Virus record (IMG/VR): IMGVR_UViG_3300042311_001403
Coordinates: 1 to 33,751 of that record
DNA: 33,751 bases
Source of the DNA: a virus
Reading direction: 5' to 3' (one strand)
In this document: piece by piece, positions 1 to 33,751 of the stretch
How the letters are laid out: every line of letters starts with the position of its first letter
How positions within the stretch are numbered: the first letter of the stretch is position 1
Notes under the pieces: generated by a model
The model's database searches: none
The model's input: only the letters and a program-made list of their open reading frames with translations
Told to the model about the DNA's origin: nothing
Position numbers and translations under genes: made by a program

Positions 1-651
1 AACATCTTGATTATTCCAATGATTTTCTGGAATTGCAGCATGAGCAAAAACTAAATTATCAATATTAAAATAATAATAACTTTTACTCCAAAATCTTTTT
101 AAACGTGAATTAAATGCGGAAAAATCTTCTTCACTTAATGCTTGAATTTCATTGAAAGTTTTTAAATTTCCTTGTGATAAATTTACAATTGGGGCACCAT
201 CTTCAATTAAACTATAACGAAAATGTTTTCGTTCATGATTTGATTTTAAACAAATAGCTCGCCCTTGTTCACATAAATCATAAACAATTTCAAAACATTT
301 TAAATTTTCTTGACCATGATCTAAAATATCTCCTAAGAAAATTATCAAAGCATCAATCTTATTTGCCATTTCAACAAATGAATTTAATGCTGATAAATTA
401 CCATGAAGATCACCAACAACCAATATATCATTTTTTTCATAAACAATTTTATCAGTTAAACGAAATTTTTGTTTTATAAAATTGATTTTTTCTTCCCAAT
501 ATTCATTATTTGGGTATTGTAATTCAACTTCTTTTCCGCATTCTAATAAACGATTAAATTCATTTAAGAAAATGCTCCAAACATGATCTTTTTCTGTTTT
601 ATAACCAAAATATTCTTTTTGTATATTCCACCAATTAAGTATTTTTTTCAT
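1..651 (-). CDS. Calcineurin-like metallophosphoesterase, 3' end outside window
   Basis: The frame is open from the ATG at 651 to the window edge (217 codons), so the C-terminus is missing. Motifs of the PPP/calcineurin-like phosphoesterase fold appear in order: GDLHGN (about residues 80-85), GDILDHG (107-113), SNHE (137-140, usually GNHE), and a later FAHA segment in the place of the usual HGG-type metal ligand. Such enzymes use two metal ions to cleave phosphomonoesters or diesters; the substrate (phosphoprotein, nucleotide or RNA end) cannot be told. It is the last visible gene of the minus-strand operon led by the RNA ligase and overlaps its upstream neighbour by 17 bases, implying translational coupling. 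Family call is firm from motifs; specificity is unknown. Confidence 0.85.
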   Translation of the reverse strand, partial: MKKILNWWNIQKEYFGYKTEKDHVWSIFLNEFNRLLECGKEVELQYPNNEYWEEKINFIKQKFRLTDKIVYEKNDILVVGDLHGNLSALNSFVEMANKIDALIIFLGDILDHGQENLKCFEIVYDLCEQGRAICLKSNHERKHFRYSLIEDGAPIVNLSQGNLKTFNEIQALSEEDFSAFNSRLKRFWSKSYYYFNIDNLVFAHAAIPENHWNNQDV

Positions 652-1036
652 TTCTTATCTCATCAAAAACAATTTTTGTAAATTCAACCATTTCTTCGCT
701 TGCATTGAAATGTTTTAATCGTTGTTTAATATTTAATTTTCTTTCTTCAGTAAAATCCGAAACATGCATCTTTTTAAGATAAATTCGCCAATATTGGAAT
801 AAAACATTTGGTTCATAATAAATGTTGAAAAAATTATCTGATCCCCAAAAAATTTCAGCACACAATGCGCCTGATCGTTCTTTTTCATGAAGAACATAAT
901 TTAAATCAATTAATTTTTCTTTTAATGGATGATATGTATCATCATGTTTAGATAAAAACATGTTTTCTAAATGACACTCTAATTTATATTGAGCAAAAGC
1001 ATTACGTTCTTCTAAAGTTGTTTCTTTTTTAGTCAT
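635..1036 (-). CDS. Hypothetical protein, 133 aa
   Basis: I do not recognise this protein. The start is placed at the ATG (residues MTKKETT) whose ATGA overlaps the stop of the upstream gene; an upstream in-frame ATG would extend it into that gene by a few residues. The protein is hydrophilic with many Lys and Glu, has one Cys-containing segment near residue 20 and another near 58, and shows no signal peptide or membrane segment. It lies in the RNA-ligase operon and overlaps the metallophosphoesterase start. Unlike its two upstream neighbours it lacks the shared TD-x-x-L-W C-terminal motif. Confidence 0.7.
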   Translation of the reverse strand: MTKKETTLEERNAFAQYKLECHLENMFLSKHDDTYHPLKEKLIDLNYVLHEKERSGALCAEIFWGSDNFFNIYYEPNVLFQYWRIYLKKMHVSDFTEERKLNIKQRLKHFNASEEMVEFTKIVFDEIRNEKNT

Positions 1037-1350
1037 GATTTTAATCTCCATAAACAATAATCAGTATTTGATATTTCACTATAAACTACATAAAATATTA
1101 AATCATCTATAACAATTTCTAAAATTTCTGGTTTAAAATTATTATTTTTTAGATGAATGACTAATTCATCTAAAAACCATACATTACCAATTAAAGTATC
1201 ATTAAGTAAATGTTGTTTATATTCATCAAAATTAAATAATAAAATATTATTTGGAAGAATTTGCATGTCTAAAAAATAAATATCAGGTTTATTTAATTCT
1301 ATTATTTTTGGATTATTAAAAATTTTCTCAATTGTTTCACTGTCCATCAT
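1033..1350 (-). CDS. Small protein ending in the shared TD-x-x-LW C-terminal motif, 105 aa
   Basis: The product is unrecognised. The start at 1350 is preceded by GGAG at 5 bases. The body is acidic and rich in Asn, Ile and Leu; the last segment is a probable beta strand followed by NTDYCLWRLKS. That ending matches the endings of about fourteen other small proteins in the window (see findings). It overlaps the upstream gene by 14 bases and the downstream gene by ATGA, so it is part of the RNA-ligase operon. The shared tail argues for a common partner or fate, but nothing in the sequence says which. Confidence 0.75.
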   Translation of the reverse strand: MMDSETIEKIFNNPKIIELNKPDIYFLDMQILPNNILLFNFDEYKQHLLNDTLIGNVWFLDELVIHLKNNNFKPEILEIVIDDLIFYVVYSEISNTDYCLWRLKS

Positions 1351-1672
1351 GTAAACTCCATAAAATTTCTTGTGTATTATCCAATTGACAATAAATTATA
1401 ACATAATTATTAACATGATTAAAATGAAAATGTTTATATTCAATTCCGAATAAATTTATTTTATTATAATCTTTAATAAAAATTAAATTATAAGGAAAAG
1501 AACCAAATTCTCGGATAAAATTAAAATATTCATCTAATTTATATAAATTTAAACATATATCTTTAGTATCAATATTTTTTAAATCTAAAAAACGAAGATT
1601 TTCTAATTGTAAAATTTTTCTAAAATCTTCGTTTTCTAATAACCACTCAATTGTTTTTTCAATATCACTCAT
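1337..1672 (-). CDS. Small protein with a variant of the shared C-terminal motif, 111 aa
   Basis: Start chosen at the ATG at 1672 (MSDIEKT), which overlaps the RNA-ligase stop by 8 bases; the longer frame reaching 1726 would lie inside the ligase gene. The protein ends in NTQEILWSLHDGQ, a diverged form of the TD-x-(V/I)-L-W-x-L tail. Its N-terminal part is probably helical (WLLENEDFRKILQ) and its C-terminal half is rich in aromatic beta-like stretches. No enzymatic motif is visible. It is the second gene of the operon after the RNA ligase. Confidence 0.72.
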   Translation of the reverse strand: MSDIEKTIEWLLENEDFRKILQLENLRFLDLKNIDTKDICLNLYKLDEYFNFIREFGSFPYNLIFIKDYNKINLFGIEYKHFHFNHVNNYVIIYCQLDNTQEILWSLHDGQ

Positions 1673-2858
1673 CAATAGTTGTATTCCTTGACCAAACAAT
1701 TTTAAAAATTTCCCGAACTTGCTCAATATTATTTTTATTGTTTAATTTCTTTTTAATCGTCTTAACAACAAAATCTTGGAAATTAAACAATTGATTTTCA
1801 AAATAACCAAAATAAGCAGCTTGAGTTAAACGATTTTCTTTTGAAACTTGTTCAGCAAAATAACGACGAGAATTGTCAATTTTTTTGCAATTTTCGTAAA
1901 GTTCTTTTACTGAAATCTCAAGATTTTTTGAATAATCATCGACATTTTTCCAAAATTTCTTTTGAAAATCAATTAGAATTTTTTGATCATTTTCGTCAAG
2001 TAAAGCAATTGAATCATCTACTTGATCAGCAACGATTAATTCTAAAACTCGCTTTTCTGAACTTAAAGCATCGATTGCGCGATGTCGAACAAGATACCAA
2101 TCTAGCTTGATTTTTACTTTTTGATCGTTATCCAGAAACCAAATAACGTAACCTTCAAAATTATCTTTTGCTTGGGTTACTAATTCATGAATATTTTTTC
2201 CATTGTACACATTTACAATAGGAATATTATATTCTTTTGCCCACATTTCTTGAATATTACGCGCAATATAATCGCCAGTAATATTATCACGAATAGCAGT
2301 CATAATTAGATTATCTTCTGGATAATCTACTACAACTTTATTTTCACGACTGACAAATTCAAAAAGAACAGTGCGATTTAATTTAATTTGATCCAATACA
2401 AAACTCGCATAGTTCGGTTTATCTTGAACAAAATTATCAACAATTTTAGCAATATCGGTATCGCCCATTTTAGTTGACCAAATAATTTTGTTATCAACCA
2501 ACATAGGCGCAATCATACTACCATCTAACTTATCCATGATAAGATGATTACGAGAAAAATCTAACCGATGCGTTTCAGGCATTTGATCCATATTAAAAAA
2601 CTTTTCAAATTTACGTGCAATCAAATTACCATTAAGATCAAAGGTTAAACCGCGACATTCACGCAAAATTGCACGACGACGATTTTCTAAAACATCTTTT
2701 GTATTAATCCTTGGGAACAAATCGGGAGTTTGAAACGCATAATTGAAAACAATATATCCTTCTTTTACAACACGCAAAAACGCAGTAACACCCAATTGAT
2801 TATTAAAATCATTGGTTACTTGAGTTACTTCATCAAGGGTAAGATTATCGGGAAACAT
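1665..2858 (-). CDS. rnlA: T4 Rnl1-type RNA ligase
   Basis: ATP-dependent RNA ligase of the T4 RNA ligase 1 (gp63) family, which joins 3'-OH and 5'-phosphate RNA ends and in T4 repairs tRNA cut by host anticodon nuclease. Motif I is KLDGS with the expected adenylated lysine at residue 110; an RECRG segment lies upstream (67-71); FEGYVIW matches motif IV, and KIKLDWYLVRH matches motif V, closely resembling the T4 KIKSDWY segment. At 397 residues it is slightly longer than T4 Rnl1 (374). The start has a strong ribosome site (AAGGAG). It leads a five-gene operon ending in a metallophosphoesterase; a polynucleotide kinase, its usual partner, is encoded near 15.5 kb. Confidence 0.9.
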   Translation of the reverse strand: MFPDNLTLDEVTQVTNDFNNQLGVTAFLRVVKEGYIVFNYAFQTPDLFPRINTKDVLENRRRAILRECRGLTFDLNGNLIARKFEKFFNMDQMPETHRLDFSRNHLIMDKLDGSMIAPMLVDNKIIWSTKMGDTDIAKIVDNFVQDKPNYASFVLDQIKLNRTVLFEFVSRENKVVVDYPEDNLIMTAIRDNITGDYIARNIQEMWAKEYNIPIVNVYNGKNIHELVTQAKDNFEGYVIWFLDNDQKVKIKLDWYLVRHRAIDALSSEKRVLELIVADQVDDSIALLDENDQKILIDFQKKFWKNVDDYSKNLEISVKELYENCKKIDNSRRYFAEQVSKENRLTQAAYFGYFENQLFNFQDFVVKTIKKKLNNKNNIEQVREIFKIVWSRNTTIDE

Positions 2859-2885
2859 TGTTTAAACTCCTTTGTTAATAATAAG

Positions 2886-2913
2886 AGTTTAACATAGTTT
2901 ATATAAAACGCAA
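2886..2913 (-). promoter_or_regulatory. Possible promoter for the RNA-ligase operon
   Basis: Read on the minus strand, TTGCGT is followed after 16 bases by TAAACT, a weak sigma70-like pair placed just upstream of the ligase ribosome site. It lies between the upstream operon's terminator and the ligase start, where a promoter is expected. The -35 box deviates from TTGACA. Confidence 0.3.
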
Positions 2914-2917
2914 GAAA

Positions 2918-2946
2918 AAAGAGAGGAATTTAATTCCCCTCTTTAG
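2918..2946 (-). terminator. Rho-independent terminator
   Basis: On the minus strand an AGAGGGGAATT / AATTCCTCTC stem with almost no loop is followed by six T residues. It begins at the stop codon of the 65-aa-frame gene just upstream. The same AT-cored design (GAGGGAAATTT stems) recurs at 15.42 and 26.01 kb, so this is the phage's standard terminator type. Confidence 0.8.
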
Positions 2947-3138
2947 TTATTCAATTAAATTTTCTATGTATGAGATTTGCTCATTAGAAAGATCGGAGAA
3001 TAATAAGCTATCATTTTCCGATAATTTGCCATTATTATCTAAAATTAATTGAAGCAAACGCAGTTTTTTATGAAATGGATAACCATCTAAATAATCGTTA
3101 ATTTTCTGAAAAATATTTTTAAATGTTGAGTCATCCAT
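2947..3138 (-). CDS. Small hypothetical protein, 63 aa
   Basis: A single-gene transcription unit with its own promoter (3173-3201) and terminator (2918-2946), which supports it being real. Two in-frame ATGs lie close together; the second (MDDSTF) is chosen because GGAG sits 7 bases before it, but only 1 base before the first. The sequence is acidic and probably helical (a leucine-rich LRLLQLILDNN stretch, then SLLFSDLSNEQISYIENLIE). No family was recognised. Confidence 0.65.
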   Translation of the reverse strand: MDDSTFKNIFQKINDYLDGYPFHKKLRLLQLILDNNGKLSENDSLLFSDLSNEQISYIENLIE

Positions 3139-3172
3139 AAACATTCTCCTTGTTTACATTATTTGATAAACT

Positions 3173-3201
3173 AATATAGAAAATTTTCTGATTTTTGTCA
3201 A
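3173..3201 (-). promoter_or_regulatory. Promoter with conserved spacer
   Basis: On the minus strand: TTGACA, 17 bases, TATATT. The spacer ends in AGAAAATTTTC, as in the promoters at 14.80, 19.28, 22.23 and 33.71 kb. It drives the small gene ending at 2947. Confidence 0.75.
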
Positions 3202-3204
3202 TGA

Positions 3205-3540
3205 TTAATTTTGCAAAAACCACAAAACTCGTTCGGTTTCACTTAAACCAATTGCATCGAAATAAATATCTGGATTTGGATGATTTTTTAACCAAGCATT
3301 GATATCTTTTCCATAATATTTTCCATCTAACCAAAAATTATAATCACCATTTATATAAACAACGGCGGGACCAATTAATCTATACAAACGCCAACCTTTT
3401 TTACACCAAACTTTTGTTCCAATTTCTAAACTTTCATAAGCTGGCGTATTTTCATCAGGTGAAGAAACATCATACTTAGGAACTTCATCGTAATCATCGG
3501 TTGTAAATTTTTCACCATCAACATAATAAATATAAGCCAA
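3205..3540 (-). CDS. YYVDGEKF / HRLTGPA-type paralogue A (LW-tail class), 111 aa
   Basis: Member of the window's repeated small-protein family: N-terminal IYYVDGEKFTT, a PDENTPAYE segment, a Trp/Cys patch (KVWCKKGW), an IGPA variant of the HRLTGPA core, a WLDGKYYG hairpin-like segment and a WLKNHPNPDIYFDAIG module. It ends in SETERVLWFLQN, the shared C-terminal tail. The core resembles phage MORN-like repeats, whose function is unclear. The start is TTG, adjacent to the IF-3 stop; it is chosen because the resulting N-terminus aligns with the ATG-started paralogues. It is the last gene of the IF-3/ClpX operon. Confidence 0.78.
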   Translation of the reverse strand: MAYIYYVDGEKFTTDDYDEVPKYDVSSPDENTPAYESLEIGTKVWCKKGWRLYRLIGPAVVYINGDYNFWLDGKYYGKDINAWLKNHPNPDIYFDAIGLSETERVLWFLQN

Positions 3541-4059
3541 TTATTGTTTGATGCCTTTTAATACAACAATAATTTGTTTTCCTGAATCTTGTAATTGTTG
3601 TTCAACTGTATAAAGATTATTGGGAATCAAATCGATAAATTCTTGCATTGTATCGAAGCCAACTGCTTTATTACTTTGTTCACGCCCTTTAAAACGCATG
3701 ACAATTTTAACTAAATCTCCAACTGATAGAAATTCTTTTGTGCGATTGGCTTTGACATTTAAATCACCAGTATCAGTTACAGGACGCAATTGAATTTCTT
3801 TTAATTGAATTTCTTTTGCGCGTTGTGCTGATCGTTGTGCTTTAAAAGTTTTTTCTTTTTCATAAAAATACTTTCCAGCATCAAGCATTTTTGTTACTGG
3901 AATTTCGTTTGGTCCAATTGAAATTTGAACTAAATCTAAATTTTTTTCATAAGCCATTTGGATTGCAGCATTACGATTAAATTCACCAAGTTTAGTTCCA
4001 TTTTCGTCAATTAAAAGCACACGATAGGAACGAATATCTTCATTAATAATTTTACTCAA
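3541..4059 (-). CDS. infC: Translation initiation factor IF-3
   Basis: Full-length IF-3 (172 aa; bacterial proteins are about 180). The N-domain starts INEDIRSYRVLLIDENGTKLGEF and continues through LDLVQIS and KMLDAGKYFYEKEK; the C-domain has KEIQLRPVTDTGDLNVK, the FLSVGDLVKIVMRFKGRE segment that contacts the 30S subunit, and a final IIVVLKGIKQ strand. IF-3 binds the 30S subunit, blocks 70S formation and proofreads the start codon. A phage copy could bias initiation towards phage messages, several of which here start with TTG or lack a clear ribosome site; that link is inference. It lies one base downstream of clpX in the same operon. Confidence 0.92.
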   Translation of the reverse strand: MSKIINEDIRSYRVLLIDENGTKLGEFNRNAAIQMAYEKNLDLVQISIGPNEIPVTKMLDAGKYFYEKEKTFKAQRSAQRAKEIQLKEIQLRPVTDTGDLNVKANRTKEFLSVGDLVKIVMRFKGREQSNKAVGFDTMQEFIDLIPNNLYTVEQQLQDSGKQIIVVLKGIKQ

Positions 4060-4060
4060 G

Positions 4061-5305
4061 TTATCTCCGTTTTAAAATAGGTTTAAAGTTTGTAATTGTT
4101 TCTTCGTTGACTATAACAGTTTTAAAGCCTTTGTCAACAATGTTTTGTAAATCATATAAAATAGGTTCTAAAATTTTTTCCATAATTCTACGTAAACTTC
4201 TAGCCCCTGTGTTTGTTTTAATTGCTTCTTTTGCAATTAAAGTTAATGCATTATCAGTAAATTTTAATTTTAAATCGTGAATTTCAAAGATAGCTTTATA
4301 TTGATCAACTAAACAATTTTTTGGTTTAGTTAAAATATTTTTTAATTCACTTTCATTTAATGCTTTTAATTCAGCAATAACCGGAATTCTTCCGACTAAT
4401 TCTGGTATTAATCCAAAAGTATATAAATCTTCAATTTGAATTTTATCGGTTGTTATTTCTTCTTTAGTTTGGTTAAAACCAATATTACCTTTATTAATTC
4501 TACGTTCAATAATTTTCTTTAACCCAACAAATGCACCACCAAATACAAATAATATATTATCAGTATGTACAACCGCTTGTGGTCCTTGAGGCATTTTTCC
4601 TTTACCCATGTGAACGTTTACAGCAGTTCCTTCAATTAATTTCAATAATGATTGTTGAACACCTTCACCACCAATATCTTTTGAAACAATATTATCAGAT
4701 GATTTTTTTGCTTTTTTATCAATTTCATCAATATAAACAATACCTAAAGATGCTAATCCAGCATCACCACCTGCTTCTTGATAAAGTTTATTAATGATAC
4801 TTTCTACATCTTCACCTACATAACCAGCTTCGGTAAATGAAGTAGCATCAACATGAACAAAAGGCAAATCCAACATACGAGATAATGTTTTTAACAAATA
4901 AGTTTTTCCTGAACCACTTGGGCCTAATAATAATACATTTGATTTCTCAATTTCTGTTTCTTGGCCCATCATTAAAGATCGAATTCTATTGTGATGATTG
5001 AATAAAGCAACTGATAAGGTTTTTTTAGCTTCTTCTTGTCCACAAACATATTCATCTAAAAATTCTTTAATTTCATTTGGATAAGGAAAATCATCTTCTT
5101 CTAATTCATCGATTTCATCGGTTTGTTCACTAATTTCTTGCTTATTTTCGTGTTTGGTTTCTTTTGATGCTTGAATTGCTTGATTGGCCGTTGTTACACA
5201 TGTTTCGCATATATATACTGGACTTTCAGATGATTCGTTACAAACAAATATTTCTTTATTATCATTTTGTATTTTACCACATAAAAAACATTGAATTGTT
5301 GACAT
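4061..5305 (-). CDS. clpX: ATP-dependent unfoldase ClpX
   Basis: Complete ClpX (414 aa). It has a C4 zinc-binding domain (Cys6, Cys9, Cys33, Cys36), then an acidic linker, and an AAA+ core with Walker A GPSGSGKT (128-135), the substrate-gripping pore loop GYVG (161-164), Walker B IVYIDE (189-194), the arginine-finger segment PELVGRIP (about 301-308) and sensor II GARSLRR (367-373). An IGF tripeptide is retained at 275-277, the loop by which ClpX docks on ClpP, so it can probably work with host ClpP. No clpP is in the window. Role in the phage is inferred: selective unfolding or degradation, perhaps with altered substrate choice. The start overlaps the upstream stop as TAATG. Confidence 0.95.
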   Translation of the reverse strand: MSTIQCFLCGKIQNDNKEIFVCNESSESPVYICETCVTTANQAIQASKETKHENKQEISEQTDEIDELEEDDFPYPNEIKEFLDEYVCGQEEAKKTLSVALFNHHNRIRSLMMGQETEIEKSNVLLLGPSGSGKTYLLKTLSRMLDLPFVHVDATSFTEAGYVGEDVESIINKLYQEAGGDAGLASLGIVYIDEIDKKAKKSSDNIVSKDIGGEGVQQSLLKLIEGTAVNVHMGKGKMPQGPQAVVHTDNILFVFGGAFVGLKKIIERRINKGNIGFNQTKEEITTDKIQIEDLYTFGLIPELVGRIPVIAELKALNESELKNILTKPKNCLVDQYKAIFEIHDLKLKFTDNALTLIAKEAIKTNTGARSLRRIMEKILEPILYDLQNIVDKGFKTVIVNEETITNFKPILKRR

Positions 5306-6600
5306 TAAATTTTTCCTTTACTAATTCTATCACCACCGGGAGTTAATTGTATTTCTTTGGCAATGTTAACTATTTCTTCTACAACAGTTGGATTATTTTC
5401 TAATATCTGAATGATTTGTTCCTTTCTTAATGACGCATCCATTGATTGCAATTCTTGCAATAATGTTACTGAATTCATTCTATTAACTTGATCTTCTAAT
5501 TTTTCTATCTGTTCATCTTTATCTAAAATAATTTTATCTAAATCGTTAATATTATTTTTTAATGTATTGATTTCATTAGAATAATTTTCTATTTTTTCAT
5601 TTAAACTTTCTTTATCATTAAATTCTTGAGAAAAAACATCGACATTTTTATCATATTCTTTTATTTTATCTTGCAATTCACTAATTTCAATTGAACGATG
5701 ATTTAATAAATCAGAATATTTTATTTTTTCTTCTTTTATTTCATTTAAATTATCAGTTAATGTTTTAATTTCATTATTTTTATCTTCTAATGATAATTTT
5801 AAACTGTCGATTGTTTGTTCAAATTGATTAATTTCTTGTTTTGAAACTTTTTTCTTTTTATCTTCAAAATATTCTTCTAATTTAATACTGCCTGCTATCA
5901 CCATTGCTATTGCAAATGGATCAAAAGCAACAATTAATAATACAATTATTATTATAACTGCATATTCAGGTTCAACACCAAATAATTTAGAAACATATTT
6001 TACTGGTCCTAATTTAGCCTCAACATCAGCATTTTTTTGTTTAAATGGTAAAATTTCATCATTTATTTTATTAATTTTTTCATTATTCGCTTGAATTGAT
6101 TTTTCTAATTGTTCACGTTCGATTTTTTGTTTTGTTCTTGCCGCTTCACCTTGAGTTGCTTTATCATTTTTCAAAAAAGTTTCAATTGATTTATCAAGTA
6201 AAGCAATTTTATCATTTAATCTTTTATTGTCTTCTACTATATTATTTTTTTGTGTTTCTAATTGTGAAATTTGTAATTCAATACCAGCTTTTGGTGCTTC
6301 TTGCTCTAAATGCCCTCTTGACAAATAACCATAAACACCTAAAGCATTGATAATCATCAATAATCCAATACATAAACCAATAAAACTTTTCAACGGCCAT
6401 TTGAATTTAGGGTTTTTCCAATTGGCATGTAAAACCGCAGCCATTAATAATTTACCTGCTTCTAATACAACACCCATGATTGCTACTGGAATTGCAGCAG
6501 CGGCAAATAAAGCCATTAATCCATAAACACTAAAATAAGCTGCAACTCCACTGATAATTACGCTCATTAATATTATAAGTAATCCTATAAATAATTTCAT
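5305..6600 (-). CDS. Membrane protein with long coiled coils, 431 aa
   Basis: Three hydrophobic segments near the N-terminus (about 3-24, 27-48, 71-93) and a fourth at about 213-235 anchor the protein in the membrane. Between and after them lie Lys/Glu-rich heptad-like regions (about 104-190 and 250-400), strongly coiled-coil in character. The ATG at 6600 is preferred over the TTG at 6618; an AAGG lies 11-12 bases upstream of it. No enzymatic motif is seen. It sits directly upstream of clpX (TAATG overlap), so ClpX and this protein are probably co-produced; a membrane scaffold or inner-membrane host-takeover role is possible but unproven. Confidence 0.8.
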   Translation of the reverse strand: MKLFIGLLIILMSVIISGVAAYFSVYGLMALFAAAAIPVAIMGVVLEAGKLLMAAVLHANWKNPKFKWPLKSFIGLCIGLLMIINALGVYGYLSRGHLEQEAPKAGIELQISQLETQKNNIVEDNKRLNDKIALLDKSIETFLKNDKATQGEAARTKQKIEREQLEKSIQANNEKINKINDEILPFKQKNADVEAKLGPVKYVSKLFGVEPEYAVIIIIVLLIVAFDPFAIAMVIAGSIKLEEYFEDKKKKVSKQEINQFEQTIDSLKLSLEDKNNEIKTLTDNLNEIKEEKIKYSDLLNHRSIEISELQDKIKEYDKNVDVFSQEFNDKESLNEKIENYSNEINTLKNNINDLDKIILDKDEQIEKLEDQVNRMNSVTLLQELQSMDASLRKEQIIQILENNPTVVEEIVNIAKEIQLTPGGDRISKGKI

Positions 6601-6652
6601 TTGATTTGTTACCTTCAATTTTTCTTAATAATAACTAAAAGTTATGTTAAAA

Positions 6653-6904
6653 TCAATTTTTTAATTTCCATAAAACTTCATCAGTTGGATTTAACCAATA
6701 AATTACTGAATTGCCTTTTTTAGAAAACCATAAAGAAATTGATTGATTAAGAAAACTTAAATCATAATCGATTTTTCTATATTGATTTATTAAATGTTTT
6801 TGATGCGTTATATTGAATAATGCATAAGGATAAAAATAAAAATCAGTTGGAGAAATTGATTTTAGTTCAATTTGAGTTGGATGAAAAATTACTTCGTAAA
6901 ACAT
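6653..6904 (-). CDS. Small protein ending in TDEVLWKLKN, 83 aa
   Basis: The product is unrecognised. It has an aromatic-rich N-terminal half (FYEVIFHPTQ, DFYFYPYALF) and then the tail NPTDEVLWKLKN, one of the clearest examples of the shared C-terminal motif. It carries no YYIDG module, so the tail is not simply a feature of that family. No ribosome site is obvious; it starts 10 bases after the stop of paralogue B, so translation is probably coupled. Confidence 0.7.
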   Translation of the reverse strand: MFYEVIFHPTQIELKSISPTDFYFYPYALFNITHQKHLINQYRKIDYDLSFLNQSISLWFSKKGNSVIYWLNPTDEVLWKLKN

Positions 6905-6914
6905 ATTGTATTTA

Positions 6915-7223
6915 TTAAGAATATTTTAATAACATTTCAACTTGAAAGGTATTATCTTGATTTGGATGATCTTTCAACCAATCATGTATATTTTCATAAT
7001 ATTTTCCATTTAAATAAAATTGACAAGTTCCATCAACCATAATTCTAGCAGGTCCAGTTAATCGATGTAAAATTTGTCCTTTTTCACACCAAGCCTTACT
7101 TCCAGTATTAATATCTTCATAAGCGGGCGTATTTTCATTTGGTGATGAAATAACATCCCAAGGGATTAGTTTTCTAATATCAGTTAGAAACTTTTCACCA
7201 TCAATATAATAAATATATTTCAT
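6915..7223 (-). CDS. YYIDGEKF / HRLTGPA-type paralogue B (LLKYS-tail class), 102 aa
   Basis: Starts MKYIYYIDGEKF at the ATG at 7223; the longer frame to 7265 runs inside the upstream paralogue. Family modules in order: YYIDGEKF, PNENTPAYED, KAWCEKG, LHRLTGPAR, FYLNGKYYE, WLKDHPNQD. It ends FQVEMLLKYS rather than in the LW tail, so it belongs to the second C-terminal class, together with the copies at 18.86, 23.92 and 26.16 kb. Adjacent to paralogue C of the other class, suggesting tandem duplication followed by tail divergence or swapping. Confidence 0.8.
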   Translation of the reverse strand: MKYIYYIDGEKFLTDIRKLIPWDVISSPNENTPAYEDINTGSKAWCEKGQILHRLTGPARIMVDGTCQFYLNGKYYENIHDWLKDHPNQDNTFQVEMLLKYS

Positions 7224-7227
7224 TTTT

Positions 7228-7605
7228 TTATTTCTGTAAAAACCATAAAACTCTATCGGTTTCATTCATCCCAATTGCATCGAAGTATAAATCTGGATTT
7301 GGATGATCTTTTAACCAATCTTGAACATTGTCATATGTTTTACCATTTACATAAAATGTTTTAGTTCCATCTGATAAAATGGAAACAGGGCCTGTTAAGC
7401 GATGAAGAATATGTCCTTCTAAACACCAATGTTTATGACCAGTTTTTAAATCCTCAAAAGCAGGCGTGTTTTCATTAGGTGAAGAATGTTTAAACCAAGG
7501 AATTGTAGTGATTTTATTAGTTGTAAATTTTTCACCATCTACGTAATAAATATATCTTTTTTGTTTAATAAAAAATGATTTTATTTTTTGTATAAATTTA
7601 TTCAT
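7228..7605 (-). CDS. YYVDGEKF / HRLTGPA-type paralogue C (LW-tail class), 125 aa
   Basis: Has a lysine-rich N-terminal extension (MNKFIQKIKSFFIKQK) not present in other copies, possibly an amphipathic helix, followed by YIYYVDGEKFTT, PNENTPAFED, KHWCLEG, LHRLTGPV, FYVNGKTYD and WLKDHPNPDLYFDAIGM, ending NETDRVLWFLQK. It is the first gene of the operon running down to IF-3, clpX and paralogue A, behind a TTGACA-N17-TAAGAT promoter. The conserved Trp/Cys patch and the HRLTGPA core look structural rather than catalytic. Confidence 0.8.
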   Translation of the reverse strand: MNKFIQKIKSFFIKQKRYIYYVDGEKFTTNKITTIPWFKHSSPNENTPAFEDLKTGHKHWCLEGHILHRLTGPVSILSDGTKTFYVNGKTYDNVQDWLKDHPNPDLYFDAIGMNETDRVLWFLQK

Positions 7606-7611
7606 ATTATC

Positions 7612-7640
7612 ATCTTACTTAAAATTTGTCTTTATGTCAA
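7612..7640 (-). promoter_or_regulatory. Promoter of the paralogue C / clpX / infC operon
   Basis: On the minus strand: TTGACA, 17 bases, TAAGAT, immediately upstream of the first gene of the operon. The -10 box belongs to a second class (TAAGAT or TAAAGT), also seen at 21.86 and 24.61 kb, and lacks the AAAATTTTC spacer. Confidence 0.55.
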
Positions 7641-7660
7641 CCGTTTACCTAAATAGTTTT

Positions 7661-7876
7661 TTATTTTTTACCGAATTTACTCTTTGGATTACTAATCTCT
7701 TGTTTAATACGAAAAATAGCTTTTTCTAATTCATTATTACTATCGCGCAATAATTTTTGTTTGCAATAATTTTCAATTGCATTACGAAACGTATAACCAG
7801 AACCATAATACGAACCATAATATCCATTCTTGAAACAAATATTTTGTGCTTCTTGCAATGTCATTGCATGTTTCAT
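7661..7876 (-). CDS. Small hypothetical protein, 71 aa
   Basis: The frame can begin at a TTG at 7912, but no ribosome site precedes it; the ATG at 7876 (MKHAMTLQEAQ) has AAAG at 9 bases and is preferred. The sequence contains a Tyr/Gly-rich loop (GYYGSYYGSGYTF) and ends in a basic stretch (SKFGKK). No family recognised. It follows the 140-aa gene in a two-gene operon. Confidence 0.55.
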   Translation of the reverse strand: MKHAMTLQEAQNICFKNGYYGSYYGSGYTFRNAIENYCKQKLLRDSNNELEKAIFRIKQEISNPKSKFGKK

Positions 7877-7904
7877 TGTAAAATTCTTTCTAACATTAAT
7901 GTAA

Positions 7905-8327
7905 TTATTCAAGAATAATTAAATCTTTATGTTTACATTCATAGATATTATTATCTTTGTCTCTGATACCATAACCTGAATTATCAAAATAACAAATTAC
8001 TCCATAAATTTCTTCATATCCATGTCGATGACGTTTAGTTTTAACTTTTGTCCCAACTGGATACCTAAAAGGCTTTATTTCTGGTACAGATTTAGGAGCA
8101 TAAACTGATTTTGCTACTACCGCAGAAATACGACAAACTTTATCAGGAAAAACTTTTGATTCTGTATAATCAGTATAAGCTAACTTATGACTAACTAATA
8201 CATAAAAATTTTCAATATCTTCTTGTGTATCCAAACGAAGATATTTAGAATTTTGTAGATTATCTAAAAGAATTTCTTGTTGCGTTGTTAATGGCAACAA
8301 TACTTCTTTCTTATTTTTCTTAGACAT
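7905..8327 (-). CDS. Hypothetical protein with a possible SH3-like C-terminal half, 140 aa
   Basis: Strong promoter and ribosome site (AAGGAG). The N-terminus is basic (MSKKNKKEV), the middle contains a helical stretch, and the last 50 residues (VGTKVKTKRHRHGYEEIYG, then a GYGIRDKDNNIYE strand pair) look like a small barrel of the kind found in phage SH3-like proteins. This fold guess rests only on the Val-Gly-basic pattern. No catalytic motif was seen. Confidence 0.65.
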   Translation of the reverse strand: MSKKNKKEVLLPLTTQQEILLDNLQNSKYLRLDTQEDIENFYVLVSHKLAYTDYTESKVFPDKVCRISAVVAKSVYAPKSVPEIKPFRYPVGTKVKTKRHRHGYEEIYGVICYFDNSGYGIRDKDNNIYECKHKDLIILE

Positions 8328-8353
8328 ATTAAATCTCCTTATATAACAAGCTT

Positions 8354-8382
8354 AATATAGAAAATTTTTTATAATTTGTCAA
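8354..8382 (-). promoter_or_regulatory. Promoter with conserved spacer
   Basis: Minus-strand TTGACA, 17 bases ending in AAAATTTTC, then TATATT, drives the gene at 7905-8327. It overlaps the 5' region of the divergent radical SAM gene, so transcription in one direction may interfere with the other. Confidence 0.75.
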
Positions 8383-8399
8383 GACATTTAAATAATAAC

Positions 8400-9350
8400 A
8401 TGTGGAATAATATTAAATCACTTCATGTTGAAACAAGTAGTTTTTGCAATGCTAGTTGTGTTCAATGTGGAAGAAATCAAAATGGCGGACCAATAAATGA
8501 TAAATTAATTCCAAGTAATTTATCATTTGATATTTTTAAAAAAACTATTAGTCAAATGCAGTTAGAAACAATTACTTTTTGTGGTAATTATGGCGATCCA
8601 ATTGCTAACCCTCATTTAATTGAACAAATAAAAATAACAAGAGAATTATTTCCCAATTGTTGGATTGGTATTCATACCAATGGGTCGATTAGAAATGAAA
8701 ATTGGTGGGAAGATTTGGCACAATCAATTGGAAATCGTGGCGCTGTTATTTTTGGAATTGATGGATTAAAAGATACCTTGCCAATTTACAGAAGAAATTG
8801 CGACTTTGATAAAGTAATAGAAAACGCAAAAACTGTTATAAAAAACAATTGCGAAGCAAGATGGGCGTTTATTGTTTTTAAACATAATCAACATCAAATT
8901 GAATCAGCAAGAAATTTATCCATTGACTTAGGATTTAAAAAATTCGTTGTTAAAAATACTCATAGATTTTCAGAAGATAAATTTCCTATTTTTGATAATG
9001 AAAAAAATACAATTGGCTATTTAGAATTACCAACAATTGAATTACCAAATAATTTTAAAGAACGAGAATTTAGTTGCCAAAGTTTAGAAAAACAAGAATT
9101 ATATCTTGACAGTTGGAATAGAATTTTTCCTTGTTGTTGGATGGGATTAAGTTTAGACAAAAGATTTTCTTTTTCCAATGAAGAATTACAAGAATTAAAT
9201 GTAGAAAATAATTCTATTGAACAAATTGTAAATGGAAATGTTTTTAAAAAAATTCAAGAACAATTTTCAATTAGCAAAATTTGCCAAAAATATTGTGGTA
9301 AAAGAGTTTTTGAACGTCAATTTATAGGTGATAATAATGCAACCAAATAG
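8400..9350 (+). CDS. Radical SAM protein with SPASM-like C-terminal cysteines
   Basis: The CNASCVQC motif (Cys16, Cys20, Cys23) fits the CxxxCxxC iron-sulphur site of radical SAM enzymes, followed by a glycine-rich GNYGDP segment and a GIHTNGS strand. The C-terminal part contains further cysteines (SCQSLE, FPCCWMG, ICQKYC) in a spacing reminiscent of SPASM domains that hold auxiliary clusters in peptide-modifying enzymes. The ATG at 8400 is preferred over a TTG at 8376; neither has a ribosome site. It overlaps the neck-protein gene by 14 bases, so the two are co-expressed. The substrate is unknown; modification of a virion or host peptide is inference. Confidence 0.82.
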   Translation: MWNNIKSLHVETSSFCNASCVQCGRNQNGGPINDKLIPSNLSFDIFKKTISQMQLETITFCGNYGDPIANPHLIEQIKITRELFPNCWIGIHTNGSIRNENWWEDLAQSIGNRGAVIFGIDGLKDTLPIYRRNCDFDKVIENAKTVIKNNCEARWAFIVFKHNQHQIESARNLSIDLGFKKFVVKNTHRFSEDKFPIFDNEKNTIGYLELPTIELPNNFKEREFSCQSLEKQELYLDSWNRIFPCCWMGLSLDKRFSFSNEELQELNVENNSIEQIVNGNVFKKIQEQFSISKICQKYCGKRVFERQFIGDNNATK

Positions 9351-10095
9351 AAATAACTTTAAAAAAGAAATTCAACTTATGTTGGGTTTGGGTATGATTG
9401 ATTTAGAAGCTGATCCTGAACATTTAGAATTAGCAACGGTTGTAACAATTGACAAATATCGTCAAAGAAGTAATAATTCAATGCAAGATGTTTATATTAA
9501 TTTAGAAATACAACGAGAACAATATGATTATCAATTGGATAATTCTATCCAATTAATTCGTCAAGTTTATCGTCGTGGTGCTGGTAGTGCAGGTGGTGCA
9601 AGTGCAACTGATCCATTTAGTTTAGCTTGGACCAATAACATTTATATGACAAGCAATCCTGGCGCAATGGGAACTGGCGGAACTGGTACATTGGCAACTT
9701 ATGATTATGCAATGCAGTATCAAGAATTAGTTGGTAGATTATTTGGGAAAGAAGTTGTTTATCGCTGGGACCATAATACTCATATATTGAGTTTAGACAG
9801 AAAATTTTTAGCAAATGAAAATATTTTAATATGGGCATTTGGTCAAAAACCAGATGAAATTTTATTTCAAGATGTTTATGCTCGTTCTTGGTTGAGAGAT
9901 TATGCGGTTGCTACATTAAAAGTTATAATTGGGGAAGCTAGAAGTAAATTTCAATCTTTAGCTGGTCCACAAGGCGGAATAACATTAAATGGTGATAGTT
10001 TAAAAAGTGAAGGATTTGCCGCACAAGAGCGTTTAGAAGCGCAATTACATGCTATTGTTGATCAAAATGAAGGATATGGATTTGTAATTGGATAG
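9337..10095 (+). CDS. Probable virion neck protein (T4 gp13-like)
   Basis: The start at 9337 (MQPNRNNF) has AGGTGA just upstream. The sequence resembles neck proteins of marine T4-like phages as I recall them: an N-terminal helix (EIQLMLG with DLEADPEHLELA), a segment on Tyr/Arg-rich strands (IQLIRQVYRRG), a Gly/Ala-rich middle, then WLRDYAVATLKVIIGEARSKF and AGPQGGITLNGDSL near the C-terminus. Neck proteins seal the portal after packaging and join the tail. At 252 aa it is shorter than T4 gp13 (309). It is followed by a strong terminator. The structural-protein call is fairly safe; the gp13 assignment needs a profile search. Confidence 0.6.
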   Translation: MQPNRNNFKKEIQLMLGLGMIDLEADPEHLELATVVTIDKYRQRSNNSMQDVYINLEIQREQYDYQLDNSIQLIRQVYRRGAGSAGGASATDPFSLAWTNNIYMTSNPGAMGTGGTGTLATYDYAMQYQELVGRLFGKEVVYRWDHNTHILSLDRKFLANENILIWAFGQKPDEILFQDVYARSWLRDYAVATLKVIIGEARSKFQSLAGPQGGITLNGDSLKSEGFAAQERLEAQLHAIVDQNEGYGFVIG

Positions 10096-10096
10096 A

Positions 10097-10127
10097 AAAA
10101 GGGGAGAATTAATTCTCCCCCTTTTAT
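10097..10127. terminator. Bidirectional terminator between convergent genes
   Basis: A perfect AAAAGGGGGAGAATT-type stem with its complement separates the end of the neck gene from the end of the minus-strand frameshifted gene. Both strands have flanking A/T runs, so it can stop transcription from either side. Confidence 0.8.
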
Positions 10128-10130
10128 TTA

Positions 10131-10314
10131 TTAGAATGATGATATTTCATTATGCAATTCATTAACGTTAAAATTTTCAACTAAACGAACTAAACGTAGC
10201 AAATTGGGATTATCATCGGTTTCCATTTGTTTCCATTTGTTTCCAAATAAGATCGACAATTACGCTTTTACAAGCCACTGCGCCATCAATAAAATCATTA
10301 TTTTGCGTGCTCAT
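10131..10314 (-). pseudogene. Small gene frameshifted by a 10-bp tandem repeat
   Basis: The gene starts MSTQNNDF at 10314 after an AAGGAG ribosome site and a good promoter. Read normally it stops at 10213 (33 aa). The stop falls right after a tandem run of a 10-bp unit (GGAAACAAAT twice, then a GGAAACCGAT variant). If one unit is removed, the frame continues METDDNPNLLRLVRLVENFN and onward to a TAA at 10131, directly before the shared terminator. The clean restored frame and its end position strongly suggest that a unit was gained by slippage. It could be a broken gene or a switchable one. Function unknown. Confidence 0.7.
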
Positions 10315-10362
10315 AATTTTTTCTCCTTTGTTCAATTGAGACTTTCTCGTCTTGATAAATCT

Positions 10363-10391
10363 AATATAGAAATTTTTTTGATTTCTGTCAA
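10363..10391 (-). promoter_or_regulatory. Promoter with conserved spacer
   Basis: Minus-strand TTGACA, 17 bases, TATATT; the spacer ends AAAAATTTC, one base different from the usual AAAATTTTC. It drives the frameshifted small gene and lies only a few bases from the 3' end of paralogue D. Confidence 0.7.
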
Positions 10392-10394
10392 GTA

Positions 10395-10721
10395 TTAATT
10401 TTGCAAAAACCACAAAACTCTTTCAGTTTCATTTAAACCAATTGCATCAAAATAAAGATCGGGATTTGGGTGATCTTTCAACCAATTATGAACCTTTTCA
10501 TAATGTTTATCATTTAACCAAAATTCTTTTTTTCCAGCCGACCACATTCTTGCGGGTCCAGTCAATCGATGTCTTTTACCGTTTTGATACCAACACTTAT
10601 ACCCATATTCTAAATCTTCATAAGCAGGTGTATTTTCATCAGGTGAATAAATTTCTAACCAAGGAATTACACTATTATATTCAGTTATAAATTTCTTCCC
10701 ATCAATATAATAAACATACAT
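10395..10721 (-). CDS. YYIDGKKF / HRLTGPA-type paralogue D (LW-tail class), 108 aa
   Basis: Modules: VYYIDGKKFITEY, PDENTPAYED, KCWYQNGKRHRLTGPAR, EFWLNDKHYE, WLKDHPNPDLYFDAIG and the tail NETERVLWFLQN. The Cys of the Trp/Cys patch is retained but followed by Tyr-Gln-Asn-Gly, close to the MORN-like NG/HRLTGPA pattern seen in other phages. It is the last gene of the 13.7-10.4 kb operon; its ATG overlaps the YqeY stop as TAATG, so translation is coupled. Confidence 0.8.
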   Translation of the reverse strand: MYVYYIDGKKFITEYNSVIPWLEIYSPDENTPAYEDLEYGYKCWYQNGKRHRLTGPARMWSAGKKEFWLNDKHYEKVHNWLKDHPNPDLYFDAIGLNETERVLWFLQN

Positions 10722-11149
10722 TATAATGACTTAATAATTTCATTTGCCGTTTTAGGTTCAAAACTACCAAGATAATCTTTATTCAACATTTTCATAATAA
10801 CCCCAATTGATTTAGGTGATTTTTCTAAATTTTCTTTTTCAATAAAATTAACAATAATTTCACGTAATTGTTCAACAGTTAATTGTTTTGGTAAAAATGT
10901 TTGAAATAATGAAATTTCTTCTTCAATTGATGCTTTCTTATCAACGGAAACTAATTTTAAATTTTCTTCTTGAATTTGGATGGCTTTGCGAATTACGCGA
11001 ACTGCTTCTTCATCAGTGCTTTCTCTTGGTGGAATTGCGTTTTTTCCAATCATATTAATGTCATTTAGTAAAGTCATTAATGTTGCGCCTAAACGATTTT
11101 TTTCTTTGCGTAAAACTAAAGCTTGATTTTTAATTTGTTCAATAATCAT
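10721..11149 (-). CDS. GatB/YqeY-family protein
   Basis: At 142 aa it matches YqeY in length (about 147). Recognisable features are the N-terminal helix pair (LRKEKNRLGATLMTLLNDI), the central segment with RESTDEEAVRVIRKAIQIQEE, EEEISLFQTFLPKQLTVEQL and the final SIGVIMKMLNKDYLG. YqeY shares the C-terminal helical domain of GatB, the tRNA-dependent amidotransferase subunit that handles Gln-tRNA; YqeY's own role is poorly defined. A phage copy next to IF-3 and RNA-repair enzymes fits a theme of translation control. It has an AGGAG ribosome site after the stop of the upstream tagged gene. Confidence 0.82.
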   Translation of the reverse strand: MIIEQIKNQALVLRKEKNRLGATLMTLLNDINMIGKNAIPPRESTDEEAVRVIRKAIQIQEENLKLVSVDKKASIEEEISLFQTFLPKQLTVEQLREIIVNFIEKENLEKSPKSIGVIMKMLNKDYLGSFEPKTANEIIKSL

Positions 11150-11158
11150 TGTTTTCTC

Positions 11159-11485
11159 CTAATTTTGTAATTTATAAATGCAATAATCGGTATTAGTTAA
11201 TTCAATAAATGGTATAAAATAATATTCTTTAATTAAAGAAATTTTTTGAATTTTATTTATATCAAACATTGGAAAATATTTATCCAATATATTTTTAAAT
11301 TCGTCTTCTATTAAAGACCAAGCACAATTAAAATAAACATTATCATAAGAATATTTTAATATATCAGATAAATATTCTTCATTATTAGAAAGAACACCTT
11401 TACCTTTAACAATATATAAAAAATAATAATTTTCATTTTTTAGATATTTTTGTAAATTATTTTCTAATATAAAACGATTTTCCAT
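11159..11485 (-). CDS. Small protein ending in NTDYCIYKLQN, 108 aa
   Basis: The start overlaps the RNase HI gene by 29 bases; no other in-frame start exists near. The N-terminal half (FILENNLQKYLKNENYYFLYIVKG) is rich in Asn, Tyr and Leu; the last strand YYFIPFIEL leads into TNTDYCIYKLQN, almost the same ending as the gene at 1033-1350 (NTDYCLWRLKS). No other motif is seen. Confidence 0.7.
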   Translation of the reverse strand: MENRFILENNLQKYLKNENYYFLYIVKGKGVLSNNEEYLSDILKYSYDNVYFNCAWSLIEDEFKNILDKYFPMFDINKIQKISLIKEYYFIPFIELTNTDYCIYKLQN

Positions 11486-11906
11486 TTTTCACTTTTAAAC
11501 TTTCTTCTTGAACTAAACGATCAATAAAATTATTACCATAATTATCAGCATGACCTTTAACCCAACAAACGTCAACAGAAATATTTTTAATTTTTAATTC
11601 CGTTAATTTACGGTCAGCGATCATCCATAAATCTAAATGCTTAATTGGTCCACCTTTTTTCTTCCAAGTATTATTTTTCCACTTATGTATGTATTCATTA
11701 AAACCTTTTACAACATAACTGCTATCAGAATAAATCGTACTGTTTTCAGTAATTTGATTTATACATTCAACTACAGCCATTAATTCCATACGTCCATTTG
11801 TTGTATAAATTTCATTACCAACTGTTGAATTGGTTAAATCAGTAAAACCCCATGCGCCAACGCCAGGATTGTTTAAACAACTACCATCTGCATAATAAAC
11901 TTTCAT
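11457..11906 (-). CDS. rnhA: Ribonuclease HI
   Basis: Complete RNase HI (149 aa) with all active-site residues: Asp7 in ADGS, Glu41 in MELMA, Asp61 in YSDSSYV, His119 in VKGHAD and Asp129 in NNFIDRLV. It degrades RNA in RNA-DNA hybrids, for example primers on the lagging strand; T4 uses an unrelated RNase H of the FEN family for this, so a bacterial-type enzyme is a noteworthy choice. The start ATG overlaps a 30-codon reading frame upstream. Confidence 0.93.
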   Translation of the reverse strand: MKVYYADGSCLNNPGVGAWGFTDLTNSTVGNEIYTTNGRMELMAVVECINQITENSTIYSDSSYVVKGFNEYIHKWKNNTWKKKGGPIKHLDLWMIADRKLTELKIKNISVDVCWVKGHADNYGNNFIDRLVQEESLKVKNGKSFYIRK

Positions 11907-11995
11907 TTTTTATTCTTTCTGTAATAAATGTAAGAGTTATCAATTAACATTTTAAAATCAAAATTCTTTTTGTACAACTCAAGTAAATTATTCAT
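11903..11995 (-). CDS. Possible 30-aa small protein in the RNase HI operon
   Basis: The frame begins at ATG 11995, overlapping the upstream stop as TAATG, and ends in a TGA that overlaps the RNase HI start as ATGA. That double fit is the main evidence that it is translated. The peptide is MNNLLELYKKNFDFKMLIDN followed by SYIYYRKNKK; basic with no membrane segment. It may serve mainly to couple translation to rnhA. Confidence 0.45.
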   Translation of the reverse strand: MNNLLELYKKNFDFKMLIDNSYIYYRKNKK

Positions 11996-12369
11996 TATTT
12001 CATCAAATCCCAAATGGCTAATTCAGTATCAGTTAAAAATGTATAAAAAACTTTAGGATAACATTTATCAATTTCTTTTCTAAATGTTTTATAATAAATT
12101 TTTTTATTATGCATTTTTAAAAATTGTTGTATAGTTTTACTATTACTAATACTGTCAAATATATCAAATTTTGAACAAGGTTTGCCAAAATTATAAAATT
12201 TATTTTCATCAAAAGTATCAACTAGTTCATGATAACGATAAAATGTTAATGGTTCATTGGTAAATGTATCTTCTAATTGATCAATCAAATCAATAATAAC
12301 TAAATCAGGATTTGATAAATGTTTTTTAAACTTATTATCACTATTAAAAAATTTTTCTAAATTATTCAT
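11995..12369 (-). CDS. Small protein ending in DTELAIWDLMK, 124 aa
   Basis: Unrecognised. The body includes LVIIDLIDQLEDTF and a Tyr/Phe-rich middle; a strand VFYTFLT leads into DTELAIWDLMK, a member of the shared tail family with Met in place of Lys/Gln. The start overlaps the stop of the upstream gene as ATGA. Confidence 0.7.
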   Translation of the reverse strand: MNNLEKFFNSDNKFKKHLSNPDLVIIDLIDQLEDTFTNEPLTFYRYHELVDTFDENKFYNFGKPCSKFDIFDSISNSKTIQQFLKMHNKKIYYKTFRKEIDKCYPKVFYTFLTDTELAIWDLMK

Positions 12370-12665
12370 TTCATTAAACTCAATAAAATTTCATCGGTAT
12401 TTGTTAAAAAACAATAAAATATAAACGGACGGGGCAAATTTTTATATTTAAAAACATAATGTTTAATTTTTAATGCTTTTAAATGTTCCGCAACTAAACC
12501 AAAAATATGATCATTATAATAACCCAACACAGAATAATTACTATTTGTTAATTCATCTAATGAAAACATTTCATATGTATCATCGCCCATATATTCAATA
12601 ATTCTTAAATTTGGATCAGAAAATAAATTATAATCTAATTCTAATAGTTTTTCTTTTATATTCAT
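12366..12665 (-). CDS. Small protein ending in NTDEILLSLMK, 99 aa
   Basis: The tail NTDEILLSLMK follows a strand PFIFYCFL, the same strand-plus-tail arrangement as its downstream neighbour (VFYTFLT then DTELAIWDLMK). The two are probably diverged tandem paralogues, since both have an N-terminal region with a PDLVII or PNLRII strand. ATGA overlaps join it to both neighbours. Confidence 0.7.
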   Translation of the reverse strand: MNIKEKLLELDYNLFSDPNLRIIEYMGDDTYEMFSLDELTNSNYSVLGYYNDHIFGLVAEHLKALKIKHYVFKYKNLPRPFIFYCFLTNTDEILLSLMK

Positions 12666-13402
12666 TGAAAATTTTCCAATATAATTTTATCAAAATCTTT
12701 ATTTTCTTTTGCCATTAATTCTTTAACTTTTAAAATTGCAGTTAAAGCTTCTTGTTGATTGGCATCTTCTCGTATAAAACTTAATAAACGCCTAACTGTT
12801 TCTTTATTCTTATTAACTTCATTGTTTTTAGTTGTTTCTTTAAATTTTTTATTTTTAAAAATTGATAAATCAGTTTCATTTTGAAATTCTTTTGCTAATG
12901 TTTCAAGGTTTAAATGAACACAACCAAAAATTTCAGTTTCTTCAACTTCTCTGAAAAATTCATACCATTTTGGTACTCGTTCTTTAATATAACAAGAAGA
13001 AAAACATTGTTGATAATGTTGTGACAATTCTAATCTTAATTTAAAAACTCCAATAGTTCGATAATTTTCAATAAAATAGTCACAAACTAATACAATAAAT
13101 TCTTTTAATGAATCAGGAATATTTGTTTTATAAATGTTATTAACTAAACTAAAATCAAATTTGTTATTAAAACCTTTATCATGTAAAAGTTTTGTACTAA
13201 TTGTTGGTAAATTATTTGAATACCCACGTTTTTTATATTGTGGATTAACTCTAAAATCATCACTAATTAAACGTTTATTATAAACAAGATAATGAATTAT
13301 ATCAACAAATAATGTTAACATACCTGCGGTTTCAGCACTGCGATTTTTAACCGGAAGCAAAATATTCCAAATATGATAAAAAATTTGATCAGAACTATAC
13401 AT
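12662..13402 (-). CDS. Hypothetical protein, 246 aa
   Basis: Not recognised. Mostly helical in appearance, with a conserved-looking N-terminal region (YHIWNILLPVKNRSAETAG) and a Lys/Glu/Asn-rich linker near residue 190, then a C-terminal helical bundle (RRLLSFIREDANQQEALTAI). It has a good ribosome site (AGGAT). It is the largest gene of its operon; no catalytic or nucleic-acid-binding motif was identified. Confidence 0.7.
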   Translation of the reverse strand: MYSSDQIFYHIWNILLPVKNRSAETAGMLTLFVDIIHYLVYNKRLISDDFRVNPQYKKRGYSNNLPTISTKLLHDKGFNNKFDFSLVNNIYKTNIPDSLKEFIVLVCDYFIENYRTIGVFKLRLELSQHYQQCFSSCYIKERVPKWYEFFREVEETEIFGCVHLNLETLAKEFQNETDLSIFKNKKFKETTKNNEVNKNKETVRRLLSFIREDANQQEALTAILKVKELMAKENKDFDKIILENFQ

Positions 13403-13405
13403 AAT

Positions 13406-13705
13406 TTATCCTAAAATTAATTTTTTAAATTTATCACTTGGATGAACATTATGATCACGAATGTAATGCAAATAACCGCTAGGCCAAACAAAATTTTTAT
13501 ATGAATATTCTTCACTACCATTCATACAATTACAAATACGACAAGTTGACCATCCTTTATAACCAACAGGAGATAATGTATTTTGTAATTTTTCTAATTT
13601 TAAAATAAATTGTTCTTTTTCAGCCCAATCTCCACTATCAACAGGTTTGGGTAAATTAGGTTCGTATTTTGAATACCAAAAACCTTCATTAATAATCTTA
13701 CTCAT
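13406..13705 (-). CDS. Small protein with a probable zinc site, 99 aa
   Basis: Contains GWSTCRICNCMNGSEEY followed by WPSGYLHYIRDHNVHPS. The CxxC pair and the downstream HYIRDH form a plausible zinc site and recall a widespread small bacterial and phage family with an SxCRICGxxNG and WPxGxxHY pattern. The family's function is not known to me. It opens its operon, with AGGAG before the ATG and a promoter just upstream. Confidence 0.7.
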   Translation of the reverse strand: MSKIINEGFWYSKYEPNLPKPVDSGDWAEKEQFILKLEKLQNTLSPVGYKGWSTCRICNCMNGSEEYSYKNFVWPSGYLHYIRDHNVHPSDKFKKLILG

Positions 13706-13727
13706 AAAATTCTCCTATAAAGAATTT

Positions 13728-13756
13728 TACAATATATGAAAAATATTTTTTGTCAA
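13728..13756 (-). promoter_or_regulatory. Probable promoter of the zinc-site / rnhA / yqeY operon
   Basis: Minus-strand TTGACA is followed after 17 bases by ATTGTA, within CATATATTGTA; the exact -10 box is uncertain because TATATT lies only 14 bases away. Position, directly upstream of the operon's first ribosome site, supports promoter function. Confidence 0.5.
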
Positions 13757-14044
13757 TTAAATCTTAGATAATTTTTCTTTAATTAATTTTTTATTTAAAA
13801 TAAATTTTTTACCATTTATTTCTGTTAAATCACCAATCATTCCAGTTTCTTCACAAGTTTTTAAAGATTCCTCAAATAATTGAACGGTTAATTGATCGAT
13901 ATAAGGATCACTTTTGTTCCAATAAACTTTTAATCCACCATCTTGTGAAATTTTTATTATTTTGAAATCATTAACTTCAAAAGAAATTAAACGATTAAAA
14001 TCTTCCCATAATTGTTGCCAACCTTTTTTTATTTGTTCCATCAT
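13757..14044 (-). CDS. Small hypothetical protein with CEETG motif, 95 aa
   Basis: Contains KIIKISQDGGLKVYWN and then LKTCEETGMIGDLTEINGKKF. The arrangement recalls a phage and bacterial family in which a strand with GGLRVYW is followed by a CEITG segment, often a small zinc or structural site; here only one Cys remains, so a metal site looks lost. The start overlaps the upstream stop as ATGA. Confidence 0.65.
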   Translation of the reverse strand: MMEQIKKGWQQLWEDFNRLISFEVNDFKIIKISQDGGLKVYWNKSDPYIDQLTVQLFEESLKTCEETGMIGDLTEINGKKFILNKKLIKEKLSKI

Positions 14045-14337
14045 TTATTTAAATTTTCTCGATCTAATTGATTGATTATTTCTGATAATACAATTTCACA
14101 TAAATCATAATCATAAATCTTATTACCTAAAATTAAATATTGTCCCCAAAAATCACTATTATCATAATAAACAGAAAATAAATCACGCTCAATACAAAGA
14201 ATAAAAAAGGATTGATTATCAATCCATATCAATAAATTATTAATTGTAAAATAACGTGATAGTTTATTTTTTCTTAATTTCTTAACTTGTTTTGGATAAA
14301 CAAATAATCTATAATAAAATTTTCTAAAAATATTCAT
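14041..14337 (-). CDS. Hypothetical protein, 98 aa, paralogue of its upstream neighbour
   Basis: N-terminal YYRLFVYPKQVKKLRKNK resembles YFYKIFHYKKDLRLLKQK of the gene upstream; both then have a pair of hydrophobic strands, an Ile/Tyr-Asp-(Leu/Asn)-Leu turn and a C-terminal helix. They appear to be tandem duplicates that have drifted far. Function unknown. Coupled by ATGA overlaps on both sides. Confidence 0.68.
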   Translation of the reverse strand: MNIFRKFYYRLFVYPKQVKKLRKNKLSRYFTINNLLIWIDNQSFFILCIERDLFSVYYDNSDFWGQYLILGNKIYDYDLCEIVLSEIINQLDRENLNK

Positions 14338-14597
14338 TTTAACTCCAATAACAAATAAGACAAAAATACTCGAAATAAATTAATATCATAAATTCTATCT
14401 ACAACTATAACTGGTATCATATTATTAGGTAAAATATAATATATAGTCATCACTTTAAATTCATAAATTATTCTAATTTCACCATACATTAATTTAAAGG
14501 TTCTGATACGAGAATCTTTTATCTTTTGTTTTAATAATCTTAAATCTTTTTTATAATGAAATATTTTATAAAAATAATTGCTTAAATGTTCATACAT
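14334..14597 (-). CDS. Hypothetical protein, 87 aa, paralogue of the downstream neighbour
   Basis: First gene of a three-gene minus-strand operon (AAGGAG ribosome site). It is basic at the N-terminus and hydrophobic at the C-terminus (LFRVFLSYLLLELK), but not a clear membrane protein. See the downstream paralogue for the shared pattern. The region 14598-14857 between this gene and the next plus-strand gene holds divergent promoters and the first copy of the 80-bp repeat. Confidence 0.68.
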   Translation of the reverse strand: MYEHLSNYFYKIFHYKKDLRLLKQKIKDSRIRTFKLMYGEIRIIYEFKVMTIYYILPNNMIPVIVVDRIYDINLFRVFLSYLLLELK

Positions 14598-14697
14598 AAT
14601 TTACTCCTTAATAATATCCTATAACATAAAATCTCAAAAAGACAAGTGATAAATTTAAACCTTAATACGCGTAATAGATACCTATAAATTCTCTTTT

Positions 14698-14777
14698 CTA
14701 ATAAATTTGTTATTCACGAAGAGCCGCAGAAAACAAGGAAATATTGAGAGAGTTCCCTCAACTGCAACTTAACAAAA
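14698..14777 (+). repeat. 80-bp intergenic repeat, copy 1
   Basis: Aligns without gaps to 19178-19257 and 26487-26566. Invariant blocks are GAGCCGCAGAAAAC, AGAGAGTTC and CAACTGCAACTTAACAAAA. Between the last two blocks lie three bases that differ in every copy (CCT here, at 14756-14758), inside a possible AGTT/AACT hairpin. Copy 1 continues for another 50 bases, in register with copy 2, into the promoter at 14797. Confidence 0.9.
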
Positions 14778-14796
14778 ATTAAATTTGAAAAAGTGA

Positions 14797-14825
14797 TTGA
14801 CAAGGACAAGAAAATTTTCTATATT
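14797..14825 (+). promoter_or_regulatory. Promoter with conserved spacer, attached to repeat copy 1
   Basis: TTGACA, 17 bases ending AGAAAATTTTC, then TATATTGGG. It stands 99 bases from the start of the 80-bp repeat, the same distance as at 19.28 kb. It drives the gene at 14858. Confidence 0.85.
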
Positions 14826-14857
14826 GGGTAAATCAGATAAACACAAGGAGATTTAAT

Positions 14858-15172
14858 ATGTTCACATCTAAAGAAGAAACCATTAAAATTATTGAAGAAG
14901 AGAAAAATAAGAATCAAATTCAAAATTCAAATCATGCTAACCGTATTTTAAATAACATTCAAAAAGAATTGGTTTCCGCGTTAAAAAATAAATCAGAATT
15001 TATTAATATTGGGCAAAACGATTTGATTTTAAAAGGTCATGTTTCAATTAATACAGACATGCTTGATATTGTGGTCGAACGACTTAATCAGGCTGGATAT
15101 AAGGCTTCATTAAATTGGATCGATTATGAATATGAAGGATCAAGGCAAATTAATTTACATATTAAATTATAA
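14858..15172 (+). CDS. Hypothetical protein, 104 aa
   Basis: Strong ribosome site (AAGGAG) and promoter. N-terminal half is a Lys/Glu/Asn-rich helix; the C-terminal half (VVERLNQAGYKASLNWIDYE) looks like a small alpha-beta domain in which a helix is followed by a strand, as in proteins that present an amphipathic edge strand. I cannot name a family. Being the first gene after a strong promoter, it may be an early host-takeover protein; that is inference. Confidence 0.72.
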   Translation: MFTSKEETIKIIEEEKNKNQIQNSNHANRILNNIQKELVSALKNKSEFINIGQNDLILKGHVSINTDMLDIVVERLNQAGYKASLNWIDYEYEGSRQINLHIKL

Positions 15173-15232
15173 TCGTCTTGACTATTAATATCTGTGTGTT
15201 ATTTTTAATTTTCAACACAAGGAGAAATAATA

Positions 15233-15421
15233 ATGTCTTCGTCGTGGCAAAAAAATCATATGAATAATCCAGCTTCTTGGGTTATTAAAAAACTTGATAC
15301 AAATGAAGTTGTATTAGAAACTTTTGATAAGTCTTTACTCGATAAAATTAATACAGAAAAATATGTAGCTGTACCAATTTTACAACATCTGTATGATATT
15401 AATAGTGCAATCAAAAAATAA
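15233..15421 (+). CDS. Small hypothetical protein, 62 aa
   Basis: Start preceded by AAGGAG; end coincides with a strong terminator, so the gene is well bounded. Sequence MSSSWQKNHMNNPASWVIKK then a short acidic-basic C-terminal part. A TTGACT box near 15178 may be a second promoter. No recognised family. Confidence 0.65.
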   Translation: MSSSWQKNHMNNPASWVIKKLDTNEVVLETFDKSLLDKINTEKYVAVPILQHLYDINSAIKK

Positions 15422-15452
15422 AAGAGGGAAATTTAAATTTCCCTCTTTTTTG
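15420..15452. terminator. Terminator, perfect palindromic stem
   Basis: AAAGAGGGAAATTT followed directly by AAATTTCCCTCTTTTTT. The 14-bp stem has almost no loop, with T-runs on the plus strand. Same design as 26007-26036. Confidence 0.88.
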
Positions 15453-15504
15453 TTGACATAAATTTTCTTTATGTTAAGGTTTTTATCTAATAAAGGAGAT
15501 TAAT

Positions 15505-16011
15505 ATGTTTAATGAAAAATTTTTCATTATGATGATTGGTTTGCCGGGTTCTGGCAAAGATTATTGGATTGAACAATTTATTACCAATAAGACTTTTACA
15601 AAAAATATTGTGGTATTAAGTACCGATGATATTTTTGAAGAGTATGCTAAAAAAAACAATATTTCATATTCCCAAGCATTTAAAGATTTGCCTTTTAAAA
15701 AAGTGCAAAAAGAATTTGATCGTCGTCTTCAAACAGCAATTGCCAATGGCGATAATATCATTTGGAACCAAACAAATATGAGTGTTAAATCTCGTAAAGG
15801 TAAAATTGCACAAATTCCCAATGATTATAATAAATATGCAGTTAATGTTATTGTTAATGATCAAATTCTCAAACAGCAATTGGCAAAACGTGAAAAAGAA
15901 ACTAACGGCAGTAAAGTTATTCCCAATCATGTAATTGAAAATATGGCTAAATCTTATAACGCTCCTTCTAAACAAGAAGGCTTTATTAATATTTTAGAAG
16001 TTAAAAGGTAA
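15505..16011 (+). CDS. Polynucleotide 5'-kinase domain protein (T4 PseT-like N-terminal domain)
   Basis: P-loop GLPGSGKD (12-19, Lys18), STDD (39-42, matching the catalytic Asp of T4 kinase), WNQTNMS (87-93; T4 has SDTNLN), and the C-terminal VIPNHVIENMAKSYNAPSKQEGF, matching the VPIDVLRSMYKSM region of T4 Pnk. At 168 aa it has only the kinase; the HAD-type 3'-phosphatase domain of T4 Pnk is absent. It would phosphorylate 5'-OH RNA or DNA ends, which the RNA ligase could then seal. It has an AAGGAG ribosome site and starts the operon that runs to the epimerase. Confidence 0.85.
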   Translation: MFNEKFFIMMIGLPGSGKDYWIEQFITNKTFTKNIVVLSTDDIFEEYAKKNNISYSQAFKDLPFKKVQKEFDRRLQTAIANGDNIIWNQTNMSVKSRKGKIAQIPNDYNKYAVNVIVNDQILKQQLAKREKETNGSKVIPNHVIENMAKSYNAPSKQEGFINILEVKR

Positions 16012-16015
16012 GATT

Positions 16016-16732
16016 ATGATTTATGAAACAAATAAATTAATTACTGAAGAAGATTTGGTTTTAAATCCCGATACTATTTTTGTAATTGGCGGCGGAACAT
16101 TACATGATAATGATAATTTATATCGAGAAGATACAGGATATGATCAAAATGTTACAATTCATCCAAATTTAATTTCATTAAGGGTTAATTATAACTATCG
16201 TTATCGTCCAGAATTACACACTCATTCTTATACCAATAAATTAAATTTTATTTTTGAAAAATTATCAAAATTAAAAGAAAAAAATCCTATTGTTTTTTGT
16301 ACTAATGAACATTATAAAGAAAAAATTACTGATTTTGAAGAAATTAAAAATGAATTTATTGTTTCATTTCATAATAATATGATTGATGAATATAATTTTA
16401 ATAATACACATGAAATTTTAAACATACCAGTTAAAAGACTGAATATTTCACAAAATAAATGCATAATGCGGATATTTAAACATAAAGAAATATTTGAAAC
16501 TTCAACAAAATTAAACAGTTTTGAACCATTATTAAATTTAAATTTACCACATATTCCAAAACCGGTTATGGATATTGTCCAAAATGATTTTTTCAGTTTT
16601 GATAAACATATGTATATTTCTTTATCATTAATTGAATATCAAAATAATACTTATCAATATAAAGCCAATGGATTAGTTTATAAATTTGATAATGAAACAG
16701 ATGAAATACTTTACAAATTAAAAAACACATAG
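16016..16732 (+). CDS. Hypothetical protein with IFVIGGG motif and shared C-terminal tail, 238 aa
   Basis: Largest bearer of the shared tail (NETDEILYKLKNT). Its N-terminus has NPDTIFVIGGGTLHDNDNLY, resembling in position and pattern the YPNAIFIFGDNLMAKG segment of the next gene, which hints at a related nucleotide-binding fold. There is a probable strand-turn PIVFCTNEHYKE in the middle. The start follows the kinase stop by a few bases. No catalytic residues assigned. Confidence 0.7.
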   Translation: MIYETNKLITEEDLVLNPDTIFVIGGGTLHDNDNLYREDTGYDQNVTIHPNLISLRVNYNYRYRPELHTHSYTNKLNFIFEKLSKLKEKNPIVFCTNEHYKEKITDFEEIKNEFIVSFHNNMIDEYNFNNTHEILNIPVKRLNISQNKCIMRIFKHKEIFETSTKLNSFEPLLNLNLPHIPKPVMDIVQNDFFSFDKHMYISLSLIEYQNNTYQYKANGLVYKFDNETDEILYKLKNT

Positions 16733-16740
16733 GAAAAATT

Positions 16741-17166
16741 ATGATTTACATTCAAAGAAAATGGTTTTCTGACCATCAAATTAACAAATATCCAAATGCT
16801 ATTTTTATTTTCGGTGATAATTTAATGGCAAAAGGAATTGGGGGACAAGCAAAAGTTTGTAGGGACAAAAAAAATACCATTGGTATTCCTACTAAATTAA
16901 CTCCTGGTACAGATAAGGCCGCTTATATTACAACTGAAATTTATCAAAATAATCCTCATATTAAAGGTGCTGTAGAATATGCGTTTAATCGCGTTTTAAA
17001 GGCCGTAGAAGGGGGTTTGGATATTATATGGCCTTTGGATGGGGTTGGTACTGGTTTAGCTCTATTACGGGAAAATTGTCCTGAATTGTTAAATGATATA
17101 AATCGAGAATTTGAAAATTTAAAATTACTTTATGGATACAAGGAAATAGATTATTATGAAGGCTGA
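16741..17166 (+). CDS. Macrodomain-like protein (IFGDNLMAKGIGGQA family), 141 aa
   Basis: The segments IFIFGDNLMAKGIGGQAKV, GIPTKLTPG and IIWPLDGVGTGLALL recall a widespread bacterial and phage family (I recall it as DUF7831) with a macrodomain-like glycine-rich pattern. Macrodomains bind ADP-ribose; whether this one does is unproven. Function in phages is unknown to me; binding or removing ADP-ribose from host or phage targets would be a testable idea. It lies in an operon between the IFVIGGG protein and several small genes, with a 11-base overlap at its 3' end. Confidence 0.62.
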   Translation: MIYIQRKWFSDHQINKYPNAIFIFGDNLMAKGIGGQAKVCRDKKNTIGIPTKLTPGTDKAAYITTEIYQNNPHIKGAVEYAFNRVLKAVEGGLDIIWPLDGVGTGLALLRENCPELLNDINREFENLKLLYGYKEIDYYEG

Positions 17167-17356
17167 TATTGAAAAAATTTTTAATGAAAACAAAGAAGAT
17201 AATTTTACCAGATTATCTTCTTTAGTTATTGAATATTTGCAAAATAAACAAAATGAAAAATTGGTTAAAGATTTTTATGTTTCGTTTGATAATAAATTAA
17301 TAGTTGGAATTTTATTACCTAAAAAGAAAAAATTTATTGAATGGACGTTTGAATGA
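17156..17356 (+). CDS. Small hypothetical protein, 66 aa
   Basis: Start ATG overlaps the macrodomain-like gene; stop overlaps the next start as ATGA. Helical N-terminal half, then a strand pair ending KKKKFIEWTFE. It ends at the position where neighbours carry the LW tail, but the tail itself is absent. Function unknown. Confidence 0.62.
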   Translation: MKADIEKIFNENKEDNFTRLSSLVIEYLQNKQNEKLVKDFYVSFDNKLIVGILLPKKKKFIEWTFE

Positions 17357-17694
17357 AATATAAAATAAAGAGAAAATTATATTCTGGTTTTTCATTTGTT
17401 ACAACAGAATATTCTCGAAATATTCAATATAATAAGATTATAGATTTACCATTTAAAAATATACAACATTATAATACATTGCTAAAGAAAATTTTATTAT
17501 GTTATTCTCATAACAAGATTGATTTTGAAGAGATATTTAATGTTTTATTAATAAATACAGAATTATGTAAGAAACATGGAAAAATAAAATTATATCAAAA
17601 AGTAATTGAAGATGAATTTCCTCATGTTTGTTATGCTAAAATATTTTGGCGATCTAAAACAGATAAAGTTTTATTTTTATTGCAACAAGGTTAA
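17353..17694 (+). CDS. Small protein ending in FWRSKTDKVLFLLQQG, 113 aa
   Basis: The N-terminal MKYKIKRKLY matches MKYKLKFKPN of the next gene, and the final 40 bases are nearly identical between the two, while the middles differ. The shared ending FWRSKTDKVLFLLQ is a member of the TD-x-(V/I)-L tail family. Basic, Tyr- and Ile-rich; no catalytic motif. Starts by ATGA overlap without its own ribosome site. Confidence 0.72.
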   Translation: MKYKIKRKLYSGFSFVTTEYSRNIQYNKIIDLPFKNIQHYNTLLKKILLCYSHNKIDFEEIFNVLLINTELCKKHGKIKLYQKVIEDEFPHVCYAKIFWRSKTDKVLFLLQQG

Positions 17695-17697
17695 AAT

Positions 17698-18015
17698 ATG
17701 AAATATAAATTAAAATTTAAACCAAACTATTATTCTTATTTTGATATTGTTAATGATGAAATTATTATTCATAACAAAATAAAATTTTCTAATGATAATT
17801 ACTTTGTTTATTATAATAATAAATGGCTTGTAAGATACATTAAACAACATAATTATTATTCAGAAATGTATAATTCTTTATACGCTAACAAAATTAAAAA
17901 ATTACAAAAATATGGCAAAGTAAAATTTTACATTTGTAAAAATCCAGGAATTACATGTAAAGTATTTTGGCGATCTAAAACAGATAAAGTTTTATTCTTA
18001 TTACAAAATGCATAA
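17698..18015 (+). CDS. Small protein ending in FWRSKTDKVLFLLQNA, 105 aa
   Basis: Sister of the preceding gene (see there): same N-terminal start and same C-terminal module, divergent centre rich in Tyr, Asn and Lys. The stretch TATTTTGGCGATCTAAAACA is identical in both genes, which at this level of protein divergence implies recent sharing of the 3' end. It overlaps the epimerase start by 8 bases. Confidence 0.72.
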   Translation: MKYKLKFKPNYYSYFDIVNDEIIIHNKIKFSNDNYFVYYNNKWLVRYIKQHNYYSEMYNSLYANKIKKLQKYGKVKFYICKNPGITCKVFWRSKTDKVLFLLQNA

Positions 18016-18859
18016 AACTATCATTATAACAGGCTGTTCAGGATACATTGGATCACATGCCGCTTATTATTTTAAAAAACAAAATTATAAAATAATTGGT
18101 TGTGATTTAAATGAACCAAAAAATCATTTTGTTAAAAATTCTTTAGATGAATTTTTTCAAATGAGTTTTGACGATCACAGATTTATTGAAAAAACAAATA
18201 AAATAAAAAATTTATATAAAATTTTGCATTTTGCAGGCAATCCTTCAGTAAAAAATTCTATTTTAAATCCAAAAGAAACTTGGGACAATCATTATTATCA
18301 ATTGTTTAATTTTTTAAACAAATTTAAAAATAAAAAAATTGATTTTATTTTACCAAGTACATGTTATGTTTATGAAGAAAAATTATCACCATATGGCGAA
18401 ACAAAATTAGCAGCAGAAGACTTATTAAAAATATTTTATCAAAAAATAAATTATAAAATTTATCGTCTTTATAATATTGCTGGTTGTTATAATAACCTTG
18501 TTGATACAATGAATCAAAATCAATTGATCCCAACATTAATAAATGCAGATTTGAAAAATAAAGAATTTTTTATTCCTAAAAATAATTCTGGTGTAAAAAA
18601 TTTCGTTTATATTAATGATTTAATGAAACAATTTGAAATGGATAGTTATATTAGAAACACAACGTTTGATTTGGCTAATAATGAAAATATTTCTATTGAA
18701 GAATTAGTTGACCTTTATGAAAAAACATTTTCTGTTAAAATTAATAAAATATATTTGGATAAAGAAGAAACTAATTTTAAAACAAATAACATATATAAAC
18801 ATGGCCTTGGTGTAAAACAAATTTTAAGACTAACTAAAAAAATAATGGAGCAAAAATGA
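18008..18859 (+). CDS. NAD-dependent epimerase/dehydratase (extended SDR)
   Basis: Extended short-chain dehydrogenase fold, 283 aa: GCSGYIG dinucleotide-binding loop (Gly9, Gly12, Gly15), an FAGNPSV segment corresponding to the usual HxAA region, Ser117 in PSTCYVY, and the catalytic Tyr129/Lys133 pair in YGETK. Homologues such as UDP-glucose 4-epimerase act on nucleotide sugars. A phage enzyme could supply a sugar for DNA or virion glycosylation or alter host surface sugars; the substrate cannot be read from the sequence. It is translationally coupled to genes on both sides. Confidence 0.85.
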   Translation: MHKTIIITGCSGYIGSHAAYYFKKQNYKIIGCDLNEPKNHFVKNSLDEFFQMSFDDHRFIEKTNKIKNLYKILHFAGNPSVKNSILNPKETWDNHYYQLFNFLNKFKNKKIDFILPSTCYVYEEKLSPYGETKLAAEDLLKIFYQKINYKIYRLYNIAGCYNNLVDTMNQNQLIPTLINADLKNKEFFIPKNNSGVKNFVYINDLMKQFEMDSYIRNTTFDLANNENISIEELVDLYEKTFSVKINKIYLDKEETNFKTNNIYKHGLGVKQILRLTKKIMEQK

Positions 18860-19167
18860 CATTTATTTATTATATAGATGGTGAAAAATTTACAACCGAG
18901 GACAATTGGCATAAAATACCTAGGAATAATATTTCTTCACCAAATGAAAATGTCCCAGCAATTGAAGAGTTAAATTCTGAATATAAAATTTGGTATTTAA
19001 AAGGTCAAATTTGTCATCGATTAACCGGACCAGCATTAATTCGTCCAAAAGGCAATAAAGAATTTTGGCTAAATGGAGTATATTATAGAAACATTTATGA
19101 TTGGTTAATGGCACATCCAAATCAAGATAATGCTTTTCAGGTTGAAATGTTGCTAAAATACACATAA
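18856..19167 (+). CDS. YYIDGEKF / HRLTGPA-type paralogue E (LLKYT-tail class), 103 aa
   Basis: Modules: FIYYIDGEKFTTE, PNENVPAIEE, KIWYLKGQICHRLTGPA, EFWLNGVYYR, WLMAHPNQD and the end FQVEMLLKYT. The Cys of the WC patch is replaced by Tyr. It is followed within 10 bases by repeat copy 2, exactly as paralogue H is followed by copy 3, so gene and repeat may have been duplicated as one unit. Starts by ATGA overlap with the epimerase. Confidence 0.8.
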   Translation: MTFIYYIDGEKFTTEDNWHKIPRNNISSPNENVPAIEELNSEYKIWYLKGQICHRLTGPALIRPKGNKEFWLNGVYYRNIYDWLMAHPNQDNAFQVEMLLKYT

Positions 19168-19177
19168 TTTCACATTT

Positions 19178-19257
19178 CTAATATATTTTCTATTCATGGA
19201 GAGCCGCAGAAAACCTCACAAAATTAAGAGAGTTCACACAACTGCAACTTAACAAAA
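19178..19257 (+). repeat. 80-bp intergenic repeat, copy 2
   Basis: Gap-free match to copies 1 and 3. The three variable bases are ACA (19236-19238). A 12-base stretch after GCAGAAAAC (CTCACAAAATTA) also differs from the AAGGAAATATTG shared by copies 1 and 3. It continues into the promoter at 19277 in register with copy 1. Confidence 0.9.
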
Positions 19258-19276
19258 ATTAAATTTGAAAAAGCGC

Positions 19277-19305
19277 TTGACAAAGACCAGAAAATTTTCT
19301 ATATT
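19277..19305 (+). promoter_or_regulatory. Promoter with conserved spacer, attached to repeat copy 2
   Basis: TTGACA, 17 bases ending AGAAAATTTTC, TATATTGGG. Drives the gene at 19340. Confidence 0.85.
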
Positions 19306-19339
19306 GGGTTTATCGAAATGGAAACAGGAGTAATTAAAA

Positions 19340-19618
19340 ATGGACCATTCGAACCCAATTTCAGCAGAAATTGCTTGGATGGCTCAACAACACGACAATG
19401 ACAAAACAACGAAAACAATCAATGAGTTGACTGAAACCGTTAATGATTTGTTAACTATTATTCAAAACAATGATAGTTTTAAAAATATCGATATTAAACA
19501 AGAATTAGATAATCTTAAAAATCAAAGAATTCAAGAAGAACGAAAACGAAAACTTTCAGCACAATTAACGCCAGAAGAAGAACGTGAATTACAAATGCAA
19601 ATTTTAAAATACGGATAA
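19340..19618 (+). CDS. Small coiled-coil protein, 92 aa
   Basis: Ribosome site AGGAG before the ATG; single-gene unit with its own promoter and terminator. From about residue 22 the sequence is almost continuously helical and Glu/Lys/Gln-rich (NELTETVNDLLTIIQNND, then QRIQEERKRKLS), likely forming a coiled coil. No family recognised. Its isolated expression from a repeat-linked promoter suggests early or high-level expression. Confidence 0.72.
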   Translation: MDHSNPISAEIAWMAQQHDNDKTTKTINELTETVNDLLTIIQNNDSFKNIDIKQELDNLKNQRIQEERKRKLSAQLTPEEERELQMQILKYG

Positions 19619-19646
19619 AGAAAGGGAGCTAATTAGCTCCCTTTTT
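19619..19646. terminator. Bidirectional terminator
   Basis: AAAGGGAGCTAATTAGCTCCCTTT is a perfect palindrome between convergent genes and contains the stop codon of the minus-strand gene ending at 19633. Confidence 0.85.
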
Positions 19647-20136
19647 CTATTTCAAAATAATTTCTTAAAATTTCTTGTTGATTACTTTCATCTTCTTCAA
19701 TCATCGCTAATAAATTAAAAGCATCTTCACCATAAACAGTTTTTGATTCACCAGTTAAAGTATTTTGAATAATTAAATCACCTAATGTATCGATTTCAAA
19801 AACAAAATCTTCTTTAAATTGTTTACCGTCGAATTCATTTAATTGCATGGAATTTAAATAGTCAATTAATTTTTGATGTAATTGACTTCTACTACATTGA
19901 AATTTATCTTCTAATTTTTTCAATCCAGTTTCACTAAAAATATTTCTTAAATCACCATAAAGAATATCATTTATCGTTTTACCTCTTGAAGATAATTGAT
20001 CCCATAATTTTTTAATTGTATCTTCGTCATCATTTTCTGCTAACGGATTATTAGCTGATCCCCAAGGAATTTGCTTTGTTTTAGGTTGTGTTTTTTTATC
20101 AGAAAAACTATCATAAGCTGGTGGTTGTTTAAACAT
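19633..20136 (-). CDS. Hypothetical protein in the packaging operon, 167 aa
   Basis: Proline/Lys-rich N-terminal tail (FKQPPAYDSFSDKKTQPKTK) followed by an acidic, helical body and a strand pair with ENTLTGESKTVYGEDAF. Ribosome site AGGAG. It is the last gene of the operon that begins with the head-completion nuclease, so a virion or packaging role is likely but not shown by its sequence. Confidence 0.68.
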   Translation of the reverse strand: MFKQPPAYDSFSDKKTQPKTKQIPWGSANNPLAENDDEDTIKKLWDQLSSRGKTINDILYGDLRNIFSETGLKKLEDKFQCSRSQLHQKLIDYLNSMQLNEFDGKQFKEDFVFEIDTLGDLIIQNTLTGESKTVYGEDAFNLLAMIEEDESNQQEILRNYFEIEKGS

Positions 20137-20139
20137 TTT

Positions 20140-20832
20140 TTAATCTCCTAATTCTTTTAATTTTCCAGTTAATGGATCGTAAAATCTTTTTTTAACTGAA
20201 AGTTTATCGGTTAAATTCCCAACATTTGTTACATTAACATCAATCTCAGGATTTTCTGGAACTTCAATTTCTAATTCTGGAATTTTCAACCAAACAAACA
20301 TTTTATTTGGTAATTCAATTTTATCAATTTGTTCACTACGTTCTTTTTGATGTTTGTAAAATAATTGTTTTAAGTATTCAGGTGAATTAGGAATATTTTT
20401 TTCAGGAGCGTAATCAAATTCATTTGCAGTTAATGGTTCTTGAAATAATTTTAATCGATCACTTTCAGCATCTATTTCTGTATTAATTAAATCTTGTTCA
20501 ACTGTTATTTCATCAAACCCAATTGCACTACGAACAACCACTTGGCGTTCTACAACTTTTAATGCATTTTTTGTTAATTCATGCAATGCTGTTAAACTTG
20601 CAGGTAAATTGGTTTTAATTTTAATCCACCAAACTTTGCTTGGTCCTAATTCATAAAAATCCAAAGGTTTATCTTGAAAAATTGTTTCGTTTGGTCCTTC
20701 TATTTCTAATAAATGAAAACGACGATAACATTCAGCCAAACAATCGATATTTTCATCTGTTAATGGAACGACTGTACGAATTATGTACTCATAATATTTT
20801 GTATTCTTTTTAATTAAATCACTTAGCTTCAT
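20140..20832 (-). CDS. Hypothetical protein, probably virion-associated, 230 aa
   Basis: Overlaps the small-terminase-like gene by 14 bases. It has an N-terminal region with VVPLTDENIDCLAECYRRFH and WWIKIKTNLPASLTALHEL, and a C-terminal beta-rich part ending KKRFYDPLTGKLKELGD. I could not align it to T4 gp53, which follows gene 4 in T4. Assigned to the structural group by position only. Confidence 0.65.
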   Translation of the reverse strand: MKLSDLIKKNTKYYEYIIRTVVPLTDENIDCLAECYRRFHLLEIEGPNETIFQDKPLDFYELGPSKVWWIKIKTNLPASLTALHELTKNALKVVERQVVVRSAIGFDEITVEQDLINTEIDAESDRLKLFQEPLTANEFDYAPEKNIPNSPEYLKQLFYKHQKERSEQIDKIELPNKMFVWLKIPELEIEVPENPEIDVNVTNVGNLTDKLSVKKRFYDPLTGKLKELGD

Positions 20833-21349
20833 CGTTATTTGCCTCTAATAAATCATCAATTGTGCCAACAAAAACTGTTTTGTTTTCTGGCATATTATTT
20901 TGAACTGCTACATTAACTACAGGTGAATTATTTTTCACCTTACTTTCTTTTAATAATTTAGCTTCTTCAATTAAAAGTTTTTGTTTTTTCAAAGCAGCAT
21001 CACGGCGAGAAATTTGAGCATTTAATGTATTTTGATACATTGTTGAAGCTATAGTAAAAATTTGTCCTGCCGCCCGTATATCAACATTATGGCCTAAATC
21101 CATTAAATCTCTTGCATGTTGTAACATTTCTTTTTCTAGCAAAGCAACCGAATCAACTAATGCGCTTTCTGATTCTAAAACTTCTTGATCTTCAGATGGT
21201 AAAATATTTTTAGAAATATCTTCATTATCATCTTCATCATAAAGAACTAAACTGTTAGTTGGTTCTTCAATTATTTCTTGATCGTCAAGCATTAAATCTT
21301 CTAAATTAGCTAATCCCAATTCTTCTGCTATTTTAGTATTTTTGCTCAT
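20819..21349 (-). CDS. Probable terminase small subunit (T4 gp16-like)
   Basis: An acidic, low-complexity N-terminal third is followed by a helical hairpin LEKEMLQHARDLMDLGHNVD and IRAAGQIFTIASTMYQNTLN, then a basic helix with RRDAALKKQKLLIEEAKLLK. This order (helical central hairpin between variable ends) and length (176 aa) fit T4-type gp16, which recognises DNA for packaging and stimulates the large subunit. The start overlaps the gp4-like stop and has an AAGGAAG ribosome site. Adjacent packaging genes support the call; no large terminase is in the window. Confidence 0.6.
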   Translation of the reverse strand: MSKNTKIAEELGLANLEDLMLDDQEIIEEPTNSLVLYDEDDNEDISKNILPSEDQEVLESESALVDSVALLEKEMLQHARDLMDLGHNVDIRAAGQIFTIASTMYQNTLNAQISRRDAALKKQKLLIEEAKLLKESKVKNNSPVVNVAVQNNMPENKTVFVGTIDDLLEANNDEAK

Positions 21350-21822
21350 TTTTTCTTCCTTGTTCTGCGATTTTTTGGTGTTGATTTTTTAGGTTTATTT
21401 TTACTACCAAATAATTGTTCTTCGGTCATTACACGAAACTTTAAACCTTTCATTTGACAAAATTCTTGTGCAGCTTGCCATTTTACTTTATTTATTGTAA
21501 GATTTATTAAATCATTTTTTGTTTTAGCATATTCTTGTAATGTTTCTCTTAAAGGTTTTATCTCAATTAATTCTGCTATTTGTTGTAAATCTTTATTCAA
21601 ATAAATAATTAATAAATCTGGAATATAATTCGCATATTTTCCAGTAAAAGGATGAAGATAAGGTATTTTAATACTTTCACTTGCCCATTGAATAACAGCC
21701 GGATTGGAATCTAAAACTTGAAAATATGTTAATTCCCAAGAACTACGATAATATAAAGGATATTTTCCTATATATTTTTCACGATTTTTTGGTTCATATG
21801 TGCCTTGGTGATAACTTGCCAT
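21346..21822 (-). CDS. Head completion nuclease, T4 gp4 / TnsA-like
   Basis: N-terminal YEPKNREKYIGKYPLYYRSSWE and the following Leu-Thr-Tyr match the T4 gp4 family closely; the restriction-like core then follows, with VIQWASESIKIPYLHP, YIPDLLIIYLN (catalytic Asp) and LIEIKPLRE (catalytic Glu-x-Lys). The family trims or seals packaged DNA ends at head completion. The C-terminal tail is very basic (PKKSTPKNRRTRKKK), suited to DNA binding. At 158 aa it is near T4 gp4 (150). No ribosome site is visible before the ATG, but TAAATATTAG precedes it, a point noted in findings. Confidence 0.82.
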   Translation of the reverse strand: MASYHQGTYEPKNREKYIGKYPLYYRSSWELTYFQVLDSNPAVIQWASESIKIPYLHPFTGKYANYIPDLLIIYLNKDLQQIAELIEIKPLRETLQEYAKTKNDLINLTINKVKWQAAQEFCQMKGLKFRVMTEEQLFGSKNKPKKSTPKNRRTRKKK

Positions 21823-21855
21823 CTAATATTTAGAAAAATTTTAAATTAATTTCTG

Positions 21856-21884
21856 TTGACTCTTAAAAATAAACAATATAAGAT
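21856..21884 (+). promoter_or_regulatory. Promoter, TAAGAT class
   Basis: TTGACT, 17 bases, TAAGAT, upstream of the ribosome site (GAAGGA) of the gene at 21905. It lies in the divergent region next to the gp4-like gene. Confidence 0.55.
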
Positions 21885-21904
21885 TGATATAGAAGGAATA
21901 ATAA

Positions 21905-22210
21905 ATGATAAAATATATACATTATGGAAAAAATATAAAATTAATAGATGAAATTGTAGCTGTTGGTAATGTTACTTCTTATGATATTGATTATATCAAT
22001 AATACAATTTCTAATAAATTTCATAATAAAAGTATGATTGATTTATTAGATGAAATTAAAAAACATTTTAAAATTGTTAAATTAATAAAATTAGATAGCC
22101 TTATAATGTATGATATTTTTACTTCTATTAATCCATATCCACATGATTTAATTGCAATCGAAATTGAACCAACCAATCTTGAATTAGTTCTTTGGGATTT
22201 AAAAAATTAA
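21905..22210 (+). CDS. Small protein ending in TNLELVLWDLKN, 101 aa
   Basis: N-terminal IKYIHYGKNIKLIDEI is loosely like the YYIDG start of the paralogue family; the body is Ile/Asp-rich, and the end (LIAIEIEPTNLELVLWDLKN) is a member of the shared tail family with one extra residue. Its stop codon is embedded in the AAATTAAATTTAAAAAAG sequence that begins the next promoter block, so gene end and promoter cassette are fused. Confidence 0.7.
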   Translation: MIKYIHYGKNIKLIDEIVAVGNVTSYDIDYINNTISNKFHNKSMIDLLDEIKKHFKIVKLIKLDSLIMYDIFTSINPYPHDLIAIEIEPTNLELVLWDLKN

Positions 22211-22224
22211 ATTTAAAAAAGTGC

Positions 22225-22253
22225 TTGACAACAACCAAAAAATTTTCTATATT
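22225..22253 (+). promoter_or_regulatory. Promoter with conserved spacer
   Basis: TTGACA, 17 bases ending AAAAATTTTC, TATATTGG. The 19 bases before it match the promoter-proximal half of the repeat cassette (ATTAAATTT then AAAAAAGTGC), without the upstream 80-bp element. Confidence 0.82.
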
Positions 22254-22297
22254 GGTTTCATCAAGACGGCAATTTATCGTATAAAGGAGAGATGAAA

Positions 22298-22531
22298 ATG
22301 ACGCTGGTAAAACAATACGTCACAAAAGAGGTACATATATCTGAAGTAAAAGCAGGGTACACTATCTTGCATGAAGATAGTTTACGAACTGTGAGCGCGA
22401 ACGACATTAAAACAGACGGTTTTTTGGGGGATACATTGTTTGGTGATAGTTATAACGCCGGGATGAAAAACGTTATTCTGGTCGGTTTCCCTCGTTGGGT
22501 TTCGGGTGAATTTTCTGGGTATGCATTCTGA
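22298..22531 (+). CDS. Small phage-type protein with foreign base composition, 77 aa
   Basis: The second of two close ATGs is chosen because GGAG is then 8 bases upstream. Contains VKAGYTILHEDSLRTVSAND and GDTLFGDSYNAG; this pattern (a strand carrying T-V or T-I, RTV, DIK, GxTLFGDSY) is common in small proteins of unrelated phages, function unknown. Base and codon use (GCG, GAC, CTG, CGT) are clearly richer in G and C than neighbours, suggesting recent acquisition. Confidence 0.7.
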   Translation: MTLVKQYVTKEVHISEVKAGYTILHEDSLRTVSANDIKTDGFLGDTLFGDSYNAGMKNVILVGFPRWVSGEFSGYAF

Positions 22532-22622
22532 AGTTATTTGGTGGAGGTTTTTATGAATTGCTTCTCATTGTGGTAAGCGAAATTCTAGTTGGCTATGCGA
22601 TTGTAACCGTTCGTTAATGATA

Positions 22623-22651
22623 AAAAGGGGGAGAATTGTTTCTCCCCCTTT
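22623..22651. terminator. Bidirectional terminator
   Basis: AAAGGGGGAGAA-ttg-TTTCTCCCCCTTT hairpin between the plus-strand gene region and the stop of paralogue F. The 90 bases before it (22532-22621) hold only a tiny frame behind GGAGG (see rejected items). Confidence 0.82.
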
Positions 22652-22982
22652 AATTTTTTAAAAACCAAAGAACTTTGTCGGTTTCAGTAAAAATACCAAT
22701 ATTGTGAAAGTACAAATCAGGATTTGGATGATCTGCAATCCATTCCTTTACGTTTTCATATCGTTTGTCATTTAACCAAAATTCTTCTCTTCCATCAGAC
22801 CAAATTTTTGCAGGACCAATTAAACGATCCCCAAATCCATTTTTTAAACACCACGCTTTAAATCCATCAGATAAATCTTCAAAAGCAGGGGTGTCTTCAT
22901 CGGGAGATGAAATTTTCCACCAAGGAATTTCATCTTTATTATTGGTTGTAAATTTTTCACCATCAATATAATAAACATACAT
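22650..22982 (-). CDS. YYIDGEKF / HRLTGPA-type paralogue F (LW-tail class), 110 aa
   Basis: Modules: VYYIDGEKFTTN, PDEDTPAFED, KAWCLKNGFGDRLIGPA (HRLTGPA diverged), EFWLNDKRYE, WIADHPNPDLYFHNIG and FTETDKVLWFLKN. It is the last gene of a minus-strand operon with the nucleotidyltransferase-like protein and the frameshifted paralogue G upstream. Two family members in one operon argue for local duplication. Confidence 0.8.
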   Translation of the reverse strand: MYVYYIDGEKFTTNNKDEIPWWKISSPDEDTPAFEDLSDGFKAWCLKNGFGDRLIGPAKIWSDGREEFWLNDKRYENVKEWIADHPNPDLYFHNIGIFTETDKVLWFLKN

Positions 22983-22987
22983 TAAAT

Positions 22988-23905
22988 TTATTCCTTAAAA
23001 GGTAAAATATTACCATCCTTGAAAGCACGATGATATTTTTCAACAAAATCTAAATTAAAAGCATTTAATGCTAAATCATAATTTTCCCATGCAAATTCAC
23101 GAAACCATCCAGAAGTTGTTCCAGTGCAAATATTTTTTAATGCTGTTTCATAAGCAAAAATTGGTCTTGCTTTAAATTCAGTTGGGATTAATGAACGCTC
23201 TAAAGCTAAAACCATTGTTTCTTCAATTACAGCATTTAATTGAACGGAAAAATCACAGGCAAAAAACATTTCTTTTGAACATAAAACGTCTGAATTTTCA
23301 GGTTTAAAATACATATAAGCTGGTTGCTCGCCAATAGCTACAGCTAAATGAATAGAATCATGATCATATTTGTATTTTACATTTGGTGTTTTAAAAAAAT
23401 CTTTTTTAGTCATGTTTAAACTTGGATGATCATAAGCATAAGTTTCTTTTTCTCTAGCTTTAAACCAATCTTTCCATTCTTTGCTTTCAGGTACTTTAAT
23501 TCCTAAATTGCGAAGATATTGAATATCTCGCATGGTTTTAATAAAATGTGGAGAATTTCTTTTATAACGATGGGTTAATTTTAAACCAAGCAAAATTTCT
23601 GTACTTGGAATTAAAAATTCAAAATCATGACGATTAACTTTAAATGTATTTTTATCATTGAGAATTAATTGATAAAAGTTATTGCTTAATTGATTATCAA
23701 TAGTTTCAACTTCTAAATGAAAAATACGATTATCGAAATGATAATGATTTTTATTATTTCTTTGATTGAAAGTATCACCAAATAATTGTTTAGCAAAAGT
23801 TAATCCAGTTGATAAATCCGATAAAATATCAATGTCTTTTAATTTGCGAGTGATTTTAATATTATTAGCTCGCAACGCTTCACTACCAAGAAGAACTGGA
23901 ATCAT
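22988..23905 (-). CDS. Nucleotidyltransferase-fold-like protein, 305 aa
   Basis: The N-terminus LLGSEALRANN followed by KDIDILSD fits the GS...DxD pattern of the nucleotidyltransferase superfamily. Downstream it has HFDNRIFHLEVETIDN, which could supply the third acidic residue, and a long helical C-terminal half. Similar proteins occur in large phages with no firm function. Substrate unknown: it could modify RNA, protein or a small molecule, or be inactive. The AGGAG ribosome site is formed by the end of the frameshifted paralogue upstream, so translation of the two was probably coupled. Confidence 0.5.
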   Translation of the reverse strand: MIPVLLGSEALRANNIKITRKLKDIDILSDLSTGLTFAKQLFGDTFNQRNNKNHYHFDNRIFHLEVETIDNQLSNNFYQLILNDKNTFKVNRHDFEFLIPSTEILLGLKLTHRYKRNSPHFIKTMRDIQYLRNLGIKVPESKEWKDWFKAREKETYAYDHPSLNMTKKDFFKTPNVKYKYDHDSIHLAVAIGEQPAYMYFKPENSDVLCSKEMFFACDFSVQLNAVIEETMVLALERSLIPTEFKARPIFAYETALKNICTGTTSGWFREFAWENYDLALNAFNLDFVEKYHRAFKDGNILPFKE

Positions 23906-23917
23906 TTTTAATTACTC

Positions 23918-24224
23918 CTAAGAATATTTTAATAACATTTCTATTTGAAACGTATTATCTTGATTTGGATGATGTTTAAGCCAAAATGTAACATCATCAC
24001 CATAATATCTTCCATTTAACCAAAATTGTTCTAATCCATCAGACCAAGCTCTTGCCGTTCCGGTTAATCTATGAATAATACCACCTTTGTTATACCACCA
24101 CTTAATATGTTTTTAAATTTTGAATTGCTGGTGTATTTTCATCAGGTGATGAAACTTCTTTCCAAGGAATTTTATTGTAATCATCAGTTATAAATTTTTC
24201 ACTATCAACGTAATAAATTATCAT
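23918..24224 (-). pseudogene. YYVDSEKF-type paralogue G, frameshifted (LLKYS-tail class)
   Basis: From the ATG at 24224 the frame reads MIIYYVDSEKFITDDYNKIP and on through PDENTPAIQNLKTY, then stops. In the next frame the family continues HIKWWYNKGGIIHRLTG, then FWLNGRYYG, FWLKHHPNQD and FQIEMLLKYS, ending at a TAG at 23918. The break is within a run of five A bases; one base fewer restores a full-length protein. It may be a true mutation, a sequencing error or a slippery site. No duplicated stop or decay is seen elsewhere, so the event is recent. Confidence 0.8.
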
Positions 24225-24225
24225 T

Positions 24226-24567
24226 TTATTTCCTCAAAATATAAAGTAATTCATCGGTACTATTATTAAAAGTAAATTTTATTTCAAAATTAAATAAGTT
24301 AACATTATTTTCTTGATTAATACTTTTTATTTCAAAATTACCTAATGGATATAATAAATAAATTTCTTCTAAATCAAAAAATGACAAAATAGTATTGTAA
24401 AAATTTTTTGGTACATCAATATTTTCTTTTCCAGTTAAATAAAAAAATAAACTATTAAGGTTAATATTATCTAAGGTTTTATCATTATAATAAGGAATTG
24501 ATAATAATACTTTGGAATATTCTTTGGTTAATTTAGAATTTCCATCAATAAAATATGTTAAACTCAT
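24226..24567 (-). CDS. Hybrid-looking small protein: YFIDG start and STDELLYILRK tail, 113 aa
   Basis: The start at ATG 24567 is preferred because the promoter at 24604-24632 would place the transcript start downstream of the alternative TTG at 24603. N-terminal TYFIDGNSKLTKEYSKV resembles YYIDGKKFITEYNSV of paralogue D, but the WC patch and HRLTGPA core are missing and the middle is unrelated. The end NSTDELLYILRK belongs to the shared tail. It is thus a link between the two repeated families. Confidence 0.68.
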   Translation of the reverse strand: MSLTYFIDGNSKLTKEYSKVLLSIPYYNDKTLDNINLNSLFFYLTGKENIDVPKNFYNTILSFFDLEEIYLLYPLGNFEIKSINQENNVNLFNFEIKFTFNNSTDELLYILRK

Positions 24568-24603
24568 AAAATTTTCTATTCTTTCCGTTTTTTCAATTGA
24601 CAA

Positions 24604-24632
24604 ACTTTAACATCCAAGTTAGCTTATGTCAA
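24604..24632 (-). promoter_or_regulatory. Promoter, TAAAGT class
   Basis: Minus-strand TTGACA, 17 bases, TAAAGT, directly upstream of the operon 24567 to 22650. Confidence 0.5.
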
Positions 24633-24656
24633 GAGTTTTAAAGAAGGAAAATAAAA

Positions 24657-25751
24657 TTGTTTACATATCATGAAACCGGAGATAAAGTTTTTGTAAAAAA
24701 CAATCTTCAAGGAATTAATCACAAAAAACTTCCACCAAATACCTATGCAGTTAAATTTTCAATTATTAGTGGTTTTTATTTGGAACTTATGCCAGATTTT
24801 AAATTACCAGATAAAATTTATGGTGATGCCGAAAAAAGAGCAAATCGTATTTTAAATACTTATCAAGATCGTAAACAAAATACTGGTGTTTTACTTCAAG
24901 GAACCAAAGGTTCAGGTAAAACAGTTTTATCAAAACTTGTTTCATTACAAGCAAAAAAACTTGGATTTGCTACAATTGTAATTAATACAGCATTTCCAGA
25001 TATGGATAATTTTAAAACCTTCATGTCAACATTAGGAAATGTAGTTGTTGTTTTAGATGAATATGAAAAAGTCTTTAATGAAGAACAACAAGAATTAATG
25101 TTAACTTTATTGGATGGTACAATGACTACCAATCAATTGTTTATTTTAAGCTGTAATAGTTTTAGTCGATTAGATAAAAATTTAATCAATCGACCAGGAA
25201 GAATTTTCTATTTTTATTCTTATAATGGTTTAGATGAAAAAACTATTAAAGATTATTGTGAAGAAAATTTAATTCGTAAAGAATTAATCAAAGATATTTT
25301 GGTATTAAGTTTTACAATTCAAGATTTCACATTTGATCTTTTAACCGCATTAGTTGAAGATTTAAATCGTTATAAAAATGATACTTTAAATGAAGTTTTA
25401 GAACATATTAATATTCGTCCAGAAGGTTCACAATCTTATGAAATCAATCTTAAATTAAAAAATAATGATAAAATTGAAGTAACTACTTATTCAATTCATT
25501 CACCATTACAAGAAGATGATTTTAGTATTGAATATAAAATTTTCTCTTCTCAAAAGAAAAAAACAAAATCATTAGAAGGTTGTTCACCTCAACCTATGAC
25601 TTCTTCTTACGAATGGGGAGAAATTATGTTTGAACAAAAAGACTTTGTAGAAATCACAAAAGATGGTAGTTTAATTTATGAAAATGAAAAAGGCACTGTA
25701 ACATTAAGTCCATTTATTAAAAAATCATTTAATTATAATTTACTTTTTTAA
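24657..25751 (+). CDS. AAA ATPase, BCS1-like
   Basis: 364 aa. An N-terminal domain precedes an AAA module with Walker A GTKGSGKT (82-89), Walker B VVVVLDEYEK (129-138, Asp134/Glu135), sensor 1 SCN (165-167) and the arginine-finger segment NRPGRI (178-183), typical of the BCS1/AAA group. The C-terminal part is a beta-rich region. Such proteins remodel or thread other proteins; the phage partner is unknown. The start is TTG at 24657: AAGGA lies 8 bases before it and no in-frame ATG exists near. Single-gene unit. Confidence 0.85.
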   Translation: MFTYHETGDKVFVKNNLQGINHKKLPPNTYAVKFSIISGFYLELMPDFKLPDKIYGDAEKRANRILNTYQDRKQNTGVLLQGTKGSGKTVLSKLVSLQAKKLGFATIVINTAFPDMDNFKTFMSTLGNVVVVLDEYEKVFNEEQQELMLTLLDGTMTTNQLFILSCNSFSRLDKNLINRPGRIFYFYSYNGLDEKTIKDYCEENLIRKELIKDILVLSFTIQDFTFDLLTALVEDLNRYKNDTLNEVLEHINIRPEGSQSYEINLKLKNNDKIEVTTYSIHSPLQEDDFSIEYKIFSSQKKKTKSLEGCSPQPMTSSYEWGEIMFEQKDFVEITKDGSLIYENEKGTVTLSPFIKKSFNYNLLF

Positions 25752-25763
25752 AACATTTTTCTG

Positions 25764-25792
25764 TTGACAAAAAATAAAAAATGTTTTAAATT
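25764..25792 (+). promoter_or_regulatory. Promoter inside an inverted repeat
   Basis: TTGACA, 17 bases, TAAATT. The arms AAAACATTTTT (25750-25760) and AAAAATGTTTT (25777-25787) flank the -35 box, so the same bases may end the AAA ATPase transcript or bind a regulator. Confidence 0.6.
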
Positions 25793-25821
25793 CAAATCAT
25801 CAACCAATTGGGAGAATTAAA

Positions 25822-26004
25822 ATGCAAAAGTTTCATGTTATTGTTGATCGTTATAATGATTGTACCGAATTTGGCGGGCCTGCATTTATGGGCCAAGAAC
25901 AATTTGAAATTCTAGCACGCGATGAACGTCACGCAGAATTGCTAATTGAAGATCGAGACTTTAATTGCGAAATTGCAATTCCAAGTTTTTATCTAATCAA
26001 CTAA
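25822..26004 (+). CDS. Small hypothetical protein, 60 aa
   Basis: Well bounded by promoter, GGGAG ribosome site and terminator. FHVIVDRYNDCTEFGG, then EQFEILARDERHAELLIED reads as strand-helix, similar in pattern to small phage proteins that have a beta-alpha-beta fold and an ARDE-type helix start. No function known. More G and C than neighbours. Confidence 0.68.
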   Translation: MQKFHVIVDRYNDCTEFGGPAFMGQEQFEILARDERHAELLIEDRDFNCEIAIPSFYLIN

Positions 26005-26006
26005 AC

Positions 26007-26036
26007 AAAAGAGGGAAATTTAAATTTCCCTCTTTT
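26007..26036. terminator. Terminator, perfect palindromic stem
   Basis: AAAAGAGGGAAATTT followed by AAATTTCCCTCTTTT, the twin of the terminator at 15420-15452. Confidence 0.87.
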
Positions 26037-26044
26037 CATTTTAA

Positions 26045-26086
26045 AGCTCTACAAGGCACATTAAATATATTAACGTAGGTAGAGCT
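26045..26086. other. Long-loop inverted repeat AGCTCTAC ... GTAGAGCT
   Basis: Two exact 8-bp arms separated by 26 bases; the loop itself contains the near-palindrome TTAAATATATTAA. It lies between a terminator and paralogue H, and does not look like a terminator (no T-run). It may be a protein-binding site or part of a small RNA. The rest of 26087-26156 shows no feature. Confidence 0.5.
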
Positions 26087-26156
26087 ATAAATTATCTTAA
26101 AACCTCTAAAACATGCCTTAAAACGCGATTAAACACATATCTAATTGGATCACTAA

Positions 26157-26465
26157 ATGAGTTATATTTATTATATTGATGGTGAAAAATTCACAACCGT
26201 AATTCCTTATATTATCCCTGTGTTTAAAATTTCCTCACCAAATGAAAATACACCCGCACTTGAAATCTTATCAACTGGATATAAAAGATGGTGTGAAAGA
26301 GGCAGAATATTACATAGACTAAATGGCCCATCAATTATTAATCCTGATGAAACGTATTGGTTTTATATAAAAAATGTTCAATATTATGGTATTCATGATT
26401 GGCTTTTAAATCATCCAAATCAAGACAGTGCCTTTCAAGTTGAAATGCTGTTAAAATACACATAA
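26157..26465 (+). CDS. YYIDGEKF / HRLTGPA-type paralogue H (LLKYT-tail class), 102 aa
   Basis: Modules: YIYYIDGEKFTT, PNENTPALEI, KRWCERGRILHRLNGPS, TYWFYIKNVQYYG, WLLNHPNQD, FQVEMLLKYT. Closest in ending and in downstream context to paralogue E: both are followed by the 80-bp repeat. No strong ribosome site (GGAT at 8 bases). It is the last phage gene before the transposon. Confidence 0.78.
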   Translation: MSYIYYIDGEKFTTVIPYIIPVFKISSPNENTPALEILSTGYKRWCERGRILHRLNGPSIINPDETYWFYIKNVQYYGIHDWLLNHPNQDSAFQVEMLLKYT

Positions 26466-26486
26466 AACATTTCAATTCTCTCTTGT

Positions 26487-26566
26487 CTAATAAATTTTCT
26501 ATTCATGGAGAGCCGCAGAAAACAAGGAAATATTGAGAGAGTTCGTACAACTGCAACTTAACAAAA
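26487..26566 (+). repeat. 80-bp intergenic repeat, copy 3, interrupted by the transposon
   Basis: Gap-free match to copies 1 and 2; variable triplet GTA (26545-26547). In copies 1 and 2 the next 19 bases are ATTAAATTTGAAAAAG plus three more, then TTGACA. Here the transposon begins instead, and the missing 19 bases and promoter reappear at 33691-33738. Confidence 0.9.
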
Positions 26567-26568
26567 CT

Positions 26569-26596
26569 CCGGTATTATGTATCAAACGCCACCAAC
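26569..26596 (+). repeat. Left terminal inverted repeat
   Basis: CCGGTATTATGTA, a T, CAAACGCCAC, a C, then AAC. Its reverse complement matches the right end at 26 of 28 positions. Confidence 0.9.
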
Positions 26597-26726
26597 CGAG
26601 ACATAAGATTTTTACAATTAACATATTATTTTCGTTATTTAATTGAATTTTCTTCTTAGGATTGCATTGACAGATTTTCGCGTCTCGAATTACGGTTATT
26701 GGGTTGATTTAGATGGAGATAGCGTT

Positions 26727-26978
26727 ATGGCAACAACGATATGTTTTGTGAGTCAGCGTCGCGTAAATAGCGGGATAGTAGTTACAGTATCGTTGACTAC
26801 TAACGCACTTCACAATCCTCCGAATACATTAGAAATTTTTATCTCGGACGAAGAATTAAAACAGAACGGCCAGTCGATAAATAATCCAAATTATATTTAC
26901 AAATTAGCTGAAGAAAAATTTTTTAATTTTGCTTCAGAACTAGCTCATGCTACTCAAGGTATGAAAGTATGTGTTTAA
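26727..26978 (+). CDS. Small cargo gene, 83 aa
   Basis: Start ATG at 26727 (MATTICF) is chosen for its GGAG at 8 bases; the frame is open upstream to a TTG at 26643 but without good support. Beta-rich N-terminal half with Val/Thr strands, then a helical C-terminal part (EEKFFNFASELAHATQG). No family recognised. Convergent, with a 4-base overlap, to the next gene. Confidence 0.55.
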   Translation: MATTICFVSQRRVNSGIVVTVSLTTNALHNPPNTLEIFISDEELKQNGQSINNPNYIYKLAEEKFFNFASELAHATQGMKVCV

Positions 26979-27205
26979 TTTAGGTTCATTGATTTAAACA
27001 TGACAGAAGCCGATAATCGCTGAGCAGTTAATGATAAATCATCACCATAACCCAATTTCGTTCCAAACACGACATGATCCGTGTTCGGAATGTTATTTTC
27101 TTTTGTGAATGAAACAATTTTTTCAGCATGTTTTATGACTATTTTTTCAATTTCGTTTTTTGCTTCCTCATAAAGCTCTAAAACTCTTTTATCGGTATTA
27201 TTCAT
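26975..27205 (-). CDS. Small cargo gene, 76 aa
   Basis: Good ribosome site (AGGGA). Helical N-terminal half (RVLELYEEAKNEIEKIVIKH) followed by a segment with VVFGTKLGYGDDLSLTAQRL. Not recognised; no membrane or signal segment. Confidence 0.58.
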   Translation of the reverse strand: MNNTDKRVLELYEEAKNEIEKIVIKHAEKIVSFTKENNIPNTDHVVFGTKLGYGDDLSLTAQRLSASVMFKSMNLN

Positions 27206-27240
27206 TTTATTTCCCTCATTTTGTATAAATATATTTATAA

Positions 27241-27426
27241 ATGATGAAGTATTTCAATAAATTATGGGAAAATTTTTTGCGTTGGTTGGATAGCTTTTTA
27301 TCTGATCCACCTTGGTTAATAAAATATGGTGCTATGCCTCGTGCCGGGAAAATAGAGAAATTCCTCTATCGTTTTGGAATCAGCCTTCCACGACTTTTTT
27401 GGCGATCAAAACGACGAATTGTTTAA
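27241..27426 (+). CDS. Doubtful small ORF, 61 aa
   Basis: Trp/Leu/Phe-rich basic peptide (MMKYFNKLWENFLRWLDSFL and on) with no ribosome site, overlapping the 3' end of the minus-strand gene at 27380. Its amphipathic first 20 residues could bind a membrane. Kept because it fills an otherwise empty gap; may not be translated. Confidence 0.28.
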   Translation: MMKYFNKLWENFLRWLDSFLSDPPWLIKYGAMPRAGKIEKFLYRFGISLPRLFWRSKRRIV

Positions 27427-27718
27427 GAGCATCAAGCCCTTCAGTAGTTAATTCCTCTTGGGTCATTTCCTTTTCTTTAGCAAAATCTACTGGAATTACA
27501 AAAGATAAATCTCCATAGACGAAACGATACTCAAAATGAAAATATTCTTTTTTATCAAAATCTCTTTTTAATTCTTCTCTTTTATGTTCAAAGAATTTTA
27601 ACTCATTAAGGATTTTTTTCTGATTTTCGTCCATTTCTGAAATCTCTTTATATCTATGGCTCTCCAAAAAAGCATTATCAATTCTGAGAGGTATGTCAAT
27701 ATCGAAATAAAATTTCAT
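27380..27718 (-). CDS. Hypothetical cargo protein, 112 aa
   Basis: MKFYFDIDIPLRIDNAFLES then a Lys/Glu-rich helical centre, an EYRFVYGDLSFVIPVDFA strand pair and a helical C-terminus (LDALKQFVVLIAKKVVEG). The fold looks like a small alpha-beta protein; no family was recognised. Weak ribosome site. Confidence 0.5.
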   Translation of the reverse strand: MKFYFDIDIPLRIDNAFLESHRYKEISEMDENQKKILNELKFFEHKREELKRDFDKKEYFHFEYRFVYGDLSFVIPVDFAKEKEMTQEELTTEGLDALKQFVVLIAKKVVEG

Positions 27719-27762
27719 TCATCAAATATAAATACAATCATAATTTATTGAAAGGCCGAACA

Positions 27763-27909
27763 ATGCAAAATGACATTTTACAAATTGAAGCTCAAATTTT
27801 GATGAAGGTTAGTGAATTAAATTGTCTGTTAAATTTAGCACGGTTATATCAAAGCAAGATGGGCGTTTACACATATGGCCGAAATTGCATAGGCATTAAT
27901 TACTTTTAA
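27763..27909 (+). CDS. Small cargo ORF, 48 aa
   Basis: ATG preceded by AAAGG at 8 bases. Product MQNDILQIEAQILMKVSELN, then a Leu-rich helix and a Tyr/Gly-containing end; mostly helical. Too short for a confident call. Confidence 0.4.
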   Translation: MQNDILQIEAQILMKVSELNCLLNLARLYQSKMGVYTYGRNCIGINYF

Positions 27910-27919
27910 TGGTAAAAAT

Positions 27920-28111
27920 TTAAGATTTTTTCTTTCTGCCGCTTTTGAGGGCGGGAAGCGATTCGCCATTGGGTTCATCGAAAAAATCCCGTGTGTCACA
28001 ACCGAGTGCATTTGCGAGTCGATCTAAGAGGGCAACGGTAGGGTTTTCCTGATTCCGTTCCAATCGATACACATAGAGCCGATCAATCGCAGCATCGACC
28101 GCTAAGGCTTC
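27920..28111 (-). pseudogene. Remnant of an XRE-family HTH regulator
   Basis: 63 codons from EALAVDAAIDRLYVYRLERN through NPTVALLDRLANALGC to a basic GRKKKS end match the second half of a helix-turn-helix domain of the XRE type. The first helix and recognition start are gone; in frame just upstream is a TGA. Upstream sequence still has a GAGGAGG site and ATG, and GGCTTCT/AGAAGCC arms mark the junction, suggesting an internal deletion. ACATAT-taac-ATATGT (about 28140) may be its old operator. Confidence 0.7.
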
Positions 28112-28198
28112 TCATAAGAAGCCCGAAACCTCCTCAAAACATATTAACATATGTCGTCTAACGGGATTGGCAGGTTTGAGGATAAAGGATTTGGGTAG

Positions 28199-28447
28199 CT
28201 ATTTTCGCCGACCTCTTGGTAATCCCTTTGGGATTTCAGAGAGTTCAGAGAATAATTCAATTATATTGACATTAAGAGTTTTAGTCAAAATATCGAGCGT
28301 TGTTATGGTTGCGCTGCGTTTTCCATTTTCGATCTGACTGAGAAAGCTAGAGGCTATACCTGCTTCTGCTGCAAGCGTTTCTTGGCTTATGCCTCGCTCC
28401 AGTCGCAAACGTTTAAGATTTGATCCAACCAGTTCCCGAATGTCCAT
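28199..28447 (-). CDS. XRE-family transcriptional regulator, 82 aa
   Basis: A complete HTH_3 domain: LKRLRLERGISQETLAAEAG, IASSFLSQIENGKRSATITT, LDILTKTLNVNIIELF. A basic tail GRRK ends it. Probably represses its own and the divergent small gene's promoter: the 111-bp gap holds the palindrome ACTATAGT and a near-palindrome GAGCCG/CGGTTC. In a mobile element such regulators usually limit transposition or cargo expression. Confidence 0.85.
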   Translation of the reverse strand: MDIRELVGSNLKRLRLERGISQETLAAEAGIASSFLSQIENGKRSATITTLDILTKTLNVNIIELFSELSEIPKGLPRGRRK

Positions 28448-28558
28448 ACGGGCACACTGAGGACTTTACAGCCCTCAAACCATTCACTATAGTAAAGATT
28501 AAAAGGTTGAGCCGTTAAGCGGTTCGATCTGCGGTTTGGTGTCAATCAGGAGTGAAAA

Positions 28559-28711
28559 ATGTCAACTAAGACGTATAAAGCGCGCGTAAGGCTTCCGAAC
28601 GGGGCATATGAAGATGTTACCGTCCAAGCGAGTAATCCCGGAAACGCAAGGTCCATGCTTGAGCAGCAATACGGCAAAGGTTCGATTGTTTCTGGACCTT
28701 TCCAAGCTTAA
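28559..28711 (+). CDS. Small protein, 50 aa (VRLPNG / QYGKGS type)
   Basis: Too short for usual gene calling but strongly supported by AGGAG at 6 bases and a perfect terminator right after the stop. Product MSTKTYKARVRLPNGAYEDV, then TVQASNPGNARSMLEQQYGK and a short end. A similar two-strand-helix small protein (VRLPNG, VQA, NAK, QYGKG) is common in Alphaproteobacteria as I recall, function unknown. Confidence 0.65.
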   Translation: MSTKTYKARVRLPNGAYEDVTVQASNPGNARSMLEQQYGKGSIVSGPFQA

Positions 28712-28715
28712 ATCC

Positions 28716-28755
28716 AAAAGGTTTAGGCGTTTCAGAAGCGCCTAAACCTTTTTTT
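28716..28755 (+). terminator. Rho-independent terminator
   Basis: AGGTTTAGGCG and CGCCTAAACCT arms with a 9-base loop, followed by a run of T. Confidence 0.92.
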
Positions 28756-28834
28756 CGTAAATCAATAGTTGGGTAAAAACAGAAATTCTTTTGAGTTTCT
28801 GTAACGCTATTTTTTTCAGAAGGAGATTACCGTT

Positions 28835-30622
28835 ATGCAAACCACTCGTTTCGAACAAAAAGCCTTCACATATATGGGAACAAAAAACATTACCTATAGC
28901 GAAGTTAATTTTAATTATATTGTCGATCAGTACAAAACTATGGGGGCAAATCACGCCTATCTTGGCAGCATCGTTGAATGGGAAGAAGATAAGAATAACT
29001 TTGACCCTTTGGCAGTAACATATTACCAAAATACGATTCCAGTGCGTGGCGGTTACACCATTGATGAATTGATGAGCAAAGCCGATTATCTCCATAATCA
29101 AGGGTTAGCTGTTACCATTCGTCAACAAGTAGTAGATTTCTATGTAGAAAATGGTCTGGATAAGTTTACAAATTTTAATTTACCAACCAACTCAAATGTT
29201 GGTGATAAAGCTGCATTCTTTCAACAATATACCGCGTATATGGTTGATTTAGCGAAAGCTTGCCAATCAAAGGGAGTTGAAGCCATTGCAATTGGGAATG
29301 AGATGCTTCATTTCACAACTGGCGACACAAAGGGATATTGGGAAAGCCTAATTTCACAAATCCGTTCAGTTTATTCAGGCAAATTAACCTATGCCGCATT
29401 TGTGGGCTTTCAGCCTAATTATGTTCCAGCCAATGAATTGGCGAATATCAAGTGGCTTGATAAACTTGATTACATCGGAGTAGATTTTTATCCGCAATTA
29501 ACACTCAGTAAGAACGCGAATTATGATGATTTTGTTCGCGCTTTATATGGTGATAACTCAAGAAAAGTAAATTGGGTTGATTACCTAAAAAATCTTGCTG
29601 AAACAACCGGTAAGAAAATTATGTTTACTGAAATTGGCGTTCAAAGTTATGACGGCTCTGGAACGATGCAAGAACCAAGTGATTATAACTTAGCCCCTTC
29701 GGACCAAAAAGAACAAGCTGATTGGTATAAGGCTGTTCTTTCGGTCATGAGTAGCGAATTAGGCGATAAATTTATGGGAACTGCCGTTTGGAATGGGAGA
29801 AATACCTCTACAGCCGAAAACAATGGGAATAATAATGATTGGACCGTCATCGATAAACAAGCAGAAAACGTTGTTCGCACTGCTTATACCGATGGTGAGC
29901 TAGACGGCCTCACAAAGACCATTGCAGGCACGTACAGCGGCTCCTTTAATAACGACACGATTACGGGTTCTTCAGGTGCCGATAGCGTTTCTGGTGGCCG
30001 TGGCAGCGATACAATCAATCTTGGGGCCGGAAACGACACGGTTGTTATCAACGCTACGTACAACGCTAATGTTCGTTTAAAAATCGATGGGTCAACCGTC
30101 ATCGTTAAATCCGAAGACGGAACCGACCGATTAACCAATGTCGAAACGGTCCAATTCAATAATTTGAAATTGGATGTATCAGTTTTCAATGGTTCGGCTG
30201 ATCCATTGAACATTTATCGGTTTTATAATACCCAAACAGGGACGCACTTCTATTCCAATAGCCAGACCGAACGAAACACCGTTCTGAATAATCTCGACCA
30301 GTTCCTTTATGAAGGCGTCGGCTTCAAGGCTTTAGCTGGTGGCGATGATCCCGTTTATCGCTTCTTCAATGCCAATACCGGAACCCACTTCTACACAATC
30401 GATGCCAAAGAACGCGATGCAGTGAATGCATTAGCCGGGTTCCAGTTTGAAGGGACGGCGTACATGGCAAGCGATACCAAGATTGAAGGTTCGCATGAGT
30501 TATTCCGTTTCTATAACACGAAAACGGGAACTCATTTTTATACCGATAGTGTTTCTGAACGCGATGCTGTGAAATTGATTGGTAACTTCCAGTATGAAGG
30601 AGTGGCGTATTATGTCGGTTAA
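28835..30622 (+). CDS. Secreted-type glycoside hydrolase with RTX and DUF5648 repeats, 595 aa
   Basis: Residues 10-350 form a GH-A-clan TIM barrel resembling GH113-type enzymes: the acid/base Glu156 in AIGNEM and the nucleophile Glu266 in FTEIGVQ are both present, with barrel strands such as YIGVDFYP and a late VWN segment. Residues 370-403 are RTX calcium-binding repeats (GSSGADSVSGGRGSDTINLG then AGNDT). Then three DUF5648-type units begin YRFYNTQTGTHFY (460), YRFFNANTGTHFY (508) and FRFYNTKTGTHFY (558). No N-terminal signal peptide; RTX proteins leave by type I secretion through a C-terminal signal, but here the RTX part is not terminal. Likely targets a polysaccharide outside the cell. 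AAGGAG ribosome site. Confidence 0.8.
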   Translation: MQTTRFEQKAFTYMGTKNITYSEVNFNYIVDQYKTMGANHAYLGSIVEWEEDKNNFDPLAVTYYQNTIPVRGGYTIDELMSKADYLHNQGLAVTIRQQVVDFYVENGLDKFTNFNLPTNSNVGDKAAFFQQYTAYMVDLAKACQSKGVEAIAIGNEMLHFTTGDTKGYWESLISQIRSVYSGKLTYAAFVGFQPNYVPANELANIKWLDKLDYIGVDFYPQLTLSKNANYDDFVRALYGDNSRKVNWVDYLKNLAETTGKKIMFTEIGVQSYDGSGTMQEPSDYNLAPSDQKEQADWYKAVLSVMSSELGDKFMGTAVWNGRNTSTAENNGNNNDWTVIDKQAENVVRTAYTDGELDGLTKTIAGTYSGSFNNDTITGSSGADSVSGGRGSDTINLGAGNDTVVINATYNANVRLKIDGSTVIVKSEDGTDRLTNVETVQFNNLKLDVSVFNGSADPLNIYRFYNTQTGTHFYSNSQTERNTVLNNLDQFLYEGVGFKALAGGDDPVYRFFNANTGTHFYTIDAKERDAVNALAGFQFEGTAYMASDTKIEGSHELFRFYNTKTGTHFYTDSVSERDAVKLIGNFQYEGVAYYVG

Positions 30623-30669
30623 TATTTAGAAAAACTCTTTCAACATCCTAATCACAGGAGTAATTTACT

Positions 30670-31278
30670 ATGAAATTCAGCTTGAAAAATGTGTTTTTGG
30701 TCATAGTCGCTATGATTATGATTTATCTTTATAAAGAATCGGACAAAGCCGAAAAGGTCAAGGTCGAGGAACAAAAAAAGGTACAGCAGGAAAAAGAAAC
30801 TCAGAGTAAAATTTTAGCCGAAAAAATTGAGCTTGAGAAAAAAGAAAAAGAGAAACAGGAGAAAGAGAAAAATCAACAGCAAAATAATGTCATAGACGAT
30901 AGTGCAGTTATGCGGGAATTGGAAAGAAGGAAAAATATATACGATAGCTATAGCAGAACAAAAATCGAAAACGTAAAAAGAGATTATTGTTCTGGAAATG
31001 GATGGAGCGTTATGGATGCATATTATACTACTCTAAGGAAAATGCTTGTGCCCTTACCAAGCAATAAGAAAATTTATGCCGACCCCACGACTAATGATGT
31101 TTCTGCGACTTTTTACGGAGACTGTACATATTCAATTGTATCCAATTTCGAGTATGAGGATAAAGGGGTAATGTATAAACAAAAATTTGGTGCCATTATA
31201 AGGTATTCTGGTAACATAGATGGATCAATGCCGCGAGATGATGAATGGATTATTGTTAAACAAGAATTTATAAAGTGA
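30670..31278 (+). CDS. Membrane-anchored hypothetical protein, 202 aa
   Basis: Residues 5-21 (LKNVFLVIVAMIMIYLY) make one membrane segment or uncleaved signal anchor, followed by a long Lys/Glu/Gln-rich coiled-coil stretch (to about 75) and a soluble C-terminal domain containing three cysteines (Cys106, Cys149 region), likely exported. AGGAG ribosome site, 47 bases after the hydrolase gene, so probably co-transcribed. Its periplasmic helper or inhibitor role towards the hydrolase is conjecture. Confidence 0.7.
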   Translation: MKFSLKNVFLVIVAMIMIYLYKESDKAEKVKVEEQKKVQQEKETQSKILAEKIELEKKEKEKQEKEKNQQQNNVIDDSAVMRELERRKNIYDSYSRTKIENVKRDYCSGNGWSVMDAYYTTLRKMLVPLPSNKKIYADPTTNDVSATFYGDCTYSIVSNFEYEDKGVMYKQKFGAIIRYSGNIDGSMPRDDEWIIVKQEFIK

Positions 31279-31287
31279 AAACAATTT

Positions 31288-31312
31288 TAAATAGGGGCTA
31301 TTAGCCCCTATT
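31288..31312. terminator. Bidirectional terminator
   Basis: AATAGGGGCTATTAGCCCCTATT is a perfect palindrome between convergent genes; the stop of the regulator gene lies in it. Confidence 0.82.
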
Positions 31313-31535
31313 CATTTTCCAATCTTAAAACACTAATTCCAATCACACTCATAACCGCAAACAAAAACCAAGCCGGGTAAGTGCCCCGAGAAATCTTCAT
31401 CCCTACCGATCCCTCAGTTTCCGAAATGCCTAACGCACTTAATCGGTGTGCCAAATCCTCATACGTCACGCCTTGCCGCTTCAATTCGGCCTTTAAAAAC
31501 CGCTTCGCTCGTTCTTCCCAAACTTCCTTACTCAT
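31308..31535 (-). CDS. DUF6471-like small regulator, 75 aa
   Basis: WEERAKRFLKAELKRQGVTY, EDLAHRLSALGISETEGSVG, MKISRGTYPAWFLFAVMSVI fit the DUF6471 pattern, common in Alphaproteobacteria and HTH-like in layout. It is divergent from the transposase across a 115-bp region with paired ATACGT sites, so it may control transposase expression. Confidence 0.68.
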   Translation of the reverse strand: MSKEVWEERAKRFLKAELKRQGVTYEDLAHRLSALGISETEGSVGMKISRGTYPAWFLFAVMSVIGISVLRLENE

Positions 31536-31575
31536 TCCCCAACTCCCCCAAACATAAAAGTTATAAAAACAACAT

Positions 31576-31623
31576 ATACGTTATCTTTTCTGTTGACAAG
31601 GCGATTTCAAAAACATAACGTAT
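31576..31623 (+). promoter_or_regulatory. Transposase promoter flanked by inverted operator-like sites
   Basis: TTGACA (31593-31598), 17 bases, TAACGT (31616-31621). ATACGTTAT (31576-31584) upstream and its exact complement ATAACGTAT (31615-31623) over the -10 box bracket the promoter; a third ATACGT lies near 31642. The arrangement suits looping or cooperative repression. Confidence 0.6.
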
Positions 31624-31650
31624 TCGTTAGTTAAACAATGGATACGTGAA

Positions 31651-32628
31651 ATGACACAACATTTTCTCCTTTCAAAAGATGCTCGCGGCCTTTCCCTGGC
31701 GAAAATTTTTCGCATGACTGCCGAGGAAAGCGCCGATGCCTTTCAAAAAATCCGTTGGGCCGATGGCACGCCTCATTGCCCCGATTGCGGCTCCTTGACG
31801 CTTTATTTCTGCCCCCGGAAATCAGGAACGCGCCGTTGGCGCTGCAAAGATTGCCGGAAAGAATTCACCCTTACTTCGGGCACCTTGTTCGCTTGGCATA
31901 AACTCCCTTTGAACATGTACCTTGCCGCTATTGCAATTTTCGTCAACGAAGTCAAAGGCAAATCGGCTTTGGCTTTGAGCCGCGATCTGGATGTTCAGTA
32001 TAAGACGGCCTTCGTCTTAACGCATAAATTGCGCGAAGCGATGGCGTCGGAAATCAATCAGAACGAAATCGGCGGTATCGATAAAACGGTTGAAATCGAT
32101 GGGGCTTACTTCGGCGGACACATGCGCCCTGAAAATCTCAAAACCGAACGCAAAGATCGGCGCTTGGCTGAAAACCAAACCGGCAAACGCAAATGCGTCG
32201 TTGTCATCCGCGAACGCAATGGCAAGACGAAAACCAAAACTTTCGCTTCTGAAGAACAAAGCCTAAATTTCATTAAACAAAATGTCGAAAAAGGAACCAC
32301 AATTCATGCCGATGAAGCACGGGCTTGGAATAATCTACATGCCAAATTCGACATGAAACGGATCAATCACAGCGAAGCTTACAGTTTTGAAGGTGCATGT
32401 ACGAATCAAGCTGAAAGTTTCTTTTCGCGGTTGCGTCGTGCTGAATTGGGGCATCATCATCACCTTTCGGGCGTTTACCTTGATCGGTACGCGCGCGAGA
32501 TGGCTTTTCGTGAAGATCATCGTTCTGACGGGAATGTGGCTCAATTCGACCGCGTTCTTCGGTTGGTTTGTGTTAATCGCCCCTCGGTTGATTTTTCCGG
32601 GTATTGGCAACGTAATCAGCAAAAATAA
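31651..32628 (+). CDS. tnp: IS1595/ISXO2-family transposase
   Basis: 325 aa, complete. N-terminal zinc ribbon CPDCGS...RWRCKDC (Cys43, Cys46, Cys65, Cys68), then the ISXO2-like DDE nuclease: Asp150 in VEIDGAYFGG, Asp221 in IHADEARAW and TNQAESFFSRLRR with Glu255. Such enzymes cut and paste or copy DNA bounded by inverted repeats. Codon use is G+C-richer than the phage. It is the only transposase inside the 28-bp repeats and so the likely driver of this element. Weak ribosome site, possibly limiting expression. Confidence 0.93.
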   Translation: MTQHFLLSKDARGLSLAKIFRMTAEESADAFQKIRWADGTPHCPDCGSLTLYFCPRKSGTRRWRCKDCRKEFTLTSGTLFAWHKLPLNMYLAAIAIFVNEVKGKSALALSRDLDVQYKTAFVLTHKLREAMASEINQNEIGGIDKTVEIDGAYFGGHMRPENLKTERKDRRLAENQTGKRKCVVVIRERNGKTKTKTFASEEQSLNFIKQNVEKGTTIHADEARAWNNLHAKFDMKRINHSEAYSFEGACTNQAESFFSRLRRAELGHHHHLSGVYLDRYAREMAFREDHRSDGNVAQFDRVLRLVCVNRPSVDFSGYWQRNQQK

Positions 32629-32701
32629 AAAGGGGAAAAACTGTTGCAAGCGCGCCTATTTGGTTGTACCAAATTTACCGGATCAATGCGAGTGAGGAAT
32701 T

Positions 32702-32911
32702 ATGTCAATATCATTTACGCTAGATACATTCAAGAATAATTACGTCACTATCATTCCAGCTTATAAATTAAATTCGGCAACAACTACCCCATATATAGTG
32801 GCTAGAATAATTCAAAATGACGGAAATAAGCTTCTTGGTGATTTGGAATTCAGTAATTACGATGATTATCTAGAGTTTGTAGAAAAAAATATTATTAATA
32901 CGACAAAATAA
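32702..32911 (+). CDS. Small cargo gene, 69 aa
   Basis: GAGGA ribosome site just before the ATG. Strand-rich N-terminal half (VTIIPAYKLNSATTTPYIVA) and an acidic DYLEFVEKN end. No family recognised. Overlaps the next minus-strand gene by 17 bases at the 3' ends. Confidence 0.5.
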   Translation: MSISFTLDTFKNNYVTIIPAYKLNSATTTPYIVARIIQNDGNKLLGDLEFSNYDDYLEFVEKNIINTTK

Positions 32912-33125
32912 TTGTTCTTAATTTTATTCCTAATAAATCGTAATCCTCTTTATTAAAATCATAATATTCTCTGCCGTTCACGATCTGGCGAGGATGATTT
33001 TCAAGCCATTCTGGCGTAATTAAGGTTTTAATATTTTCCAAAACACCATCTAAATTGGTTTTCAAATTTCTTATTTCCTCAGAAGTCATATACACTACTT
33101 CTGCATCTTTAAAAATATCTTCCAT
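32895..33125 (-). CDS. Small cargo gene, 76 aa
   Basis: GGAG at 7 bases before the ATG. MEDIFKDAEVVYMTSEEIRN is followed by a helix, then TPEWLENHPRQIVNGREYYD, which superficially recalls the W..HPN module of the phage paralogues but lacks their other modules. Unknown function. Confidence 0.55.
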   Translation of the reverse strand: MEDIFKDAEVVYMTSEEIRNLKTNLDGVLENIKTLITPEWLENHPRQIVNGREYYDFNKEDYDLLGIKLRTIILSY

Positions 33126-33161
33126 AAAAATTCTCCAATATGTTAATATATATTTATAATA

Positions 33162-33587
33162 TTAATCTTTAATATCCCAAATATAATCCTTCCCATCGGA
33201 TTTTTTCGAACTCAATAACCCAATAGACTTTTGACGCGATAAACACCGCGTTACCTGCTCCTTTATCTCCTTCACAAAATTCTTGTCTTCCGAATCGAGA
33301 TTTTTAGTCAACATAACAGCATGCGTTATATCTGTCGTACTCAAACCAGATTCCTTCCCGCGCAACGCATCCATAATCAGGCGTGATAATTCACCATGCC
33401 AAAAAATCTTCGCCTTCTCTTCCTTCTTTGTGAGAATGGGTGTGCTACCATCGAATAACCGCATCGTCGCTTCTAAGTGTCGTAAATTATCCTTATGTAA
33501 ATCAATCTGAATTTGTAGATTTTTTATAACTGCCGTTAATTCAGCGTGCTTCTCCTGAAGCGGTTTCAAAATTTCAGCGAACGGCAT
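33162..33587 (-). CDS. Coiled-coil/HTH-like protein, 141 aa
   Basis: Helical N-terminal coiled coil (LQEKHAELTAVIKNLQIQID, RHLEATMRLFDG) followed by a winged-helix-like region (ELSRLIMDALRGKESGLSTT, VKEIKEQVTRCLSRQKSIGL). The pattern of coiled coil, LFD, then a small DNA-binding-like domain is seen in alphaproteobacterial proteins of unknown role. Nearest gene to the right end; accessory to transposition is possible. Confidence 0.6.
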   Translation of the reverse strand: MPFAEILKPLQEKHAELTAVIKNLQIQIDLHKDNLRHLEATMRLFDGSTPILTKKEEKAKIFWHGELSRLIMDALRGKESGLSTTDITHAVMLTKNLDSEDKNFVKEIKEQVTRCLSRQKSIGLLSSKKSDGKDYIWDIKD

Positions 33588-33658
33588 CTTTCATTCCAAT
33601 TTTGATTTTTGATCTCGATATGCAATATACTGTAAAATGCCGGGCTTCTGCTGAGAAA

Positions 33659-33686
33659 GTTAGTGGCGTTTGCTACATAATACCGG
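33659..33686 (-). repeat. Right terminal inverted repeat
   Basis: On the minus strand CCGGTATTATGTA, a G, CAAACGCCAC, a T, then AAC, matching the left repeat except at the two single positions. Confidence 0.9.
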
Positions 33687-33709
33687 AAAAATTAAATTTA
33701 AAAAAGCGC

Positions 33710-33738
33710 TTGACAAAGATCAGAAAATTTTCTATATT
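33710..33738 (+). promoter_or_regulatory. Promoter with conserved spacer, severed from repeat copy 3
   Basis: TTGACA, 17 bases ending AGAAAATTTTC, TATATTGGG. With the preceding 19 bases (33691-33709) it completes cassette 3. Its gene lies beyond the window. Confidence 0.82.
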
Positions 33739-33751
33739 GGGTTCATCAAGA

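Follow-up and report, generated by a model that had tools for sequence, protein, structure and literature searches.

Overall, the 33,751-nucleotide stretch of viral DNA analysed here (the window) carries a clpX gene whose product probably (at about 0.72) docks ClpP, chiefly the phage's own, within a phage-borne Clp set of altered substrate choice. Judged by its sequence, the ORF encodes a bona fide phage ClpX of the AAA+ unfoldase type, and with its ATPase and pore-1 motifs and the IGF tripeptide all present this protein looks both active and ClpP-competent.

The clpX gene, its motifs and its neighbours

With respect to identity, the clpX ORF runs without interruption and exceeds both NCBIfam cut-offs for ClpX (465 bits against 359 for NF003745, and 426 bits against 371 for TIGR00382), and the encoded protein is 45–50% identical to solved ClpX. 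Its AlphaFold model (pLDDT 84.7) matches the fold of the ClpX chains in ClpXP cryo-EM structures. The gene and the features of its product, from the N terminus, are as follows.

4061..5305, minus strand: clpX, 414 aa, assigned from NCBIfam equivalog scores, identity to solved ClpX and the fold match
5198..5290, minus strand: N-terminal zinc domain, with four Cys (6, 9, 33 and 36) aligned with those of the ClpX zinc domain, and a short insertion
5114..5155, minus strand: linker from the zinc domain to the AAA+ core, aa 51–64, acidic and disordered (AlphaFold pLDDT <50)
4901..4924, minus strand: Walker A, GPSGSGKT, aa 128–135, from motif alignment
4814..4825, minus strand: pore-1 loop, GYVG, aa 161–164 (GYVG in 83 of 85 phage ClpX)
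4586..4606, minus strand: RKH loop site, aa 234–240, occupied by GKGKMPQ, motif lost (RK[HN] in 68 of the 85 other phage ClpX)
4475..4483, minus strand: IGF ClpP-docking tripeptide, aa 275–277 ([ILMV]GF in 83 of 85 phage ClpX)

Walker B (aa 189–196), the arginine finger (GR, aa 305–306) and sensor II (GARSLR) are also present, and the segment KGNIGFNQ aligns with I268–F270 of E. coli ClpX. These data bear out the initial annotation, which had described a complete ClpX with an IGF loop, a conserved zinc domain, pore loop and Walker motifs, and divergence in the zinc domain and linker. Specifically, the full-length ORF passes both family cut-offs, the four Cys, GYVG and both Walker motifs are intact, and the divergence takes the form of the zinc-domain insertion and of a linker that is longer as well as acidic.

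Not noted in the initial annotation is that the RKH loop has been lost; in E. coli ClpX, ssrA-type tails are gated by this loop. The motif comparison behind the counts above covered 85 phage and 80 bacterial ClpX, with an E. coli reference row that was entered by hand and agrees with the PDB alignment. All 80 bacterial proteins have GYVG, RK[HN] and [ILMV]GF, percentages that describe a non-random sample because the bacterial loci were picked as nearest to phage ClpX. Loss of RKH is shared by 17 of the 85 other phage proteins, and the window ClpX reaches the NF003745 and TIGR00382 cut-offs without it. Beyond this loop, I and G stand in the pore-2 loop where the consensus has V202 and S203 (E. 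coli numbering), and the window protein departs from consensus at 8 of the 91 sites that are conserved in ≥95% of 165 ClpX (phage median, 1). Together with the altered zinc domain and linker, the loss of RKH suggests that the enzyme selects a narrower or different range of substrates and draws less on ssrA-tagged proteins of the host. Across phage ClpX, the docking loop is held more strictly than the ssrA-gating loop, which provides a concrete handle on phage Clp genes; these occur in many jumbo phages, and no substrate has been assigned to any of them in the literature found.

The genes that flank clpX lie on the same strand and, together with it, form an apparent operon.

5305..6618, minus strand: predicted membrane/coiled-coil protein, upstream of clpX, with weak coiled-coil matches only
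3541..4059, minus strand: infC, encoding IF-3, 172 aa from a TTG start, immediately downstream of clpX (TIGR00168, 136 bits against a cut-off of 60)
3205..3540, minus strand: family A paralogue with the C terminus SETERVLWFLQN, at the downstream end of the apparent operon

The stop codon of the membrane/coiled-coil gene overlaps the clpX start (TAATG), and the GGAG ribosome-binding site of infC sits inside the 3′ end of clpX. IF-3 discriminates against non-AUG starts, and the start codon of infC itself is TTG or GTG in each of the three phages inspected (window 4059, L244:4299 and L247:5299).

Clp genes across the phage genome

The phage genome was pieced together from metagenomic IMG/VR contigs. 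The whole window is collinear with positions 89769–123519 of a 146-kb contig (G001) at 99.99% identity, which rules out an assembly chimera. Contigs drawn from three metagenomes form a chain through overlapping ends (12–70 kb, 99.99–100% identity), and a further 108-kb contig that has no overlap with this chain has family A, the paralogous family described below, in common with it. The chain and the 108-kb contig amount to about 343 kb with 526 ORFs. Genes resembling those for T4 RNA ligase, gp32, UvsX, UvsW and the clamp loader (the last four recognized by eye) mark this as a T4-like jumbo phage.

Two further regions of this genome may be mentioned in passing. Several radical SAM-like proteins are encoded at G001:24000–32000 (by eye, from CxxPW-type N termini) and at 8376–9350 of the window (Pfam). 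At positions 28000–33000 of the window, the GC content rises from about 27% to 40–43%; this end contains an HTH gene, an IS1595 transposase and a GH113–RTX–DUF5648 protein (28835–30622), of which a second copy with 74% DNA identity lies at G001:135062–136876. The GC-rich end looks recently acquired, and a search of it for a clue to the host gave no plasmid match and only partial phage matches.

Elsewhere in the same genome, we found a ClpP gene at G001:51090–51698 (PF00574, E 3e-54), the product of which has an aligned Ser/His/Asp triad and scores below the NCBIfam ClpP cut-offs. In what we take to be its docking pocket, with residues assigned from E. coli ClpP, F82 is replaced by Ala (found in 0 of 81 bacterial ClpP) and L48 by Phe. 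Given the scores below cut-off and these two unusual pocket residues, the strength of ClpX–ClpP docking is uncertain. A ClpA-like ATPase at G001:81251–83470 scores 720 bits, below the ClpA cut-off of 993, and has IGF at the position of the ClpA IGL loop. ClpS is encoded at G046:29488–29787, on a contig joined to the G001 chain by overlaps, and a gene that looks Hsp20-like by eye is located two genes upstream of it. As ClpP, ClpA-like and ClpS proteins are encoded by the same phage, the natural partner for its ClpX is the ClpP of the phage itself. The initial annotation had proposed that the phage protein may replace or compete with host ClpX on ClpP; its premise of ClpP competence agrees with the sequence, but the phage's own ClpP, ClpA-like ATPase and ClpS were overlooked, and with these taken into account the product is likely to be a Clp protease of the phage rather than chiefly a rival for host ClpP.

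From the sequence, motifs, gene set and synteny observed here, we infer that ClpX hexamers most likely form and that their IGF loops would dock onto ClpP, chiefly that of the phage and possibly also that of the host, so that docked ClpX would feed selected proteins into it. The set of ClpX, ClpA-like ATPase, ClpP and ClpS, with the Hsp20-like gene near clpS, appears to be inherited within T4-like jumbo phages, and probably lets the phage govern proteolysis and protein quality control during takeover and assembly. A more specific version, which we put forward tentatively and with considerable doubt, is that the RKH-less ClpX, a co-evolved ClpP with an altered pocket (F82A, L48F), and the phage ClpA-like and ClpS proteins make up a self-contained, tag-blind Clp protease that would be orthogonal to the host system during infection.

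It is also conceivable, if unlikely, that phage ClpX is mainly a ClpP-independent remodeller of replication or virion-assembly complexes that has retained IGF by descent only. Host ClpX disassembles MuA complexes without ClpP, and topoisomerase genes lie near clpX in Atu_ph07, Phosso and SCTP-2. A translocase or assembly role has moreover been proposed by Iyer et al. (PMC7824862). ClpP was seen in 19 of 42 ClpX-phage contigs, most of which are fragments, and in many such phages ClpX may use host ClpP or act by itself. The 23 contigs in which no ClpP was seen would suit a remodeller, but these too are mostly fragments, and the window phage does have its own ClpP. In addition, the IGF-like tripeptide is kept better than RK[HN] among phage ClpX, which suggests selection for ClpP docking. 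A considerably less probable alternative, related to the competition raised by the initial annotation, is that phage ClpX, as a decoy or competitor, ties up host ClpP and thereby shields phage proteins from host ClpXP. An intact IGF combined with a lost RKH is indeed what would be expected of a docking-competent, tag-blind ClpX; however, the intact Walker A and B motifs, arginine finger, sensor II and pore-1 loop would be needless in a pure decoy, and the phage brings ClpP, ClpS and a ClpA-like ATPase as well.

The C-terminal tail and family A

The initial annotation had also noted a common C-terminal tail on many phage proteins, and this observation is well founded: a strict TDxxLW-type end occurs on 33 of the 232 ORFs of the 146-kb contig, against 0.7 expected. 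Much of the signal stems from family A, a group of 87 paralogues of roughly 105 aa that are spread over the whole phage on both strands and make up about 17% of its ORFs. The tail is present on 43 of these 87 members, which account for 43 of the 79 regex matches, and about half of the family is without it; a second type ends in QDNAFQVEMLLKYT or similar. Outside family A, the tail end is found on about a dozen or more proteins, where it follows a strand-like stretch (by eye). The family A copies in the window lie at 3205–3540, 6915–7265, 7228–7605, 10395–10721, 18856–19167, 22650–22982 and 26157–26465, of which two represent the types discussed here.

18856..19167, plus strand: family A paralogue, second type, with QDNAFQVEMLLKYT in place of TDxxLW at its end
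22650..22982, minus strand: family A paralogue bearing the TDxxLW tail, target of the structure prediction

In the AlphaFold prediction of the latter protein (45 paralogues; pLDDT 94.7), the tail is an ordered helix spanning residues 100–109 with a pLDDT of about 94, and this modelled helix speaks against a flexible tag. Family A gave no sequence match in Pfam, PHROG or GenBank phages, and within IMG/VR it was found only in contigs of the window phage. By fold, no match was found in the PDB, and uncharacterised phage proteins and MORN-like proteins matched weakly. One tailed protein of the window (1337–1726) has a weak SMI1/KNR4 (SUKH-1) match, below cut-off, at E 0.0016.

Among loci around 78 other phage ClpX genes, a TDxxLW-type end occurs on 4 of 1845 ORFs against 2.0 expected, and on that basis a tag common to phages at large, or one tied to ClpX, is rejected. 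Elsewhere, a looser regex picked up only a few ends of the DAxxFKLxW type (10 of 1660, against 3.1 expected), and several small proteins of other jumbo phages (L014:13734–14900, L040, L042 and L010) have a tail-like architecture in which a strand-like stretch is followed by a (D/E)DAxxFKLxW end. The degradation or remodelling circuit of the initial annotation, in which the tail would be a degron or sorting tag read by phage ClpX, is therefore highly improbable: the excess of tailed ORFs in family A and the other tailed proteins would be in its favour, but the tail is not enriched in the other ClpX-phage loci, belongs mostly to one paralogous family, half of which does without it, and is modelled as an ordered helix. 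The loss of RKH fits altered tag recognition in general and gives no link between ClpX and this tail. The simplest reading is that the tail is a shared structural C terminus spread by duplication, and not a ClpX tag.

Comparison with known Clp systems

Relative to bacterial ClpX in ClpXP (6wrf, 6vfs and 8e91), the window protein shares the zinc domain, AAA+ core, GYVG, IGF and arginine finger, and differs in its lost RKH, its linker, its zinc-domain insertion and its pore-2 changes. Its gene is phage-encoded and adjoins infC, not clpP. In our tree, phage ClpX, including that of the window, fall on one side of a branch (SH-aLRT 99.9), with bacteria and phage G on the other, which rules out recent capture of clpX from a host; owing to a long branch, the exact place of the window protein among the phages is not fixed by the tree. 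Bacillus phage G likewise encodes both proteins (gp257, ClpP-like, and gp258, ClpX-like), but these genes are adjacent as in bacteria, and its ClpX lies inside the bacterial group, indicating a separate acquisition. Several GenBank records labelled as Listeria, Enterococcus or Staphylococcus phages (OR84xxxx) are short or odd entries with ClpX, ClpP and IF-3 matches; they may be bacterial contamination and should be left out of any tally of phage Clp genes.

With respect to gene order, each of the 40 other ClpX-phage contigs with a mapped ClpX (G003–G042) has a same-strand clpS downstream of clpX, within 3 kb in 37 of them, and this link is broken in the window phage. That clpS should follow clpX so consistently, though bacterial ClpS serves ClpA, offers a second concrete handle.

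Clp kits of this sort have been described before in giant phages, and ClpP, ClpS, ClpA and ClpX have been listed in jumbo phages by Iyer et al. (PMC7824862). The Pseudomonas jumbo phages PA5oct, MIJ3 and Paride resemble the window phage in combining ClpX, ClpP and ClpA in one phage, and MIJ3 has its ClpS and Hsp20 genes side by side; they differ in that ClpX identity is 40% and clpX is followed by rpsU, not infC. Paride, a phage of the PA5oct group that kills dormant P. aeruginosa, was described in a paper in which Clp is not mentioned (PMC10761892). As these three phages are cultured, their Clp genes are open to removal and testing.

The arrangement in the window is most closely paralleled in Atu_ph07, Phosso and AP-J-162. 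The Agrobacterium phage Atu_ph07 has seven Clp proteins, including ClpX (gp2), ClpA (gp292), ClpP (gp676) and, like the window phage, ClpS (gp708) (PMC6102473). Atu_ph07 and Phosso have the identical order of clpX followed by infC, together with ClpP and ClpA-like genes, and in AP-J-162, like Phosso a Sinorhizobium phage, clpX is reported to adjoin the IF-3 gene (PMC11242549). Nonetheless, ClpX and ClpP identity between this group and the window phage is only 40–45%, and it is the window phage that differs from the group in having clpX far from clpS and coupled to a membrane-protein gene.
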